NCBI RefSeq assembly: GCF_002088945.1
Contig: NZ_NCSU01000011.1
Coordinates: forward strand, 62,001 to 126,000
Length of the DNA stretch: 64,000 nucleotides
Direction: 5' to 3'
Source: Henriciella pelagia
GTDB lineage: Bacteria > Pseudomonadota > Alphaproteobacteria > Caulobacterales > Hyphomonadaceae
Of this stretch, positions 1 to 64,000 are shown one piece after another (within the stretch, counting starts at the first letter, position 1; every line of letters begins with the position of its first letter). The notes beneath the pieces are model-generated. The model was not told where the DNA came from. It saw only the letters and a list, made by a program, of their open reading frames with translations, and searched no databases. A program made the position numbers and the translations under genes.

Positions 1-44
1 CATTCAGTAGATCGGGGTGTTGAATATCGCTAAACGAGAAAAAT

Positions 45-58
45 TATCGTTAACGATA
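45..58. promoter_or_regulatory. 14-bp perfect palindrome upstream of csgF (candidate operator)
   Basis: The sequence TATCGTTAACGATA reads identically on both strands. It lies just upstream of a -35-like hexamer (67-72) and about 115 bp before the csgF start, in AT-rich DNA that contrasts with the surrounding GC-rich coding sequence. A palindrome in this position would suit a dimeric regulator of the curli operon. Its right half also forms part of TTAA-N7-TTAT (50-64), a near match to a CtrA-type TTAA-N7-TTAA site. The protein that binds it is unknown. Confidence 0.45.
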
Positions 59-66
59 GTTTATAA

Positions 67-95
67 TTGACGAATTGTTAATCCTTGGTAATGTT
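67..95 (+). promoter_or_regulatory. Candidate promoter of the curli operon
   Basis: TTGACG at 67-72 matches five of six bases of the sigma-70 -35 consensus. A weak -10-like element (TAATGT, 89-94) follows after 16 bases. This is the only promoter-like arrangement seen between the window start and csgF, and no comparable element was found inside the tightly spaced csg genes that follow. The -10 match is poor, so the exact start of transcription is uncertain. Confidence 0.35.
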
Positions 96-174
96 ACGGC
101 GATGCGTGCAGCGGTGTGGGGACACCGCAGCCTAGATGGTCTGGGCAGGCACGTTGTAGATACGGGGACGCTCA

Positions 175-735
175 ATGAGGGGACGCCTTTCAGCAGCATT
201 GCTGTCTACCGCAATCGCTACAGTACTCGGTTTATCCGCTTCCGCACAGGAACTTGTTTACGAGCCAATCAATCCTTCCTTCGGGGGCGACAGCTTCAAT
301 TCATCTCACCTTCTTGGCATCGCCAACGCCCAGAACGATTATCGCGATCCTGACCAGCAGAAGAATGCGGCCAGCCAGTCAGAGCAATTCGTCCGGCAGC
401 TGCAGAGCCGCCTTCTGTCTTCGCTTGCCGGCGAAGTAAATGAGGCGATTTTCGGTGATAACCCACAGGATTCCGGGACAATCACTTTTGGTGATCAGAT
501 TATCGAGTTCTATCGCGGGCTTGATTCAGTTCAGTTGACGATCACTGATCTCACGACAGGAGCGATCACTGAAATTGAGGTCCCATTACTTTATGCTGGT
601 GGCGCGGTAAGCGGGGCCAGTCCAACCAGTCTTGGCGCCATGAGCGGCCTTTATGGCGACGAGGCCGGCCAGTCTGGCGATATTCTTGATCCTTCAATCA
701 CCGGTGATGCCGGCTCAGATTCGGGGATCTACTAG
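175..735 (+). CDS. csgF: Curli production assembly/transport component CsgF
   Basis: CsgF is the secreted partner that caps the CsgG outer-membrane pore and couples curlin export to nucleation at the cell surface. The 186-aa protein has an N-terminal signal peptide, with cleavage likely after SASA (residue 24). It then shows the family hallmark NPSFGG and a following AQNDYRDP, which correspond to NPNFGG and AQNSYKDP of E. coli CsgF as recalled. In E. coli this N-terminal segment inserts into the CsgG channel. The C-terminal 40 residues are Gly/Ser/Asp-rich and extend beyond the usual family length. The ATG at 175 follows a GGGGAC ribosome site, and csgG begins two bases after the stop codon. 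Family assignment is confident. Confidence 0.93.
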   Translation: MRGRLSAALLSTAIATVLGLSASAQELVYEPINPSFGGDSFNSSHLLGIANAQNDYRDPDQQKNAASQSEQFVRQLQSRLLSSLAGEVNEAIFGDNPQDSGTITFGDQIIEFYRGLDSVQLTITDLTTGAITEIEVPLLYAGGAVSGASPTSLGAMSGLYGDEAGQSGDILDPSITGDAGSDSGIY

Positions 736-736
736 G

Positions 737-2149
737 ATGTGGGGATATCTGAAGGTTTCATCGTTTGCTGCGATTGCAGCAACGTTCCTGGCAGCTTGTA
801 CGACGACGACTGACGCAATGCAGTCCATCGTCAACGAGCCTGCCATTTCTGAAGTTGTGACCGAAACACAGTCTTCGCTTCGCGCGCTTCCACCTCCGCG
901 TGAGCGCGCTGCTGTCGCTGTATACAGCTTCGAGGACCAGACGGGGCAGTTCAAGCCGACATCCGGCGTTCAGACGCTGTCTAAGGCGGTCACACAGGGG
1001 GCAACGTCTGTCCTGCTGAAGGCACTGCAGGATGCTGGCAACCGGTCCTGGTTCACGGTCATTGAGCGGGAAAATCTGGATAACTTGCTCAAGGAGCGCC
1101 AGATCATCCGTGAAATGCGCCGGCAATATCTTGGCGAAGAGGATGTCAACGAAGCGGCCCTGCCTCCTCTGCTGTTCGCAGGCATAATTCTGGAAGGCGG
1201 TATTATCGGATATGATTCCAATACCGTAACAGGCGGTGCTGGCGCGCGCTTTCTCGGTATTGGCGCGCATGCGAATTACCGTGAAGACAAGGTGACCGTG
1301 TATCTGCGCGCGGTGAGCGTGAAGACGGGTGAGGTGATCACCACTGTGGTTGCCTCCAAGAAGATCGCGTCGGTCGGCGTTGCGTCAAACGTATTCCGCT
1401 ATGTTGCCTTCAAGGAGCTGCTGGAAGTCGACACGGGCATCACGACGAATGAACCGGACCTGCTTGCGCTCCGCCAGGCAACGGAAAAGGCCGTCGAGCT
1501 GCTGATCCTTGAAGGCGCCGATCTCGGGGTGTGGGGGTTTGCCGACCGTGTCGCGGGCGCTGACATTCTGGAGCAGTACCGCGCAGAACGTGATGGCGTG
1601 TTTGACGACATTGAATCGGCCTACGCATCCCGTGTCTCCAGCCCTGTCGAGCAGGCTGCTGTTTCGGACGAGGTCACCCGGTCCGTGAGTGCGCCGCCAG
1701 CCCGGGAACGCCGTGCACCTTCGCAGTCGTCCGCACCTGCAGAGCCGGAGGTGCCGACGTCCGGCAATGACCCGGCAGATGGAGTATTACCGTCCAGTAT
1801 GACGCTGAACAAGCCAATCGCGAGCCGTGACCGGCGCGCCATGCTGAGCCTCAGCAACAGTAATTTCCTGCCTCAGAACCGTATGCTCGCCAGAGCGACC
1901 AATACCGCGTTCCGCAAGCAGGACCAAGTCGCCGCGCAGACCATCTCCGCGGTAGCAGCGGCCGTCGGACCAGTCACGCAAGGGGACGGCGAAGACGGAC
2001 TGATGGCCGCTGACTTTTATAATGCCGCTATCGCGAGCTTGCCGACGCTCAGTGGTTATCAACGTTCGATGGCCGAATTGGAAATATGGCGAGCAGCGCA
2101 AGCTGCTCATCGGGAGTCTGAGGAAGAATCGAATTTGAGAGGCGCGTAA
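737..2149 (+). CDS. csgG: Curli secretion channel CsgG, with C-terminal extension
   Basis: CsgG forms the nonameric outer-membrane pore that exports curlin subunits. This start gives a lipoprotein signal peptide with lipobox LAAC (Cys21). An upstream in-frame ATG at 653 lies inside csgF and would destroy the signal peptide. The CsgG domain spans about residues 55-270 and is strikingly conserved in the transmembrane-hairpin region (GYDSN, GGAGAR, LGIGA, TSK-like ASKKI, TNEP, GVWGF). The family is usually about 260-280 aa, whereas this one is 470. Residues from about 300 add a Pro/Ser/Glu-rich linker and a helical Ala/Gln-rich tail not seen in E. coli CsgG. The constriction loop after QFKP also differs from the Y-P-A-S-N-F of E. 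coli (from memory). Family assignment is strong; the role of the extension is unknown. Confidence 0.92.
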   Translation: MWGYLKVSSFAAIAATFLAACTTTTDAMQSIVNEPAISEVVTETQSSLRALPPPRERAAVAVYSFEDQTGQFKPTSGVQTLSKAVTQGATSVLLKALQDAGNRSWFTVIERENLDNLLKERQIIREMRRQYLGEEDVNEAALPPLLFAGIILEGGIIGYDSNTVTGGAGARFLGIGAHANYREDKVTVYLRAVSVKTGEVITTVVASKKIASVGVASNVFRYVAFKELLEVDTGITTNEPDLLALRQATEKAVELLILEGADLGVWGFADRVAGADILEQYRAERDGVFDDIESAYASRVSSPVEQAAVSDEVTRSVSAPPARERRAPSQSSAPAEPEVPTSGNDPADGVLPSSMTLNKPIASRDRRAMLSLSNSNFLPQNRMLARATNTAFRKQDQVAAQTISAVAAAVGPVTQGDGEDGLMAADFYNAAIASLPTLSGYQRSMAELEIWRAAQAAHRESEEESNLRGA

Positions 2150-2206
2150 TGCGTCGTTCAGGCCCGCCCAGGGGACAGCAACAAGATTGGGCGGTTGGTG
2201 AAGGGG

Positions 2207-2223
2207 GCTCGCCATTCGCGAGC
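2207..2223 (+). other. Intercistronic hairpin between csgG and the first curlin gene
   Basis: GCTCGC and GCGAGC form a 6-bp GC-rich stem around a 5-base loop in the 98-bp gap before the first curlin gene. No T-run follows, so it is not a classical terminator. It could act as an RNA-stability or processing element that lets curlin mRNA accumulate above csgFG mRNA. That role is inference only. Confidence 0.3.
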
Positions 2224-2247
2224 TGAGCGAAGTTAAAGGAGTAGATC

Positions 2248-3651
2248 ATGCGCAAACACCTTCTATTGGGAGCTTCAGTCGCTCTCGTGTTGGCCGCGCC
2301 TGCATTCGCGAATGAGTCTGATGTTAGTCAGTCCGGTTCGTCGCAGACGGCGACCGTGGTGCAGACTGGGGGCACGTCTGGCAATTCGGACATCACGCAA
2401 GCTGGTATCGACAACGAAGCAACCATCACGCAGGGCGATAATGGCGATCCGTTTGTCGCGACCCTGAATGACAGCGAAATCGATCAGCATGGTCTTCGCA
2501 ATACAGCGAACGTGACCCAGTACAGCACGGGCACCGCAGGCGCGGATGCGAACACATCCTACCTCGAGCAGGATGGCGACGATGATATCGCCGATGTCCT
2601 GCAGAATGGCACCGGCAACGATTCCGACATCTATCAGAACGATGCCAGCGTCGGCACGATCGACGTAGACCAGTTCGGCATGGGCAACGCATCTGCCGTC
2701 GACCAGACGGGCGATGGCGGCATCGTCACGGTAGAACAGGGGCTTGCCAATCCGGGGGCGGATGGCAACTCTTCGATCGTGAACCAATATGGTGGCCTCA
2801 ATCAGGCAACCATCTCCCAGGAAGATTCGGGCAACATCTCCGATGTCATGCAAAGCGGCGCCGAAAGCCTTGTTCTGGTTGATCAGTCGGGCTCTGCAAA
2901 CACCGCTGACATCGACCAGGACGGCTATGCGAGCTCGATTGTCGACGTCACACAGATCTCGACGAGTGCGATTGGCAGCTCGGCCTTCCTGTTCCAGGAT
3001 GGCGCATCGGGTTCGACGCTCACCGTCATGCAGATCGGCGGTGAAAATACCATCGGAGAAAGCCTGACGCCGTTCACCCAGACAAGCGCGAACTCTGCCG
3101 TAGACCTTACGCAGATCGGTACCGGCAACTCCATCGTTGGATCTCAGGGTGCGAACAATAATGCGATGTCCGTCTCGCAATCAGGCGAGAAGAACTCGGC
3201 GACGGTTGCTCAGGTCACGGACAACAACACGATGACCGTCAATCAGACCGGCGCCTATAATGTCTCGTACACCGAGCAGAATGGCGAGAACCTGAAGATG
3301 ACGCTGGATCAGTCCGGTACTGGCCTGAACTCGGCGACCATTCTGCAGAGCGGTAATCTCAATGAGATGATCGTTATGCAGGACGGCACCTCCAATTCGG
3401 CTGATATCAAGCAGAAAGGCGACAACAACTCGCTCGATGTTGATACGCTCGGTGCCGACAACAGGGTGTATGTCGAACAGGGTGACGGTTCCAACCTGAT
3501 CGAGATCGACCAGGATTCGGATGGCTCGAATGCTCGCATCTTCCAGGGTGGGGGCAATGGCAACGAAGCCTACGTTACCCAGACCACGGATGGGTCATTC
3601 TCATATGTGTTCCAGAACGGTTGGTCGAACTACGCCAATGTGAGCCAATAG
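2248..3651 (+). CDS. Large acidic curlin-repeat protein (major-subunit candidate)
   Basis: This is a secreted amyloid-type protein of 467 aa with a clean signal peptide (MRKH start, cleavage after APAFA, residue 21). Almost the whole mature chain is degenerate curlin repeat: short strands ending in Gln (SDVSQ, ATVVQ, SDITQ and so on) separated by Gly/Asn/Asp turns. I count about 38 Gln-ended strands by eye, roughly 19 units of about 22 residues, against five in E. coli CsgA. Turns are rich in Asp and Glu and poor in Arg/Lys, so the protein is strongly acidic. It ends exactly on a strand, ANVSQ. A strong ribosome site (AAAGGAG) precedes the ATG. Export through CsgG/CsgF encoded upstream is inferred from context. 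It could be the CsgA-like structural subunit, but the repeat number is unusual. Confidence 0.85.
   Translation: MRKHLLLGASVALVLAAPAFANESDVSQSGSSQTATVVQTGGTSGNSDITQAGIDNEATITQGDNGDPFVATLNDSEIDQHGLRNTANVTQYSTGTAGADANTSYLEQDGDDDIADVLQNGTGNDSDIYQNDASVGTIDVDQFGMGNASAVDQTGDGGIVTVEQGLANPGADGNSSIVNQYGGLNQATISQEDSGNISDVMQSGAESLVLVDQSGSANTADIDQDGYASSIVDVTQISTSAIGSSAFLFQDGASGSTLTVMQIGGENTIGESLTPFTQTSANSAVDLTQIGTGNSIVGSQGANNNAMSVSQSGEKNSATVAQVTDNNTMTVNQTGAYNVSYTEQNGENLKMTLDQSGTGLNSATILQSGNLNEMIVMQDGTSNSADIKQKGDNNSLDVDTLGADNRVYVEQGDGSNLIEIDQDSDGSNARIFQGGGNGNEAYVTQTTDGSFSYVFQNGWSNYANVSQ
2311..3651 (+). repeat. Degenerate curlin repeat array, large curlin protein
   Basis: This is a coding repeat array with a period of about 33 bp per strand and about 66 bp per full unit. 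It is conserved at protein level (hydrophobic strand ending in Gln, then a Gly/Asn/Asp turn) but strongly diverged in DNA. Neighbouring units share only short stretches such as CAGATCGG or GGCAAC. The divergence suggests old duplication with selection on the fold rather than recent expansion. Confidence 0.75.
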
Positions 3652-3698
3652 TCAGGAGTTGATCCGGCTCAAGGGGCCGGGTTCTGGGAAAAGCTCTG

Positions 3699-4793
3699 AT
3701 GAAACATTTCCTTGCCTCTGCTATCGCGGTCGCTGCCTTTGCAGCGCCCGCGTGGTCGCAAGGCGATGTTCCGGTCGAATACCAGAATGCGGCGATGGTT
3801 GAGCAGATCGGTTCGGTGAACGAAGCAATCGTCAATCAGCGCTGGCTTTTCGAAACCGACGCTCGTTCTCTCGCCTCGGTCACGCAAGCCGGTCTGCACA
3901 ACTCTGCGCGTGTCCTTCAGCGAAACCTGATGAGAAACGTTGCGGACGACTTCAACAACAAGGCCCGCATATACCAGCGTTCGCGCTGGAGCGCGGCCAC
4001 GGTCCGCCAGACGCACGACTATGCGGCGCTGAGCGCCAACAGGGCGAGGATCCATCAACGCACAGATGACGCAGTCTCAAAGACTTCGCAGCGGGGCGAC
4101 GGCAACGTGTCGGTCATCCGCCAGACGGCGGCGGCCTTCAGCCCGGTCGCGAAGTCGCGGCAGAATGGTATCAATAATTTCATCGATATCTTGCAGGAGA
4201 GCTTTGGCGGAACCGTCATCGTGTCTCAAGACAGTTTCCTTGATGCAGATGAGACGGATTCGGCCGACGCAGTCGCTCCGCCGCTACCCAATGCGATCGA
4301 TAATGAAGCGACCGTCGTGTCGCGTGGCCTTAATCCGACGGTGAGGGTCAAGCAGACGGGGCAATTGAATTTCGCGGATGTTCGCGAGGGAGGAATCGAT
4401 GGCTGGATCACCATCAGGACTGACGCTTTCGCCAATCTGGCCACTGTCGATCAGTACAGTGTGACTGGCGTTGCCGCGATTGAACAGATCGGCGGTGACG
4501 TGAACAATGCCAGCATCTGGCAAGACAGTTCGGATTTTGCCAGTGAGGCCTTGATTGAGCAGTCCGGAATTGGAGGGCAGTCCAGCATCATCCAGTTGGA
4601 CACCGACGGCCTCGGTGGAGAAAACTCCGCAAGTTCAAGGCAATCGGGCGCGAACTGGGTGTCGGACCTGATCAGCTCGACCATACTGCAGGATGGAACC
4701 GGCAATGTGGCAGTTGTCGATCAAAGTTCCGGTGTTGCCGTATCAACCATTGAACAGCTCGGTTCGTCGCACACAGCGAATGTAAGCCAATAG
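3699..4793 (+). CDS. Arg-rich curlin-repeat protein (CsgB-like nucleator candidate)
   Basis: This is a 364-aa secreted protein with a signal peptide ending near APAWS (residue 20) and curlin-type strands through most of its length (AMVEQIG, ASVTQAG, ATVDQ, AVVDQ). The first third carries many Arg residues within the strands (ARVLQR, ARIYQR, ARIHQR), unlike the acidic paralogue upstream. Around residues 180-200 an Asp/Pro-rich insertion separates two repeat blocks. The chain stops on ANVSQ, the same ending as the upstream protein. E. coli CsgB, the surface nucleator, is also distinguished from CsgA by basic repeats, so a nucleator role is a reasonable inference but is not shown by sequence. 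The start follows GGGAAAAG and sits 47 bp after the preceding gene. Confidence 0.8.
   Translation: MKHFLASAIAVAAFAAPAWSQGDVPVEYQNAAMVEQIGSVNEAIVNQRWLFETDARSLASVTQAGLHNSARVLQRNLMRNVADDFNNKARIYQRSRWSAATVRQTHDYAALSANRARIHQRTDDAVSKTSQRGDGNVSVIRQTAAAFSPVAKSRQNGINNFIDILQESFGGTVIVSQDSFLDADETDSADAVAPPLPNAIDNEATVVSRGLNPTVRVKQTGQLNFADVREGGIDGWITIRTDAFANLATVDQYSVTGVAAIEQIGGDVNNASIWQDSSDFASEALIEQSGIGGQSSIIQLDTDGLGGENSASSRQSGANWVSDLISSTILQDGTGNVAVVDQSSGVAVSTIEQLGSSHTANVSQ
3780..4793 (+). repeat. Curlin repeat array, Arg-rich protein
   Basis: Gln-ended strand and turn units cover about residues 28-364, interrupted near residues 180-200 by a non-repeat Asp/Pro-rich stretch. The DNA is heavily diverged between units, so only the protein-level pattern reveals the periodicity. 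Confidence 0.65.
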
Positions 4794-4808
4794 CTAGGGG
4801 ACACGCGA

Positions 4809-5405
4809 ATGAACGCCTTCTATCCGACAGCGATCCGGTTCTTCTCCGCGGGCCTGTCAGCCTTCCTGTTGTCTGGGTCCGTTGCCTTTGGGCATGGAGA
4901 AAAGGGTGGAGACCATGATGACGGCTCCAGGTCCGAATATGAGGTCCTCAGTCAGGACCCGTATGAAGCCCTGATCGACAAGGATTTTGACAGGCGTCGT
5001 AATGACCCTGACGAAGGTTTCAGCTTCGACCGGTCTGCGGTCGACTATCAGTCTTTCGACAATGGACCTGGCAACACCGCCATCATCGTCCAGAAGGGAG
5101 ACGGCAATAGGGTGAGCGCTGTTCAGAGCGGCGATGACAATCTCCTGGTTTCTGTACAGCAATCTACTGGTGGGCCGAACCTGGCTGAAATCGTACAGTC
5201 GGGAAATGACAACGCTTCCGCGCTCCTGCAATATGGCGAGGACAATCTGTATTCGCTGGAACAGACCGGTCAGAACAACTGGTCTGAGGCGACCCAGTAT
5301 GGCAACCGCAACACCTTCGAGCACGTGCAAAAAGGGGACAATCTCGGTTTCGCGATTACGCAGTATGGTGAATCATCGATAAGAGTGACGCAGAGCGGGC
5401 ATTGA
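4809..5405 (+). CDS. Short curlin-repeat protein with His/Asp-rich N-terminus
   Basis: This is a 198-aa secreted protein. A signal peptide (about residues 1-28) is followed by a hydrophilic, charged segment of some 55 residues that opens with HGEKGGDHDD, and then by canonical curlin repeats from about residue 86. These repeats keep the QxGxxN spacing best of the three paralogues (QKGDGN, QSGDDN, QSGNDN, QYGEDN, QTGQNN, QYGNRN), so it is the closest to textbook CsgA/CsgB. The repeat domain has about five units, the E. coli number. It starts 15 bp after the Arg-rich gene with an AGGGGAC ribosome site and is 10 bp from the next gene, so it belongs to the same operon. Whether it is the fibre subunit or a minor component cannot be decided. 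Confidence 0.83.
   Translation: MNAFYPTAIRFFSAGLSAFLLSGSVAFGHGEKGGDHDDGSRSEYEVLSQDPYEALIDKDFDRRRNDPDEGFSFDRSAVDYQSFDNGPGNTAIIVQKGDGNRVSAVQSGDDNLLVSVQQSTGGPNLAEIVQSGNDNASALLQYGEDNLYSLEQTGQNNWSEATQYGNRNTFEHVQKGDNLGFAITQYGESSIRVTQSGH
5064..5402 (+). repeat. Canonical QxGxxN curlin repeats
   Basis: The C-terminal 113 residues consist of repeated hydrophobic strand, QxG and xN turn units at about 22-residue spacing. Gln, Gly and Asn positions are nearly invariant. This is the most regular curlin array in the window and anchors the family assignment of its two degenerate neighbours. Confidence 0.75.
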
Positions 5406-5415
5406 GAGGGAAACC

Positions 5416-5949
5416 ATGCGCCGATTTACGACCTTCGCCGTCCTCGCTGCTTTTTTTGCCGCACCCGTATTCGCGGATGGCGATGGACTGATTGGGCAGC
5501 TTGGCAGCAATCAGGATGCGACTGGCGAGCGCAGCAGTGCCTCGCTCAGCCAGATCGGAAAGCGCGCGGTTGAATCCGGTCGCCTGGTGGATCAGATCGA
5601 CGCGTCTCGGCCGTATCGAGCCAATATCGACGAATCCCGGGTCAGCGAAGTGCTGCCGTCTGACATCGACAGTGATGAGTGTCTGCTTACAACCCGGCAG
5701 GAAGCCGTGTTCGAATACCTGCGAGAAGAAGGGCGCGTGTTTCGCAACAATTGCGAAATGCTGAGCTGGCTGGATGGCAATGATGTGGATGAGCCATCGG
5801 AGCGCGATCTTTTCAATGTGATCTTCGGACCCGAGGCTCAACGGGTGAAGCAGGCGGAACTTGAGCGGCTTGAGCGAGAGCAGGCAGAGCTGGAGGCACG
5901 CGCCCGAATTCTCAATGCTATCAATAACGCTTCGTCAAATGACGGATAA
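5416..5949 (+). CDS. Curli-operon secreted protein, curlin-like N-terminus and coiled-coil tail
   Basis: This 177-aa protein belongs to no family I recognise. It has a signal peptide (cleavage after PVFA, residue 20). Residues 25-50 contain two curlin-like motifs (IGQLGSNQDA and SLSQIG), then comes a charged middle part. Two cysteines (C89, C113) flank a predicted helix, and a C-terminal stretch of about 35 residues alternates Glu/Arg/Leu (about 138-170), which looks like a coiled coil. It ends the csg operon, 10 bp after the last curlin gene, with a GAGAGGGAAA ribosome site. A repeat start joined to a non-amyloid tail suggests a cap, anchor or accessory protein that docks on curli. This is inference from architecture and position. 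Confidence 0.75.
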   Translation: MRRFTTFAVLAAFFAAPVFADGDGLIGQLGSNQDATGERSSASLSQIGKRAVESGRLVDQIDASRPYRANIDESRVSEVLPSDIDSDECLLTTRQEAVFEYLREEGRVFRNNCEMLSWLDGNDVDEPSERDLFNVIFGPEAQRVKQAELERLEREQAELEARARILNAINNASSNDG

Positions 5950-6061
5950 TCGGCGAGCCAGGTGCTTCGTCCTGTAAGCTATCCAATGCACAATGAGGGT
6001 GTCCTGACGAGGCACCGATAGTGGGCGAGGGTGCCGGGCGACGCGGCGTCAGCGTGGACAA

Positions 6062-6079
6062 GCCCTGCCACGGCAGGGC
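6062..6079 (+). other. Hairpin upstream of the MDR oxidoreductase gene
   Basis: GCCCTGC and GCAGGGC form a 7-bp stem with a 4-base loop in the 180-bp gap after the curli operon. No T-run follows, so termination is doubtful. It would cover any ribosome site for an ATG at 6091, which weakly favours the downstream start at 6130. Confidence 0.25.
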
Positions 6080-6129
6080 AGAACCCCAGTATGCCGACGA
6101 CCCGAGTTGACAAATCTCTTCCGACACAG

Positions 6130-7110
6130 ATGCGGGCGCTTTGCGTTGACAGGCTCGCTGAAGATTTTGCCGGCTGTTCTATCCGGTCGATTGATGTCCC
6201 GCGCCTGGCTGACGGTCAGATTCTGCTGAAAATTCGGGCGGGTAGTCTTGGCTTTCCTGATCTGCTGATGACCCACGGTGGATACCAGCATAAGCCCGAA
6301 CTTCCCTTCATTCCGGGAGGGGATGTTGCAGGTGATGTTATCGCCGTAGGGGCGGGAGTCGACACTTTTCAGGTGGGCGACCGGGTCGTTACTGGTGGGC
6401 TCGGCGGGGCGTTCGCAGAGTATGGCTCCTACGCGGCGGCCACGGCCCGAAAGATACCGGACCAGCTCAGCTATGCCGAGGCGGCGTCGGTCGGGTCGGC
6501 CTATCTCACAGCCTATGTTTCGCTCGTGCGCCGCGCCAATATCCAGCCTGGCGAATGGCTGCTTGTCCATGGCGCCGCTGGCGGCGTTGGTCTGGCCGCC
6601 GTGGACCTTGGCAAGCATCTCGGGGCGAAGGTCATTGCAGCCGCATCCAGCGATGAAAAACTCCGCCAAGTCAGCGAAGCCTACGCGACGGACGCGCTCG
6701 TCAACTCCTCGCAAGGGTTTCGTGAGAAGGTGAAAGACATCACAGGTGGCGGAGCGGACGTGATCTATGATCCTGTGGGCGGCGACATTTTTGACGAAAG
6801 TGTAAGGTGCATTGCCTTTGACGGGCGCCTGCTTGTCATCGGTTTCGCCTCAGGCCGCATCCCGAGCATTTCTGTCAACATGCCTCTGATCAAGGGGTTC
6901 TCGGTGGTGGGGGTGCGTGCTGGCGAGTATGGCCGCCGGTTTCCCGAGCGGGGCCGCGAAAACATGGAAGCGGTCTGGAGGCTCGTGGCCGACGGTGCCG
7001 TGAAGCCGCACGTGCACCGCATTTATGCGCTGGATGACTGGCGGACCGCTTTTTCCGACATGGAAGAGCGTCGGGTCGTAGGCAGAGTCGTCATTGACCC
7101 TTCGCGGTAA
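6130..7110 (+). CDS. Zinc-free MDR oxidoreductase, NADPH:quinone reductase type
   Basis: This is a medium-chain dehydrogenase/reductase of about 326 aa, a likely NADPH-dependent quinone or enone reductase. The GroES-like N-terminal domain contains the GFPDLLMTHGGY and PFIPGGDVAG signatures. The Rossmann domain has the dinucleotide loop GAAGGVG (residues 148-154) followed by YDPVGG. The catalytic-zinc Cys/His pattern of alcohol dehydrogenases is absent. The start was chosen because the family begins with a short M-(R/K)-A leader. In-frame ATGs at 6091 and 6031 would add poorly conserved residues. It converges with the monooxygenase gene, overlapping its 3' end by 20 bp. The physiological substrate is unknown. 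Confidence 0.8.
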   Translation: MRALCVDRLAEDFAGCSIRSIDVPRLADGQILLKIRAGSLGFPDLLMTHGGYQHKPELPFIPGGDVAGDVIAVGAGVDTFQVGDRVVTGGLGGAFAEYGSYAAATARKIPDQLSYAEAASVGSAYLTAYVSLVRRANIQPGEWLLVHGAAGGVGLAAVDLGKHLGAKVIAAASSDEKLRQVSEAYATDALVNSSQGFREKVKDITGGGADVIYDPVGGDIFDESVRCIAFDGRLLVIGFASGRIPSISVNMPLIKGFSVVGVRAGEYGRRFPERGRENMEAVWRLVADGAVKPHVHRIYALDDWRTAFSDMEERRVVGRVVIDPSR

Positions 7111-8302
7111 CGTCATGTGCGTAGATCCAGTCGAGGCGTGACCGGACAAAGCCCGGAGCGACGCTTCCGGCGAGCCACATTGGTCCGTAAGTGCCCAGCC
7201 GGGCAAGCGCGCTACGCCGATGGAACAGACCCATATTCGCGCGCGACGCTGCCTGCATTCTTGTCGTCCGGTGCATGCGGCGAGCTTCGTAACGTGCCAG
7301 ACCTGCCGAAACGTCACCCGCTGTCTTCAGGCTGTCTGCCAGAACCCAGGCATCCTCTATCGCCATGGCGGCTCCCTGCGCCTGGAAGGGCAGCATAGGG
7401 TGGCAGGCATCACCCAGCAGGGCAACAGGGCCATCCGTCCAGCGCTGCAGCGGGTTTCTGTCAAACAATGCCCAGCGAAAATGTGAGTCCGCCTTGTTGA
7501 TGAGTTCGGTGATGGTGAGATCCCAGCCGGCAAAATCCGCCAGGGCTTCGGCCTTGCTGCCCTTTTCGGTCCAGCTTTCGGTAGTCCAGTCTGATCGTTC
7601 GACAACGCCAACGAAGTTGGCGAGCTCACCGTTTCGAACCCGATAGGTCACGGCATGGCGTCCCTTGCCGGCCCACACGCAGGCTGTCGGCGGCGGCAGC
7701 CTGTCCAGCCGTTCGATTGGCACCGTTGCCCGCCAAGCGACATTACCGGTAAACCGGGGCGCGTCAGGTCCGGCAATCTGGGCACGAAGCCGCGAATGGA
7801 TGCCGTCTGCTCCCACGATGAGTGAGCCAGATAAGATGGCGCCCGAATCGAGCTTCAGTTGCGGTTGGTCACCATCCGTAGAGTATTGTTCAGCACGCGT
7901 GCCGAAACGAATTTCGGCCTGGCCCGTCTTGAGCAATTCGGCCGCTAGCGTTTCGACGAGATCGGCGCGGTGAACATGATAATATGGGGCGCCCCAGCCT
8001 GCTTCATCGAGTGGGATGCGGAAGACAGGCCGACCTGATCGCCCCAGTCGCAGCTCAAGCGCTTCGGGCTCAAATGCGACCGCCCGGACCGCATCAGACA
8101 CGCCAAGGGCGGAGAGAACTTTCACGGCATTCGGGCCGAGCTGCAGGCCCGCTCCCACTTCCCGGAAGCCTGACGCCGCTTCCAGAATGTGTACGGCCCA
8201 GCCCTGTCTTGCCAAGGCAAGCCCAGCGGTCAGCCCACCAATGCCGGCGCCTGCTATGAGCGCCAGTCTCTCAGTGCTTGAAGGTCCGGACGTTGATGGC
8301 AT
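7091..8302 (-). CDS. FAD-dependent monooxygenase (salicylate/3-hydroxybenzoate hydroxylase type)
   Basis: This is a 403-aa group A flavoprotein hydroxylase. It has the three family fingerprints: GAGIGG (residues 18-23) for the FAD ADP moiety, the DG motif VGADGIHSRLR (from 164) for FAD and NAD(P)H, and GDACHPMLPFQAQG (297-310) for the ribityl/pyrophosphate part. The last form is typical of salicylate 1-hydroxylase and 3-hydroxybenzoate 6-hydroxylase relatives. Such enzymes use NAD(P)H and O2 to hydroxylate aromatics in the cytoplasm. No aromatic-degradation genes flank it, so the substrate cannot be named. The ATG at 8302 has only a weak ribosome site. Confidence 0.85.
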   Translation of the reverse strand: MPSTSGPSSTERLALIAGAGIGGLTAGLALARQGWAVHILEAASGFREVGAGLQLGPNAVKVLSALGVSDAVRAVAFEPEALELRLGRSGRPVFRIPLDEAGWGAPYYHVHRADLVETLAAELLKTGQAEIRFGTRAEQYSTDGDQPQLKLDSGAILSGSLIVGADGIHSRLRAQIAGPDAPRFTGNVAWRATVPIERLDRLPPPTACVWAGKGRHAVTYRVRNGELANFVGVVERSDWTTESWTEKGSKAEALADFAGWDLTITELINKADSHFRWALFDRNPLQRWTDGPVALLGDACHPMLPFQAQGAAMAIEDAWVLADSLKTAGDVSAGLARYEARRMHRTTRMQAASRANMGLFHRRSALARLGTYGPMWLAGSVAPGFVRSRLDWIYAHDVTAKGQ

Positions 8303-8410
8303 TGTTCGGCTCTAGCAGGCGTCGGTACACCTGTCTCGCAGCAGAATTGTCGCCGTGCTTGCAGCGGGACCAATTCAGGCAGACAATCAGGCAAAGGTCG
8401 GGAGGGCCAG

Positions 8411-8992
8411 ATGATCTATCTTATAGCCGGTATCGTGCTGTTTTTCGGCACCCATCTCTTCACCACATTCAGGTCTCGTGCGCCCGGCAGCGACATCAAA
8501 GTGAAGCTCGGATACGGGCCGTATATGGGGCTCTACAGTCTGGCTGCGATCGCGGGTCTCGCCTTGCTCATTTATGGGTATGGGCAGATGCGGCCCTCCG
8601 CGGTGATCTGGCTGCCTCCAGTCTGGATGCGTCATCTGAATATCGCGATCCAGCTGGCCGCCTTTATCATTCTGTTCGCCGCATACACGCCGACGGGTTA
8701 CATCAAGAAGACGCTGAAACACCCGATGCTGGTTGGCATCAAGCTCTGGGCCTTGGGACACTTGCTGGCAAATGGCGAACTTAATTCCATTCTGCTGTTC
8801 GCCAGCTTTCTCGCCTATGCCGTGATTGACCGGATCGCCTTGAAGAGGCGCGGTGACAATGGTCCGCCACCGGGCACTGTTCCGAACATTACAGGTGATG
8901 TTCTGGCGGTCTCTCTCGGCGCCGGCTTCTGGGCGGCGATGGTATTCGGCCTGCATCAGATGCTGTTCGGCATGCCGGTGCTGACCGGTTAA
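8411..8992 (+). CDS. NnrU family inner-membrane protein
   Basis: This 193-aa protein has about six hydrophobic segments. It carries the NnrU-family pattern: an early GTHLFTTFR, then GPYMGLYSL, and late TGYIKKTLKHPMLVGIKLWALGHLLANG. That last stretch, with conserved His/Lys/Trp residues between helices, is the family hallmark. NnrU proteins were named from nitrite/NO-reduction loci and relate to isoprenoid-associated membrane enzymes of the Z-ISO type. No denitrification genes are nearby, so only the family is assigned. It is divergent from the monooxygenase gene and about 60 bp ahead of panB. Confidence 0.85.
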   Translation: MIYLIAGIVLFFGTHLFTTFRSRAPGSDIKVKLGYGPYMGLYSLAAIAGLALLIYGYGQMRPSAVIWLPPVWMRHLNIAIQLAAFIILFAAYTPTGYIKKTLKHPMLVGIKLWALGHLLANGELNSILLFASFLAYAVIDRIALKRRGDNGPPPGTVPNITGDVLAVSLGAGFWAAMVFGLHQMLFGMPVLTG

Positions 8993-9053
8993 TCGTCGCG
9001 AAGCGGCCAAGATTTCTTGTCGGCTGGCAGGTCGCGCGCTAAGGCTCTTGCCC

Positions 9054-9920
9054 ATGTCAATGCAAACCCGGATTCAGCGAAAAACCGTTCGCGACATTGC
9101 TGCTGCCAAGGGCGGTCAGCCGCTCGTCTGCCTCACCGCCTATGATGCGCCCATGGCGGAGATCATGGACCCCCACGCCGACCTTATCCTCGTCGGAGAT
9201 AGCGTTGGAATGGTTGTCCACGGTCTGCCGTCCACTGTCGGTGTGACAATGGAAATGATGATCCTGCATGGACAGGCCGTCATGCGCGGCTCAAAGCAGG
9301 CATTTGTCGTCGTCGACATGCCGTTCGGAAGTTACGAGACCAATGCCGACCAGGCCTTCCTCAACGCCGCGCGTCTCATGAAGGAAACCGGATGCCAGGC
9401 GGTGAAGATTGAGAGCGGTGCCTATGCGGCGCACCAGATTCGGCATCTGGTTGACCGGGGCGTTCCCGTCATGGGCCATGTCGGCCTTCGCCCGCAGGCC
9501 ATAAATGTGGTGGGCGGTTTCAAGGCACAGGGCCGGAATGATGATGAACGCGCCCGCGTCATGGAAGAAGCGAAAGCGGCGGAAGAGGCTGGCGCATTCT
9601 CCATTGTGGTCGAAGGCGTCGCGGAAGACCTCGCTGAAGAAATTACGCAGGCGGTCAGCATTCCAACGATTGGCATCGGGGCATCGGCCACCTGTGATGG
9701 TCAGATTCTTGTGACGCATGATATGCTCGGCCTGTTCGACTGGACGCCAAAATTCGTTCGCGCATACGGCAACATGCGCGCCGAAATCGAACAATCAGTC
9801 AAGGAATATGCGGACGATGTCCGTGCCCGTGCCTTTCCCGGATCCGCAGAAACCTACAAGCTGCCCAAAGCTGGAGACAAACGGCTTTCTCGCCTTGGCG
9901 GGGACAAGTCCGGCGGTTAG
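9054..9920 (+). CDS. panB: 3-methyl-2-oxobutanoate hydroxymethyltransferase
   Basis: PanB transfers a hydroxymethyl group from methylene-tetrahydrofolate to 2-oxoisovalerate, the first committed step of pantothenate and CoA synthesis. The 288-aa product matches the usual PanB length. Visible family motifs are TAYDAP, LVGDSVGMV (metal-ligand Asp49), VVVDMPFGSYE (metal-ligand Asp88), AVKIE (residues 116-120), VMGHVGLRPQ and TIGIGA. The ATG at 9054 is preferred over the TTG two codons upstream. panC is not adjacent. A YfgM-like gene follows 46 bp later and may be cotranscribed. Confidence 0.95.
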   Translation: MSMQTRIQRKTVRDIAAAKGGQPLVCLTAYDAPMAEIMDPHADLILVGDSVGMVVHGLPSTVGVTMEMMILHGQAVMRGSKQAFVVVDMPFGSYETNADQAFLNAARLMKETGCQAVKIESGAYAAHQIRHLVDRGVPVMGHVGLRPQAINVVGGFKAQGRNDDERARVMEEAKAAEEAGAFSIVVEGVAEDLAEEITQAVSIPTIGIGASATCDGQILVTHDMLGLFDWTPKFVRAYGNMRAEIEQSVKEYADDVRARAFPGSAETYKLPKAGDKRLSRLGGDKSGG

Positions 9921-9966
9921 GGTGCGCGAGCTGCGGCAGCGATTTTGAACATGTGGAGTAGGCCAG

Positions 9967-10722
9967 TTGGCTGATATCTTTGAGGAAGTTGAAGAAGGCC
10001 TCCGGCAGGACCGGGCCGCAAAGCTCTGGAAGAGATACGGCGTATTCGCCTATCTGGCCGCAGCGCTGCTTATTGGCGGTGTTGCGCTGAATGAGTACCT
10101 GCAGGCCCGTAATGCTGAAGAGGTTGAGGCAGGCGCGCTGCGATTCGAGACCGGGCTTGATGAGCTGAGTGAGCAGGACTGGGCGAGTGCGAGCGCAACG
10201 CTCGAAGCCTTGACCAAAGAAGACCGTGAAATTTCACCGCTCGCTGCCAACTATCTCGCGCAGGCACGCCTTGAGGGCGGCGAAGACGTCGCTGGCGCGA
10301 TCGCTGCTCTCGAGCAGGCTGCAAATACTGAAACACCCATCGGCAAGGCGTCCCTGCTGAAAGCGGCGTATCTGAAATCTGCCACGATGAGCCGCGCCGA
10401 ACTGGAAACCTATCTCGGCGCGCTTGCAGATGACGAATCCGGCTTTGGCGCATTGGCAACCGAATTGCTGGCGGCAGCGTCAGCCGCCGAAGGCGACTAT
10501 CTGAAAGCGCGTCAGGACTTCAACTATCTTGCCGTGTCCCACGCTTTTGCCACCAGTGCCGTCAAGGATCGTGCAAGAGCCGCACTCGCTGCGATTCCCC
10601 GCGCGCCTGCAGGCGCGCAAGAGGCGCCCGCAGATGAAGCCGTGTCGGCGGAAACCGCAGCGACACCAGACACTGAAACAGAGCCGGGGGCCGGGGCCGC
10701 CGACGGAGAACCACAAGAATGA
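9967..10722 (+). CDS. YfgM-like membrane-anchored TPR protein
   Basis: This 251-aa protein starts at TTG, placed seven to eight bases after a strong GGAGTAGG. No alternative ATG keeps the conserved N-terminus ADIFEEVEEGLRQD. A basic segment and one membrane helix (about residues 25-45) are followed by Ala/Leu-rich TPR-like helices facing the periplasm and an acidic Ala/Pro/Glu-rich tail from about 205. This matches the YfgM/ancillary SecYEG and BamB-linked family. Its stop overlaps the bamB start (ATGA), as in many proteobacteria where yfgM, bamB and der form one cluster. It probably acts as a periplasmic chaperone or protein-interaction factor in envelope biogenesis. Confidence 0.85.
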   Translation: MADIFEEVEEGLRQDRAAKLWKRYGVFAYLAAALLIGGVALNEYLQARNAEEVEAGALRFETGLDELSEQDWASASATLEALTKEDREISPLAANYLAQARLEGGEDVAGAIAALEQAANTETPIGKASLLKAAYLKSATMSRAELETYLGALADDESGFGALATELLAAASAAEGDYLKARQDFNYLAVSHAFATSAVKDRARAALAAIPRAPAGAQEAPADEAVSAETAATPDTETEPGAGAADGEPQE

Positions 10723-12065
10723 CCTTTCAAACTTATTTCAGGCTGGGTGTCGTCGTCCTGCTGACGGCTTCGCTTGCCGGATGTTCCTATTTTCGCGGAC
10801 AGCGCGCCGAAAAGGAGCGCCTCAGCGAAGAAGAAAAGGCCGGACGGATCGAAATGGTCCTCGGGGACGAAGCGCTTGAGGCTGATCCATCACTGGCCGG
10901 AACGCCCGTGAGCCTGCCTGCCGCAAAGGCACTGGCAAGCTGGCCGCAGGCTGGTTCCAGCGCGACCAAATCGCCAGGCCATGTTGCGGCGGCATCTGCC
11001 ATGCAGGTTGCATGGCGGGTCGATGCCGGCGCTGGTTCAAGCCGCCGTTCTGCCCTGACGACAACACCGGTCGCAAGTGAAACCACCATCTTCGTCATCG
11101 ACGCAAAACAGACGGTGCGTGCGTTTGACGTCAATTCCGGCAAGCGGCTGTGGCAACGCGAGCTGAAGTCCGGAAACAGCCGTGACCAGATCGGCATCGG
11201 ATCGGGACTGGCCGTGGCCGGAGACCGACTGATCGTTGCCAGCGGCTATGGCTTTGTCAGCGCGCTTGACGTTTCCAATGGCGCAGAGATCTGGCGGCGA
11301 GACATGGAGGCACCGATGACCGGGTCTCCGACGATCAAGGATGGCCGCGCTTTCGTGTCGTCCAACAATAATGAGGTCTTCGCCATCGACGTTAGTTCCG
11401 GCCAGGTGCTGTGGACGGACCAGGCCATTGCTGAGTCGGCCCGGATTCTGGGCTCGCCGAGCTCTGCAGCGGTCGAGGACATCGTCATCACGCCATATTC
11501 CTCCGGTGAAATCATTGCCTATCTCGCTGCCAATGGCCGCCGGCTCTGGACCGAAGCTTTGTCGCGGCCGGGTCGGTTCACGCCAATCTCCTCCATCAAT
11601 GATATCGCCTCTCGCCCGGTTATTGGCGGCGGTCTTGTCTTTGCCGCCAACCAGTCGGGTGTCATGGCGGCGATTGACGGCCGTTCAGGCAGCCGCGTCT
11701 GGGTTCAGCCGGTTGGCTCCACATCTGCACCGGCGCTTGCTGGGGAGTATATCTTCGTGTCCGGCACAAATGGCCAGATTGTCTGCCTCAATGCTGGCAC
11801 CGGTCAGATCTACTGGGTGAAGCAGCTGCGCCAGTTCGAGAAGCAGGAGAAGAAGAAGGGCCGGATTTCCTATGCCGGACCGATTGTGGCATCCAACCAG
11901 GTCCTGGTGGTGTCTTCACGCGGCGAACTCATCAGCCTGTCGCCTCAGACGGGCGAGCGCACCGGTGCCATCGACCTTGGCGATCCGGTGTACCTTGAAC
12001 CCATCTCAGTGGGCGACAAGGTATTTGTGCTGACAGATGATGCGCGCCTGATCGCAATCCGCTAA
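10719..12065 (+). CDS. bamB: Outer-membrane assembly lipoprotein BamB
   Basis: BamB is the beta-propeller lipoprotein of the BAM complex that helps insert beta-barrel proteins into the outer membrane. The 448-aa product has a lipobox LAGC (Cys22), a linker of about 80 residues and repeated PQQ-like propeller blades (WQRELKSG, IWRRDMEAP, VLWTDQ, RVWVQPVG, IYWVKQL). It is longer than E. coli BamB because of the N-terminal linker. Translational coupling to the YfgM-like gene (4-bp overlap) and the following der reproduce the classical gene order. The assignment rests on propeller motif, lipobox and synteny. Confidence 0.93.
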   Translation: MTFQTYFRLGVVVLLTASLAGCSYFRGQRAEKERLSEEEKAGRIEMVLGDEALEADPSLAGTPVSLPAAKALASWPQAGSSATKSPGHVAAASAMQVAWRVDAGAGSSRRSALTTTPVASETTIFVIDAKQTVRAFDVNSGKRLWQRELKSGNSRDQIGIGSGLAVAGDRLIVASGYGFVSALDVSNGAEIWRRDMEAPMTGSPTIKDGRAFVSSNNNEVFAIDVSSGQVLWTDQAIAESARILGSPSSAAVEDIVITPYSSGEIIAYLAANGRRLWTEALSRPGRFTPISSINDIASRPVIGGGLVFAANQSGVMAAIDGRSGSRVWVQPVGSTSAPALAGEYIFVSGTNGQIVCLNAGTGQIYWVKQLRQFEKQEKKKGRISYAGPIVASNQVLVVSSRGELISLSPQTGERTGAIDLGDPVYLEPISVGDKVFVLTDDARLIAIR

Positions 12066-12113
12066 ACGGCTGCGCTCACTCGCCAGATCTGAAATTCGGG
12101 GAAGGGGCGCTCC

Positions 12114-13649
12114 ATGCCGCTGAAAATTGCAATTGTTGGTCGCCCGAATGTCGGTAAGTCGACGCTGTTCAACCGACTTGCCGGTAAGCAGCTCGCACTG
12201 GTCGACGACCAGCCTGGCGTTACCCGTGACCGCAAGGAAGCGCCCGGCCGGCTTGCGGATCTGCCACTTATCCTGATCGACACTGCAGGCTTCGAAGATG
12301 TGCATGACGACTCGCTGGAAGCGCGCATGCGCAGCCAGACCGAGATCGCCATCCGTGAGGCAGAACTGGCCCTGTTTCTGATCGATGCACGCGTCGGCGT
12401 TACGCCTATGGATGAGCGATTTGCGAACGTGCTTCGCAAGGCTGATCTGCCGGTCGTGCTCGCCGCCAACAAGGCAGAAGGCAATCAGGGCGATATGGGC
12501 CTCGCGGAAGCCTGGTCGCTTGGCTTTGGCGAACCGGTTGGACTGTCAGGGGCGCATGGCGAGGGAATGGGCGAGCTCTATGGGGCCATCCGCACCGCCC
12601 TCGGTGAAGAAGCATTCGAAGCGGCCTTTGCCGAGGATGATGCTGCAGAAGGCGCAGGCTTCGACGATGAAATTCTCGACAAGCTGGCGGAAATCGACGT
12701 TGACGATCCGAACCTTTCTGAAGATGAGCTGACTGCTGCGCTCGAAGCGGCAGGTATCGATGACGCCGCAGAAGCTGAGGCGCAGCTGGCCGCGCGCGAG
12801 GAAGCCAGGAAAAAGCCAATCCGGCTTGCCATTGTCGGTCGCCCCAATGCCGGCAAGTCGACACTGATTAATCAGCTTCTCGGTGAGCAACGGGTGCTGA
12901 CGGGTCCCGAGGCTGGAATCACGCGTGACTCGATCGCCGTCGACTGGACCTATGAGGGACGCAAGGTGAAGCTGGTCGATACGGCCGGCCTGCGCCGCAA
13001 GGCCAAGGTCCAGGAAAAGCTGGAGCGCATGTCGACGGGCGAAACCGTACGCTCGCTGAAATATGCCGATATCGTCGCCCTGGTGATGGATGCGGACGAG
13101 GCGTTTGAAAAACAGGACCTGCAGATTGCGGACCTGGCGATTCGTGAAGGCCGCGGCCTGGTCTTCGTCATCTCGAAATGGGACCTTGTCGAGAACCACG
13201 CGCAGAAGATGCGCGAACTTTCCGAAATGGCGAAAGTGCTGCTGCCAAACGCCAAGGGCGCGCCTGTGGTGACGCTGTCAGGCCTGACCGGCAAGCGGGT
13301 GGACCGCTTTATGCCCGCTGTCGCCAAGGTCTATGATGACTGGTCGGCGCGGGTAAAAACCGGCGACCTCAATCGTTGGCTTCGCTACACGATAGAGCGG
13401 CACCCGCCGCCATCGGTGCACGGCAAGCGGATTAAGCCGCGCTACATGGCGCAGATGAAGTCGCGGCCACCCACTTTCGTGCTGATCGCCTCACGCGGCG
13501 AACATATGCCAGAGCAGTACAAGCGATTCCTGATCAACGGCATTCGAGAGGGTTTTGACCTGCCGGGCGTGCCGATACGGCTGTTTGTCCGTCAGGGCAG
13601 CAATCCATTCGCGGACAAGTACAAGCCGGGCAAGAAGAAAAAAGCTTAG
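12114..13649 (+). CDS. der: Ribosome biogenesis GTPase Der (EngA)
   Basis: Der is the essential GTPase with two tandem G domains and a C-terminal KH-like domain that assists 50S maturation. Both G1 loops are present (GRPNVGKST near residue 8 and GRPNAGKST near 241), each followed by its DTAG motif (DTAGFED and DTAGLRR) and an NKxD/SKWD specificity motif. The C-terminal KH domain contains HPPPSVHGKRIKPRYMAQ. The acidic linker between the G domains (about 170-235) is long. The tail ends in Lys-rich KKKKA. At 511 aa it is slightly longer than E. coli Der. It converges on an SDR gene with a 4-bp overlap. Confidence 0.97.
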   Translation: MPLKIAIVGRPNVGKSTLFNRLAGKQLALVDDQPGVTRDRKEAPGRLADLPLILIDTAGFEDVHDDSLEARMRSQTEIAIREAELALFLIDARVGVTPMDERFANVLRKADLPVVLAANKAEGNQGDMGLAEAWSLGFGEPVGLSGAHGEGMGELYGAIRTALGEEAFEAAFAEDDAAEGAGFDDEILDKLAEIDVDDPNLSEDELTAALEAAGIDDAAEAEAQLAAREEARKKPIRLAIVGRPNAGKSTLINQLLGEQRVLTGPEAGITRDSIAVDWTYEGRKVKLVDTAGLRRKAKVQEKLERMSTGETVRSLKYADIVALVMDADEAFEKQDLQIADLAIREGRGLVFVISKWDLVENHAQKMRELSEMAKVLLPNAKGAPVVTLSGLTGKRVDRFMPAVAKVYDDWSARVKTGDLNRWLRYTIERHPPPSVHGKRIKPRYMAQMKSRPPTFVLIASRGEHMPEQYKRFLINGIREGFDLPGVPIRLFVRQGSNPFADKYKPGKKKKA

Positions 13650-14344
13650 TCCTTCGCCGTAACGCGTTCGCCGTTGCGGGTTTCCTCGGCCGTCAATAGA
13701 GGAATGAGCTTCGCAACAATCTCTTCCGGTGTCGGCAATGTCATCGGGTCTTCGCCAGGCATGGCGTCGGCCCGCATCTGCGTACGTGTCGCGCCGGGGT
13801 CGAACAGGTTGATCCGGAACTTGGTTTTCTCGTTCTCGTCGGCCCATGCCGCAATCATGCCCTCAAGGCCCGCCTTGGATGCCTGGTAGGGGCCCCAGAA
13901 GGCCCGCGGGCGGGGTACAACACCGGACGTAACGAATACAGCTCGTGGTGTTTCTGACCGAGCCAGAAGCGGTGACATGGCCCGTATGAGCCGCCAATTG
14001 GCCGTTAGGTTCACCTCGATCGTTTCTTCAAAGCTGCGCGGGCCAACCGTCTGCAGCGGTCCAAGTGTGCCCAGGATACCGGCGTTGCCAAGCAGTCCGT
14101 CGAGGCGTCCGAATCGTGACGCCAGTGCCTGGCCAACGGTTTCGAATGCCGTCTTGTCCTTCAGATCCATCGGGATGAGCGTTGCGCTCCCGTCCGCAGC
14201 CTTGATGGCATCGTCGAGCTTTTCCAGAGCAAGCTTGGAGCGCGAAATCGCGATGACGTGGTGGCCGTTCGAAGCGAGTGCCAATGCTGCGGCCTTGCCG
14301 ATGCCTCTGGAGGCCCCGGTGACGAGGGTAATGCGTTTGTCCAT
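13646..14344 (-). CDS. SDR family oxidoreductase
   Basis: This is a classical short-chain dehydrogenase of 232 aa. It has the cofactor loop TGASRGIG (residues 9-16), NAG at 86-88, and the catalytic Ser139, Tyr152 and Lys156 arranged as S-x12-YQASK. Architecture and length resemble the YciK/FabG-like group. The substrate cannot be read from sequence. It is the last gene of the minus-strand run radA-cvpA-purF, 28 bp after purF, so it is probably cotranscribed. Its stop overlaps the end of convergent der by 4 bp. Confidence 0.88.
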   Translation of the reverse strand: MDKRITLVTGASRGIGKAAALALASNGHHVIAISRSKLALEKLDDAIKAADGSATLIPMDLKDKTAFETVGQALASRFGRLDGLLGNAGILGTLGPLQTVGPRSFEETIEVNLTANWRLIRAMSPLLARSETPRAVFVTSGVVPRPRAFWGPYQASKAGLEGMIAAWADENEKTKFRINLFDPGATRTQMRADAMPGEDPMTLPTPEEIVAKLIPLLTAEETRNGERVTAKD

Positions 14345-14372
14345 GTCGGGCGGGTTAGACTGGGAGGCGGCT

Positions 14373-15818
14373 TTAGTCCAGCAGCGAAAGCTGGCGATCC
14401 TTTGCGCTTTCCTCGCGCTGATGGTCGACGAGGCGCGTCGGATAGCATCCGGTGAAGCAGTGATCGGAGAATTGCGGCAGGTTCACATCGCGTTCGATGC
14501 CAATGGCGGAATAAAGTCCGGGCACAGAAAGGAAGCCGAGTGTTTCGACTTTCAGGAATTCGCGCATCTGTTCGAGCGTATTGGTTGCGGCGAGCAGTTC
14601 GGACTGCGCCGCCATGTCAATGCCGTAGAAGTCCGGATGGGTGATCGGCGGGCTTGCTGAGCGCATATGCACCTCTCGCGCACCTGCATCGCGAACCATC
14701 TGGACGATCTTCTTCGATGTGTTCCCACGCACGATTGAATCGTCGACCAGAAGGACGCGCTTGCCCTCAAGCACGGCACGGTTGGGAGAATGCTTCTTCG
14801 AAATGGACTTCTGGCGCCCCGTCTGGGTCGGCTCGATAAAGGTACGGCCGACATAGTGGCTGCGGATGATACCGAGCTGGAATGGAATGCCGGATTGTTC
14901 GGAAAACCCGATCGCCGCTGGTACACCAGAATCAGGCACAGGAACGATCACATCGACATCTGCAGGGTTCTCAAGCGCCAGCTGATGCCCCATGCGCCGA
15001 CGTACTTCATAAACAGAACGGCCCTGAACTATGCTGTCAGGGCGCGCAAAATAGACATATTCGAACAGGCAGGGGCTCTCGGGGCGTTTGGGGAACGGAT
15101 AGAAGCTCTCCACGCCTTGTTCCGAGATGATAATCACTTCGCCATTCTCGATCTCGCGGATGAATTCCGCGCCGATAATGTCGAGCGCACAGGTTTCCGA
15201 TGCGAGCACCCAGCCATCACCGATCTTCCCGAGTACCAGCGGACGCAGGCCGATTGGGTCACGGGCACCGATAAGCTTCTTGTTAGTCAGGCCAACGAGC
15301 GCGTAACCGCCTTCAATATAGGTGAGTGCGTCCTGGAAGCGGTCCCGCATCAGCGGCTTCGGGCTGCGCGCGACAAGCTGGAGCACCACCTCGGTGTCCA
15401 TGGTGGACTGGAAGATCGCGCCTTTTTCGATGAGGTCGCGGCGCAGCGCCCGGGCATTCGTAATGTTTCCATTGTGGGCAACGGCAAAGCCAGACGAGGC
15501 GAGATCGGCAAAGATCGGTTGAATGTTGCGAAGCGCAGGCTTGCCTTGTGTCGAATACCGATTGTGCCCGATGGCAGACGTGCCAGGCAGGCGCTCGGTC
15601 AGATTGCCCCCGAAATTCTCGCCGACGAGTCCCATGTGGCGCTCATTGTGGAACTTCTCGCCGTCGAAGGTGGTAATGCCACAGGCTTCCTGCCCGCGAT
15701 GCTGAAGCGCGTGCAGGCCAAGTGCTGTGAGCAGAGCTGCTTCAGGATGTCCGAAAACGCCAACGATGCCGCATTCTTCGCGAGGTTTGTCGTCATCATG
15801 ATCCCAGAACATCGACAC
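14373..15818 (-). CDS. purF: Amidophosphoribosyltransferase
   Basis: PurF makes 5-phosphoribosylamine from PRPP and glutamine, the first step of de novo purine synthesis. The 481-aa protein begins with a short propeptide that ends before the N-terminal nucleophile Cys16 (EECGIVG). The glutaminase domain follows, then the phosphoribosyltransferase PRPP loop VLLVDDSIVRGNTSKK. Compared with the B. subtilis enzyme (from memory), a [4Fe-4S] ligand position is Asp in THPDFYGID and the paired C-terminal Cys motif is replaced by LPQFSDHC, so an iron-sulfur cluster looks unlikely. An ATG two codons downstream is an alternative start. It lies 25 bp after cvpA, a conserved pairing. Confidence 0.96.
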   Translation of the reverse strand: MSMFWDHDDDKPREECGIVGVFGHPEAALLTALGLHALQHRGQEACGITTFDGEKFHNERHMGLVGENFGGNLTERLPGTSAIGHNRYSTQGKPALRNIQPIFADLASSGFAVAHNGNITNARALRRDLIEKGAIFQSTMDTEVVLQLVARSPKPLMRDRFQDALTYIEGGYALVGLTNKKLIGARDPIGLRPLVLGKIGDGWVLASETCALDIIGAEFIREIENGEVIIISEQGVESFYPFPKRPESPCLFEYVYFARPDSIVQGRSVYEVRRRMGHQLALENPADVDVIVPVPDSGVPAAIGFSEQSGIPFQLGIIRSHYVGRTFIEPTQTGRQKSISKKHSPNRAVLEGKRVLLVDDSIVRGNTSKKIVQMVRDAGAREVHMRSASPPITHPDFYGIDMAAQSELLAATNTLEQMREFLKVETLGFLSVPGLYSAIGIERDVNLPQFSDHCFTGCYPTRLVDHQREESAKDRQLSLLD

Positions 15819-15843
15819 ACCTCATTGGCTTATTGCCTGCGAG

Positions 15844-16392
15844 TTATGACGGAGATGTGACTTCGTCAAGGGGATCGCGCTGTTGAACGCGTTCTCCCAC
15901 CTGTGGCGCGTAGCGTTCGACATACTCCGCGCCATTTTCCAGCATCGGATAGGACTGAGCGTCGCGAATCCATTCCGGAATGCGGTCATGATCGAGGGCC
16001 ATGCGCATAAGAAACACGAAGAATATCAAGACGATCGCGCCGCGCACGAAGCCGAAAACCGCGCCTGCGATGCGGTCAAAGGCGCTTACGCCTTCTGCGC
16101 CCTGGATCGATTTGGACAGGTTCGCCCCGAACCACGCCACAACGACATATGCCAACAGGAAAAAGCCGAGCAGCAGGATCGCGGATGGCAGCCAGTCCGG
16201 CGAATCGGCAGGAAGGAGGCTGACAAGAAATCCGTTCAGGAACTTGTTGGCGAAATAGGCGGCGGCGAGCGCAGCAATGAACGCTCCGAGTGTTGCCAGT
16301 TCGCGCATGAAGCCGCGTGCCAGCGCCATCAGCGTGGAGATAATCAGAAGGACGATCACGATCGCGTCAAAGGCTGTGAGGGCGTCCATCAT
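15844..16392 (-). CDS. cvpA: CvpA family membrane protein
   Basis: This 182-aa protein has four hydrophobic helices (about residues 5-25, 30-50, 65-85 and 100-130) and the family signatures FDAIVIVLLI, ALARGFMRE and AFDRIAGAVFGFVRGA. CvpA is named for its effect on colicin V production and has been linked to envelope stress tolerance; its biochemical role is unsettled. It overlaps the end of radA by 4 bp and precedes purF by 25 bp, the common cvpA-purF arrangement. The tail after the last helix is hydrophilic and probably cytoplasmic. Confidence 0.9.
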   Translation of the reverse strand: MMDALTAFDAIVIVLLIISTLMALARGFMRELATLGAFIAALAAAYFANKFLNGFLVSLLPADSPDWLPSAILLLGFFLLAYVVVAWFGANLSKSIQGAEGVSAFDRIAGAVFGFVRGAIVLIFFVFLMRMALDHDRIPEWIRDAQSYPMLENGAEYVERYAPQVGERVQQRDPLDEVTSPS

Positions 16393-17765
16393 GCGTCTGG
16401 TTCCGGACCTAACAAGTCTACAAGTTCAGATAGCCGTGACAGCCCCGTCACGGTCAACCCTTCAATTGCGGACAAACTGCCTTCTGGCACGAACGCATGC
16501 TTGAAACCTAGCCGTTTGGCCTCCTTAAGGCGCTGATCCATTCGTGCTACCGGCCGGATCGAACCCGATAGCGCCACCTCACCGAAGAAGACGGACTTTT
16601 CCGGCGCGGGCCTGTCGGCGAGTGAGGTGAGAAGGGCCGCGGCCGCTGCGAGGTCTCCGGCAGGCTCAGCGATTCGGTAGCCACCGGCCACAGAGAGATA
16701 GACGTCACGGCCGCCCAGCGAGACCCCGCAGCGAGCTTCCAGCACCGCAAGGACCATGGCGAGCCGGTTTGCATCCCAGCCGACGATGCTGCGCCGAGGG
16801 GTGCCGTAGGCAGAATTGGAAACAAGTGCCTGGACCTCGGCGAGGACTGGTCTTGAGCCCTCCATCGCCGCGAACACCGCTGCCCCGCCAGATCCCTCAT
16901 TGTCACTGGACAGGAACAGGGCCGATGGCTCACGTGCTGGCGCCAGTCCATATTGATGCATTTCAAAGATGCCGATTTCGTCGGTCGGTCCGAAGCGGTT
17001 CTTCACCGCGCGCAGGATCCGGAACTGGTGTCCGCGCTCGCCCTCAAAGTAAAATACAGTGTCGACCATATGTTCAACGACGCGGGGGCCAGCGATCTGG
17101 CCTTCCTTGGTCACGTGTCCGACGAGGATCAGCGCGACATCCGACTTCTTTGCCCATCGCGTCAGTTCCTGTGCGCACGCGCGTACCTGTGCGACAGAAC
17201 CGGGCGCCGCTTCAAGATTGTCTGACCACATGGTCTGGATTGAATCGATCACGACGAAGTCCGGCTTTGCAGCCTTGAGCGCCGCCAGCACTTTTCGAAG
17301 ATCTGTCTCAGTCGCGAGTTCAACAGGGCTTTCTGCAACCTTCAGCCGGCGTGCGCGATCCTGGATCTGCGCGGCTGCCTCTTCCCCTGACACGTACACG
17401 GTTTTCAGGCCATTGCGCGCAAGGCGGGCCGCGACCTGTAACAGGAGCGTGGATTTTCCTATGCCGGGATCGCCCCCAATCAGCGTGGCCGAAGACGGCA
17501 CCAGACCGCCGCCGAATACCCGGTCGAGTTCTTCAACCCCAATCTCGTGCCTCTGCTGAGGCTCGGTTTCAGCGTTCAGCGGCGTGAACTCTGCCTTGCC
17601 GGCCTTGCGAGAAAGCGTTTTTGGCGCCGAGAGACCGCCCGGAGCCGCTGACATGGAGTCCTCGACCAGCGTATTCCACTCGCCACATGCTTCGCAGCGA
17701 CCGGCCCATTTTGCATGAACAGCGCCGCAGGATTGGCAGACAAAACTCGTATTGGACTTGGCCAT
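16389..17765 (-). CDS. radA: DNA repair ATPase RadA (Sms)
   Basis: RadA is a RecA-like ATPase that drives branch migration during recombinational repair. The 458-aa product has an N-terminal C4 zinc finger (C10, C13, C24, C27), Walker A GGDPGIGKST (97-106), the RadA-specific KNRFG motif and a C-terminal Lon-protease-like domain (GGRDVYLSVAGGY and later LSGSIRPV). Length is standard. It is the first gene of the radA-cvpA-purF-SDR operon and shares an AT-rich divergent intergenic region with urcA. Confidence 0.96.
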   Translation of the reverse strand: MAKSNTSFVCQSCGAVHAKWAGRCEACGEWNTLVEDSMSAAPGGLSAPKTLSRKAGKAEFTPLNAETEPQQRHEIGVEELDRVFGGGLVPSSATLIGGDPGIGKSTLLLQVAARLARNGLKTVYVSGEEAAAQIQDRARRLKVAESPVELATETDLRKVLAALKAAKPDFVVIDSIQTMWSDNLEAAPGSVAQVRACAQELTRWAKKSDVALILVGHVTKEGQIAGPRVVEHMVDTVFYFEGERGHQFRILRAVKNRFGPTDEIGIFEMHQYGLAPAREPSALFLSSDNEGSGGAAVFAAMEGSRPVLAEVQALVSNSAYGTPRRSIVGWDANRLAMVLAVLEARCGVSLGGRDVYLSVAGGYRIAEPAGDLAAAAALLTSLADRPAPEKSVFFGEVALSGSIRPVARMDQRLKEAKRLGFKHAFVPEGSLSAIEGLTVTGLSRLSELVDLLGPEPDA

Positions 17766-17839
17766 GGGGAAAGGCCCTAAAGCGATGCGCCGATGCCGTG
17801 AAGCATCAATTAAAATACGACAATTGTAACATTAACAGC

Positions 17840-17869
17840 TTGTAATTATCGAAAAACAATAATTATGGT
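17840..17869 (+). promoter_or_regulatory. Candidate urcA promoter with overlapping inverted repeat
   Basis: TTGTAA (17840-17845) and TTATGG or TATGGT (17863-17869) are spaced 17-18 bp apart and resemble a sigma-70 promoter reading toward urcA. An inverted repeat AATTAT-N9-ATAATT (17844-17864) lies across the spacer and could be an operator. The surrounding DNA is markedly AT-rich relative to the window. Promoter function is predicted only. Confidence 0.35.
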
Positions 17870-17925
17870 ATGGTGCTTGGGCTCAAGGGAACGGGTATGA
17901 AAACATAATCAGAGAGGGACATATC

Positions 17926-18255
17926 ATGTTCTCGAAGAAACTTGCCATTGTCAGCTTTTTTGCCGCTTCGGCACTTGCCGTCAGCCCAGCCCTTGCCGCT
18001 GGGGCCAAGGATACCAAATCGGCTGAAGTTGACATATCAGGATTCGACCTGACAACGGATGATGGCTCCAAAGTGGTCATCCATCGGCTGGAACGTGCTG
18101 CAAAAAAGGTGTGTGGGGCTCGATCAGGCCCGCAATCCATTGCCGAAAGAAATGCAATAAACCGGTGCATCGACGACGCGATGAACAACGCGCTTGAGTC
18201 GCTCACCGCCGCGCGCGAACGCCAGGCGGCGCTCAAGAATACCGACGTCGGCTAA
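17926..18255 (+). CDS. UrcA family exported protein
   Basis: This is a small 109-aa exported protein with a signal peptide ending near PALAAG (residue 26). The mature part has the UrcA-family layout: an early beta-rich ISGFDLTTDDG, then a helix with AAKKVCG, and a second Cys in NRCIDDAMNNAL. The two cysteines probably form a disulfide. UrcA proteins are common in Caulobacterales, Sphingomonadales and related groups and their function is unknown. The gene is monocistronic, with an AGAGAGGGACA ribosome site and a hairpin downstream. Confidence 0.8.
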   Translation: MFSKKLAIVSFFAASALAVSPALAAGAKDTKSAEVDISGFDLTTDDGSKVVIHRLERAAKKVCGARSGPQSIAERNAINRCIDDAMNNALESLTAARERQAALKNTDVG

Positions 18256-18273
18256 GCGGAGATTCCGTAACGG

Positions 18274-18307
18274 ACACCCGGTTGCGCAAGCTGACGTGAC
18301 CGGGTGT
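18274..18307 (+). terminator. Hairpin downstream of urcA
   Basis: ACACCCGGT and ACCGGGTGT form a perfect 9-bp stem around a 16-base loop, 19 bp after the urcA stop. It is not followed by a T-run, so it may be a weak or factor-dependent terminator, or a 3' stabilising structure. Confidence 0.4.
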
Positions 18308-18396
18308 GCATCACGTTCCAGGCATATTATGGAGGAGTGTTTCAGATGTAGTGCGCAGGGTGGAAAATAGCGAGTGTTTCGCGTTTTATCGGCATT

Positions 18397-19002
18397 TTAA
18401 TTCATATCTTCTGACGGCCGGTCCGAGCCGTCGTCGTCAAAGGGCGGTAATTTCGGGACCGATTTTCCCATACAGGTGAAGGGCGCTACGCCGTCTGGCA
18501 TCCTGCCATTCTGCAGCCGAACCGCCCGCGCCGGGCCTCTTGCATTGCCGGCTGTGAAGGCAAACTGTCCCTCCAGGACATCGACATTGCGCTGGTAAAA
18601 AGGGATGTAGCCTGAAAGCAGGCGTCGGCCGACTGTTGGGTGCAATTCGAACCGGCCCGTCGAGGCCCGTCTTGCACCTTCAAATCTGCCCGTGAGCGAC
18701 ACTGAGTTAATCTCTTTGGCGCCTACCAGCCGTACTGGGTGTCGAGCCGTCGCGGGTATCGCGGCGAAAGCCTCTTCGACTTTTTCGCCATCGCCGACGA
18801 CTGGCGCTGACAACGGATCATCAGAAAGGAATACGTGCCAGGCAAGGTGAAGGCCTTCATAGGCAGCAAAATCCGTTTCCTCAGTGCAGGTATCGATCCG
18901 CCACTCGCCATCGAGGCGGAACTTTTCATATTGCAGCCAGCCGGTAAAGCCGATCGACACGGCTGTGAACGCAACTGAGATGATCTTGATGACTTCGAAC
19001 AT
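18397..19002 (-). CDS. Hypothetical protein with N-terminal membrane anchor
   Basis: This 201-aa protein is not recognised. Residues 5-23 form one hydrophobic helix (IKIISVAFTAVSIGFTGWL). The rest is a hydrophilic, beta-rich domain beginning LDGEWRIDTC, with two Cys (about 39 and 180) and a Pro/Asp-rich tail. The N-in, periplasm-out topology resembles MlaD in outline, but no MCE-domain motifs are visible. It lies 62 bp downstream of mlaF on the same strand, where mlaD is often found, with a good GGGGAG ribosome site. Functional linkage to the Mla transporter is speculative. Confidence 0.7.
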   Translation of the reverse strand: MFEVIKIISVAFTAVSIGFTGWLQYEKFRLDGEWRIDTCTEETDFAAYEGLHLAWHVFLSDDPLSAPVVGDGEKVEEAFAAIPATARHPVRLVGAKEINSVSLTGRFEGARRASTGRFELHPTVGRRLLSGYIPFYQRNVDVLEGQFAFTAGNARGPARAVRLQNGRMPDGVAPFTCMGKSVPKLPPFDDDGSDRPSEDMN

Positions 19003-19064
19003 GGCGCGGCTCCCCTCATGCCGGTGATGGGAAGATTAGCTTCGCGCAGGCGAGGAGACCAGAA

Positions 19065-19829
19065 CTAGATCGCGGGCTGGATAGGACCGTCGGCGCGACC
19101 GTTCACGAACTGGTCGACATGCGCATTACCCGAATTCTCGATGCTGGAGGCCGGACCGCGCCAGATGATCCTGCCTTCGAACAGCATGGCGATCTCATCC
19201 GCCACCTTGCGGGCGGATGCCATGTCATGTGTGATCGTCACGGCTGCCGCGCCAAGCGCCTTTACCTGCTCCAGAATGAGGTCATTGATCGCATCAGCAG
19301 TGATGGGGTCGAGGCCGGTGGTCGGTTCATCGAAAAAGATGAGGTCCGGTTTGGTGATGATGGCGCGGGCGAGGGCGACCCGTTTCTGCATGCCGCCAGA
19401 TATTTCAGCAGGATAGAGGTCTGCGACTGACGAGCCGAGACGGACTTTCTTCAGTGTTTCGATCGCCCGCTCCTTGGCGTCCGAACGCTTCATCTTCTCG
19501 GCGTTCAGCAACCGGAAGGCGACGTTCTCCCAGACGGTCAGACTGTCAAATAGAGCGCCGGACTGGAACAGCATGCCGATCCTGGCCCGCATCGCTTCAC
19601 GCTCGCGGCCCTGATCGTGGGTGACGTCTTCGCCGTTGAACAGGATCTGTCCGGCATCCGGCGTCATCAGGCCAAGCGCATTTTTCAGCATGACGGACTT
19701 TCCGGAGCCCGATCCGCCAAGAACGACAAGCGAATTGCCTGGCGCAACATCGATATCCACGCCCCGCAGGACCTGATTGGACCCAAAGCTTTTCTCGACG
19801 CCTTTGAGCTGGAGGATGGGCTGGGTCAT
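19065..19829 (-). CDS. mlaF: Mla phospholipid transporter ATPase MlaF
   Basis: MlaF is the ABC ATPase of the MlaFEDB system that moves phospholipids between the inner and outer membranes. The 254-aa protein has Walker A GGSGSGKSV (38-46), the signature ISGGMQKRVALARA and Walker B LIFFDEPTTGLDP. SGGMQKR and TTGLDP are characteristic of the MCE-linked ABC subfamily. It lies 3 bp after mlaE. mlaD, mlaC and mlaB are not visible in the window. The assignment is good at subfamily level; the exact cargo is inferred. Confidence 0.88.
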   Translation of the reverse strand: MTQPILQLKGVEKSFGSNQVLRGVDIDVAPGNSLVVLGGSGSGKSVMLKNALGLMTPDAGQILFNGEDVTHDQGREREAMRARIGMLFQSGALFDSLTVWENVAFRLLNAEKMKRSDAKERAIETLKKVRLGSSVADLYPAEISGGMQKRVALARAIITKPDLIFFDEPTTGLDPITADAINDLILEQVKALGAAAVTITHDMASARKVADEIAMLFEGRIIWRGPASSIENSGNAHVDQFVNGRADGPIQPAI

Positions 19830-19832
19830 GGC

Positions 19833-20648
19833 TTAGATCCCTATCCGGACGAAGAGAGTGGAAAGCATGTAATTGCTGGCCAGAACGAGTACGGCCGCGC
19901 CGACCATGGACAGGGTCGCTGCCCGCCCGACGCCCGTCGCGCCGGCCTTGGATTTTGAGCCCTGATAGCACCCCATGATGGCGATCACAGCTCCGAAGAT
20001 GACAGCCTTGATGAGTCCGACGACAACGTCTTCCATCGTCAGGAAGTCGATCGTGTTGCGCAAATAGGTTGTTGAATCGAAGTCGAGGGCGAACACGCTG
20101 ACCAGCCAGCCGCCCATAACGCCAATGATGTCAGAAATCAGAACGAGGACGGGCAGGGTGATGCATGCGGCCAGGAAGCGCGGCGCATAGAGATATCGGA
20201 ATGGGTTGGCCGACAGCGTTTTCAGCGCGTCAATCTGCTCGGTCACTTTCATCGCACCGATTTCGGCCGCGATACCGGCCGTTACCCGGCCGGCCAGCAT
20301 GAGGCCGGTGATCGTTGCGCCCAGCTCGCGCGTGATGCCGAGAACGACGATGTTCGGGACAAACTGCTCAGCGCCAAAGCGATTGCCGCCCGTATAGATG
20401 TTGAGTGCGAGAGCGGCCCCGATAAAGACCGCAGAGAGGCCCACCACAGGAAGGGAGTAAAAGCCAATGGCTACGATCTGCTTCCAGATCTGTGCCAGGT
20501 TCCAGGGCGGAGTGAAGGCAGCCGCTTTCGTCCGTCCGGCGAAGATTGCGAGACGTCCTGTCTCTGCAAACAGGCCGATAGCCCCGCGGCCCAGCCAGGC
20601 GAGCGGATTGGGAAAGCCACTGGAATTAGTCGTAGAGCCGTCTGACAC
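19833..20648 (-). CDS. mlaE: Mla phospholipid transporter permease MlaE
   Basis: This 271-aa integral membrane permease of the MlaE family has the family-specific core GAALALNIYTGGNRFGAE, then REL-GAT-ITGLMLAGR-T and GAMKVTEQIDAL, followed by LAPRFLA-like YAPRFLA. About five to six hydrophobic helices are visible. It pairs with MlaF (3 bp apart). Its start lies inside the 3' end of alr (23-bp overlap), implying translational coupling to alr. Confidence 0.9.
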   Translation of the reverse strand: MSDGSTTNSSGFPNPLAWLGRGAIGLFAETGRLAIFAGRTKAAAFTPPWNLAQIWKQIVAIGFYSLPVVGLSAVFIGAALALNIYTGGNRFGAEQFVPNIVVLGITRELGATITGLMLAGRVTAGIAAEIGAMKVTEQIDALKTLSANPFRYLYAPRFLAACITLPVLVLISDIIGVMGGWLVSVFALDFDSTTYLRNTIDFLTMEDVVVGLIKAVIFGAVIAIMGCYQGSKSKAGATGVGRAATLSMVGAAVLVLASNYMLSTLFVRIGI

Positions 20649-21687
20649 GTCGTCCCAGTCCCGTTACAAGTTCATAGCCGACGGTGCCGGCACATCTGGC
20701 TTGCTCCTCGAGTGGAGCTTCAGGCCCGATGAATTGGGCGAATGCGCCAGGTTTGGCAAGGTCTGAGGCTGCGCTCACATCAATCGTGATGAGATCCATC
20801 GAGACCCGCCCCATGATCGGACAGCGAATGCCACCAAGGCAAGCAAAACCGCGATTGCTGGCATGTCGGGGGAAGCCGTCGCCATAACCAAGCGCCACCG
20901 TCGCAAGCAGGGTTTCATGCCTCAATTCTCGCGTTGCGCCATAGCCGACGGTCTCGTCGGGGCCGGCCGTTTGCACAGTCAGAATGGGGGCTTCGAGCGT
21001 CATTCCGGGACGAAGAATTGTGCCCTCTGGCGGCGTCGGTCCGCCTCCATAAAGGCCAATTCCCGGACGGGTTATATCGAAGCCGTACATTTGTCCGAGA
21101 AAGCATCCGCCGGTGTTTGCAAGACTGGATCTGACCCTGGTCAATGGCAGGATCAGATCGCCAAACGTGTAACACTGGCGGGTATTGAGAACGCATTGAG
21201 GGTCGTCGGAGTCGACCAGGTGTGACATCACGTGTGAGAGCGGTGTCCCGCGAACCAGATCGAACATCCGTGGCACATCGGCAGGTCGCACGCCGAGGCG
21301 GTTCATGCCCGTATCAATGTGCACCGCATATGGTTCTGTACGATTGTACGACAGCCAGTCCTCGAGCGCTTCGATGGAATTCATGACAGGCACGAGAGCT
21401 GCGTCTTGTACAATTGTACGATCCTCGTGCTGCGCCCCGTTGAAAACGATGATTTCGGCGTCGGCACCAATCGCCTCGCGCAGCTGTGCGCCCTCTTCGA
21501 CATAGGCCACGAAGAACGTTCGGCAGCCCGCCCGATGAAGCGTCAGGCCGACCTCAGCGACGCCATGCCCATAGGCGTTCGCCTTGACCACCGCGCCGGT
21601 CTCGCTGTCCGCCGTCAGCGAGCCGATCGTGCGCCAGTTCGCGACTATGTTGTCGAGGTGGATTCTGGCGCGCGGGTGAAGACTCAT
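20626..21687 (-). CDS. alr: Alanine racemase
   Basis: This PLP enzyme interconverts L- and D-alanine for peptidoglycan precursors. The 353-aa protein has the PLP-lysine motif VVKANAYGHG (Lys35), the substrate-region GMNRLGV, the RPGIGLYG signature and the GRVSMD motif. It sits 38 bp after dnaB on the same strand, and its 3' end overlaps mlaE by 23 bp. Overlapping with a lipid-transport gene is unusual but the reading frame is intact. Whether it is the biosynthetic (Alr) or catabolic (DadX) type cannot be told from sequence alone; no D-amino-acid dehydrogenase gene is adjacent. Confidence 0.95.
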   Translation of the reverse strand: MSLHPRARIHLDNIVANWRTIGSLTADSETGAVVKANAYGHGVAEVGLTLHRAGCRTFFVAYVEEGAQLREAIGADAEIIVFNGAQHEDRTIVQDAALVPVMNSIEALEDWLSYNRTEPYAVHIDTGMNRLGVRPADVPRMFDLVRGTPLSHVMSHLVDSDDPQCVLNTRQCYTFGDLILPLTRVRSSLANTGGCFLGQMYGFDITRPGIGLYGGGPTPPEGTILRPGMTLEAPILTVQTAGPDETVGYGATRELRHETLLATVALGYGDGFPRHASNRGFACLGGIRCPIMGRVSMDLITIDVSAASDLAKPGAFAQFIGPEAPLEEQARCAGTVGYELVTGLGRRVRRLYD

Positions 21688-21725
21688 AAGCTCGCGTTTA
21701 GCTGGGCTCGCCGGTTTCGCAAACT

Positions 21726-23213
21726 CTATTCGTATCCATCATCGGCTGGCGCGCGATCAAGATTTCCGAACCTTGTCGTGTTGGCATCGAAGGCGAGGAC
21801 GACGCGCCCGATCGGACCGTGCCGCTGTTTGCCTATGATGACTTCCGCAGTGCCATAGACTTCGTCCATGCGCTGGCGCCACTTCGTCCACTTTTCCGCT
21901 GCCTGTGGGTCGTCGCCGCCAGCCTGCGGTTCGGTCCGCTCCAGATAATAGGATTCCCGGTAGACGAACATCACCACATCCGCGTCCTGCTCAATCGAGC
22001 CAGATTCGCGAAGGTCAGAGAGTTGTGGGCGTTTGTCGTCGCGCTGTTCTACGGCACGCGAGAGCTGGGAAAGGGCGACGACGGGCACGTTGAGATCCTT
22101 GGCGAGCGCTTTCAGCGACATGGTAATCTGCGTGATTTCCTGAACGCGCGATTCGCCGGACTTGCCTGTTGAGGCGGTGAGCAGCTGCAGATAGTCGATC
22201 ACAACCATATCAAGGCCGACTGTCCGCTTCAGGCGGCGCGCGCGGGCAGCGAGCTGGCTCACCGAGATACCGCCCTGATCATCAATGTATAGCGGCAAGT
22301 TCTGCAACTCTTCAGTGGCTTCGCGGATCTTTTCAAAGTCGTGCTTGTCGAGATCACCCTGGCGGATCCGGTGAGCATTGATGCCGGTCCGCTCAGCAAT
22401 GATACGCGTTGCAAGCTGCTCGCAGGACATCTCGAGAGAGAAGAAAGCGACGACGGCACCCTCAACCGTCTTTTTCGATCCGTCCTCCTGAACTTCCCGC
22501 TTGCAGGCATGCGCAGCGTTGAAGGCGATATTGGTTGCCAGTGTGGTTTTTCCCATGGAGGGTCGGCCAGCCAGGATCACAAGGTCTGACCTGTGGAAAC
22601 CGCCGAGTTTCTGGTCGAGATCGTCCAGATGCGATGCAATGCCGGCGATCTTGCCATCGCGCTGATAGGCGGCCTCGGCCATCTGCAGCGATTCTTTCAG
22701 GGCTGATGCGAACGTGTGGAAACCGCGACCCGAAGAGCCCCTGTCAGCGAGGTCAAACAGGGCGCGCTCGGCCAGTTCCATCTGGCGATCGCCATTCTCG
22801 TCCGGTCCGGGGCGGAAGGCTCTCTGCTGGACGCTCGCGCCAATATCGATGAGCTCGCGCCGCATCGAGAAGTCGCGGATCATATGTGCATAGTCGGAAA
22901 TCTCGGGGCCAAAGGCGGCCGAGTCGAGAAGCTCTGCGAGATAGGCGGCTCCGCCAATCTCCTGGAGCTTGTCAGCTTTCTCGAAATGCTCGCGCAACGT
23001 GATGCCGTCGGCGACCCGTCCGGACTGGATCATGTTCGAACAGACTTCAAAGATTTCCTGATGCGGAATGGAGTAGAAATCCCCCGGTCTCAACGTGTCC
23101 GCAACCCGCTGGAACGCGTTGTTATCGTACAGGATTGCACCGATAACGGCCGCCTCGGCGGACAGGTTGTGTGGCACCTCCACAGTGGAGGGGGGATTGG
23201 ACATATCGTTCAT
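21726..23213 (-). CDS. dnaB: Replicative DNA helicase DnaB
   Basis: DnaB is the hexameric 5'-3' helicase of the replisome. The ATG at 23213 gives 495 aa whose beginning (VPHNLSAEAAVIGAIL) matches the family N-terminal domain. An ATG at 23252 is possible but adds non-conserved residues. The C-terminal RecA-like domain contains Walker A GRPSMGKTT (216-224), Walker B VVIDYLQLL, the arginine-finger area QLSRAVEQR and SDLRESGSIEQDADV. No intein interrupts the P-loop region. It heads the dnaB-alr-mlaE-mlaF run. Confidence 0.96.
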   Translation of the reverse strand: MNDMSNPPSTVEVPHNLSAEAAVIGAILYDNNAFQRVADTLRPGDFYSIPHQEIFEVCSNMIQSGRVADGITLREHFEKADKLQEIGGAAYLAELLDSAAFGPEISDYAHMIRDFSMRRELIDIGASVQQRAFRPGPDENGDRQMELAERALFDLADRGSSGRGFHTFASALKESLQMAEAAYQRDGKIAGIASHLDDLDQKLGGFHRSDLVILAGRPSMGKTTLATNIAFNAAHACKREVQEDGSKKTVEGAVVAFFSLEMSCEQLATRIIAERTGINAHRIRQGDLDKHDFEKIREATEELQNLPLYIDDQGGISVSQLAARARRLKRTVGLDMVVIDYLQLLTASTGKSGESRVQEITQITMSLKALAKDLNVPVVALSQLSRAVEQRDDKRPQLSDLRESGSIEQDADVVMFVYRESYYLERTEPQAGGDDPQAAEKWTKWRQRMDEVYGTAEVIIGKQRHGPIGRVVLAFDANTTRFGNLDRAPADDGYE

Positions 23214-23370
23214 GGTTTGGACCAGTCTGTCTGAATTCGTGACATTAACCAAGAGGCGATAAAGATTGCAGGCTTGACTCGCAGTGATTCAGGGTCGTTT
23301 TGCGGTCCGTCCACAGACGAATGTTTTGCTGTGGACAAAATCGGTTCGGGCAGGGGGTTCGCCAGACTAA

Positions 23371-23400
23371 AAAGGCCGCACCCGATTGAGCGCGGCCTTT
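23371..23400 (-). terminator. Rho-independent terminator of the rpsF-rpsR-rplI operon
   Basis: On the minus strand AAAGGCCGC and GCGGCCTTT form a 9-bp GC-rich stem with a 12-base loop, immediately followed by TT and an A/T tail. It is 25 bases after the rplI stop and upstream of dnaB, so it separates the ribosomal operon from the replication gene. Confidence 0.85.
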
Positions 23401-23424
23401 CGAATTCAAAGCGGATGGTGACGT

Positions 23425-24015
23425 CTAGTCTTCGTCGCTTTCGCGAACTGATTCCATCATTTCAGCGTTGGCTTCAGCCATTTCAGCAGCCTGCTCAGCC
23501 GCAGCGCCTTGCTGTTCGGCCTGGATCGTCTCGATGACGTTCTCGCCGGCAGCCTGACGGTCAGCTTCTTCCTGCGAGCGGGCAACGTTCACGGTAATGG
23601 TGACAGCGACTTCAGCGTGAAGGCGCACGTCCATCTCGTAAATGCCGAGCGTCTTGATCGGCTGATCGAGCTTGATCTGGCCACGGCGAACCTTGAAGTC
23701 TTTTTCCGCCAGCGCATCAACGATGTCGCGGGTCGAAACAGAACCATAGAGGTTGCCGGTGTCGGAAGACTGACGGATGAGGACCAGTTCGGTGCCGTCG
23801 AGGCTCTGGCCCTGGCTCTGGGCTTCCGAGCGGGCTTCGGCATTGCGCTTTTCAATGATGTCGCGTTCCGCTGCGAAGCGGGCCCGGTTCTTGTCATTGG
23901 CGATAAGCGCCTTGCCGCGAGGCAGCAGGAAGTTGCGGGCAAAGCCGTTCTTCACGGTGACTTCTTCGCCAAGCTCGCCGAGGTTTTCAACGCGTTCGAG
24001 AAGGATGATATCCAT
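23425..24015 (-). CDS. rplI: 50S ribosomal protein L9
   Basis: L9 binds 23S rRNA domain V and influences translational fidelity. The N-terminal domain (VENLGELGEEVTVKNGFARNFLLP, quoted here only in part as ENLGELGEEV and FARNFLLP) and the connecting helix are canonical. The C-terminal domain contains GNLYGSVS. At 196 aa it exceeds the usual 150, because of an acidic Ala/Glu/Met-rich tail of about 45 residues. Such tails are common in alphaproteobacteria. It is the last gene of rpsF-rpsR-rplI, 12 bp after rpsR. Confidence 0.96.
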   Translation of the reverse strand: MDIILLERVENLGELGEEVTVKNGFARNFLLPRGKALIANDKNRARFAAERDIIEKRNAEARSEAQSQGQSLDGTELVLIRQSSDTGNLYGSVSTRDIVDALAEKDFKVRRGQIKLDQPIKTLGIYEMDVRLHAEVAVTITVNVARSQEEADRQAAGENVIETIQAEQQGAAAEQAAEMAEANAEMMESVRESDED

Positions 24016-24027
24016 GTGGGTGTCCTC

Positions 24028-24300
24028 CTACTTCACAGTGAATGGCAGGAGCGCGAGCATGCGGGCGCGTTTGATGGCGCGGGCAAGCTTGCGCTGGTTC
24101 TTGACGTTCACAGCAGTGATCCGCGACGGGACAATCTTGCCCTTCTCGGAGATGTAGCGCTGAAGGAGTTTCACGTCCTTGTAGTCAATCTCCGGCGCGC
24201 CCTCACCCGAAAACGGGTCGACCTTGCGGCGGCGATTGAACGTCCGGCGGGCCGGGATGTTGGTGATATTTATATCACCTGCATTGTTTTCTGAAGACAT
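24028..24300 (-). CDS. rpsR: 30S ribosomal protein S18
   Basis: S18 (90 aa) binds S6 on the 30S platform. The basic C-terminal core is visible: [19 protein letters not shown] (a 19-residue stretch) followed by SRITAV and [12 protein letters not shown]. It sits between rpsF (11 bp upstream) and rplI (12 bp downstream), the standard operon, so it is coordinated with its binding partner S6. Confidence 0.97.
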
Positions 24301-24311
24301 ATCTCTTCCCC

Positions 24312-24650
24312 TTAGTCCTTGCTGCGGCCTTTGCGGCCCATCATCGCGGACGGCTCGTCGTCGAGCTGGTCGACCTTGATCGTCATGTAACGGATGACGT
24401 CGTCGGAGATCCGCTGGCGGCGCTCAAGCTCTGCGATCGCTTCGGCTGGGCCGTCGATGTTGAGCAGGGAATAGTGACCCTTGCGCTGCTTGTTGATCGG
24501 ATAGGAGAGGTTCCGCAGGCCCCAATACTCGGTCTTGCCGACCTTGGCGCCCTGGTTCTTCAGGAATTCGCTGAGTTCCTCGATCAGAGACTCGACCTGT
24601 GCAGGCGAGATGTCCGGCCGGGAAATCAGCACGTGTTCATAGTATGACAT
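24312..24650 (-). CDS. rpsF: 30S ribosomal protein S6
   Basis: S6 (112 aa) starts with [13 protein letters not shown]. It has the family motif [16 protein letters not shown] (16 residues) and the C-terminal YMTIKVD strand. It is the first gene of the ribosomal operon. The 156 bases upstream could host the S6:S18-binding leader known from many bacteria, but I could not demonstrate its conserved structure by eye. Confidence 0.97.
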
Positions 24651-24806
24651 TTTGCTTTCCCATGGTTCTGGGCAGCGGCGCTGGAGTGGCGGGAAACCTC
24701 TCCGGCGATGGCCCCTGACAGGTACGGCTCATTCCGCACCGCAGGACCGCAGCCCGTTGAAGCGCGGCTTAAACCTCAAACTGTGGATAAAAGCAAGCCG
24801 GAAGGC

Positions 24807-25640
24807 TCAGTCGCTGGCTGCGTTCCGACCATTCATGATGGCCATAAGCCGCTTGCCGCCGACAGCATCTTTCAGGAAGTTGAATGTGCCGGTCGACTGA
24901 AGCTCCTCAGCGGCCCGGATCAGCCCGCCATTTGCAGCATTTGCCAGCGCCGAGCCAAGGCTGACGCGTCGCACGCCGATCTCGGCCATTGCTTCGACCG
25001 GTCCAAACCCATCGAAAGGTCCCATGAGTACATTCAGCGGTCGGTCAATCGATGCGAGCACCGAGTGGATATCCGCAAGGGTCCGTAGGGCGGGGGCATA
25101 CAGGACGTGCGCGCCCGCGTCCTGATAGGCTTGCAGGCGCTTAATTGTGTCGGCGAGGTCAGGCGTGCCCGAGAAGAAATTCTCGGCGCGCGCGGTCAGC
25201 ATGAACGGAAAAGGCAATGCATTTGCAGCTTCCACGGCCGCCGCAACGCGATCTTTCGCGGCGCTGATGCTGTATTGTCCCTTCCCGCGGCCCGCAAAAT
25301 CCTCAATTGATCCGCCGACCAATCCAGATGCGGCCGCTTGCCTTATGGTTTCTGCGCAGTCTTCCGGGCTGTCACCAAAACCGTTTTCCAGGTCCGCCGA
25401 GATCGGGATGGACGTGGCTTCGCAGAGTGCCCTCGAATGGTTCATCACCATGCTGCGTGTCACCTCATAGTCATCGGCTCCCATCGAGTTCGCAAATCCG
25501 GCACTCGTTGTTGCAAGCGCCGCGAACCCCATTCCTTCGAGCACACGCGCTGACCCCATGTCCCAGGGGTTCGGGATGATGAAACATCCGCTCTCATGGA
25601 GCGCCTGAAACGTTTTCGCCTTCTCGGTCTGACTGGTCAT
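24807..25640 (-). CDS. Isocitrate lyase/PEP mutase family protein
   Basis: This 277-aa TIM-barrel protein belongs to the carboxyvinyl-carboxyphosphonate phosphorylmutase-like group. Visible features are FIIPNPWDMGSAR near the N-terminus, ALATTSAG, the metal-site ADLENGFGDSPE and the barrel-end LMGPFDGFGPVEAMAEIGVRRVSLG. The isocitrate-lyase signature KKCGH is missing, so it is neither a glyoxylate-cycle enzyme nor obviously a phosphonate enzyme. Oxaloacetate decarboxylase- or methylisocitrate lyase-like C-C lyase activity is possible. The ATG at 25640 is preferred, since upstream in-frame residues are not family-like. It is divergent from fabD. Confidence 0.85.
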   Translation of the reverse strand: MTSQTEKAKTFQALHESGCFIIPNPWDMGSARVLEGMGFAALATTSAGFANSMGADDYEVTRSMVMNHSRALCEATSIPISADLENGFGDSPEDCAETIRQAAASGLVGGSIEDFAGRGKGQYSISAAKDRVAAAVEAANALPFPFMLTARAENFFSGTPDLADTIKRLQAYQDAGAHVLYAPALRTLADIHSVLASIDRPLNVLMGPFDGFGPVEAMAEIGVRRVSLGSALANAANGGLIRAAEELQSTGTFNFLKDAVGGKRLMAIMNGRNAASD

Positions 25641-25786
25641 GATGTGATTTTCCCGCTGTGAAGATGCAGCCAACGTGCACCAAGCTGAATGGGCAGCGCC
25701 ACCCGATACTTGCGCATCACTTTGGACCCTTCTAGGCAGTGCGCCAATTGCAAAGACGATTCACATAAACTGAAGGGCAGGACGGC

Positions 25787-26731
25787 ATGAAGAAATTTGC
25801 GTTCATTTTTCCCGGACAGGGCAGCCAGTTCATCGGCATGGGCAAGGAGCTCGCCGATGCGTTTCCAGAGGCAAAGGCCGTTTTCGACGAAGTCGATGCA
25901 GCACTTGGGCAGGGCCTGTCAGGCCTGATGTGGAGCGGTGACGAGGAAGAGCTTAAACTCACAGCGAATACGCAACCGGCCCTGATGGCGGTAAGTGTGG
26001 CAGCGATGCGCGCCCTGCAGTCCAGGGGCGTTGGACCGGAGGCTGCAGCATTCGTGGCGGGGCACTCGCTGGGGGAATACTCAGCGCTTGCAGCAAGCGG
26101 CGCTATCAGCGTTGCGGACGCGGCACGTGTGCTTCGCATCCGCGGCAATGCCATGCAGGCCGCCGTTCCTGCAGGCGAAGGCGCGATGGCCGCCTTGCTG
26201 GGCGCCGATCCGGACCAGGCCGTTGCACTGTGTGAACTCGGAGCGGCTGAGGGCGGTGTTTGCGAGATCGCGAATGACAATGCACCCGGTCAGATCGTGA
26301 TTTCCGGGTCGAAGGCCGCAGTGGAACTCGCTGCGTTCAGGGTTTCAGAAGTCGGCGTGAAGAAAGCGATGATGCTTCCGGTAAGCGCGCCTTTCCATTG
26401 TTCGATGATGCAACCTGCCGCCGACGCGATGATGGAAGCGCTGGCTGGAATAGAAGTGAAGGCTCCTGCCACGGCTCTCGTGGCAAACGTTACAGCTGCG
26501 CCAACCACAGATCCGTCCGCCATTCGCCAGCAGCTGATCGAACAGGTAACGGGACAGGTGCGCTGGCGCGAAAGCGTGGAATACATGGTCTCCCAGGGCG
26601 TGGAGCTGTTTGTTGAGGCGGGCGCAGGCAAGGTGCTGAGCGTGATGAACCGGAGGACGGCCAAGGAGGTTGAAGGACTGACATTGGGCACACCGGAAGA
26701 TGTCGAATCAGTTGCAGAACGTCTTGGCTAG
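25787..26731 (+). CDS. fabD: Malonyl-CoA:ACP transacylase
   Basis: FabD loads malonate onto ACP for fatty-acid elongation. The 314-aa protein starts FAFIFPGQGSQFIGMG and has the nucleophile elbow GHSLGEYSALAA (Ser94). It also shows the conserved substrate Arg region (MQAAVPAGEGAMAA) and the catalytic His context VSAPFHCSMM. Length is standard. It begins the plus-strand fab cluster; fabG follows after 52 bp. Confidence 0.96.
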   Translation: MKKFAFIFPGQGSQFIGMGKELADAFPEAKAVFDEVDAALGQGLSGLMWSGDEEELKLTANTQPALMAVSVAAMRALQSRGVGPEAAAFVAGHSLGEYSALAASGAISVADAARVLRIRGNAMQAAVPAGEGAMAALLGADPDQAVALCELGAAEGGVCEIANDNAPGQIVISGSKAAVELAAFRVSEVGVKKAMMLPVSAPFHCSMMQPAADAMMEALAGIEVKAPATALVANVTAAPTTDPSAIRQQLIEQVTGQVRWRESVEYMVSQGVELFVEAGAGKVLSVMNRRTAKEVEGLTLGTPEDVESVAERLG

Positions 26732-26783
26732 GGCGACATAGTCTACAGAAACGAAAGAAACGCTCGGGAAGAAGGACGAAACC

Positions 26784-27521
26784 ATGTTTGATCTAACTGG
26801 CCGTACGGCACTGGTCACCGGCGCGTCTGGTGGAATTGGAAGCGCCATAGCAAAGGCGCTCTCGGAGGCCGGAGCGAAAGTCGCCCTTTCCGGAACGCGT
26901 GAGGGCGTGCTTGAGGAGGTGAAGGCCTCACTACCAGGCGAAGCTGCAGTGGTGACTGCGAATCTCGGTGATGCAGAATCGGTTGATGGCCTGGTTGGCC
27001 GCGCTGAAGAGGCTATTGGGCCGCTGGACATCCTTGTCGCCAATGCCGGCATTACACGTGATGGCCTGCTGATGCGCATGAAGGATGAGGACTGGAACGA
27101 CGTCCTGAACATCAATCTCGGTTCCTATTACCGCCTCACCAAGTCCGCCATGCGGGGCATGATGAAGCGTCGTCACGGCCGAATCGTCGGGATTACGTCT
27201 GTTGTCGGTGTGATGGGAAACCCTGGTCAGGCCAATTATTGCGCGTCCAAGGCTGGTATGATCGGCTTCACCAAATCGGTGGCTCAGGAAGTCGGAAGCC
27301 GCGGCATCACTGTGAACTGCGTGGCTCCGGGTTTCATAGAATCGCCAATGACGGACGTGCTTCCAGAGGCCCAGAAAGAGGCATTGCTGGGACAAATCCC
27401 GGCTGGCAAACTCGGTCAAGGTAGCGACATCGCTTCTGCTGTGGTTTACCTGTCCTCGAATGAAGCGGCCTATGTCACGGGCCAAACGCTTCACGTAAAT
27501 GGCGGTATGGCTATGATTTAA
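26784..27521 (+). CDS. fabG: 3-oxoacyl-ACP reductase
   Basis: FabG is the NADPH-dependent beta-ketoacyl-ACP reductase. The 245-aa SDR has TGASGGIG (12-19), NAG (87-89), Asn111, and the Ser139/Tyr152/Lys156 catalytic set within NYCASKAG. It also has the FabG-typical end YVTGQTLHVNGGMAMI. Its place between fabD and acpP supports the fatty-acid role over other SDR functions. Confidence 0.96.
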   Translation: MFDLTGRTALVTGASGGIGSAIAKALSEAGAKVALSGTREGVLEEVKASLPGEAAVVTANLGDAESVDGLVGRAEEAIGPLDILVANAGITRDGLLMRMKDEDWNDVLNINLGSYYRLTKSAMRGMMKRRHGRIVGITSVVGVMGNPGQANYCASKAGMIGFTKSVAQEVGSRGITVNCVAPGFIESPMTDVLPEAQKEALLGQIPAGKLGQGSDIASAVVYLSSNEAAYVTGQTLHVNGGMAMI

Positions 27522-27584
27522 GGCTGTTTACCAAACAGTTGCAGCCCTTGGCGACGTGATTATCTTCGTGCTACGGGGCATCCC

Positions 27585-27601
27585 AAGACCGGTTCGGTCT
27601 T
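27585..27601 (+). other. Hairpin in the fabG-acpP intergenic region
   Basis: AAGACCG and CGGTCTT form a 7-bp stem with a 3-base loop, 30 bases before the acpP start. A smaller CTGTTT/AAACAG stem lies just after fabG. Neither has a terminating T-run. They may stabilise the highly expressed acpP message, which is inference only. Confidence 0.3.
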
Positions 27602-27630
27602 CCTATCAGACATCATGAGAGAGGTTTTCC

Positions 27631-27867
27631 ATGTCTGACGTTTTCGAGCGTGTTAAAAAGATCGTTGTCGAGAATCTCGACGTTGAGGGCGACAAGGTCG
27701 TCGAAACTGCAAGCTTCATCGATGACCTCGGTGCAGACTCTCTCGACCTGGTCGAGCTGGTCATGGCTTTCGAGGAAGAATTCAATATCGAAATCCCGGA
27801 CGATGTTCAGGAGAACATCCGCACCGTCGGTGACGCTGTCACCCACATCAAGGCACACGTCTCCTAG
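27631..27867 (+). CDS. acpP: Acyl carrier protein
   Basis: AcpP (78 aa, acidic) carries acyl chains on a 4'-phosphopantetheine attached to Ser37 in the invariant [12 protein letters not shown] motif. Helix II ([15 protein letters not shown]) and the final helix are canonical. The ribosome site GAGAGG precedes the ATG. fabF starts 9 bp downstream, with its ribosome site overlapping the acpP stop. Confidence 0.98.
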
Positions 27868-27876
27868 GAGCAGCTG

Positions 27877-29157
27877 ATGCGTCGCGTCGTCATTACCGGA
27901 ATCGGTATCGTGTCCCCGCTCGCAAACGGGACCGAAGCCACATGGGAACGCCTCATCGCAGGCAAATCCGGAGCAGGTCCGATTGACCTGTTCGATACCA
28001 AGGATGTGCCCTGCAAGATCGCCTTCCAGGTTCCATGGAATGACGGGCGCGGCGGCGGCGCGGACGATCCGCATGCCTTTGATCCGGACAAGGCGGCCAG
28101 TTCCAAGGAACGTCGCCGGATAGACGAGTTCATTCTGTATGCGCTCGCCGCTGCTGACGAGTGCGTCGAGGACTCTGGCTGGAAACCTGAAACCGATCAC
28201 GACAAGGAACGCACCGGCGTGCTTATCGGGTCTGGTATCGGCGGTCTCCAGTCCATCTACGACACGGCGATCACGCTGCACACGCAGGGTGCCCGCCGGG
28301 TCAGTCCCTTCTTCATTCCGTCCGCACTGATCAACCTCGCGTCTGGTCAGGTGTCCATCCGGCATGGATTCAAGGGACCGAACCATTCAGTCGTGACAGC
28401 GTGCGCGACTGGCGCCCACGCGATCGGTGACTCTGCCCGCCTCATCAAATATGGCGATGCTGACGTCATGCTGGCCGGCGGCGCCGAAGCCGTGATCTGT
28501 GAGATCGGCATTGCCGGTTTCTGTGCAGCCAAGGCCATGTCGACCAACTTCAATGATACGCCTGAGAAGGCCTCGCGCCCCTATGACAAGGACCGTGACG
28601 GCTTTGTGATGGGCGAGGGCGCGGCTGTCGTGATGCTCGAAGAGTATGAGCACGCCAAGGCCCGCGGTGCGAAGATCTACGCCGAAGTGGCAGGCTATGG
28701 CCTTACGGGCGACGCCTATCACATCACGGCGCCTGCTGAGGGTTCGGAGGGCGGCTACCGTGCCATGAAGATGGCGCTCGGCCATTCCGGTCTCGATGTT
28801 GCAGATATCGACTACGTCAACACGCACGGCACCTCGACGCCGAAGGGCGATGAGGGCGAAGTGGGGGCGGTCGAACGTCTGTTTGGCGACCACGCAAAGA
28901 ATTTGTCGCTGTCATCGACAAAATCTGCGGTTGGGCACCTTCTCGGGGCTGCTGGTGCGATTGAGAGCGCATTCTGCGCGCTCGCCATTCGTGACCAGGT
29001 CATGCCTCCGACGCTGAACCTCGACAATCCAAGCGTTGATACGCCGATCGATCTCATTCCGCACAAAGCCAAGAAGGGCAAGGTCCGCGCGGCCATGTCG
29101 AACAGCTTCGGCTTTGGCGGCACGAACGCCTGTCTCATCCTTAAGCAGGCAGACTAG
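27877..29157 (+). CDS. fabF: 3-oxoacyl-ACP synthase II
   Basis: FabF condenses malonyl-ACP with acyl-ACP. The 426-aa thiolase-fold enzyme has the Cys-His-His triad: Cys176 (VTACATGAHAIG), His317 (NTHGTSTPKGD) and His353 (SAVGHLLGAAGA). The C-terminal NSFGFGGTNA loop is present. An insertion near residues 55-80 (Gly/Asp/Lys-rich) is slightly longer than in E. coli. It is translationally close to acpP (9 bp). Confidence 0.97.
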   Translation: MRRVVITGIGIVSPLANGTEATWERLIAGKSGAGPIDLFDTKDVPCKIAFQVPWNDGRGGGADDPHAFDPDKAASSKERRRIDEFILYALAAADECVEDSGWKPETDHDKERTGVLIGSGIGGLQSIYDTAITLHTQGARRVSPFFIPSALINLASGQVSIRHGFKGPNHSVVTACATGAHAIGDSARLIKYGDADVMLAGGAEAVICEIGIAGFCAAKAMSTNFNDTPEKASRPYDKDRDGFVMGEGAAVVMLEEYEHAKARGAKIYAEVAGYGLTGDAYHITAPAEGSEGGYRAMKMALGHSGLDVADIDYVNTHGTSTPKGDEGEVGAVERLFGDHAKNLSLSSTKSAVGHLLGAAGAIESAFCALAIRDQVMPPTLNLDNPSVDTPIDLIPHKAKKGKVRAAMSNSFGFGGTNACLILKQAD

Positions 29158-29216
29158 TTCCTATTCGCTGAGCACTGGGGCAAAGTGGGGCGGAATCAAT
29201 CGATTGAGTCGCTTCC

Positions 29217-30251
29217 ATGCGTTTTCTGAAAGCCATCCTTGTCCTTGTTTTCATCGGCGTCATCGTGGGTGGTGCCGCTCTGGGGGCAGGGTGGATGTGG
29301 CTGCAGAATGAGGTGGCGAAGCCCGGCCCCATTGTTGAGGAAACCAAGTTTCGCGTCGAATCCGGCGACCATGTCGGAGCTGTTGCACAGCGCCTCGAAC
29401 AGCAGGGCATCATCTCTGACGCCCGCGCCATGAAGCTGCACGCCCGACTGAGCGGTCAGCAGGCCGCTTTGAAGGTGGGTGAATATGCGATCCCTGCACG
29501 GGCCAGCATTGGCGCCGTGCTCGATCAACTCGTCGAAGGCGATGTGATCCAGTATCGCATTACCATCCCCGAAGGTCGTACGACAGCGCAGATCCTGCGC
29601 CTGGTGGAAGCGCATCCCGATCTGGTGGGTGATCTGCCTGAGCGAGAGATCGGCGAAGGCACCCTGTTGCCCGACACCTATATCTTCGCATCCGACACGA
29701 CACGCACGTCCATAATCGAGCGTATGGAGAAGGCGCAGGACGATCTGCTGGCAGAGCTCTGGCCTGATCGTCAGGAGGGTATCCCCGTTTCGACGCCTGA
29801 AGAGGCCGTGATCCTGGCGTCCGTCGTGGAGAAGGAAACCGGCATCGCAGAGGAGCGCCCACTCGTCGCCGGCCTCTTCACTACACGTTTGAAGCGCGGA
29901 ATGCGCCTTGAAAGTGACCCGACGGTGATCTACGGCGTCTCGCGCGGAGAGCCGCTCTATCGCACGCTGAATGGCAAGCAAGTACGCCGCACGCTTTACC
30001 GCTCCGAACTGAACCGGCCGACAGACTGGAATACCTATCAGATGGACGGCCTGCCGAAGACGCCCATCTGCAATCCGGGCCGGGATGCGATAGCGGCTGT
30101 CCTGAACCCGCCGGAAACCGAATATGTCTTCTTCGTCGCGGATGGCAAGGGCGGTCACCTCTTTGCCGAAACGCTGGCTGAGCATAATCGCAATGTTGCG
30201 GCCTATCGCGCCTATGAGCGCGAGGAGATTGCCCGGGAGCGCAGCAATTGA
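29217..30251 (+). CDS. mltG: Endolytic murein transglycosylase MltG
   Basis: MltG cleaves nascent glycan strands and sets peptidoglycan chain length. The 344-aa protein has one N-terminal membrane helix (about residues 5-28), a LysM-like periplasmic part, and the YceG catalytic domain with VVEKETG (203-209, containing the catalytic Glu) followed by RLKRGMRLESDPTVIYG (17 residues). The end NPPETEYVFFVADGKGGH is family-typical. It sits between fabF and yicC, a frequent alphaproteobacterial order. Confidence 0.94.
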   Translation: MRFLKAILVLVFIGVIVGGAALGAGWMWLQNEVAKPGPIVEETKFRVESGDHVGAVAQRLEQQGIISDARAMKLHARLSGQQAALKVGEYAIPARASIGAVLDQLVEGDVIQYRITIPEGRTTAQILRLVEAHPDLVGDLPEREIGEGTLLPDTYIFASDTTRTSIIERMEKAQDDLLAELWPDRQEGIPVSTPEEAVILASVVEKETGIAEERPLVAGLFTTRLKRGMRLESDPTVIYGVSRGEPLYRTLNGKQVRRTLYRSELNRPTDWNTYQMDGLPKTPICNPGRDAIAAVLNPPETEYVFFVADGKGGHLFAETLAEHNRNVAAYRAYEREEIARERSN

Positions 30252-31138
30252 CTGACAGAGTATCGTCGATGACAGGCTTTGCCCGCGTTTCGGGTGAGGC
30301 CGACTGGGGAAGCTGGGCGTGGGAGGCAAAGAGCGTAAACGGTCGCTCTCTCGACGTTCGCGTCAATGTGCCGAGCGGTTTCGAAGCGCTGGAGAGGCAG
30401 GTCAAACAGGCCGCGTCCAAAGCCTTCGCACGGGGCAATCTCCAGATCGGCCTTCGGATCGACCTGTCGGCGGGCAAGGAAACGCTGGTGGTGAATGCCG
30501 ACGCGCTGAGTGCTGTTGTCCGCGCCTATCAGAACGTGTCGTCAGCGCCGGTTGATGGCAATGCGCTGGCGACGCTGATGACGATCAAGGGCGTCGTTGA
30601 AGCAGGCGCGCAGTCGACGCGCGACATTGGATCGGATGAGACGATCATTGCTGAGCTTGGCGCCGCGGGTGAGCAGCTTGTCGCCGACCTAGCGGCTTCA
30701 AGGCTCAGTGAAGGCGCCGCGATGGCCCACGTCATCGGCAACTACCTTGATGAAATGGAGGCGCAACGCGTTCAGGCCGTGGCGCTTGCCGGTGACCAGC
30801 CAAAGCTTCTCAAGGCCCGGCTCGAAAAGCAGATCGCTGAACTCGAAGCCGACAAGCAAGTCGATAGTGATCGCATGGCCGCAGAAATTGCGCTGGCGGC
30901 GGCCAAGGCCGATGTCCGTGAAGAACTCGACCGTCTTGCCGCACACATCAATACCGGCCGCACCCTGCTGTCGGGCGGCGGTGCAATCGGGCGAAAGCTC
31001 GATTTTCTGGCCCAGGAATTCAATCGCGAAGCCAATACGCTCTGCTCAAAATCGGTCAGTCTCGATTTGACGAATGCGGGACTCGCGCTCAAAGGACTGG
31101 TGGACCAGTTCAAGGAGCAGGCAGCGAATGTCGAATAG
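30248..31138 (+). CDS. yicC: YicC family endoribonuclease-like protein
   Basis: YicC proteins are conserved stress-linked proteins; E. coli YicC has been reported to act on RNA. The 296-aa product begins with SSMTGFARVSG and ends with the C-terminal domain (GRTLLSGGGAIGRKLDFLAQEFNREANTL, partly quoted as GRKLDFLAQEFNRE). The TTG at 30248 is chosen because GGGAG lies seven bases upstream and it overlaps the mltG stop (TTGA). An ATG at 30269 is the alternative. gmk begins inside its last codons. Confidence 0.88.
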   Translation: MTDRVSSMTGFARVSGEADWGSWAWEAKSVNGRSLDVRVNVPSGFEALERQVKQAASKAFARGNLQIGLRIDLSAGKETLVVNADALSAVVRAYQNVSSAPVDGNALATLMTIKGVVEAGAQSTRDIGSDETIIAELGAAGEQLVADLAASRLSEGAAMAHVIGNYLDEMEAQRVQAVALAGDQPKLLKARLEKQIAELEADKQVDSDRMAAEIALAAAKADVREELDRLAAHINTGRTLLSGGGAIGRKLDFLAQEFNREANTLCSKSVSLDLTNAGLALKGLVDQFKEQAANVE

Positions 31139-31781
31139 CGGACATCCGAAAGACCAGGGCCAGCGACGCGGCCTGATGCTGGTTATCTCCTCGCCCTCCG
31201 GTGCAGGCAAGACGACGCTAGCTCGCAAGCTGATGGAAGAGTTTTCCGATATCAAACTGTCCGTCTCCGCCACGACGCGTGAGCCGCGACCAGGCGAGAA
31301 GAACGGCATCGACTATCACTTCAAGTCGCGCGAGGATTTCCGTGAGATGATCGCGCGGCGCGAATTCCTCGAATGGGCGCTGGTCTTCGACAACCTTTAT
31401 GGCACGCCGCGCGCGGACACCGAACGCCTGCTCGAGACCGGTCATGACGTCCTGTTCGATGTCGACTGGCAGGGCGCCGATGCATTGCACGACCAGATGC
31501 CGCGCGATGTTGTTTCCGTCTTCGTGTTGCCGCCCAGTATCGACGCGCTCAAAGCACGTCTTGCAGCGCGTCCTGGCTCTACGGATGAGATCGTCGAACG
31601 CCGCATGCGCGACGCGAAGGCGGAGATGCGCCACTGGCGGCGTTATGATTATGCTATCGTCAATGACGACCTTGAAGTTGCCTATCAGCGCCTGAAGCGC
31701 ATCCTGCTGGTCGAGCGCCTCAAGCGTCTGCGCCAGCTCAGCCTCGAGGATCACGTCCGAGAGCTGATGGGGGAGGCGTAG
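31128..31781 (+). CDS. gmk: Guanylate kinase
   Basis: Gmk phosphorylates GMP to GDP. The ATG at 31128 follows AAGGAG and gives 217 aa with the P-loop SSPSGAGKTT (21-30). It also has the GMP-binding SATTREPRPGEKNGIDY (17 residues), YGTPR and VDWQGADAL. The start lies 11 bp inside the end of yicC, indicating coupling. The 3' end overlaps convergent ksgA by 31 bp. Confidence 0.97.
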   Translation: MSNSGHPKDQGQRRGLMLVISSPSGAGKTTLARKLMEEFSDIKLSVSATTREPRPGEKNGIDYHFKSREDFREMIARREFLEWALVFDNLYGTPRADTERLLETGHDVLFDVDWQGADALHDQMPRDVVSVFVLPPSIDALKARLAARPGSTDEIVERRMRDAKAEMRHWRRYDYAIVNDDLEVAYQRLKRILLVERLKRLRQLSLEDHVRELMGEA

Positions 31782-32614
31782 AGCGTCGTCAGTCTGCGCG
31801 CCAAAGCGCGGAACTCTTCCTGCGTCAGGGTTTCCGCCCGGGCTGTAGGGTCAATATCGCAGCTTTCCAGCCATTCAGTCGCATCCACGCCCCGTGACTT
31901 TGCCAGCGATTTGAGGCTTGCGCGGAGCATCTTGCGGCGTTGGCCGAAGGCGGCGGTTGAAACCTTTTCTAGCGTTTCGACGTCTTCAAAGCGCTTCTCT
32001 GCCGGGAGTGGTGTCAGCACGGCCACAGCGCTGTCGACCTTGGGCGGCGGGCGGAAGGCGCCTGGGGGCAGGGTGAAGGCGATGTGCGCGTTGCAGACGG
32101 CATGAGCGAGCACGGCGAGCCGGCCGTAATGCGACGTGCCTGGCCCGGCGACGATGCGCTCGGCGACTTCCTTCTGAAACATCAGCGCCATCTCGCCGCG
32201 CCATGGGCCAGTCTTCAGCCAGTCGACCAGAAGCGGCGTGCCGACATTGTAGGGAAGGTTCGCGATAATCATGGCGGGCGTCTCGCCGCCTGCTTCGCCA
32301 ATCAGCTTCTCCCAGTGCACCTTGCGCGCATCGCCCTGGTGGACCGAGAGCTGGCCGGTTGCCGCCTCAGGCCAGTCGGTAAGGGCGGAGGCAAACCGCT
32401 CATCAGCTTCGACGGCGATCAGCTTGCCCACGCCTTCCTTCAGCAAGGCGCGCGTGAGGCCGCCCGGGCCGGGGCCGACTTCGATGACGGTCCGCCCTTC
32501 GACAGGCCCTGCGGCAAGCGCCGTACGGCGCAAAATGTCCGGATCGAACAGGAAGTGCTGGCCGAGCGCCTTGCGGGCGCGGCCTTCGGTGAGGCCGGGG
32601 TCCTGATCAGACAT
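31751..32614 (-). CDS. rsmA: 16S rRNA dimethyladenosine transferase RsmA/KsgA
   Basis: RsmA dimethylates A1518 and A1519 of 16S rRNA late in 30S assembly. The 287-aa Rossmann methyltransferase has KALGQHFLFD, SAM motif I EVGPGPGGLTRAL (45-57), the acidic loop VEADERF and the catalytic NLPYNVGTPLL. It ends the minus-strand lptD-surA-pdxA-rsmA order also known from enterobacteria, overlapping pdxA by 8 bp. Confidence 0.97.
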   Translation of the reverse strand: MSDQDPGLTEGRARKALGQHFLFDPDILRRTALAAGPVEGRTVIEVGPGPGGLTRALLKEGVGKLIAVEADERFASALTDWPEAATGQLSVHQGDARKVHWEKLIGEAGGETPAMIIANLPYNVGTPLLVDWLKTGPWRGEMALMFQKEVAERIVAGPGTSHYGRLAVLAHAVCNAHIAFTLPPGAFRPPPKVDSAVAVLTPLPAEKRFEDVETLEKVSTAAFGQRRKMLRASLKSLAKSRGVDATEWLESCDIDPTARAETLTQEEFRALARRLTTLYASPISSRT

Positions 32615-33611
32615 TCTGTAGCCTGTTGGCGGCCATTTCAGACGCGAGCCTGATCGCCGCGATCAGGCTATCGGGCTTTGCTGTTCCGTCGCGGGCCGCA
32701 TCATAGGCCGTACCATGATCGGGGCTGGTGCGAATGATGGGCAGGCCGAGCGTCGTGTTTACACCGCCCCAGAAATCGAGCGTTTTGACCGGGATAAGCC
32801 CCTGGTCATGTGTCATGGCGATCACTGCATCGAAGCGACCATCCAGCATTTCCGCAAAGACCGTATCAGCAGAGCGGGCATCTGTGACATCCATACCTTC
32901 CGATCGCAGCGTACGCGCCAGCGGGTTTATGATGTCGCGTTCCTCGGTGCCGATCGTGCCATTCTCGCCGGCATGAGGGTTGAGACCCGTCAGCGCAATG
33001 CGTGGGGCGTTCAGGCCGAAATCCTGTTTCAGTGCCGCGCACGTTATCTGCGTCACCTGCCGCAGGTGCGAAGGCGTCAGATGCTGCGGCACATCGAGCA
33101 GGGGAACATGAATGGTCGCCAGCGCGACCCTCAGGCCTCCGCCAACGAGCATCATGACGGGTGGGAAGACCCCGCCTTTCTCCCGTTCGCAGATGGCCGA
33201 CAGGAACTCGGTATGACCGGGATGGTTGAACCCTGCGGAATACAGAACGGCCTTCGAGATTGGATTTGTGATCACGCCTGCGGCGTCGCCGGACAGTACG
33301 TGAAGCGTTGCCCGTTCAATACTTTCAAGGATGCCGGATGCCATGGATGCGTCCGGCGTTCCGCGCACGACACCTTGCAGCCGGCTTTTGAGCGGCATGA
33401 TGGGAAGTGCCGACCCGAACACACTGGCCGCATCCGCGGGATGGCTGATCATGGCGACTGGAACATCATAAAGCGATGCATCACCAATCACATAGAAGGC
33501 GTGACCGGGAGACTGGTGCAGCGCCTTCCAGGCTTCGCCCGTAATCTGAGGTCCGCAGCCAGCAGGATCGCCCATGCTGATGGCGAGAGGGGGGAGGGCA
33601 CTATCGGTCAT
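32607..33611 (-). CDS. pdxA: 4-hydroxythreonine-4-phosphate dehydrogenase
   Basis: PdxA oxidises 4-phosphohydroxy-L-threonine in the DXP-dependent pyridoxal phosphate pathway. The 334-aa protein has the start ISMGDPAGCGPQIT, the metal-ligand His in GHTEFL, GLNPHAGENG with a further ligand His, and the C-terminal IRTSPDHGTAYD. It is flanked by surA (48 bp upstream) and rsmA (8-bp overlap), the conserved order. Confidence 0.96.
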   Translation of the reverse strand: MTDSALPPLAISMGDPAGCGPQITGEAWKALHQSPGHAFYVIGDASLYDVPVAMISHPADAASVFGSALPIMPLKSRLQGVVRGTPDASMASGILESIERATLHVLSGDAAGVITNPISKAVLYSAGFNHPGHTEFLSAICEREKGGVFPPVMMLVGGGLRVALATIHVPLLDVPQHLTPSHLRQVTQITCAALKQDFGLNAPRIALTGLNPHAGENGTIGTEERDIINPLARTLRSEGMDVTDARSADTVFAEMLDGRFDAVIAMTHDQGLIPVKTLDFWGGVNTTLGLPIIRTSPDHGTAYDAARDGTAKPDSLIAAIRLASEMAANRLQNV

Positions 33612-33659
33612 CGCAGCTGCTTACTTGAGAAGCGCTGCAGCGTTCAAGGCTCTGCCTGA

Positions 33660-34901
33660 CTAGCTGCCGCGCTGGATAATTGTCGCTTCGCGCCGCAAAT
33701 TGCGAAGAGACCGTTGGGAAATCATCGACAGCTGGCGTGAGAACAAACGATCCTCAATTTCCTCGCGGGATGGCAGCGTGCTGCCGGTTTCGTCGAAATC
33801 GCAGACGAACATGACGGCAAGTGTGCCGGACATCGCGAAGATGTCGGTCGCTTCACCAACGTTGGTGGACTCAACAAGGGCGCGGCCTTCCGGGCCAAGA
33901 TCGGCAAGGCGGAAATCGTCTAGGCGCGAAGCGCTGAGGTTTGGGTCATTTTCCGCGAGTTCTTCTGCGCCGTCACAGCTGCCTGCTGCTGCCACTGCGG
34001 TCCTGAGCTTGTCCTCGTCGCCATCCTGCACAGCGAGACGAACGAGATCGACCAGGGCAACGGTTTCGGTGGGCTCGCGCTTGCCCTGGAAAGCAATAAT
34101 GTAAATACCGTCGTCTACACGGATCGGGTCGGAAAGGCCTTCCTGCGGCATGGCCTGCACAGCCTCGGCCACGGCAGGATCCAGGTCCTCAATGGAAACC
34201 CAGCCCATGTCGCCGCCGGCCGCGGCTGTCGGAGCGGATGAAAATCGCTGAGCTGCAAGTTCGAATGGGGCGCCCGCCCGAAGTTGCTCAAGGATGGTAT
34301 TGGCGCCTGCGGTCGCCTGCTCCTTTTCCGCGTCTCCCGGCGCATAGAGAAAGATCTCGCCAATCCGGTACTGGGTCTTTTGCGAGGCGGCCTTCAATTG
34401 TGCTAGCTGTTCATCGATCTGGTTTTCGGAAATCCGGATTCTGGAGCCATACAGCCCTCCCATGATCCGGCGCCACGCGATTTCCGAGCGCATCTGTTCC
34501 TGCAGGCTGGAGGGGTTTACGCCGGCTGCGAGGAGTACATTGATCAGTCCGTCCCGGTCCATGCCGGACTGTCGGGCCATATCAGAGACGGCAGACGCGA
34601 TGTCCTGATCGGAGACTTCCACTTCATACTCATTCGCTTCCTGCAGCTGCAGTTTCTCGTCGATCAGCTCATCCAGTGCCTGAGCGGTGATCTGTTGCAC
34701 CTGCTGCTGATTCGGGCTTTGCACGCCGAGCGTCAGAAGGAGCAGCGCAGCACGTTCGCGCACGTCGCTGTAGGAGATCGGTTCGTCATTGACGATTGCG
34801 ACGATGCCTTCGATCGTCTGGGCTTCCTGCGCGGCGGGAGCGGGTGTTAGCGCAGGCGCCGAAAATGCGAGAGCGAGTGCGGCGATGCCGAATTTCATCA
34901 T
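33660..34901 (-). CDS. surA: Periplasmic peptidyl-prolyl isomerase/chaperone SurA
   Basis: SurA escorts unfolded outer-membrane proteins to the BAM complex. The start lies after an ideal GGAGG, at 34901 (5-base spacing) or 34898 (8-base spacing), giving about 413 aa with a signal peptide cleaved near APAAQ. The SurA N-domain (IVNDEPISYSDVRERA, 16 residues) and one parvulin domain are visible (GDMGWVSIEDLDPAV, then GIYIIAFQGKREP). Only one PPIase domain is clear, against two in E. coli. Neighbouring lptD encodes a known SurA client. Confidence 0.9.
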   Translation of the reverse strand: MMKFGIAALALAFSAPALTPAPAAQEAQTIEGIVAIVNDEPISYSDVRERAALLLLTLGVQSPNQQQVQQITAQALDELIDEKLQLQEANEYEVEVSDQDIASAVSDMARQSGMDRDGLINVLLAAGVNPSSLQEQMRSEIAWRRIMGGLYGSRIRISENQIDEQLAQLKAASQKTQYRIGEIFLYAPGDAEKEQATAGANTILEQLRAGAPFELAAQRFSSAPTAAAGGDMGWVSIEDLDPAVAEAVQAMPQEGLSDPIRVDDGIYIIAFQGKREPTETVALVDLVRLAVQDGDEDKLRTAVAAAGSCDGAEELAENDPNLSASRLDDFRLADLGPEGRALVESTNVGEATDIFAMSGTLAVMFVCDFDETGSTLPSREEIEDRLFSRQLSMISQRSLRNLRREATIIQRGS

Positions 34902-35037
34902 ACTTACCTCCACGACCGCCATGCCAGCCGATGTCGCTTAAATTATGGCAGACCATACCGTCAGAAACATGTGAAGCAATCCGAAGATGCCAGTTGCCAA
35001 AGCGTATATGGCTGCGTGCAAATGAACCTGCACTGAA

Positions 35038-37221
35038 TTAGTCGAAGCTGTTCGAACCAAAGTCGCCGAGTGTCTTCAGACCAAAGCGGAACATGATCGA
35101 GTCGGATGGTCCGAGTTGGCGGTCCACCTGCTCGGAGCGTTCAAATACCAGTTCGAACCGGGAACAGTCATCCTGATATCCAACGCCAATGGAATGACGA
35201 ATGTCGCGATTGCTTTCAATATCGCGCTGCAGACCGTAGGTGACGAAGTAGTTGTCTGTAACCGAGACTTCGGATTGCAGGATCACGCCTTCCTGACGAA
35301 TGCCGGCCTGCGTAATTTCCTCGTCAATCTGATAGTAGATTGCCGAAGCGAGAAATCGGTCGAACCGCAAGTCAACGCTCGTATCAAGGCGGTTCAGCTC
35401 CAGGCTGTCGTCGTCGAGACGGACCTTTGCCTTGAAGGTGAACGGACGCCCCCAGTCCAGGGACACTGCGCCGAGCCAGTCGCTGGCCGTGCCATCAAGA
35501 TTGCTTGGAACGTCGAAAGCTGGATCATCGCGGTCCCGCCAGCGACGCCCTGCCAGGGCCGACAGCTGCACCCCGGACTTCCAGCGCGCAACGGTCGATA
35601 TGCCGGCGCCGATCTTGCCGTCGCCCTCGTAGAGGTCGTAGCCTGCCTGACCATTGGCGTCGAACAACGAAGATGTGTCGAGTTCGTAGAACAGGCCATC
35701 TTCAATCGGTATCTCGGCATCGTTTGGCCCCTTTGTCCCGACCGCAGCCATCACAATGGGTTCCACTATGATGTCCACGCTCTTTCCTGGCCGATAGAAG
35801 GGAAGGGAGAGCTCCGTGCCGATCGCGCCGACACCCCGGTCCACCGTGTCGCCATCTCCGGTATTTGGAAAATCGTTCAACTCATACCGGTCAAACCGGG
35901 CCTCAGCGAATGGCTGGGCGACAACGCCGCCTGGCAGGATCTTCTGGACCGACCAGTCTGCGCCAACCGTGAGACGGTGGCTGTCCGGGCCGGTCTGGCG
36001 CGAAAGAAAGGCAGTTGAGGCATTGAGGCCAGCATAACCAAAAGCGCCAAGGTCGAGGTCATACTGCGCATAACCGAGGGGCAGGACGTCAGCAATGGCC
36101 GCTTCCCTCTGATCGGTCAGCCGCAAATTGTCGAAGGTCAGAACGGAGGCGTCTGCATACCAGTTGGATGACTGTCCCACCGCATAGAGCTGTGAGAGCA
36201 GCGTTCTCGGCTGGTTTGTGTACAGGCCGCGTTTGTCATTCTCTCCGCGAATATCGTAGCGCTCGATATAGAGGTCGTCCGTCGTTTCTTCGACGCCGAA
36301 GCCCCAGAGCCAGTTCTCATTGATACTGAACTGGCCATCGGCGAAAATGTGCCCACGCCACTCCTGTTCACCGAACTTCTCACCATCGGAATCGAATTCC
36401 TTCTCATTCGTGACGGTTGCACTGATGTTCAGATTGCCCGACCAGAACCGCTTTCGGTAGTCCAGTTCCAGCAGCGGATTTACCTTCGAATACACGGCCG
36501 GAGAGATAGTCAGATCCTGATAGGGGGAAATGGCCCAGAGATAGGGTTGCTGATAATTGAACCCGGTCTTGGACGAACTTCCCAGCGTCGGGATGAGAAA
36601 GCCGGACCGGCGTTCCGCCTTGGGGTCAGGGTGCGCAAAATAGGGCAGGTAGATGACCGGAATGCCTGCGATTTCGAGGACGGCGTCCTTGTACGTGTAC
36701 ATGCCGTCGTCTTCGTCGAGCACGGCTTCGCGCGCCCGGATCGCCCATGTCGGTGTGGTATCCCCTTCGCAGAGCTCGCATGCGGTGAAGATCGCTCGAT
36801 CCAGCGTATTCAGCGTCTCGTTTTCACGGCGGGCGGAATTGGCAGAAGCGGTTGCTCCATCCGGTGAGCGCATGGCGAACTCGACCGCATACCCGTTTGC
36901 AAGGTCAGCATCGGTCTCCACCTCATCGGCGAAGCGTTGCGTGCCGTCAGGTTCGAGAATGACCACATTGCCCTGCGCGCGGACGCGGGCTGTAGAGCGG
37001 TTATAGGTCAGCCGGTCAGCGGTCAGCACGCGGCCCTGATATTCTGCAGAAACATTGCCTTCGGCGACGACCGTGTTCTCGTTTTCGAGGACATAGACAT
37101 TGTCAGCCTGCAGCGTGACTTTTCTGGATTCCGCAGCCTCGTTCGGGGCGGCCTGCGCGAGCGCGAGCGGAGCGACCGCTCCCAGTGCGATCGCAGCAAA
37201 TGCGGTTTTCCAAACGGCCAT
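35038..37221 (-). CDS. lptD: LPS-assembly outer-membrane protein LptD
   Basis: LptD is the beta-barrel that, with LptE, inserts lipopolysaccharide into the outer leaflet. The ATG at 37221 follows AGGAGG and gives 727 aa with a signal peptide ending ALAQAAP. The N-terminal OstA/jellyroll domain is visible (VTLQADNVYVLENENTVVAEG, partly quoted as VLENENTVVAEG), as are IPVIYLPYFAHPDP and a long beta-rich barrel. Only three Cys occur: a CELC pair in the N-terminal domain and one near the C-terminus (DDCSRFEL), unlike the four of E. coli. It is upstream of surA with a 136-bp gap. Confidence 0.94.
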   Translation of the reverse strand: MAVWKTAFAAIALGAVAPLALAQAAPNEAAESRKVTLQADNVYVLENENTVVAEGNVSAEYQGRVLTADRLTYNRSTARVRAQGNVVILEPDGTQRFADEVETDADLANGYAVEFAMRSPDGATASANSARRENETLNTLDRAIFTACELCEGDTTPTWAIRAREAVLDEDDGMYTYKDAVLEIAGIPVIYLPYFAHPDPKAERRSGFLIPTLGSSSKTGFNYQQPYLWAISPYQDLTISPAVYSKVNPLLELDYRKRFWSGNLNISATVTNEKEFDSDGEKFGEQEWRGHIFADGQFSINENWLWGFGVEETTDDLYIERYDIRGENDKRGLYTNQPRTLLSQLYAVGQSSNWYADASVLTFDNLRLTDQREAAIADVLPLGYAQYDLDLGAFGYAGLNASTAFLSRQTGPDSHRLTVGADWSVQKILPGGVVAQPFAEARFDRYELNDFPNTGDGDTVDRGVGAIGTELSLPFYRPGKSVDIIVEPIVMAAVGTKGPNDAEIPIEDGLFYELDTSSLFDANGQAGYDLYEGDGKIGAGISTVARWKSGVQLSALAGRRWRDRDDPAFDVPSNLDGTASDWLGAVSLDWGRPFTFKAKVRLDDDSLELNRLDTSVDLRFDRFLASAIYYQIDEEITQAGIRQEGVILQSEVSVTDNYFVTYGLQRDIESNRDIRHSIGVGYQDDCSRFELVFERSEQVDRQLGPSDSIMFRFGLKTLGDFGSNSFD

Positions 37222-37353
37222 GAGGCCTCCTAAATTTACCAAATACCCGGTGATTCCCGCATAAGCGGCCTTGTCAGGCCCGTCCAGATTTACATGCCAC
37301 CCTTGCGGGTTATTCACGCGTGGTGTTGCAGCCCGGACAAAGCCGACGCGGCT

Positions 37354-38427
37354 TCAGGCCCGGGATGCGAACCCCCCGGCATGCGTGATGGCGCGGCCGT
37401 CCAGCTCCAGTTCCATCAGGGCCGACGCACATTGGCGCGCCGAACAGGCGCTCGCCTGTGCGATATCGTCGATGGAGAGAGGAGTAGGCGAGAGCGCCTC
37501 GTAAACGCGTGCAGCCAGCTCGTCGGAAATGTCTGTTTCAGGTTCGTCGATGCGCGAAGGGGCGCTGTGATTGAGCAGATCCCATTGGCGGTCGATCTGC
37601 GCGCTGACAGCCTCAATGACGTCATCGGCGTGCCGCACCAGCGTTGCACCGTTTCTGAGCAGGCGGTTGGTGCCAGCTGTCCTGGCATCGAGAGGCGAGC
37701 CGGGAACCGCCATGACTTCGCGCCCCTGTTCGCCTGCCATGCGCGCGGATATGAGCGAACCAGAGCGTTCCGCTGCTTCGACGATGACAGTGCCGAGTGC
37801 CAGTCCCGTAATGATGCGGTTACGACGCGGAAAATCCCTGGCCGTCGCGCGGTGGCCGAAACGCCGCTCTGACACAATGAGTCCCTGGCGTGAGATCGCC
37901 TGATAAAGCTCCTGGTGTTGCGGCGGGTACAACTGATCCACACCCCCCGCCAAAACGGCGATTGTTCCGCTATCCAGGCTGGCAGCATGTGCTTCACCAT
38001 CTATGCCGCGAGCCAGGCCTGACACGGTCACGAAACCGGCTTCGCCGAGGCCTGCTGCAATCAGGCGCGCCAGCTTGCGGCCGGCAGCCGACGCATTGCG
38101 CGCGCCGACGATTGCTATGGTCGGACGGGTGAATAGGTCGACATTCCCAACCACTGAAAGTACAGGCGGGGGCGGGGAAAGGGGCGAAAGGGCTTTCGGA
38201 AAGTCTACCTCACCCGCACACAGAAGCACGCCGCCGGCTTGCCGGGTTTGTTCGATTTCCTGACGGGCGGCTGCAAGGTCAGGCTTTAGTCGCGGGATCG
38301 CTTTCGATGCTTCTGCTGGAGAGCCAAATTTTTCGATGAGCTGAAAGAAGCTGACCGGGCCGATATTTGGTGTGCGCGCCAGAGCGAGCCATTCAAGCCG
38401 CTCATGTTCCCCCAGACGGTTCGTCAT
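37354..38427 (-). CDS. dprA: DNA processing protein DprA (Smf)
   Basis: DprA loads RecA onto incoming single-stranded DNA during transformation. The 357-aa protein has a SAM-like N-terminus, the Rossmann core with GARNASAAGRKLARLIA (17 residues), SGLARGIDGEAH, VLAGGVDQLYPP and RDFPRRNRIITGL. It ends with a DML1/winged-helix domain that includes SIDDIAQASACSARQC. Length is typical for Gram-negatives. It overlaps the end of plsY by 4 bp, so the two are coupled. Confidence 0.95.
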   Translation of the reverse strand: MTNRLGEHERLEWLALARTPNIGPVSFFQLIEKFGSPAEASKAIPRLKPDLAAARQEIEQTRQAGGVLLCAGEVDFPKALSPLSPPPPVLSVVGNVDLFTRPTIAIVGARNASAAGRKLARLIAAGLGEAGFVTVSGLARGIDGEAHAASLDSGTIAVLAGGVDQLYPPQHQELYQAISRQGLIVSERRFGHRATARDFPRRNRIITGLALGTVIVEAAERSGSLISARMAGEQGREVMAVPGSPLDARTAGTNRLLRNGATLVRHADDVIEAVSAQIDRQWDLLNHSAPSRIDEPETDISDELAARVYEALSPTPLSIDDIAQASACSARQCASALMELELDGRAITHAGGFASRA

Positions 38428-39041
38428 TCCGTCTCTGCCGGCTTTTTCTTCTCGCCAAATTTCGGCTCGGTTCCCTTCAGCAGGCGTTGAAGGTTTGCCC
38501 TGTGGGTCCAGAAGACGAGAAGGCTGAGGGCGGCCAGGACACCGACGGCAAAATGGGTTTCACCCAGCAGATAGGCGCCAATCGGGACAATCGCGGCGGC
38601 TGTGAGCGCGGCAAGAGACGAGATCCTGAACAGGAGAAACATGCCGAGCCAGACAGGACCGCCAACCATCAGCCCTTTCAGGGAGGCAAATGTCAGCAGG
38701 CCGGCATAGGTGGCAACACCCTTGCCCCCCTTGAAGCCCAGCCAGACCGGATAACAGTGTCCGAGAAAGGCAGCGGCACCAGCAATGAGTCCGACATTGC
38801 GGCTCGCGAACGCGAAGGTGAAGAACAATACAGCAAGCCCCGCCTTGAAGCTGTCGAGGATCAGGGTCGCAAATGCGAGGTCCTTCCGGCCGGTCCGAAG
38901 CACATTGGTCGCGCCGATATTACCAGACCCAATCTGGCGGATATCCCCGAGCCCGGCGGCCCGCGTCAGGATCAGTCCGAATGGGATCGACCCCAGCAGG
39001 TATCCGCCGACTGCTGCAACAATATAAGGAAGGTAAGTCAT
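38424..39041 (-). CDS. plsY: Glycerol-3-phosphate acyltransferase PlsY
   Basis: PlsY acylates glycerol-3-phosphate from acyl-phosphate, the first step of phospholipid synthesis. The 205-aa membrane protein has about five helices and the three PlsY motifs: GSIPFGLI, RQIGSGNIGATNVLRTGRK (19 residues) and FKGGKGVATYAG. plsX is not present here. The tail ends in a short Lys/Glu-rich cytoplasmic extension. dprA follows with a 4-bp overlap. Confidence 0.96.
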   Translation of the reverse strand: MTYLPYIVAAVGGYLLGSIPFGLILTRAAGLGDIRQIGSGNIGATNVLRTGRKDLAFATLILDSFKAGLAVLFFTFAFASRNVGLIAGAAAFLGHCYPVWLGFKGGKGVATYAGLLTFASLKGLMVGGPVWLGMFLLFRISSLAALTAAAIVPIGAYLLGETHFAVGVLAALSLLVFWTHRANLQRLLKGTEPKFGEKKKPAETE

Positions 39042-39173
39042 CGCATCATCCTGGCGCAGGCCGAAGCCTGCCTTGTTGCCTAGCTTGTTTCGTCAACAGC
39101 CGCGAGCGTCAAGGTAGAAGGATACAAGCCACGCCGTTCAGGGGCTCGACGCCCTAGCGGAACTTGATCTAGT

Positions 39174-39758
39174 GTGGACGCTCGCTTCGGGGGACAGGAG
39201 ACGACAATCGACGCCAGTGAAAGAATACTCAGGGCAGCCATCACCCTGATCGGCGAAAACGGTCCCGATTTGCTGACACACCGAATGATTGCGGAGGAAG
39301 CAGGGCTTTCTCCGGGTACGGCGACCTATCATTTCAGTTCGCTCGACATCCTCGTGGAGCGGGCATTTGCGCTGTACGTTTCAGACTATGAAAAGGCGCT
39401 GATCGACGCGCTGAACGCGAGGCCGCTGAGAACCGTCCGGGATGTAACGACATTCCTGACTCGCATGACGGCCCTGGATGCCGGGGATTCCGAGTTGGCC
39501 CGCATTGAATATGCGATGATCCTCTACGCGCGCCACAATGAAGCCCTGCAGGATCCGGTGAGCCGCTGGTCGGGCTTGTTGCAGGAGGCCGTTGCCGACG
39601 GGTTGCGCAAAGCGGGCGCGACAAGCCCGGACTATATCGCAGGCATCGCCGTCAGTTTCTGCCGGGGTGTGGAAATTGAAGTGCTTTCCAGGGGCGGCAC
39701 CGTCGAAGAATCCTGGATGCGATCACGGCTCGATGCAATTTTCGGCCTCTTCGACTAG
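39174..39758 (+). CDS. TetR/AcrR family transcriptional regulator
   Basis: This 194-aa regulator has an N-terminal helix-turn-helix (about residues 15-60) containing ILRAAITLIGENG, MIAEEAGLSPGTATYHF (17 residues) and the following YHFSSLDIL. The C-terminal ligand domain is unassigned. It starts at GTG with a weak ribosome site. No upstream ATG in frame was found. Divergent plsY and convergent pyrC' are neighbours, with a 4-bp overlap at the 3' end, so no obvious target is next to it. The ligand is unknown. Confidence 0.85.
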   Translation: MDARFGGQETTIDASERILRAAITLIGENGPDLLTHRMIAEEAGLSPGTATYHFSSLDILVERAFALYVSDYEKALIDALNARPLRTVRDVTTFLTRMTALDAGDSELARIEYAMILYARHNEALQDPVSRWSGLLQEAVADGLRKAGATSPDYIAGIAVSFCRGVEIEVLSRGGTVEESWMRSRLDAIFGLFD

Positions 39759-41023
39759 CGTTCAAACACTGTTTCGCCAGCAATGATTGTCCGGTTGACG
39801 CGGCCGACCATTCGACGGCCATCAAAAGGGGAGTTCAGCGAGCGCGACCGAAGGTCTTCACGCTCGCAGAGCCAAGGCTTGTTCGGGTCAAACAGTATGA
39901 TATCGGCAGGGGCTCCCACGGCGAGACGCCCCTGTGGCACGCCAATGATGTCGGCCGGGCTCGCCGTTACGGGGCGCAGCGCATCGAGAAGGCCAATCCG
40001 CTCATCCTGCACAAGGGCCAGTAGCGCCGAAAGTGCCGTTTCCAGACCAGCAGCACCAAACGCGGCCTCGCCAAATGGCAGCCGCTTTTCTTCTGGGGGT
40101 TGGGGGTCGTGGGCGGACACCACCGCATCGATCTCGCCTGCGACCAGTGCGTCGATGAGGGCTTGGCGGTCCTCTTCGCGGCGGAATGGCGGGTTGACCT
40201 TGCAATAGGTGAGATAGTCGCCGACATCGAGTTCATTGAAAAAGAGATGATGCGCGGCCACGCTAACGTGGAGACGCACGCCGCGTCGGCGCGCCTCGCG
40301 GATCATCTCCATGCTTCGGCCCGTCGAAACCTGATCAACCAGCAGCGTGCAGCCCGTCGCTTCGGCGAGAAGCAGGTCGCGGCCCAGTCCGATCCATTCG
40401 GCTTCGCGGGGCAGCCCGGAAAGCCCCATCCGCGCAGCCTGTGCACCGGCATTCATGACGCCGTTGACCCCGAGGGAGTGCTCATTCGGACGGCTGGACA
40501 CAATCGCCTTGCAGCTCGCTGCATAGCCCATGGTCCGGCGAAGGACGGAAGCGTTCTCGACGGGCAGGTCGCCATTCGTGAAAAACACTGCGCCCGAGCC
40601 GGACATCATCGCGATCTCCGCCATGGCCTCACCCTTAAGGCCCTTGGTGAGCGCTCCTGCCGGGTAGATTCGGGTCTTTGCGGTTTCCCGCCCGCGATTG
40701 GCGATAAACTGGACGAGGGCCACATCATCAATGACAGGATCAGTGTCCGGCATCACGACCATGCTGGTGACGCCGCCAGCCACCGCCGCGCGGGAGGCGG
40801 TCGCAAGTGTCTCTTTCTGCTCTGCCCCTGGTTCTCCCGTCTTGACGCGAAGGTCGATCAGGCCCGGCGCTGCAATGAGACCACCGGCATCAACAGTCTC
40901 ATCGGCCTGTTCACTCACGTCACCAATCGCCGCGATGATACCGTCTTCCAGAAACAGCGAGCCGCTTTCATCCAGCCCGGAAGCCGGACAGGCCAAACGC
41001 GCATTCTTGATCAGCGTCTTCAT
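39755..41023 (-). CDS. pyrC': Dihydroorotase-like protein lacking metal ligands (pseudo-DHOase, PyrC')
   Basis: This 422-aa amidohydrolase-fold protein aligns along its length with type I dihydroorotases ([49 protein letters not shown]). The catalytic metal site is gone, however. The DLHVHLREPG motif is [10 protein letters not shown] (residues 57-66), both His being Arg59 and Lys61. The HCED segment is SRPN, HxST is DQVST, and the DHAPH motif is AHDPQ. Such inactive homologues (PyrC', PyrX) are known to act as structural partners of aspartate transcarbamoylase. Here the gene overlaps pyrB by 4 bp, which fits that role. An active dihydroorotase should be encoded elsewhere. Confidence 0.88.
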
Positions 41024-41967
41024 CGGCGTCTCCCCGAGAGAAGCTTCAGAACGGCTTCGCGAACAGCTACCCCCATTTCCACCTGCTCGGTGATCACAGA
41101 CCGTTCACCATCAGCAATTGCGCTCTCGATCTCGACGCCGCGATTCATCGGGCCGGGGTGCATCACGGTTGCATCGGGCGCGGCGTGTTCGAGGCGTTCG
41201 GCCGTCAGGCCAAAATTGCGGAAATATTCTCGTTGGCTGGGCAGGTATGCGCCGTTCATCCGCTCGAGCTGCAAGCGGAGCATCATGACGACATCTGCCC
41301 CTTCAATGGCTTCGTTAAAGTCACTGATCGCGCGGATGGCGCCCCAGGTATCCGTGCCCGATGGCATCAGCGTTGCCGGACCGCACAGCGTGACCTCCGC
41401 ACCGAGCAGGTGCAGCGCCATCGTTGTTGAACGGGCCACACGCGAGTGAAGGATGTCGCCGCAGATCGTGACCTTCAGGCCTTCGATGCGTCCCTTGGCG
41501 CGGCGGATGGTGAGCGTGTCGAGCAGGCCCTGGGTCGGGTGCTGATGCGTGCCGTCACCGGCGTTGATGACAGCGCAATCCACCTTTCGGGAAAGCAGTT
41601 TCACCCCGCCGGAGGCCGAATGCCGGATAACGATTGCGTCGGGTGCCATGGCGTTCAGGGTCATGGCGGTGTCGATCAGCGTCTCGCCCTTCTTCACGCT
41701 GGAAGCGGCGACGGGCATGGAGACAACATCGGCACCGAGACGCTTTGCGGCAATTTCGAAGCTGGACATGGTCCGCGTCGAATTCTCGAAAAAGAGATTG
41801 ATCACCGTCATGTTCTTCAGGTGCGGCTCAGGCCGATGACCGGCTCGGGTCGCCTCCGCAAACTCTTCGGAAAGATCGAGAATGTGTTCGATGTCGAGCC
41901 GGGAAAGATCCTCAATGCTCAACAGGTGGCGGTGCTCAAATTCGTAGCTGTAGCCCGGAATGGCCAT
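41020..41967 (-). CDS. pyrB: Aspartate carbamoyltransferase catalytic subunit
   Basis: PyrB condenses carbamoyl phosphate with aspartate in pyrimidine synthesis. The ATG at 41967 with an AAAGG site gives 315 aa. Visible motifs are [13 protein letters not shown] (carbamoyl-phosphate loop), [30 protein letters not shown] (18 residues), [11 protein letters not shown] and the C-terminal [13 protein letters not shown] regulatory subunit PyrI is not present. The overlapping pyrC' gene suggests the ATCase/pseudo-DHOase dodecamer type known from Pseudomonas. Confidence 0.96.
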
Positions 41968-42036
41968 GCGCTGCCTTTCGATTTTTGGCGGTTTATGCGC
42001 GATTCCTGCGAAGGGCAAGGGGCAGCAGCCAGCACC

Positions 42037-42963
42037 TCAGAAAAGCCCCGCCGCAAGACAGGCAAACCAGATTGCCGGCATGGTTACAATTGAAAGTACG
42101 GTCTGCATGGCGATCAGGTTTGCTGCGAGCGGTGCATCCCCGCCGAGCTGCCGCGCGAGGATATAGGAGCTCGTTGCGGTCGGGACAGATGCGCAGATGA
42201 CGGCGATGGCGAAGGGCGTGCCTGTCAGACCGAGCATTAGCGCGCCTGCAATTGTCAGCGCGGGCAGCCCGAGCAGGCGCACGAGCGACCAGACGAGCGT
42301 CCGCGTACCGGCCCGGCCGAGCGCCGCGATATCCATGCCGGCACCCGCTGCCAGAAGACCAAGCGCGATTGTACCGGCGCCAAGAAGGTCAATCGTCTCG
42401 TCGACAAGCGCAGGCAGTTCGACGCCCGTTGCGGCGAGTGCGATCCCGATGACGCAGGCGATGATGAGCGGATTGCGGGCAAGCTCGACCGCCGGGTTGC
42501 GCTTCGGCAGGTCGGTGCGCTCGGCATGGGAGGTGAGGGCGGCGACGCTCAATATGTTGGCGGTCGGGATCATGGCGGCGGCTGCAATGGCAACCAGTGC
42601 GAGGCCTTCAGTGCCGAAAATGCTGCCGCCGATGGAAAGACCGACAAAGGTATTCCAGCGGACATTGGACTGGATGATTGATCCCACAGCCGGCCCGGTG
42701 ATCTTCGGCCAGGCCCGCGCGAGCAGGCCGAAAGCACCAAGCAGGCATTGGGCGACAATCAGGATCAAGGCCAGCTTCCATGGCGCTGTCTCAAAAGGCG
42801 CATTGGCGAGCGCGCGGATGATAAGTGCAGGGAAGAGGACGATGTAGGCGAGCCGCTCAATCGCGCGCCAGCCATCGTCAGGAAGCACTGTCCGCCAACC
42901 GAGAAAACGGCCGAGCGCAACGATGGCCATGACGGGGATGAGCGCGCTGATGAAGGCGTTCAT
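42037..42963 (-). CDS. AEC family transporter
   Basis: This 308-aa membrane protein of the auxin efflux carrier family has about ten hydrophobic helices arranged as two five-helix halves. Typical positions are [10 protein letters not shown] after the second helix and the conserved C-terminal half with [16 protein letters not shown] (16 residues). Substrates of bacterial members include dicarboxylates and other organic acids, and none can be assigned here. It overlaps ruvX by 4 bp and lies 69 bp before pyrB. Confidence 0.85.
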
Positions 42964-43418
42964 GACGCGTTGGCCAGCCTGTCGATGGCTGTCTGCAGGA
43001 TGATGGCGGCAGCAGATGCGTCGATCAGTTCTGCGCGTCGGGCGCGCGAAAGGTCTGCCGTGATCATGGCGCGTTCGGCTTCGGAACTGGTCAGCCGTTC
43101 GTCCTGGAAGGCAATCGGGATGTCACGGCGTTCGAGAATATTGCGGGCCAGTGCGCGGGCAGACTGAACACGCGGTCCTTCAGATCCGTCCATGTTCAGG
43201 GGCAGTCCCATGACGATGCCGACCGCGCGCCGCTCGTCCACGATTGCCATGAGGCGGTCGAGCGAGGGGCCGAGCTTGCGGCCTTTCTGAATCGTCTCGA
43301 CCGGCGATGCGATCAGGCGTGCCCCGTCACAGGCGGCAATGCCGAGCGTCTTCGACCCCGGATCGATCCCGATCAGGACACCGAAGGCCGGCAGGTCGAA
43401 AAGGTCAGTTACAGCCAT
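42960..43418 (-). CDS. ruvX: RuvX/YqgF Holliday-junction resolvase-like protein
   Basis: This 152-aa RNase H-fold protein has the first acidic strand [17 protein letters not shown] (17 residues), [17 protein letters not shown] (17 residues), and the C-terminal [12 protein letters not shown] and [11 protein letters not shown]. It is implicated in 16S rRNA 5'-end maturation and possibly in recombination. It is divergent from gatC. The 4-bp overlap with the AEC transporter gene implies cotranscription without an evident functional link. Confidence 0.94.
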
Positions 43419-43494
43419 GACGGAGTGTGGGCTCTTCTCTTGAATTTGCCCTGCCTAGCGCGTAACGGAGCCTTGTGTCGATTGGAGAAAGCCC

Positions 43495-43782
43495 ATGAGC
43501 GTTAGCAAGGATGATGTTCGCAAGGTCGCCCGCCTGTCGCGGATTGCCGTGAGCGAGGACCGTCTCGAGCCATTAGCCAATGAGCTGACGTCCATCATGG
43601 GGTGGATTGAGCAACTCAATGAAGTCGACGTGGACGGCGTGGAGCCCATGACGTCCGTGGTCGACGCGACGCTTCCAATGCGCGATGACGTCGTGACTGA
43701 CGGCAACATCCAGGACCAGGTGCTAGCCAACGCTCCAAAGAGCGATGACGGCTTCTTCGTCGTCCCGAAATCGGTCGAGTAG
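43495..43782 (+). CDS. gatC: Asp/Glu-tRNA amidotransferase subunit C
   Basis: GatC (95 aa) is the small subunit that stabilises GatA in GatCAB, which amidates mischarged Glu-tRNA(Gln) or Asp-tRNA(Asn). Motifs are VRKVARLSRIAVSEDRLE (18 residues), ELTSIMGWIEQLNEVDVDGVEP (partly quoted as IMGWIEQLNEVD) and MRDDVVTDG. It precedes gatA by 626 bp, the gap being filled by a lipoprotein gene on the other strand. Its stop codon abuts the stop of that gene. Confidence 0.97.
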   Translation: MSVSKDDVRKVARLSRIAVSEDRLEPLANELTSIMGWIEQLNEVDVDGVEPMTSVVDATLPMRDDVVTDGNIQDQVLANAPKSDDGFFVVPKSVE

Positions 43783-44235
43783 CTATTCTTCGGTTTCGAC
43801 TTCGGAAGCTGCCTCGGCTGCGTCTTCATCCCACTCATAGATCGCGGCGATAGGGCAGCGCACGGACGGAATGTCGGTGCGGTCCGGACCGAAGACGCTG
43901 TCAAAGGCGTAAATCGAGTCGCCGCGCGACACACAGCCAGCACCCGGGAACGTGTCAAAGCTCAGCGATTGCGCGTGGCTGAGGTCGTGACACCGGCCCA
44001 TGGTCTCGATGAGGTATTCATCATCCACGCCCTTTTCCACGATAACGGTGTTGCGCGTCGGTGCCCGGAAATTGTCGATGGAAGAGCGGAAACAGATCCT
44101 GTCGACCTGTTCGCCGAGCCGCGCATCCGTGCGCCAGGCTTCGTCCTGTTCACCCGTTTCGGAGGTGGTCGAACATCCCGCCAATCCCATCAGCACGGTG
44201 ATCGCGGCAATCGTCATTCCATTCAGCTGTTTCAT
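43783..44235 (-). CDS. Hypothetical lipoprotein, DUF6491-like
   Basis: This 150-aa protein has a lipoprotein signal peptide (LAGC, Cys21). The mature domain has paired cysteines in a repeated beta pattern: DRICFRSSIDNF, then YLIETMGRCHDLSHAQ, GAGCVSRGDSIYAF and SVRCPIAAIYEWD. This layout resembles the DUF6491 family of Caulobacterales-type proteins, but the match is from memory and tentative. It ends with an acidic tail. It lies on the minus strand between gatC and gatA, tail to tail with gatC without a gap. Its function is unknown. Confidence 0.7.
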   Translation of the reverse strand: MKQLNGMTIAAITVLMGLAGCSTTSETGEQDEAWRTDARLGEQVDRICFRSSIDNFRAPTRNTVIVEKGVDDEYLIETMGRCHDLSHAQSLSFDTFPGAGCVSRGDSIYAFDSVFGPDRTDIPSVRCPIAAIYEWDEDAAEAASEVETEE

Positions 44236-44408
44236 GGTGAGCTCCCTGTTTGAGGCCGGTATTAGACGTCTATTTCTGTACTCCTGATGAACAACTGGTC
44301 ATCCGGTCAAGCTGTTGCAATTCAGCAGGATCATCCTTCGGGGCTTGAACTTTCGGCCAAGGCCAGCATACCAGAGCCGAAATTCGCTTCCGGACATACC
44401 AGACTTCC

Positions 44409-45884
44409 ATGACCGACCTTACAAAACTTTCGCTTGCGGGCGCACTCGATGGCCTCAGATCCAGGTCTTTTTCATCCGTAGAGCTGACGCAGGCTTTCAT
44501 AGACGCCATCGAAGCGTCTAACGACACGCTGAACGCCTATGTCGTCAAAACGCCCGAAAAGGCGCTTGAAATGGCCGCTGCTTCGGACAAGCGCATCGCT
44601 TCCGGAGCTGCCGGAGCGCTGGAAGGCGCGCCGCTGGGTGTGAAAGACCTTTATTGCACCAAGGGTGTGCGCACGACGGCCTGTTCCAACATTCTGGGCG
44701 AGTTTACGCCCACCTACGAATCCACCGTCACGCAACAGTTGTGGGATCGCGGTGCCGTCATGCTGGGCAAGCTAAATATGGACGAGTTCGCCATGGGCTC
44801 GTCGAACGAGACATCGCGCTTCGGGCCGCCAGCAAACCCATGGCGCAGGTCCGGCTCCAACCAGACGCTGACCCCCGGTGGATCGTCGGGCGGTTCTGCG
44901 GCTGCGGTGGCTTCTGATCTCTGTCTCGGTGCGACGGCCTCTGACACTGGCGGCTCCATTCGCCAGCCAGCAGCGTTTACCGGTACGGTCGGCATCAAGC
45001 CGACCTATGGGCGTGCGAGCCGCTACGGCATGGTGGCCTTTGCCTCTTCGCTCGACCAGGCCGGACCGATTGCCAAGACGGTCGAAGACAGCGCCATCCT
45101 GCTGGAAGCCATGTGCGGTCATGACGCAAAAGATTCGACGTCATTGCCTGAGCCGGTGCCAAACTGGCGGGACGCGGTGCATCGGGGTGTTGAAGGCATG
45201 AGGATCGGGATTCCGAAGGAGTACCGGGTCGACGGCATGCCGGACGAGATCGAGGCCCTGTGGAGCCAGGGTGTGGAATGGCTGAAAGCGCAGGGTGCCG
45301 AGATCGTCGATGTGTCGCTGCCGCATACGAAGTACGCGTTGCCGGCCTACTACATCGTCGCCCCGGCCGAAGCGTCATCGAACCTGGCGCGCTATGACGG
45401 CATGCGGTATGGCGCACGGGTCTCGGGCGATAATCTCGTGAACACCTATGAGGGCACACGCAGCGCCGGCTTCGGACAGGAAGTCCAGCGCCGCCTGATG
45501 ATTGGAACCTATGTGCTCTCATCTGGCTATTACGACGCCTATTATCTCCGGGCACAGAAAGTCCGCACCAAGATTTTGAACGATTTTCAGAATGCATTCG
45601 AAAGCTGCGACGCGCTTCTTACGCCGACATGCCCCTCGGCGGCCTTTGCCTATGGTGAGAAGGCGGGCGACCCTGTGCAGATGTACCTCAACGACATCTT
45701 CACCGTGACGGCAAACCTGGCCGGCCTGCCGGGCATCTCCGTTCCAGCGGCGCTGGACGGTCAGGGGCTTCCGCTCGGCCTTCAGGTGATCGGCAAGGCG
45801 CTCGACGAAGAGGCCTGCTTCCGCGTTGGCGGCGCGCTGGAACAGGCGGCTGGCTTTGTCGCTAAACCGGACAAGTGGTGGTAA
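44409..45884 (+). CDS. gatA: Asp/Glu-tRNA amidotransferase subunit A
   Basis: GatA is the glutaminase of GatCAB. The 491-aa amidase-signature protein has the Ser-cisSer-Lys triad: Lys79 ([10 protein letters not shown]), Ser159 in [10 protein letters not shown] and Ser183 in [10 protein letters not shown]. The spacing matches the known triad. The C-terminal [11 protein letters not shown] is also typical. GatA belongs with gatC upstream and gatB downstream; a short membrane protein gene begins 9 bp after its stop. Expected presence of GatCAB implies that Gln-tRNA and/or Asn-tRNA are made by the indirect route. Confidence 0.97.
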
Positions 45885-45893
45885 GCTCCGCCA

Positions 45894-46223
45894 ATGAGCC
45901 GAAAGACGCGAACCTTCATCTATGCTACCAGTGCTTTTGCGATCATGTTGTTCATGATCGTCCTTATGGCATGGCAGCAGGGTGTGGACCCCTTCCATCC
46001 GCGCACGCGCATGTACTGGCTGGCGGCTGTCGTCACAGCTCTTTACCTCTCCCTTCGCGGGGCGCTCTTCGTAGAGCGCCTGCAATACCGGCGCAGCCAG
46101 CGACAGGACCGCGTCGATACGCCAAGTCGGCTAAGCAAGAATATCGATGACCGGATGGCCGCCCGCAAAGCACGCGTCGATGCGGCCCGCCAGAAGCAGG
46201 AGCAGGCTTCCGGAAATAGCTGA
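45894..46223 (+). CDS. Small two-helix membrane protein between gatA and gatB
   Basis: This unrecognised 109-aa protein has two hydrophobic helices (about residues 8-28 and 41-60) and a long basic, Arg/Gln-rich C-terminal tail likely facing the cytoplasm. The helix break contains DPFHPRTRMYW. It starts 9 bp after gatA and stops 80 bp before gatB, so it is likely cotranscribed. Codon usage looks like its neighbours. It may be a lineage-specific insertion into the gat locus. Confidence 0.7.
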   Translation: MSRKTRTFIYATSAFAIMLFMIVLMAWQQGVDPFHPRTRMYWLAAVVTALYLSLRGALFVERLQYRRSQRQDRVDTPSRLSKNIDDRMAARKARVDAARQKQEQASGNS

Positions 46224-46303
46224 AACTGAGCCGCAGGGCCTATGGCAAGCTGCTTGGCCCTATGCTTAAAACCCGCCAACAGATTTCAATGCGGAAATGA
46301 AAA

Positions 46304-47815
46304 ATGACCGAACGTCCGACATATACGCTGACTGGTGAAACCGGCGACTGGGAACTCGTGATGGGCCTTGAAGTCCACGCACAGGTATCGTCGGAAGCAA
46401 AGCTATTTTCCGGCGCATCAACCGCTTTTGGTGCAGACCCGAACTGCAATGTGTCGCTGGTCGATGCGGCCATGCCTGGCATGCTGCCTGTCATCAATAG
46501 GAAATGTGTCGAACAGGCTGTCCGCACGGGCCTTGGCTTGAAGGCGAAGATCAACAAATGGTCACGCTTCGATCGCAAGAACTATTTCTATCCCGACCTG
46601 CCGCAAGGCTATCAGATCAGCCAGTTCGAATTCCCGATTGTCGGAGAAGGCGAGATCGAAGTTGACGTCGAGCCCGCTCATGGCGACCCGGCATACAGCT
46701 TCCCGGTCCGCATAGAACGTCTGCATCTTGAACAGGACGCCGGCAAGTCGATCCACGACATGGCGCCGGACGCAACTTATGTGGACCTCAACCGCTCGGG
46801 CGTCGCGCTGATGGAAATTGTCTCGAAACCGGATGTGCGAACGCCGCTCGAAGCGGCAGCCTATGTGAAGAAGCTCAAATCCATCGTGGTTGCGCTCGGC
46901 ACGTGCGACGGCGACATGGAGAAAGGGAATCTGCGCGCCGACGTAAACGTCTCGGTCTGTCGTCGGGGCGCCTATGAAAAGTTTCGCGAGACCGGCGATT
47001 TCAGCCATCTTGGAACGCGATGCGAGATCAAGAACATGAACTCCTTCCGGTTCATCCAGCAGGCCATTGAATATGAAGCCCGTCGCCAGATCGAGATCAT
47101 TGAAAGTGGCGGCACGGTTGATCAGGAGACTCGCCTCTTCGATCCGAACAAGGGCGAGACGCGGTCCATGCGGTCCAAGGAAGATGCGCACGACTATCGT
47201 TATTTCCCGGACCCGGATCTGCTGCCTCTCGAAATCACCGATCTCTTCATCGAAAATATTCGCGACAGCCTGCCGGAACTGCCAGACGAGAAACGCGCCC
47301 GTTTCGAGAAGGATTACGGTCTCTCACGCTATGATGCCGGTGTCCTGACAGCCGACGCAGAGCGCGCCGAATTCTTCGAAGCGGTGGCGCATGGCCGCGA
47401 TGCAAAGCTCGCTGCGAACTGGGTTAGCCAGGAACTGTTCGGCTACCTCAACCGCGAAGACCTGGAACTTGCAGACAGCCCGGTTTCGGCGGTCGAACTC
47501 GGCGAACTCATCGACCTGATTTCCGATGGCACGATTTCCGGAAAGATTGCGAAAGATGTCTTTGCCCGGATGATTGACGGGGAAGGTGCTCCGGGCGCGA
47601 TTGTCGAGAAGCATGGCCTGAAGCAGGTCACCGATACCGGTGCCATCGAGGCAATCGTCGACAAGATCATCGCCGAAAATCCAGAGCAGGCCGCATCCGT
47701 AAAGGAAAAACCTAAAGCGATGGGCTGGTTCGTCGGTCAGGTCATGAAGGAAAGCGGGGGCAAGGCCAATCCGCAGGCCGTCAACCAGATCCTGCGGCAG
47801 AAGCTCGGCCTGTAA
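46304..47815 (+). CDS. gatB: Asp/Glu-tRNA amidotransferase subunit B
   Basis: GatB is the kinase/amidase subunit that activates the misacylated tRNA carboxylate. The 503-aa protein opens [22 protein letters not shown] (partly quoted as MGLEVHAQ) and has [18 protein letters not shown] (18 residues). The cradle part shows [10 protein letters not shown] and [13 protein letters not shown]. The YqeY-like C-terminal helical domain ends [10 protein letters not shown]. Length is normal. Confidence 0.97.
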
Positions 47816-47821
47816 CCTGCC

Positions 47822-48262
47822 TTATTGCCCACAGCGGGTTGTCCTCGCAGAAGGCACGAGATCGAGGTCGCGGATGTCGCGCTGAATGCTGGCGCGCAGC
47901 AGGTCTGACATCGCTTCACCTGCTGGAATCCGCTCGATAAGCGCGTCCAGCACGAGACATTTGCAACAGACGTCCAGCATCTCCTGGCTCTGGATGGTCG
48001 CCAGATCGTAGATGCGATGTTTCAGGCTGGCCGCGAGCCCATTGGCGCGCGCTTCGACCATGGATGAGAGCACCTTGTCATCCAGCCTCTCCCTGAGTCG
48101 ACCGGTCTTTTCTTGCAGGTGCAGGAAGTCTTCCAGCAGCACCAGCCAGTTGCGAGTGAAAGATGTAATCGGGCCGTCGGGGGCTGTCCGTAGAAGCTCC
48201 TGAGTGCTGCGCGATTCGCAGTCCAGAAGCTGCCGGCAGATAGCCTGTGCATCTTGGGTCAT
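47822..48262 (-). CDS. Hypothetical helical protein
   Basis: This 146-aa product (using the ATG at 48262) is not recognised. It is predicted mostly helical, with no signal peptide or membrane segment. It contains a Cys cluster VCCKCLVLDALIERIP (about residues 100-115), which could bind metal but has no known pattern. A longer TTG start at 48313 lacks support. It converges with gatB (6 bp gap) and is alone on its strand, 127 bp from the HIT gene. Confidence 0.55.
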   Translation of the reverse strand: MTQDAQAICRQLLDCESRSTQELLRTAPDGPITSFTRNWLVLLEDFLHLQEKTGRLRERLDDKVLSSMVEARANGLAASLKHRIYDLATIQSQEMLDVCCKCLVLDALIERIPAGEAMSDLLRASIQRDIRDLDLVPSARTTRCGQ

Positions 48263-48389
48263 GGGAAGAACAACTTTTTGCCTGTGGGCCCATCTTATAC
48301 CCGGGCCCAACAAGAGATTGTGTCACATGATCGTGCCTCAAACTGCCAAAAGTCGTTTAAGTTACTGCTAAAAGTCGGTTGGGGCGCTG

Positions 48390-48824
48390 CTATAGGTGCG
48401 CCGAGATCTTTGTAGCCAGAGCCTTAAGTTCATCCATGTCTGCAGGCGCGCCGCTTGCGTGGCGGCGCGTTTCAGATCCGTCAACCATAGGCAGGATGTG
48501 GAAGTGGAGGTGGTAAACGGTCTGGCCCGCAGGGGCACCATTGAACTGCATGACGCGCACGCCATCCGGCTGCAGCGCTTTCTCCACGGCCTGGGCTACG
48601 GTCTGGACGCGCTGCATGTACGGGCCGAGCTTGTCGGCAGGCATGTCCAGCAGGTTTCGCGCTTCCACATCTTTCGGAATGACGAGTGTGTGGCCCTCGA
48701 CCTGGGGAAAAATGTCCATGAAGGCGAGGGCAACATCATCTTCGAAAACCTTCACGGCTGGCACCTCACCGCGCAGCATTTTTGCGAAGATATTGTCTGG
48801 GTCGTAAGCGGCATGGAGGGTCAT
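48390..48824 (-). CDS. HIT family hydrolase
   Basis: This 144-aa histidine-triad protein of the HINT/Hint branch has the catalytic motif HLHFHILP (His105, His107, His109) near the C-terminus. The N-terminal NIFAKMLRGEVPAVKVFED (19 residues) and FPQVEGHTLVIPK are typical. It would hydrolyse adenosine nucleotide monophosphoramidates. It follows the FemAB-like gene by 11 bp with an AAAGGAC ribosome site, so it ends that minus-strand cluster. Confidence 0.93.
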   Translation of the reverse strand: MTLHAAYDPDNIFAKMLRGEVPAVKVFEDDVALAFMDIFPQVEGHTLVIPKDVEARNLLDMPADKLGPYMQRVQTVAQAVEKALQPDGVRVMQFNGAPAGQTVYHLHFHILPMVDGSETRRHASGAPADMDELKALATKISAHL

Positions 48825-48835
48825 GATGAGGTCCT

Positions 48836-49999
48836 TTATTCGTTTTTTCTAAACGGCGTTCGCCCGCGCAGAAAGTCGGATTCGCGATCCACCATGGCGC
48901 GCTCGCGGTCGAGATAGTCCTCGATAGCCTGCGAAAGCCCTTCATGCGCAATCCAGTGCGCAGAATAGGTGGTTTCGGGCACGTAGCCGCGTGCCAGCTT
49001 GTGGCCGCCCTGAGCGCCCGCCTCGACGGTTTGCAACCCGTGTTCAATCGCAAAATCAATTGCCTGATAATAGCAGGTCTCAAAGTGAAGCATCGGGCGC
49101 GGTGACGTGGTGCCCCAATATCGACCGAGCAGGCGGTCGCCGCCAATCATGTTCAGCGCGCCGGCAATCGGCACGCCGTCTTCTGTGGCGAAGATGAGCA
49201 GGATTTGCTCTGCGAGACGCTCCCCAAGCAGCGAAAACGTATCGCGATTAAGATAAGGCGATCCCCATTTGCGCGCGCCTGTGTCCATGTAGAACTCATA
49301 GAAGGCATCCCAATGCGCCTCTGTGATCTCATCGCCCGTCACATGCACGAATTCGAGCCCGTCCTGTGCTTTCGCGCGCTCCTTGCGAAGGTTTTTGCGT
49401 TTCGCCGATGAAAGCTCAGCCAGAAAATCGTCAAAGCTCTCATAGCCATGATTGTGCCAGTGAAATTGCTGGTCCGTCCGGATGAGCAGACCAGCGCGGT
49501 CGAGATTGGCCGCCTCTTCACGGGTCACGAAATTCACGTGCAGCGAGGAGATATCATTCTGGTCGGCAATCTGCGCCGCGGCGGAGATCAGCGTTCTTTC
49601 GATCATCGCCTGGTCTGGTCCGGGGCGGGCAAGCCTCCGCCTGCCTGAAACTGGCGTGAACGGAACCGCCGAGAGCAGCTTTGGATAATATCTCCCGCCA
49701 GCCCGTTCATAGGCGTCAGCCCAGCTATGATCAAAGACGAATTCGCCCTGCGAATGGCTCTTGAGATACAACGGCATGGCGCCCACCAGTCCGCTTCCCG
49801 CTGACTCGATGAGCAGGTGATGCGGCGCCCATCCTGTCGCTCGCGAGGCAGCTTCGCTCGCTTCAAGCGCTTCAAGGAATTCCCAGCTCACAAACGGATC
49901 GTAACTCATGCCCTGCGGATTCGCGATGGCATTCCAGTCTTGCGCGTTCACCTCACTGAGATTGTTGATCAAGCGGATCTGGAAGCGAGTCTCGTCCAT
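48836..49999 (-). CDS. FemAB-like GNAT-fold protein (COG3146 type)
   Basis: This 387-aa protein is related to the peptidoglycan-interpeptide FemAB/GNAT superfamily. Visible segments are DPFVSWEFLEALE near the N-terminus, LYLKSHSQGEFVFD, FLAELSSAKRKNLRKER and the conserved GRYWGTTSPRPMLHFETCYYQ (partly quoted as GRYWG and HFETCYYQ). A late GAQGGHKLARGY is the family tail motif. Function in alphaproteobacteria is unknown, and peptidoglycan or lipid-linked acyl transfer is a guess. The ATG at 49999 is chosen because the longer start overlaps the GDPD gene. It belongs to a cluster with GDPD upstream and HIT downstream. Confidence 0.8.
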   Translation of the reverse strand: MDETRFQIRLINNLSEVNAQDWNAIANPQGMSYDPFVSWEFLEALEASEAASRATGWAPHHLLIESAGSGLVGAMPLYLKSHSQGEFVFDHSWADAYERAGGRYYPKLLSAVPFTPVSGRRRLARPGPDQAMIERTLISAAAQIADQNDISSLHVNFVTREEAANLDRAGLLIRTDQQFHWHNHGYESFDDFLAELSSAKRKNLRKERAKAQDGLEFVHVTGDEITEAHWDAFYEFYMDTGARKWGSPYLNRDTFSLLGERLAEQILLIFATEDGVPIAGALNMIGGDRLLGRYWGTTSPRPMLHFETCYYQAIDFAIEHGLQTVEAGAQGGHKLARGYVPETTYSAHWIAHEGLSQAIEDYLDRERAMVDRESDFLRGRTPFRKNE

Positions 50000-50018
50000 G
50001 TGAACCAAGGTAGTATCG

Positions 50019-50741
50019 CTAGCCCTGCAGGGCAAAGGCCATGTCGAAACCTTCGAAGATTTGCGCCACCGGCAGTTTGCCGAGCTCCGACGACATGGCT
50101 GCGCTCGTCACAGTCCAGGTCGCAACGGGCAGGCCGTAATCTGTCGCAAGGATGGCGGCATCCTTTGCGTCTGTCACATGGCACGCGATGTAATCAGGCT
50201 TGAAGCCTGCCGACGAGCTGATCAGCGCAGGCAGCGTGATGTCATCGGACATGGTGGATGGCAGAATGAGCGCGCCTTTCATGATCGAGGATGGTACGGC
50301 CGATACGGCACGTCTCGAAAAGCTCATCAGCGCGGCAGGGCCCTTATAACTCGCCACCATATCCGCAACGATTGTTGCAAACCCCTCCGCGTCTGTCTCA
50401 CCGTCGATCTTCAGCTCTATCAGGATGGGGGCATGGCTCGGCCACCGATCGAGCACTTGCTGCAGTTTCGGCAGCGTGCCGCCGCCCTTCAGGCGCAGCG
50501 CCGTGATCTCGCCAGCCGACCTCGCAGACACAAGTCCCGATTGGCTGGTCATCCGGTCGAGGAGCGGATCATGGAAGACGATCGGCGTCCCGCAGGCCGC
50601 GGGTCGAACATCAAGCTCACAGCCATATCCCTGATCGGCTGCCGCCAAAATGGCTTCAAGGCTGTTTTCGGGATGCGTATCGTTAGACCAGAGGCCGCGA
50701 TGCGCATATGAATAGTCGAGAATGTTGAACCTTGAGGCCAT
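50019..50741 (-). CDS. Glycerophosphodiester phosphodiesterase
   Basis: This 240-aa GDPD-family protein has the TIM-barrel active site AHRGLW (first His), PENSLEA, the paired-acid strand CELDVR and VFHDPLLDR (second His). It releases sn-glycerol-3-phosphate from glycerophosphodiesters and has no signal peptide, so it is cytoplasmic. The 6-bp gap to ridA and 19-bp gap to the FemAB-like gene suggest cotranscription. Confidence 0.92.
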   Translation of the reverse strand: MASRFNILDYSYAHRGLWSNDTHPENSLEAILAAADQGYGCELDVRPAACGTPIVFHDPLLDRMTSQSGLVSARSAGEITALRLKGGGTLPKLQQVLDRWPSHAPILIELKIDGETDAEGFATIVADMVASYKGPAALMSFSRRAVSAVPSSIMKGALILPSTMSDDITLPALISSSAGFKPDYIACHVTDAKDAAILATDYGLPVATWTVTSAAMSSELGKLPVAQIFEGFDMAFALQG

Positions 50742-50747
50742 GCCTCA

Positions 50748-51209
50748 TCAGGAATCGATTTCGAAGACGCCGTCAATCTCAACAGCAACGCCGAGCGGCA
50801 GCGTTGGACACGCGACCGCCGAACGGGCATGGCGGCCATTCTCGCCAAACACTTCGACCATCAGGTCCGAGCAGCCATTTATGACCTGCGGTATATCCGT
50901 GAAAAGCGGGTGGCAGTTCACAAAGCCGCCCAGCTTCACCACTCGCTTGATTTTCGATAGTTCACCGACGGCTGCCTTGCATTGAGCGATCAGGTTGATG
51001 CCACAATACCGTGCGGCCTGCTGACCGGCTGGCAGGTCCATCGTTTCGCCGAGCCGGCCGGTGATTCGGCCATCTGGCGTGGCAGAGACCTGACCGGAAA
51101 CAAACAACTGGTTTCCGCTAATTACGAAAGGCACGTAATTGGCGACTGCTTTCATGGCCGGCGGCAAGGTGATTCCGAGCTCGGAAAGGCGCTCTTCTGG
51201 TGTGCTCAT
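50748..51209 (-). CDS. RidA family protein
   Basis: This 153-aa protein has the RidA/YjgF/UK114 fold, including an N-terminal extension of about 20 residues, FVSGQVSATPDGRITG (16 residues), and NGCSDLMVEVFGENG near the C-terminus. RidA proteins hydrolyse reactive enamine/imine intermediates. The standard catalytic Arg of RidA is not clear; the segment after GENG is HARSAVACPTLPLG, with an Arg in the expected place. This looks like the Rid subgroup with the longer N-terminus. It is followed by GDPD after 6 bp. Confidence 0.85.
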   Translation of the reverse strand: MSTPEERLSELGITLPPAMKAVANYVPFVISGNQLFVSGQVSATPDGRITGRLGETMDLPAGQQAARYCGINLIAQCKAAVGELSKIKRVVKLGGFVNCHPLFTDIPQVINGCSDLMVEVFGENGRHARSAVACPTLPLGVAVEIDGVFEIDS

Positions 51210-51290
51210 GGCCGGGACGCTCCTAATGTGACTGTCGAGTGCAGTTCATAGACGTAGGTCAAACCCGGCGGCAAGCCACTGACAGCAAAC

Positions 51291-52565
51291 TCATTTACGT
51301 CGTTGCTGTTCGAACCGCATGGCGCGGCCTGTCCGCACGGCTGCCTCGCCGAATTTGTCGCGGGCCTTGTCGACCGCGCGCTCGGCTGCGGCCCGCTTGG
51401 CAATTCCCGGATCGATCAGGTCGATCTGGTCGGCCCCGGCAGGATGAAGGTCGGAAATGCCGACGCCGATGAGCCTGTAGGACGTACCGCCCAGAGTTTC
51501 CTTGTCGAGAAGGGGGCGGGTTATCCGGAACAGGGTCCCGGCGAGCTGTGTCGCTTCCAACAGTGTCACGCTCCGAGTCAGGGACCGGAAGGTGTTGGTC
51601 TTCAGTTTGAGTGTCACGACATAACCAGCCACACCGTGCTTCTTGGCGCGGTTCGCGGTTTCCTCACAGACCGACCAGAGCCGGTCGGTCAGGACATCGC
51701 GCGAGGAAATATCCTCATTGAATGTGCGTTCTGCAGAAACCGACTTGCGTTCCCTGTCCGCCGAAACGGGGCGATGGTCGATGCCGTGCGCACGCTGCCA
51801 GAGGTGCTGCCCACTCTCGCCATATCGCCCGATCATGGATTTCTGATCGACAGACTGAACATCGGATATCAGCCGGAATCCGTCGCGGGCGAGCTTGGAC
51901 GCAAAGGCCGGCCCTACACCGTGGATGGCGCTGACGGGCATCGGGCCGAGAACACTGGCGGCTTCAGCAGGATCGATCACCGCAAAGCCGCGCGGCTTGT
52001 CCATTTCGCTTGCCATCTTGGCTAGGAAGCGGTTTCCGGACAGGCCGATAGAAATCGTGATGCCGACATCGCGCTCGATCTCGCGCGCCAAGGCGGCAAG
52101 CTGCGAAGCGGGAGCGCGCCCGTGCAGGCGCATGGTGCCCGAAAGGTCAATATAGCCCTCGTCGATCGAAACCATTTGCACCAGCGGGGTCATGTCTTCC
52201 AGCTTCGCTCGTATCTGCCTCGACGCTTCCGAGTATTTCTGGCCGTTCGGCTTGATGACGACAGCATTCGGACAGGCCTTGAGGGCCTTGAACATGGGCA
52301 TGGCCGAACGGACACCATCAAGCCGTGCGATATAGCAGCATGTCGCAACGACGCCGCGCTTGCCGCCGCCCACAATGACAGGCTTGTCTCGCAGATCGGG
52401 ATTGTCGCGCTTCTCAATAGCTGCAAAAAAGGCATCGCAGTCGATATGGGCAACCGAGAGGGTGGGCAGCTGGGGGTGGAAAATAAGCCGGCTACTGCTG
52501 CATCGAGGGCATGCAAGCGCATGTCCCTCGTCAAGATGCGAGCAATCCCGGCAGAGGAAATACAT
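51291..52565 (-). CDS. dinB: DNA polymerase IV with N-terminal zinc-ribbon
   Basis: DinB is a Y-family translesion polymerase. The 424-aa protein has the palm Asp pair (AHIDCDAFFAAIE, Asp42/Asp44) and VSIDEGYIDLSG, with little-finger domain features (KSVSAERTFNEDI) following. Unlike E. coli DinB (351 aa), it has an N-terminal extension with four cysteines (Cys5, Cys8, Cys19, Cys22, as CxxC-N10-CxxC), probably a zinc ribbon. The beta-clamp motif is not obvious. A LexA box (52570-52584) ends five bases upstream of the ATG, so SOS control is likely. Confidence 0.93.
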   Translation of the reverse strand: MYFLCRDCSHLDEGHALACPRCSSSRLIFHPQLPTLSVAHIDCDAFFAAIEKRDNPDLRDKPVIVGGGKRGVVATCCYIARLDGVRSAMPMFKALKACPNAVVIKPNGQKYSEASRQIRAKLEDMTPLVQMVSIDEGYIDLSGTMRLHGRAPASQLAALAREIERDVGITISIGLSGNRFLAKMASEMDKPRGFAVIDPAEAASVLGPMPVSAIHGVGPAFASKLARDGFRLISDVQSVDQKSMIGRYGESGQHLWQRAHGIDHRPVSADRERKSVSAERTFNEDISSRDVLTDRLWSVCEETANRAKKHGVAGYVVTLKLKTNTFRSLTRSVTLLEATQLAGTLFRITRPLLDKETLGGTSYRLIGVGISDLHPAGADQIDLIDPGIAKRAAAERAVDKARDKFGEAAVRTGRAMRFEQQRRK

Positions 52566-52569
52566 GTTT

Positions 52570-52584
52570 GTTCATCTCATGTTC
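52570..52584. promoter_or_regulatory. LexA (SOS) box upstream of dinB
   Basis: GTTC-N7-GTTC (GTTCATCTCATGTTC) is a perfect match to the direct-repeat LexA operator described in alphaproteobacteria. It lies directly before the dinB start codon, in the gap shared with divK. Position and gene make LexA repression of dinB the natural reading. It could also affect divK if its promoter overlaps, but no such promoter is visible. The match is exact in both half-sites. Confidence 0.75.
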
Positions 52585-52690
52585 TCGTGTTTGGAGCAAG
52601 TTGTATTGCATGGGGCAAACAAAGATTAAGACTTGGCAGTCTACCTTTACCGGGTTCGAATCAGACGATTGATCAATTGGATTTGCTTTG

Positions 52691-53083
52691 ATGGCCGCTG
52701 GCGCAAAGAAAACCGTGCTTGTCGTTGAAGACAATGAGCTGAACATGCGATTGTTCTGCGACCTTCTGGATGCCTACGGATTCGATACGCTTCAGTGCAA
52801 GGACGGCGCAAAGGCTGTCGAACTCGCACGTGAGAATCACCCCGACCTCATCATCATGGACATCCAGTTGCCGGAAGTGTCGGGTCTGGACATTACGCGT
52901 TGGATCAAGGACGACGAATCGACCCGCGACATTCCTGTCCTGGCCGTTACGGCATTCGCCATGCGCTCGGACGAACAGCGTGTGCGCGAAGCAGGCTGTG
53001 AAGGCTATCTCTCCAAACCGATCCAGATGCGGTCTTTTCTCTCAACCGTGGAAGAACTGACGGGCGGCAGGCAGGCAGCATGA
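52691..53083 (+). CDS. divK: Single-domain response regulator DivK
   Basis: This 130-aa receiver domain has the acidic pair Glu13/Asp14 (VVEDNELNMR), phospho-acceptor Asp57 (IIMDIQLPEVSG) and conserved Thr and Lys in VTAFAM and LSKPIQM. The ATG at 52691 is used rather than TTG at 52688. It has no output domain. In Caulobacter, DivK modulates the PleC/DivJ kinases and CtrA. Its 4-bp overlap with pleD mirrors the Caulobacter divK-pleD operon. Confidence 0.93.
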   Translation: MAAGAKKTVLVVEDNELNMRLFCDLLDAYGFDTLQCKDGAKAVELARENHPDLIIMDIQLPEVSGLDITRWIKDDESTRDIPVLAVTAFAMRSDEQRVREAGCEGYLSKPIQMRSFLSTVEELTGGRQAA

Positions 53084-54450
53084 GCGCACGGATCCTGGTC
53101 GTAGACGACATCCTGGCGAACCGCCGGCTGATGCAGGCAAAGCTTGAGGCCAAGTATTACACCGTGCTGCTGGCAGAAAACGGCGTGCAGGCCCTTCAAG
53201 TCGCCGAAACCGAGCAGCCTGAAATCATCCTGCTCGATGTCATGATGCCTGGGATGGATGGCTATGAAGTCTGCCGTCGCCTCAAGGGCAATCCCGCGAC
53301 CAGCCACATTCCGATTGTAATGCTCACTGCGCTCAGTGAAGCGAGTGACCGCATTCGCGGGCTTGAAGCCGGCGCAGACGATTTTCTGACCAAGCCCGTC
53401 GATGATTTCGCCCTGATGGCGCGCATCGGCGCCCTGAACCGCTACAATGCGGTCGCGCTGGAGCTTCGCAAGCGTGAAGCTAGCGGGGTGAAGTCCGGTG
53501 CGCTCAGCGAAGACGAAAATGAAGCGCTCGAGCGCGGCGCGAACATCCTTGTTGTGGACACCAACCCGCGGACGATCCGGGAGATCCGCTACCCTCTTGA
53601 AGCGGCCGGACATTCGGTCCTCACCCTGGAGGAGGCTGAAGGTCGAAGCGCGCTGATGACGGACCCGCTTGATATCGTCCTGCTTGCACTCAGCGACCAG
53701 GCCTATGATCCGCTGCGCTTGTGCGCGCATTTTCGCACAACAGGATCGACGCGCAGCGTCTCCATCATCGTAATGGCACATGATCGCGACCGGGAAATTG
53801 TGGCGAAAGCCCTCGACCTTGGCGCGACTGATGTCATCAGCACGCCGGTCATTCCCGAAGAGCTGATCGCCCGTGTGGCAACGCAGACCCGCCGCGCCCG
53901 CTATGTCGAGATTTTGCGCCAGCGTGTCGACAAGGGACTGGAACTGTCAGTCGTCGATCAGCTTACGGGATTGTACAATCGTCGGTACATGAACAACCAG
54001 ATGGCGCTCTGGTTGCGCCGCTCCGCGCAGGGGGGATCTCCCATGTCGGTGGTCTCCGCAGATATCGATCACTTCAAGGCAGTGAACGACATGTATGGTC
54101 ACGAAGCCGGCGACCGTGTGCTGCAGGAATTTGCAAATCGTATCATGGTCAATGTGCGTCCGAAGGACATTGTCTGCCGACCGGGCGGCGAGGAGTTCCT
54201 GGTCATCATGCCGGAAACGTCGGGCGACCTGGCCTGCACAGCAGCCGAGCGCATCCGGCGGGCAATCGCTGCCGAGCCGTTCGAGATCGATTCGGCTTCC
54301 GGCAAGGAAATCGACATCACGGTGAGTGCGGGTGTTGCCACCTATACTGGCGATGACGATACCGCTGCCGACATGCTGAAGCGGGCCGACAAGGCGCTTT
54401 ATGTTGCCAAGTCGGCGGGACGCAATCAGGTAAAGAGCGTCGCGGCCTAG
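53080..54450 (+). CDS. pleD: Diguanylate cyclase response regulator PleD
   Basis: PleD makes cyclic di-GMP during the motile-to-sessile transition. The 456-aa protein has REC1 (Asp53 in LLDVMMPGMDG), a degenerate REC2 adaptor (about 155-275) in which the aspartate pocket is weak, and a GGDEF domain with GGEEF (369-373). An inhibitory I-site RxxD is five residues upstream (Arg360 and Asp363). The I-site and active site are both intact, implying an active, feedback-controlled cyclase. It overlaps divK by 4 bp. Confidence 0.94.
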   Translation: MSARILVVDDILANRRLMQAKLEAKYYTVLLAENGVQALQVAETEQPEIILLDVMMPGMDGYEVCRRLKGNPATSHIPIVMLTALSEASDRIRGLEAGADDFLTKPVDDFALMARIGALNRYNAVALELRKREASGVKSGALSEDENEALERGANILVVDTNPRTIREIRYPLEAAGHSVLTLEEAEGRSALMTDPLDIVLLALSDQAYDPLRLCAHFRTTGSTRSVSIIVMAHDRDREIVAKALDLGATDVISTPVIPEELIARVATQTRRARYVEILRQRVDKGLELSVVDQLTGLYNRRYMNNQMALWLRRSAQGGSPMSVVSADIDHFKAVNDMYGHEAGDRVLQEFANRIMVNVRPKDIVCRPGGEEFLVIMPETSGDLACTAAERIRRAIAAEPFEIDSASGKEIDITVSAGVATYTGDDDTAADMLKRADKALYVAKSAGRNQVKSVAA

Positions 54451-54456
54451 AGCCGT

Positions 54457-54918
54457 CTAACCCAGTTTCTTCTTGTAAGCGGTGGTTACGACAAAAACTG
54501 CGCACGGCGCTTCCCGGATCATGTCTGCGCTTTCAGACCCTTCCAGCAATCTCTGCCACCATTTCTTCTGGTGAGATCCGATTACGATGAGGTCCGCACC
54601 AATCTTTTTGGCGTAGCTTGCCGCATCCTGCGATGGATTGCCGTCAAGAATGGCGACGGTGGCCTTGATGGCCCGGGTATCCGCAAGTTCGTTCATCGCT
54701 TCCAGCCGACGCTCTTCGTCCATCGCATGTGCCTGGGCATCCGCTTCGATAGCCCCCGCCGCATAGGGGGACTCAAAGGTGGTAATGTACGGATTGGAAT
54801 CAATCGCGTGCAGTTCACCGGACGCTGACGTCATCTTCGAGGCAATATCGAGAACCAGACCGGCGAGATCGTCATCCACATCGATAACAGCGACAACCTT
54901 GTTGAATTCAAGAGCCAT
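54457..54918 (-). CDS. Universal stress protein
   Basis: This 153-aa UspA-family protein starts at an ATG preceded by AAGGAGG. Its N-terminal strand (NKVVAVIDVDDD) and the C-terminal GADLIVIGSH and APCAVFVV are family-like. In place of the ATP-binding G-2X-G-9X-G(S/T) motif it has GSHQ, then a later GS, so the second Gly is absent and ATP binding is uncertain. The gene is convergent with pleD (6 bp). Role is unknown beyond the family. Confidence 0.85.
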   Translation of the reverse strand: MALEFNKVVAVIDVDDDLAGLVLDIASKMTSASGELHAIDSNPYITTFESPYAAGAIEADAQAHAMDEERRLEAMNELADTRAIKATVAILDGNPSQDAASYAKKIGADLIVIGSHQKKWWQRLLEGSESADMIREAPCAVFVVTTAYKKKLG

Positions 54919-55003
54919 GACATCCTCCTTGGATATACAGAGAATAACATGCCGGACGGGGTTTTGCTCCATCCGTAGATTTGCGTAGTTCGTGGCATAG
55001 AAA

Positions 55004-55028
55004 AAGCCGGACGCGAAACGTCCGGCTT
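55004..55028 (-). terminator. Rho-independent terminator of rpmG
   Basis: On the minus strand AAGCCGGAC and GTCCGGCTT form a 9-bp stem with a 7-base loop, followed by TTT and an A/T tail. It starts 26 bases beyond the rpmG stop codon and is a textbook intrinsic terminator. Confidence 0.85.
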
Positions 55029-55054
55029 CTTGAAGTCTCTATCAAAGGCGGATC

Positions 55055-55222
55055 TTACTTGATCTTGCCTTCCTTGAATTCGACATGCTTCTTCGCGACC
55101 GGGTCGTATTTGCGCATCACCAGCTTCTCTGTGATGTTGCGCGGGTTCTTCTTCGTGACATAGAAAAAGCCAGTCCCGGCGGTCGAGTTCAGGCGAATCT
55201 TGATTGTGGTCGGCTTGGCCAT
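55055..55222 (-). CDS. rpmG: 50S ribosomal protein L33
   Basis: L33 (55 aa) is encoded by a short gene whose translation begins [20 protein letters not shown] (20 residues) and continues through TKKNPRN and [14 protein letters not shown] to a final KIK. The absence of the CxxC pairs shows it is a zinc-independent (C-minus) form. It stands alone with its own terminator and lies about 100 bp from the Nudix gene on the same strand. Confidence 0.93.
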
Positions 55223-55317
55223 GACGGTTGCTCTTTGCGGGTGTTCTTGGAATTCGAAGGGCGCTTAATGGAGGCCAGGACCCTTAAAGTCAAGCGCCAC
55301 AACACACCCGGCTGTTT

Positions 55318-56046
55318 CTATATGCGCTCACGCGAGTGTCCGCTGGGTGTCCAGCGAAGGAAAGGAGGCCGCACAGCGTCGACATCGCCCTGATTCAGCC
55401 GCTCGCCAATTTCGCCGATCATGAACCGGGTCACATTAGGCAGGTCGAGTGCCATGGCATCATCCAGCGTCACCCATTGCAGGTCGTGCAGCTCCGCGCC
55501 GTCAACGGGCGGGCGCTCATCGATGAGGACGTCCTCGGCTTCGGCCATGAAGAATCTCGCGTCAAACCGTTTCGGGCGGTAAGGCGGCGTAATGGCACGG
55601 CCGATGAAAGTCAGGCCTTTCAAGCAAGGCGCAGCGCCAAGCGATGCGTATTTTGCCCAGTCGTGTGCTGGCCTGCCGGGAAACGCGCTCGCGCGGCCGA
55701 CAATCAGCCCGGTTTCTTCAAAGGTTTCGCGGATCGCCGTCAGACCAAAGGCGCGGGGCTTGCGCCGGGTTTTGTGAAGCAGCTTCTTCTCGACGGGACG
55801 GCGAAATTCCGAAAGGCTCGGGACTCGTCCGTCCGCCGTGTCGACGCGTCCGCCCGGAAACACATACTTGTCCGGCATGAAGGTGTGCCTGCCAGAGCGC
55901 TTTCCCATGAGCAGCCTCGGCTGGGCCTGGTCGCGCCGGACCAGGATCAGCGTCGCAGCATCTTTCGGTCGAGGTGTCGGGCGATCCTTCTGTATGATGT
56001 CGCCATCATCTTCCTTGTCGTACGCGCTGCCAAGTTTGACGGTCAT
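55318..56046 (-). CDS. Nudix hydrolase with insertion in the Nudix box
   Basis: This 242-aa protein has the Nudix box split by about 26 extra residues. The GG loop (Gly65-Gly66, FPGGRVD) is followed by a basic stretch and only then by the REtfEEtG helix (REtFEETG, residues 106-113). Long insertions at this place are known in NUDT19-like enzymes that act on CoA derivatives. The substrate here is unknown. It overlaps the rnr stop by 4 bp, so it is cotranscribed with the RNase R gene. Confidence 0.88.
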   Translation of the reverse strand: MTVKLGSAYDKEDDGDIIQKDRPTPRPKDAATLILVRRDQAQPRLLMGKRSGRHTFMPDKYVFPGGRVDTADGRVPSLSEFRRPVEKKLLHKTRRKPRAFGLTAIRETFEETGLIVGRASAFPGRPAHDWAKYASLGAAPCLKGLTFIGRAITPPYRPKRFDARFFMAEAEDVLIDERPPVDGAELHDLQWVTLDDAMALDLPNVTRFMIGEIGERLNQGDVDAVRPPFLRWTPSGHSRERI

Positions 56047-58301
56047 CCGCGTTTGCCTCCCTTTTTGCGCCTCTTGTGACGAGGCTTGGAAGACATGCTG
56101 CCACGGCTCTTGCCGCGTGGGCCAGTCCTGCCGCCGCGAGAGCCTGGCGTTTTCTGTCCGGGTTTGCGGGGGCGGGGCAGAGACAGGACCTCCAGGAGGA
56201 GGCCACCCTGCAGGGGTGTCACCTCTTCCAGCGACACCCGGACAATCTGGCCCATTTCGTAGCGTTTGCCGCTGCCACGTGCGATCAGCGCCATGGAGCC
56301 TTCATCATGGACCCAGTACTCGTCTGACAGCTTGGAGATGGGGGCAAATCCATCCGCTCCGGTCCCCGCCATGCGGATGAAGAGACCGGCCGGTGTCACA
56401 CCGGTGATCCGCCCTTCGAATTCGGCGCCAACCTTGTCCGACAGATAGAGCGCGAGATAGCGGTCTGTCGCCTCTCGTTCGGCCGCCATGGACCGGCGTT
56501 CAGTGTCAACGAGATGGCTGGCAAGATCGTGGAGCGACGCCGCCATCTCCTTCGTCAGCCCGTCTTCGCCGAGCTTCAGGGAACTGATCAGGGCGCGGTG
56601 CACCACCAGGTCGCTATATCGGCGAATGGGTGAGGTGAAGTGCGCATATTTGGCAAGGTTCAGGCCGAAATGTCCGTTATTTTCCGGATGGTAGACCGCT
56701 TGCGCCTGAGAGCGGAGAATGACTTCCGAGATCACATCGGCATGATCGGTTTCGCGCGTTTCCGACAGCAGGCGATTGAACCGACCTGTCTGGGGGCGTT
56801 CACCGAGTGGCCACTTCATATCCAGCGTCTGCAGGAAATCGGCAAGCGCGGCGAGCTTGGCGTCGCTCGGCTGGTCGTGAACTCGGTAGAGCAGGGGGGC
56901 ACCTTGTGCCTCCAGCGTTTCAGCAGCCGCTACATTCGCCTGGATCATGAACTCTTCGATCAGCCTGTGCGCGTCGAATCGCTCCTTGGTCGTGATTGCA
57001 GAGACATTGCCGTCCTCCCCAATCTCGACGCGCCGTTCCGGTAGATCCAGTTCGAGCGGTGCGCGATGCTCGCGGGCCTGTCCGAGCGCCTCGTAGGCAC
57101 CCCATAGCGGCTTCAGGACCGGTTCGAGAAACGCGTCGCCCTTGCCCCCGGTCTTGCCGTCGATGGCCGCCTGCGCCTCTTCGTAGGAAAGTTTGGCAGC
57201 CGAGCGCATCGTGCCGCGGATAAAGCGATGCTTCCGCTTTGTGCCCGACTCGTCGAAGATCATTTCGACCGCCATGCAGGGGCGGTCCTCCAGTTCGCGC
57301 AGCGAACAGGCATCGGCGGACAGCTCAAAGGGCAGCATCGGAACGACGCGGTCTGGAAAATAGGTGGAGTTGCCGCGTTTCTGCGCTTCACGGTCGAGCG
57401 CCGTGCCCGGGCGGACATAGGCGGCGACATCGGCGATCGCGACAATGACCTTCCAGCCATCGTCCAGTTTTTCGGCATAGACCGCATCATCGTGGTCGCG
57501 CGCATCATGCGGGTCAATCGTGATCAGTGGAATACCGGTAAGATCCTCGCGCCGGCATGACAGCGGCTTGATGGTCTTGACCTCGTTCAGCACATCCTTG
57601 GGAAACTCGACCGGGATGTTGTGCGCGTGGATCGCCAGCAGTGACGCTGCTCGCGGGTCATCCATACGCCCGAGAACCTCAGTGACCACACCGAAGGCCG
57701 GTCCAGCGGGCTTTCCCGGCTTCGGCAGGGCCGTGACAAGATCACCGTCTTCAGCGCCATTGCGGTCGCTTTCGGAAATCAGAAGAGAGCGCTTGTCCTT
57801 GCGGTTGGCCGGGACAATACGTCCACCTTTCGGGGTGCGCTCGAAACGGCCTGTCATCGGCGTCTCTTCATCACCCTTTTCGAAGAGCTTGATAAGTTTT
57901 GCTCGGTACTCACCGCCGGTTTCGTCCACCTTGGCCAGACCGCGATCACCGACCCCCGGTGCCGGGCCGCGCGACTTACCCTGATAGCCCGCATAATGGA
58001 TCGCCGGGCCGAAGGCCCCGTCGCGGCCCACCGCGCGGGCAATCAGGTCGCCATGCTCGTCAATGCTTTCGAAGACAATGACGCCCGTCGGCGGCGGTGT
58101 ATCCGCCTTCGCCCATGCGCGCTTGCCAGTCCGCTCCAGCACGCCTTCCGATTCCAGCTCTCTCAGGATTGCACGCAAAGTCTGGCGCTCGCGGCCCTTC
58201 ACCTTCAGGCCGCGCGCAATCTCCTGCTTGGTGGTGAGCGAGGGATTTTTGGTAATAAAGTCGAGAACAGTCTCGCGATCAGGAAAACTCATACCCGGCA
58301 T
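56043..58301 (-). CDS. rnr: Ribonuclease R
   Basis: RNase R is the processive 3'-5' exoribonuclease that degrades structured RNA. The 752-aa protein has an N-terminal helix-turn-helix region, cold-shock domains, the RNB catalytic core with TIDPHDARDHDDAVYAE (17 residues) and the GNSTYFPDRVVPMLPFELS motif (19 residues). A C-terminal S1 domain follows, then a Lys/Arg/Gly-rich tail. ATG at 58301 or 58292 could be the start. The 4-bp overlap with the Nudix gene marks a two-gene operon. Confidence 0.95.
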   Translation of the reverse strand: MPGMSFPDRETVLDFITKNPSLTTKQEIARGLKVKGRERQTLRAILRELESEGVLERTGKRAWAKADTPPPTGVIVFESIDEHGDLIARAVGRDGAFGPAIHYAGYQGKSRGPAPGVGDRGLAKVDETGGEYRAKLIKLFEKGDEETPMTGRFERTPKGGRIVPANRKDKRSLLISESDRNGAEDGDLVTALPKPGKPAGPAFGVVTEVLGRMDDPRAASLLAIHAHNIPVEFPKDVLNEVKTIKPLSCRREDLTGIPLITIDPHDARDHDDAVYAEKLDDGWKVIVAIADVAAYVRPGTALDREAQKRGNSTYFPDRVVPMLPFELSADACSLRELEDRPCMAVEMIFDESGTKRKHRFIRGTMRSAAKLSYEEAQAAIDGKTGGKGDAFLEPVLKPLWGAYEALGQAREHRAPLELDLPERRVEIGEDGNVSAITTKERFDAHRLIEEFMIQANVAAAETLEAQGAPLLYRVHDQPSDAKLAALADFLQTLDMKWPLGERPQTGRFNRLLSETRETDHADVISEVILRSQAQAVYHPENNGHFGLNLAKYAHFTSPIRRYSDLVVHRALISSLKLGEDGLTKEMAASLHDLASHLVDTERRSMAAEREATDRYLALYLSDKVGAEFEGRITGVTPAGLFIRMAGTGADGFAPISKLSDEYWVHDEGSMALIARGSGKRYEMGQIVRVSLEEVTPLQGGLLLEVLSLPRPRKPGQKTPGSRGGRTGPRGKSRGSMSSKPRHKRRKKGGKRG

Positions 58302-58358
58302 ATAAGAGATTCTGAGCCCGATTGCTCGGACTCATTCAGATACACCCTTCCAGCGAGG

Positions 58359-58490
58359 CTAGATCATCGTCCCAAACACGATGCCGAGGCCGAAAATCGC
58401 CGCGACTGTCGAAATAATGAGCACCCAGCGCATTCCGAAGCCGGTTTCGCCCTGACGCGCCTCTTCTGTGTTCAGCTTTGCCTCAGACAT
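58359..58490 (-). CDS. Small membrane protein (43 aa)
   Basis: The minus strand encodes a complete 43-residue ORF, short enough to be missed by length-filtered callers. It starts MSEAKLNTEEARQGETGF and continues into a single hydrophobic helix (about residues 21-41: a Trp-Val-Leu-Ile-Ile stretch, ending GTMI). The ATG has a strong AAAGGAG at seven-base spacing, and codon choice resembles that of real genes (many GC-ending codons). It lies in the rnr-GNAT gap on the same strand as both. Function is unknown; it resembles small membrane-tethered regulatory peptides only in form. Confidence 0.65.
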   Translation of the reverse strand: MSEAKLNTEEARQGETGFGMRWVLIISTVAAIFGLGIVFGTMI

Positions 58491-58574
58491 GTCTGTCTCC
58501 TTTCGATCGAATTCATTCAGTTCAGTAACGTGCAGGACACGAACTGGTTCAGCTTCTCCAAAAGGAAAGGGCAG

Positions 58575-59042
58575 TCAGTCATCCTCCAGGCCGAGGCGCA
58601 TTTCCGTCAGATAGGGCTGGAATCCCTGTTTTTCGTAAGCGCGAAGCGCTGGATCATTCCCCGGATAGACAGTGAGCCGGATTTCCGTCAGTCCTTGATC
58701 TCTCGCCCAGCCAGTCAGCGCTTCGACGATCAGCCGGTTCAATCCCTTGCCGCGATGGTCAGGCGCGACAAACATGAAGCCCAGAAATGCGTGCCAGTCT
58801 GGCGATGTATAGTGCCTTGACCGCCGCTTCTTCGCATAACCCGAAGCAACCAGTTCGCCGTCGATCTCTGCGACCATGACAATCGCGTCCGGAGCATCGA
58901 TCATTTCGCCGATGTTGTAATAGCTTATGGGGTCAGGCTTGAGCAGGGCATCGTAGGGCCGCTCAGCACTGATGATGCCCTGTTCGAAGCGGAGCAGGGT
59001 CGGCAAGTCATCTCGGGTAGCGGGGCGGATGATAACAGGCAC
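58575..59042 (-). CDS. GNAT family N-acetyltransferase
   Basis: This 155-aa acetyltransferase has the GNAT fold. The N-terminal RPATRDDLPTLLRFEQG (17 residues) is followed by motif A (FMFVAPDHRGKGLNRLIVEAL, partly quoted as APDHRGKGLNRL), which binds the acetyl-CoA pyrophosphate. The late YEKQGFQPY is typical. The start is GTG at 59042 without a convincing ribosome site. The substrate cannot be predicted. It lies between the small membrane protein gene and topA. Confidence 0.85.
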   Translation of the reverse strand: MPVIIRPATRDDLPTLLRFEQGIISAERPYDALLKPDPISYYNIGEMIDAPDAIVMVAEIDGELVASGYAKKRRSRHYTSPDWHAFLGFMFVAPDHRGKGLNRLIVEALTGWARDQGLTEIRLTVYPGNDPALRAYEKQGFQPYLTEMRLGLEDD

Positions 59043-59079
59043 GGGTTATTCATGCCTGCTCGGTTGCCCGCCTGTCGAC

Positions 59080-61641
59080 CTATTCCTTGGCCTTGGCCGT
59101 CGATTTTTTCTTGGCTGGGGCCTTCTTCTTGGCCGGTGCCTTTTTCTTCTTTGCCGGCTTCTTGGCCTTGGCGTCGATCAGTTCGATCGCCTGCTCAAGC
59201 GTCACCGTATCCGGTGTCACCTCCTTGGGCAGGGTCGCATTGGTCTTCCCATGCTTCACATAAGGCCCGTAGCGCCCTTCGTAGACATGGATCGGCGCAT
59301 CATCACCGGGGTGCTTGCCAAGCTCTTTCAGCGGCTCGACCTTGGCGCGCCCACCGCCCCGGCTTGCATTCTTGTCGGCGATCAGGGTGACGGCGCGGTT
59401 CAGGCCGATATCGAACAGCTCTTCGATATCCTTCACGTTCGCAAACGTGCGAAGGTGCTGCACATAAGGGCCGTAGCGTCCGAGATTGGCAAGGATGGGC
59501 TCTCCATCTTCCGGGTGCTTGCCGACTTCACGCGGCAGCGAGAGAAGCTTCACGCCCTTGTCGAGGTTCATCTCCTGAGGCTGCCATCCCTTGGGCAGGC
59601 TGGTGCGCTTAGGTTTGTCGTCGGTCTCCATCTCGACATAGGGGCCAAACCGCCCGGTCTTCAACAGGACGGGCTGTCCAGTCTCCGGATGGATGCCAAG
59701 CTCTTCGCCGTCCGGATTGATTGCGCCATCCTGTTCAGCATCAGCAGAGAAGGGGCGGGTAAACTTGCAGTCCGGATAGCGCGAGCAGCCCACAAAGGCC
59801 CCGTGCCGTCCAAGCTTTAGTGAAAGCTCGCCTTCCTTGCACAGCGGACACTCTCGCGGGTTTTCCTTCGGGTTGCCATTCTCGTCCTTTGACGGAAAGA
59901 CATACGGTCCCAGCGCAATGTTCAGCGCGTCCAGGACGTCAGAAACCCGCAGCTCCTTGGTTTCGTCGATGGATGCCTGGAACTGTTTCCAGAAGTCGCG
60001 AAGAAAGGCTTTCCAGTCGAGCTTGCCGTCTGAGATGACGTCGAGCTGTTCTTCAAGTTCGGCCGTGAAGTCATACTCGACATATCGGGCAAAGAAGTTT
60101 TCCAGAAAGGCCGTGACCAGCCGTCCCTTGTCTTCCGGAATCAGCTGCTTTTTCTCGAGACGCACGTAGTCCCGGTCTTCGAGCGTCGAGAGGGTTGAGG
60201 CATAGGTCGAAGGTCGGCCGATGCCGAGCTCTTCGAGGCGCTTGACCAGCGACGCCTCTGTGTAGCGCGGCGGCGGCTGGGTGAAATGCTGCTCGGACTT
60301 TGCCTCCTTGAGGTCGGCATGTTCGCCTTCCTTCATTTTCGGCAGGCGTCCTTCAGCGTCCTCATCATCCTCGCCGTCATCGCGGCCCTCAGTGTAGAGC
60401 TTGATGAAGCCGTCAAAGACCACGACCTGACCGGTCGCGCGCAACGTGGCACGCTTGTCCTTGGACAGGAAGTCAAGCGTCGTGCGTTCAAATTCTGCTG
60501 CTTCCATCTGTGACGCTACGGCCCGGCGCCAGATCAGCGTATAGAGCTTCTTCAGGTCGCCATCGCCGCGATAGGCTTCAGGGCGAATGCTGAAATCGGT
60601 CGGGCGGACGGCCTCGTGCGCCTCCTGGGCATTCTTGGCCTTGGAGGAGTAGCGCCGCGCCTTCTCCGGCAGGTAGCGGGCGCCATAGTCAGTCTCGATC
60701 TGACGACGGGCTGCACCATAGGCTTCCTCTGCCATGTTGATGCCGTCGGTCCGCATATAGGTGATGCGGCCTTCTTCGTAGAGCTTCTGCGCAGCCTGCA
60801 TGGTCCGCTTGGCCGAAAAGCCAAGCTTGCGCGAGGCTTCCTGCTGCAGGGTGGACGTGATGAAGGGCGGCGGCGGGTTGCGACGGACCGGTTTGGATTC
60901 AACCGATGCAACCGAGAAACCGCCAACCTTCACAGCATTGAGCGCGTCGGTTGCAGACTTTTCGTCTGGCAGGTCGAACTTCTTCAGCGTCTTGCCGTCC
61001 AGCGCATAGAGCCGCGCCTTGAAGTCCGAACCATCCTTGGAACGAAGATCGGCCTCGATGGTCCAGTATTCCTGTGGCTGGAAGGTTTCGATCTCCAGCT
61101 CTCGCTGACAGATGATGCGCAGCGCAACCGACTGCACACGGCCAGCAGACCGGGAGCCGGGCAGCTTGCGCCAGAGAACCGGCGACAGGTTGAAGCCGAC
61201 CAGATAGTCGAGTGCCCGACGGGCGAGATAGGCATCGACCAGCTCCTGGTCGATCTCGCGCGGCTTTTCCATCGCCGTCGTGACCGCATTCTTGGTGATC
61301 GCGTTGAACACCACGCGCTCGATCGGAATACCTTTCAGCGCGCGGCGCTTTTCCAGCGCTTCGAGGAGGTGCCAGCTGATCGCTTCGCCTTCGCGATCAG
61401 GGTCGGTTGCAAGAATGAGTTTTTCCGCGTTCTTTGTCGCTTCGGCAATTTCGCGTATGCGCCCAGCCGACTTGCTGTCAGCCTGCCAGACCATTTCAAA
61501 GTCGTTTTCCGGATCGACAGAGCCATCCTTGGAAGGTAGGTCGCGGACATGCCCGTAGGAGGCGAGCACTTTGTAGTCGCTTCCGAGATACTTGTTGATC
61601 GTCTTTGCCTTGGCCGGCGACTCAACAACAACAACTTTCAT
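59080..61641 (-). CDS. topA: DNA topoisomerase I
   Basis: TopA relaxes negative supercoils. The ATG at 61641 follows GGAGG and gives 853 aa. It opens with the Toprim fold (VVVESPAKAKTINKYLG, 17 residues), has DPDREGEAISWHL and the active-site Tyr region RITYMRTDG. C-terminal features are a zinc finger (CPLCKEGELSLKLG, FVGCSRYPDC), two further beta-rich GRYGPY repeats and a Lys/Ala/Pro-rich tail (about 30 residues, KKAPAKKK-like). That tail is typical of alphaproteobacterial TopA. The gene is 60 bp after lptG. Confidence 0.97.
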   Translation of the reverse strand: MKVVVVESPAKAKTINKYLGSDYKVLASYGHVRDLPSKDGSVDPENDFEMVWQADSKSAGRIREIAEATKNAEKLILATDPDREGEAISWHLLEALEKRRALKGIPIERVVFNAITKNAVTTAMEKPREIDQELVDAYLARRALDYLVGFNLSPVLWRKLPGSRSAGRVQSVALRIICQRELEIETFQPQEYWTIEADLRSKDGSDFKARLYALDGKTLKKFDLPDEKSATDALNAVKVGGFSVASVESKPVRRNPPPPFITSTLQQEASRKLGFSAKRTMQAAQKLYEEGRITYMRTDGINMAEEAYGAARRQIETDYGARYLPEKARRYSSKAKNAQEAHEAVRPTDFSIRPEAYRGDGDLKKLYTLIWRRAVASQMEAAEFERTTLDFLSKDKRATLRATGQVVVFDGFIKLYTEGRDDGEDDEDAEGRLPKMKEGEHADLKEAKSEQHFTQPPPRYTEASLVKRLEELGIGRPSTYASTLSTLEDRDYVRLEKKQLIPEDKGRLVTAFLENFFARYVEYDFTAELEEQLDVISDGKLDWKAFLRDFWKQFQASIDETKELRVSDVLDALNIALGPYVFPSKDENGNPKENPRECPLCKEGELSLKLGRHGAFVGCSRYPDCKFTRPFSADAEQDGAINPDGEELGIHPETGQPVLLKTGRFGPYVEMETDDKPKRTSLPKGWQPQEMNLDKGVKLLSLPREVGKHPEDGEPILANLGRYGPYVQHLRTFANVKDIEELFDIGLNRAVTLIADKNASRGGGRAKVEPLKELGKHPGDDAPIHVYEGRYGPYVKHGKTNATLPKEVTPDTVTLEQAIELIDAKAKKPAKKKKAPAKKKAPAKKKSTAKAKE

Positions 61642-61707
61642 ATGGGGCTCCTCCAGAGAGCGCCGGAACTTGGTGGTGACGCTGACAACTGTCAACCCGT
61701 GCTTGCG

Positions 61708-62823
61708 TCAGCCATCCTCGCGATAGGCAATGACGGTAAGGCTGGCGAACAGGGCAAACAGGGCAGGGGACCATGCTGCAATAACGGGTGGCAATGCGCC
61801 TGTCGCGCCGAGGCTGGACGAGAACTGCATGATGAAAAACACCCCCATCGCCGACAGCGCGCCGATCGCCACAAGCTGGCTTGTGCCGCCCAGCCGCGAC
61901 AGCCTCAGGCAGACGATGGCACCAATCAGCGCCATGGATGTGTAGAAGACGGGGATAGCCGTCAGGCTGAAGAAACGGACGCGGAAGCGCGACGTATCGA
62001 GACCGGCCTTCCCGGTCTGCTGGATGAACCCGGGCAGGCGCCAGAAACCGATCGTGCTTGGTGACACAAAACGGTCCAGCAGAGTATCGGGATCAAGGTC
62101 GGTAGGAATGGCGAGGCTGGGCAGCCGCTCGGGCGGCGACCCTGGAATATTCTCCACAATGTTTTCGATCTGCCAGAAGCCATCGATGATGCGGGCCCGT
62201 TCGGCATCAATCCGGCGGACGAAGTTGAAACGCTGGGTGGGGCGGCCATCGACGAAGACCCGGCCTTCCTCCAGCAGTTTCACATTCTCGAAGACCTGGC
62301 CCGTACTGTCGACGGACTCTGCATGGATCACGATCTGCGTATTCCCGTCGCCTTGCCGCAGCCAGACATCCGTGCGGCTGGAATCAGGCTGCACGCCGCC
62401 GGACATCAGGATCGCGTTTCGCGTTTCCTCGAACTGGTTTGAAAGGCGCGAGCCAAGCGGGTTCAGCACGCCGACCGCAAACAGACCAAGCAGGACAGAC
62501 ATCACAATGAGCGGCTGCAGGAACTGCCAGGCCGACATGCCCGTCGCGCGAATGACCGACAGTTCCGAGCGTTTGTTGAGCCGGCTGAATGCCATCATCG
62601 CCGCGACAAGGATCGCGAATGGCAGGGTCTCCTCGATCAGTCCGGGAAGCTTCATCGCAGAAAGCTGCACGGCCTGCATTGGAGACAGGTCGACGTCTCC
62701 GCCCACCGTGCGCAGCTGCTCGACAACATCGACCAGCAGGATGGTCACGACAAAAATCGTGATCACCAGGGCGAGGCTGGTCACGCACTGCATGAAGATG
62801 TAGCGCTGGATCCGGTTGAGCAT
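61708..62823 (-). CDS. lptG: LPS export permease LptG
   Basis: LptG is one of two permeases of the LptB2FG complex that extracts lipopolysaccharide from the inner membrane. The 371-aa protein starts MLNRIQRYIFMQ, with six transmembrane helices in two groups of three around a periplasmic domain (about residues 125-265). Family signatures are LPGLIEETLPFAILVAAMMAFSRLN (partly quoted as LPFAILVAAM) and ELSVIRATGMSAWQ. The ATG overlaps the lptF stop (ATGA). LptB is not in the window. Confidence 0.93.
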   Translation of the reverse strand: MLNRIQRYIFMQCVTSLALVITIFVVTILLVDVVEQLRTVGGDVDLSPMQAVQLSAMKLPGLIEETLPFAILVAAMMAFSRLNKRSELSVIRATGMSAWQFLQPLIVMSVLLGLFAVGVLNPLGSRLSNQFEETRNAILMSGGVQPDSSRTDVWLRQGDGNTQIVIHAESVDSTGQVFENVKLLEEGRVFVDGRPTQRFNFVRRIDAERARIIDGFWQIENIVENIPGSPPERLPSLAIPTDLDPDTLLDRFVSPSTIGFWRLPGFIQQTGKAGLDTSRFRVRFFSLTAIPVFYTSMALIGAIVCLRLSRLGGTSQLVAIGALSAMGVFFIMQFSSSLGATGALPPVIAAWSPALFALFASLTVIAYREDG

Positions 62824-63929
62824 CAGCGCGTGACCCCCTGGACCCTGTGGGCGGGCTTCAGCCGCCATTTGAAGAAGATCATCGCCAGAACCAGCAAGGT
62901 CCCGAGCGGAACGAGCCACTGTCCGAAATTGACCATCACATTGTCAGCACTCGCCGACTGGATGGTAAGCTGGACCATGACGAGGCCGATCGCGCCGGTC
63001 GTCGCGAACACGATCCGGCGGTTATACCCGCGTCGATTGAAATCACCGCCCAGCACAGCCATGATCGCGATCAGCGCCATGGTGATACTGACAAGCGGGG
63101 TCGTCAGCCTGGCATGCGCCTCAGCGACAAATTTGTCGGCGTCCTGAATCTGCTGGTAATTGGTGCGGTCAATATTGACGAGTTCGTGCAGGTAGCGGTC
63201 CGACGCCTTCAGCACAACGGCGCCGCGGTCTTCCATGAAGGGGGTAAGATCGAAGGTTGACTGGTCGAAATCGAGGATGCTGAGCGCCCCATTGGAATCA
63301 GTCTGGTGGATCTGGCCTTCCCACATCACGATGCTTGGCGAACCGTCAACTTCGACGAAACGGCCGCGCTGGGCGAGATAGTCCCGCGCATCCTGGCGAT
63401 TGTCCGAAATCAGCACGCCGATAAGGTCACCGCCGCGTGATTCGCGGGCGAACACGGTGAGATCATCACCGGCCTTGGTGAACTGTCCGGGCCGGACGAG
63501 AGATGTGGCGAGATCGGCGCGCGCTTCGGTGACCGTTTCGCGCAGGGCGCGTTGCGCGGTCGGCTGGACCCAGAGATTGACCGCAAGCAGGGCGAGCGCA
63601 GCAAGGACTGCAAGCCGGATGATCGGCGATGCGATCTGCCATCGCGTCATGCCAGCGGCGCCGGCCACAACGATTTCATTATCCCGGTGGAGCTTGTTCA
63701 GCGACCAGATGGTTGCGACGAAAATGGCGAGTGGCGTCAGCAAAGCGATGATCTGCGGAGAGCCAAGCGCCACGACATAGAAGAAGGTCAGCGCCGATTG
63801 CCGGTTCTCGATGATCAAATCGGTCTGCGACAAGCCCTGCGCCAGAATGGCAAGCAGGGTCAGGCCGCCGACAATTACGACAACAGAGCGGAACACTTGC
63901 TTGAAGAGATAGCTCTGGATGCGATTCAT
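62823..63929 (-). CDS. lptF: LPS export permease LptF
   Basis: LptF is the second permease of the LPS exporter. The 368-aa protein opens MNRIQSYLFKQVFRSV, has ALLTPLAIFVATIWSLNKLHRDNEIVVAGAAGM-type residues (partly quoted as LNKLHRDNEIVVAGA) and a periplasmic beta-jellyroll (about 120-275), and ends with three helices and a basic tail. It is coupled to lptG (1-bp overlap). The 71 bp upstream to the window end show no clear promoter. The pair lptF-lptG is the conserved order. Confidence 0.93.
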   Translation of the reverse strand: MNRIQSYLFKQVFRSVVVIVGGLTLLAILAQGLSQTDLIIENRQSALTFFYVVALGSPQIIALLTPLAIFVATIWSLNKLHRDNEIVVAGAAGMTRWQIASPIIRLAVLAALALLAVNLWVQPTAQRALRETVTEARADLATSLVRPGQFTKAGDDLTVFARESRGGDLIGVLISDNRQDARDYLAQRGRFVEVDGSPSIVMWEGQIHQTDSNGALSILDFDQSTFDLTPFMEDRGAVVLKASDRYLHELVNIDRTNYQQIQDADKFVAEAHARLTTPLVSITMALIAIMAVLGGDFNRRGYNRRIVFATTGAIGLVMVQLTIQSASADNVMVNFGQWLVPLGTLLVLAMIFFKWRLKPAHRVQGVTR

Positions 63930-64000
63930 GGGCGAGTCAGGTGCTATTTTTTGCTCTGCGCCTTGCCTAGCGAGTTGATTGGCGCGCGTCGATGTTTAGT

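Follow-up and report, generated by a model that had tools for sequence, protein, structure and literature searches.

The operon at the beginning of the analysed window (64,000 nucleotides from Henriciella pelagia, contig NZ_NCSU01000011.1, positions 62,001 to 126,000) raises the question of how curli might be assembled from three curlins of unequal length, with no CsgE found and no CsgD adjoining. Six genes, all lying in one direction between positions 175 and 5949, encode CsgF, CsgG, three curlins, here called A, B and C, and a sixth protein, p6. They probably form a single-operon curli (type VIII) system of Henriciella, making an extracellular amyloid fibre; the features of the operon and of the preceding sequence are reported in Table 1.

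Table 1. Features of the curli operon and of the sequence preceding it. Positions are those of the window.
Feature	Position	Strand	Remarks
Perfect 14-bp palindrome TATCGTTAACGATA	45..58		once in the window
Promoter-like TTGACG-16-TAATGT	67..94	+	putative
Leader RNA, three-way junction	104..154	+	stems 104-109/149-154, 111-117/122-128 and 130-136/140-146; loop GGGG at 118-121
GGGGAC	164..169	+	ribosome-binding position of csgF; second copy at 179-184, codons 2-4
csgF	175..735	+	186 aa; PF10614, E 3e-33, residues 16-137; about 49 residues past the profile match
csgG	737..2149	+	470 aa; lipoprotein secretion channel; PF03783, E 2.4e-56; C-terminal tail of about 190 residues
Curlin A	2248..3651	+	467 aa; PF07012, 138.5 bits
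Curlin B	3699..4793	+	364 aa; PF07012, 42.9 bits; degenerate repeats
Curlin C	4809..5405	+	198 aa; PF07012, 54.5 bits
p6 (sixth gene)	5416..5949	+	177 aa; signal-peptide-like start; cysteine pair C89/C113

Gene content of the operon

Genes are separated, from csgF through p6, by 1, 98, 47, 15 and 10 bp. The initial annotation, made from the letters alone, had placed csgF, csgG, three curlin genes and a sixth gene at the same positions and spacings, and coordinates and Pfam matches agree with it. The three sizes that it gave for the curlins, 467, 364 and 198 aa, were likewise found, and all three proteins exceed the PF07012 cut-off of 20.7 bits. These include the two for which failure of curlin profiles to match had been named as a refutation (138.5 bits for the 467-aa and 42.9 bits for the 364-aa protein); the 364-aa protein has degenerate repeats, as had been described for some of the curlins, and is nevertheless matched by the profile. 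Among the NCBIfam equivalogs, CsgF, CsgG, CsgA and CsgB were matched, and only CsgA on curlin A reaches its cut-off (160.4 versus 160). Three features by which curli, or type VIII, systems are recognized are present: CsgG, CsgF, and curlin-repeat subunits with a Q/N/G motif at a period of about 22 residues. No other curlin match over cut-off was found in the same genome.

Search for CsgE, CsgD and CsgH

ORFs were listed over the 6 kb nearest to csgF on its upstream side; 1.65 kb precede the operon, and beyond them, further upstream, lies a P450 gene. It had been supposed that csgE or a regulator could lie just outside the window; within these 1.65 kb no csgE, csgD or csgH scored over the Pfam cut-off (three of the four forward ORFs of at least 80 aa were scanned), and CsgE gave no match up to E 1 in the whole assembly, the E. 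coli control being positive. That csgE and csgD were not visible had also been noted: for csgE this is extended by the search of the assembly, while for csgD it holds for the upstream 1.65 kb only. CsgD is a member of a very large family. LuxR-type genes were seen at two loci of relatives, L024 and L028.

None of 16 curli-bearing genomes had CsgE over cut-off, the one sub-threshold match, in G068, containing stops. According to Dueholm 2012 (PMC3521004), CsgE is absent in all Alphaproteobacteria, and so is not required there. The best CsgH match in the own genome, 16.4 bits versus a cut-off of 27, lies away from the operon.

Repeats, charge and ends of the three curlins

Spacings of 11 residues between glutamines occur 24, 12 and 7 times in A, B and C, respectively, whereas means of 3.2, 2.0 and 1.0 were obtained from 1000 shuffles; the curlin repeats are therefore not due to chance. 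Curlin A consists of about 39 half-repeats, matches CsgA of known structure (8c50) by sequence with an E of 3.3e-23, and is strongly acidic, with a net charge of -36 to -55 in 10/10 orthologues. We infer that it is the major subunit. The N-terminal half of curlin B carries no net negative charge, values of +5 to -4 being found in 7/9 orthologues; it is acidic in G027 (-15) and G006 (-10). For curlin B, modelling as a beta-solenoid had been proposed as a check, and AlphaFold2 does return a beta-solenoid, closest to CsgA. In curlin C, about five repeats follow an acidic N-terminal stretch of some 55 residues; the protein is matched better by the NCBIfam model of CsgB (47.9 bits) than by that of CsgA (36.3 bits), both scores being far under cut-off. 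Curlin C may thus be a CsgB-like nucleator.

That the three might assemble into a heteropolymer of altered mechanics had been put forward in the initial annotation. The differences in length, charge and repeat regularity might also mean that the three curlins build separate fibres for separate conditions, and that the operon merely lets them share a channel. Several kinds of curli per cell do occur: the four genomes of a second genus, g5, that carry this operon have CsgH elsewhere, in the one inspected (L053) between two short curlin genes. Against separate fibres stand the compactness of the operon, where gaps of 47 and 15 bp separate the curlin genes and a single csgF/csgG pair serves them, and the ends of the proteins, since curlin A stops exactly on the glutamine of a half-repeat in 10/10 orthologues of this operon type and curlin B in 9/9, as expected if ends can dock. 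Separate fibres are accordingly regarded as possible, and rather unlikely.

CsgG tail and p6

CsgG aligns with the solved E. coli structure (3x2r, E 9.4e-52) only over residues 13-282 of 470; its lipobox was read by eye. The tail of about 190 residues is kept in eight operons, and the motif -V[AT]Q- stands near its end in 8/8 Henriciella and g5 core operons. G027 and G006, two of the ten operons of this type, have no long tail.

The p6 protein has no Pfam match over cut-off and no NCBIfam, PHROG or PDB-sequence match; specifically, the CsgH models of Pfam and NCBIfam do not match it. Two cysteines and two glutamines are invariant in its alignment (10/10 rows). No homologue of known function was found, and p6 appears to represent an orphan family marked by paired cysteines. 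Its AlphaFold2 model is poor, with helices in residues 93-174 (pLDDT 60, pTM 0.26). A curlin-like protein in L091 was hit by the p6 profile as well (2e-06), and a portion of p6 may therefore be no more than similar to curlin repeats.

When the profile was built from the four Henriciella proteins alone, the four g5 proteins were recovered at E 1.2e-18 to 1.3e-16, together with one weak match (0.009), for a total of 9/398 genomes. A ten-row profile, which recovers its own members by construction, matched 12/398 genomes; the additions are G023, where the gene lies at the edge of a contig (E 3.4e-20), and one weak match (0.005). At E below 1e-10, the latter profile marks 11/398 genomes of the order; ten of these carry CsgF, and the eleventh is G023. 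The p6-like proteins of G027 and G006 share position and a C-x23-C pair with the others, at 18 and 17% identity, and are not recovered by the four-row profile.

Leader RNA and sequences preceding csgF

The 87-nt leader of the window folds with a minimum free energy z-score of -3.75; the other three Henriciella leaders reach -1.2, -1.1 and -2.8, and three g5 leaders -1.9, -1.3 and -1.7. In the four Henriciella leaders, which are related and few for a covariation analysis, 97.5% of the cells pair and 5/20 pairs change on both sides, values that 0/500 shuffles reach. Further pair types are no more numerous than chance allows, their count being reached by 192/500 shuffles. Slid versions of the structure pair at 23-51%, and the same three-way junction is returned by RNAalifold. 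To our knowledge, no curli operon from this group has been described with a structured RNA leader, and no Rfam match was found up to E 5.

A covariance model of the leader was searched against 37 sources. After the four training leaders, the next matches were four g5 leaders, all standing at the equivalent place, with non-significant E-values of 0.19-0.45; two matches elsewhere followed (E 0.75 and 2.4). The g5 leaders have GTGTGGGGAC in common, and are predicted to fold unlike one another and unlike the Henriciella junction. G027 and G006 have no such leader.

GGGGAC occupies the ribosome site in 4/4 Henriciella leaders, and its copy within the first codons is kept in 3/4, being AGGGAC in L026. 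The GGGG loop of the leader is thereby echoed in both copies. A GGGGAC hairpin with a copy at the ribosome position suggested control by CsrA; this was rejected, as PF02599 is present in 0/18 genomes, with positive controls in E. coli, B. subtilis and Thermotoga maritima.

A TTGAC block lies at the corresponding position of the three remaining Henriciella leaders and of the g5 leaders. The putative promoter of Table 1 is not among the sites listed by a consensus promoter scan, and the palindrome TATCGTTAACGATA is not among the palindromes of at least 12 bp found upstream of csgF in nine relatives.

Distribution, conservation and possible movement

CsgF was found in 12/61 relatives (own genome counted), in 7/29 genomes of the genus and in 41/398 genomes of the order. 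The order csgF-csgG-A-B-C-p6 is shared by four Henriciella (G000, the genome of the window, G025, G019 and G020) and four g5 genomes (G068, G187, G331 and G312), curlin B being missing in G020 (H. mobilis). G027 and G006 show the same order, with a p6-like gene assigned only by position and cysteine spacing. Conserved synteny, named in advance as support for the operon, was thus observed in ten genomes of two genera. In the CsgG tree these ten operons group together (support 96/99).

The other readable operons of the order contain one to four curlins, often long. In 13 of them a last small cysteine-bearing gene was picked by eye; seven of these genes were scanned and gave no Pfam family over cut-off. 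Twenty further loci were read by ORF picking; csgF was picked up at 17 of them and genes were overlooked at several, so this is no census of operon types. At L023, the end of csgG looks frame-shifted by eye.

An RpoB tree built by a quick method from 28 genomes, without G312 and G331 (no RpoB match), places the ten sampled g5 genomes in one clade. In the CsgG tree, g5 operons of this type stand beside Henriciella, apart from eight other g5 operons; holding all g5 CsgG together was rejected (p-AU 0.0009, on 32/34 rows, the long rows G007 and G303 being left out). Since the two trees disagree, the cassette appears to have passed from one lineage to another, and the conflict implies horizontal transfer or, alternatively, an ancient duplication with loss.

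The patchy presence of CsgF within the genus, the lack of curlin B in H. mobilis and the apparent frame-shift in L023 might be taken for signs of an operon in decay, whose fibres are no longer made. This is improbable, as the window holds six open frames with their repeats kept, the leader RNA shows compensatory changes, and dN/dS, a rough measure here since dS exceeds 1, ranges from 0.06 to 0.47 and is below 0.5 wherever computable.

Proposed working of the system

Gene content, protein families, the modelled fold of curlin B and conservation are the observations from which roles are inferred for a single-operon curli system. It would work without detectable CsgE or CsgH and without an adjoining CsgD. 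Judging from family membership, unfolded curlins would leave through the outer membrane via CsgG, and CsgF would couple the channel to nucleation. The bulk of the fibre would be curlin A, a long and very acidic solenoid, while curlin C, CsgB-sized and with its five or so repeats, would probably nucleate it, with CsgF holding it in place. Curlin B is seen as a minor co-subunit, predicted to share the solenoid and to differ by irregular loops and an N-terminal half without net negative charge; its task could be to cap the fibres of curlin A, to link them to one another or to keep them apart. It is not needed everywhere, as G020 does without it, and the acidic N-terminal half in G027 and G006 speaks against curlin B being a charge bridge in general. 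The p6 protein may be secreted in an accessory role, perhaps guarding curlins in the periplasm in place of CsgE or CsgH, and the CsgG tail may share part of this task.

A more far-reaching proposal, advanced tentatively and with considerable doubt, is that the operon is a mobile, self-contained curli variant, in which p6 and the CsgG tail form a new accessory family replacing CsgE/CsgH, and in which the leader acts in cis as a switch of csgF translation, instead of CsgD-type control. For the guarding and export of aggregation-prone curlins in Alphaproteobacteria lacking CsgE, p6 and the CsgG tail provide a small, conserved set of candidates. The leader RNA offers a direct handle on regulation where no CsgD was found, and the curlins a natural three-subunit system, whose parts are unlike in length, charge and regularity.

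Comparison with known systems

Within the open-licence literature, no description of p6, of the CsgG tail of about 190 residues or of the leader RNA was found, nor any paper on curli in Henriciella, on curli and CsgG in Caulobacterales, or on a leader or sRNA of such a curli operon. Long and multiple subunits and the loss of csgC, csgD and csgE are already known; p6, the tail and the leader are apparently new.

CsgF is matched once in the own genome, and the second CsgG-family gene is part of an hfaABD operon (L035), so that two CsgG-family surface systems, curli and holdfast anchor, coexist in one cell. According to PMC6707917, HfaABD likewise combines a CsgG-family channel with a secreted amyloid-like partner; it differs from this operon in its subunit families, in anchoring polysaccharide and in having no CsgF match beside it. 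It is most improbable that the curli locus is a second anchor of this kind, tying polysaccharide to the cell: the genome does have holdfast-anchor genes, and NCBIfam HfaB scores 27.6 bits on this CsgG, but the cut-off is 300, csgF is present, and the true hfaABD stands elsewhere with all scores over the NCBIfam cut-off (HfaA 89.9, HfaB 416.4 and HfaD 188.2 bits).

The csgA-csgH-csgB cassette of L053, in a g5 genome, resembles the operon in joining curlin genes to a small secreted partner. CsgH is a seven-strand, two-sheet chaperone (PMC4838910); p6, in contrast, is not matched by it, and its C-terminal part was modelled, poorly, as helices. With the E. coli csgBAC/csgDEFG system the operon shares the CsgG channel, CsgF and the curlin repeats; it differs in that no CsgE was found and no CsgD adjoins, in subunits of 198 to 467 versus about 150 aa, and in being one operon.

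The initial annotation had taken a single CsgA and a single CsgB, each near 150 aa, as the norm. This is contradicted by PMC3521004, which describes alphaproteobacterial curli without csgC, csgD and csgE, with CsgA reaching 529 aa and as many as six csgA/B, and by Sleutel 2023 (PMC10192328), where repeats number up to 62, one class of repeats is degenerate, a genome may hold up to 30 copies, and heteromeric docking is described. To the alphaproteobacterial curli, as far as the text of PMC3521004 describes them, the operon is alike in its several or long csgA/B homologues and in lacking csgC, csgD and csgE; it is set apart from them by three curlin classes in fixed order, by p6 instead of csgH, by the CsgG tail and by the leader RNA.

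CsgH and CsgG-family genes

The curli chaperone CsgH is present away from the operon in all four genomes of the second genus, g5, that have an operon of this type; in the one looked at in this respect, it is flanked by two short curlin genes (L053). In the genome of the window, the curli operon coexists with the holdfast anchor hfaABD, giving a single cell two surface systems of the CsgG family. By eye, the last ~60 residues of csgG in another Henriciella operon (L023) seem out of frame relative to other Henriciella CsgG tails.

Features of the curli operons and of the genomes that carry them.
Feature	Location	Context
Palindrome, perfect, 14 bp	window 45-58	upstream of promoter-like site
Leader RNA, GGGGAC copies	window 104-184	GGGG loop; copies at ribosome site, codons 2-4
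P450-matching ORF	L002 9817-10518	upstream of csgF
hfaABD, complete operon	L035 59-2779 (G000:C15)	genome of the window
CsgH, two short curlin genes	L053 806-2292	g5 genome
Other CsgH matches	L052, L054, L055	g5 genomes
Two SCO1/SenC genes, cytochrome c, beta-propeller gene	L047 11675-15900	adjoin operon, g5 genome
Cytochrome c gene	L024 13431-14795	close to L024's operon
LuxR-type regulators	L028 9590-10174; L024 3993-4682	within or alongside relatives' curli operons

Upstream region and neighbouring genes

The palindrome, a possible operator, has no counterpart among the relatives examined. Between it and csgF lies a structured leader RNA; GGGGAC recurs at the ribosome site and in codons 2-4 of csgF. 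Further upstream, the P450 model match is confined to positions 267-425 of 462, and the ORF may be a truncated gene.

In L027, a gene 5' of csgF resembles, by eye, the cytochrome c gene close to the L024 operon. The LuxR-type regulators are possibly local substitutes for the curli regulator CsgD.
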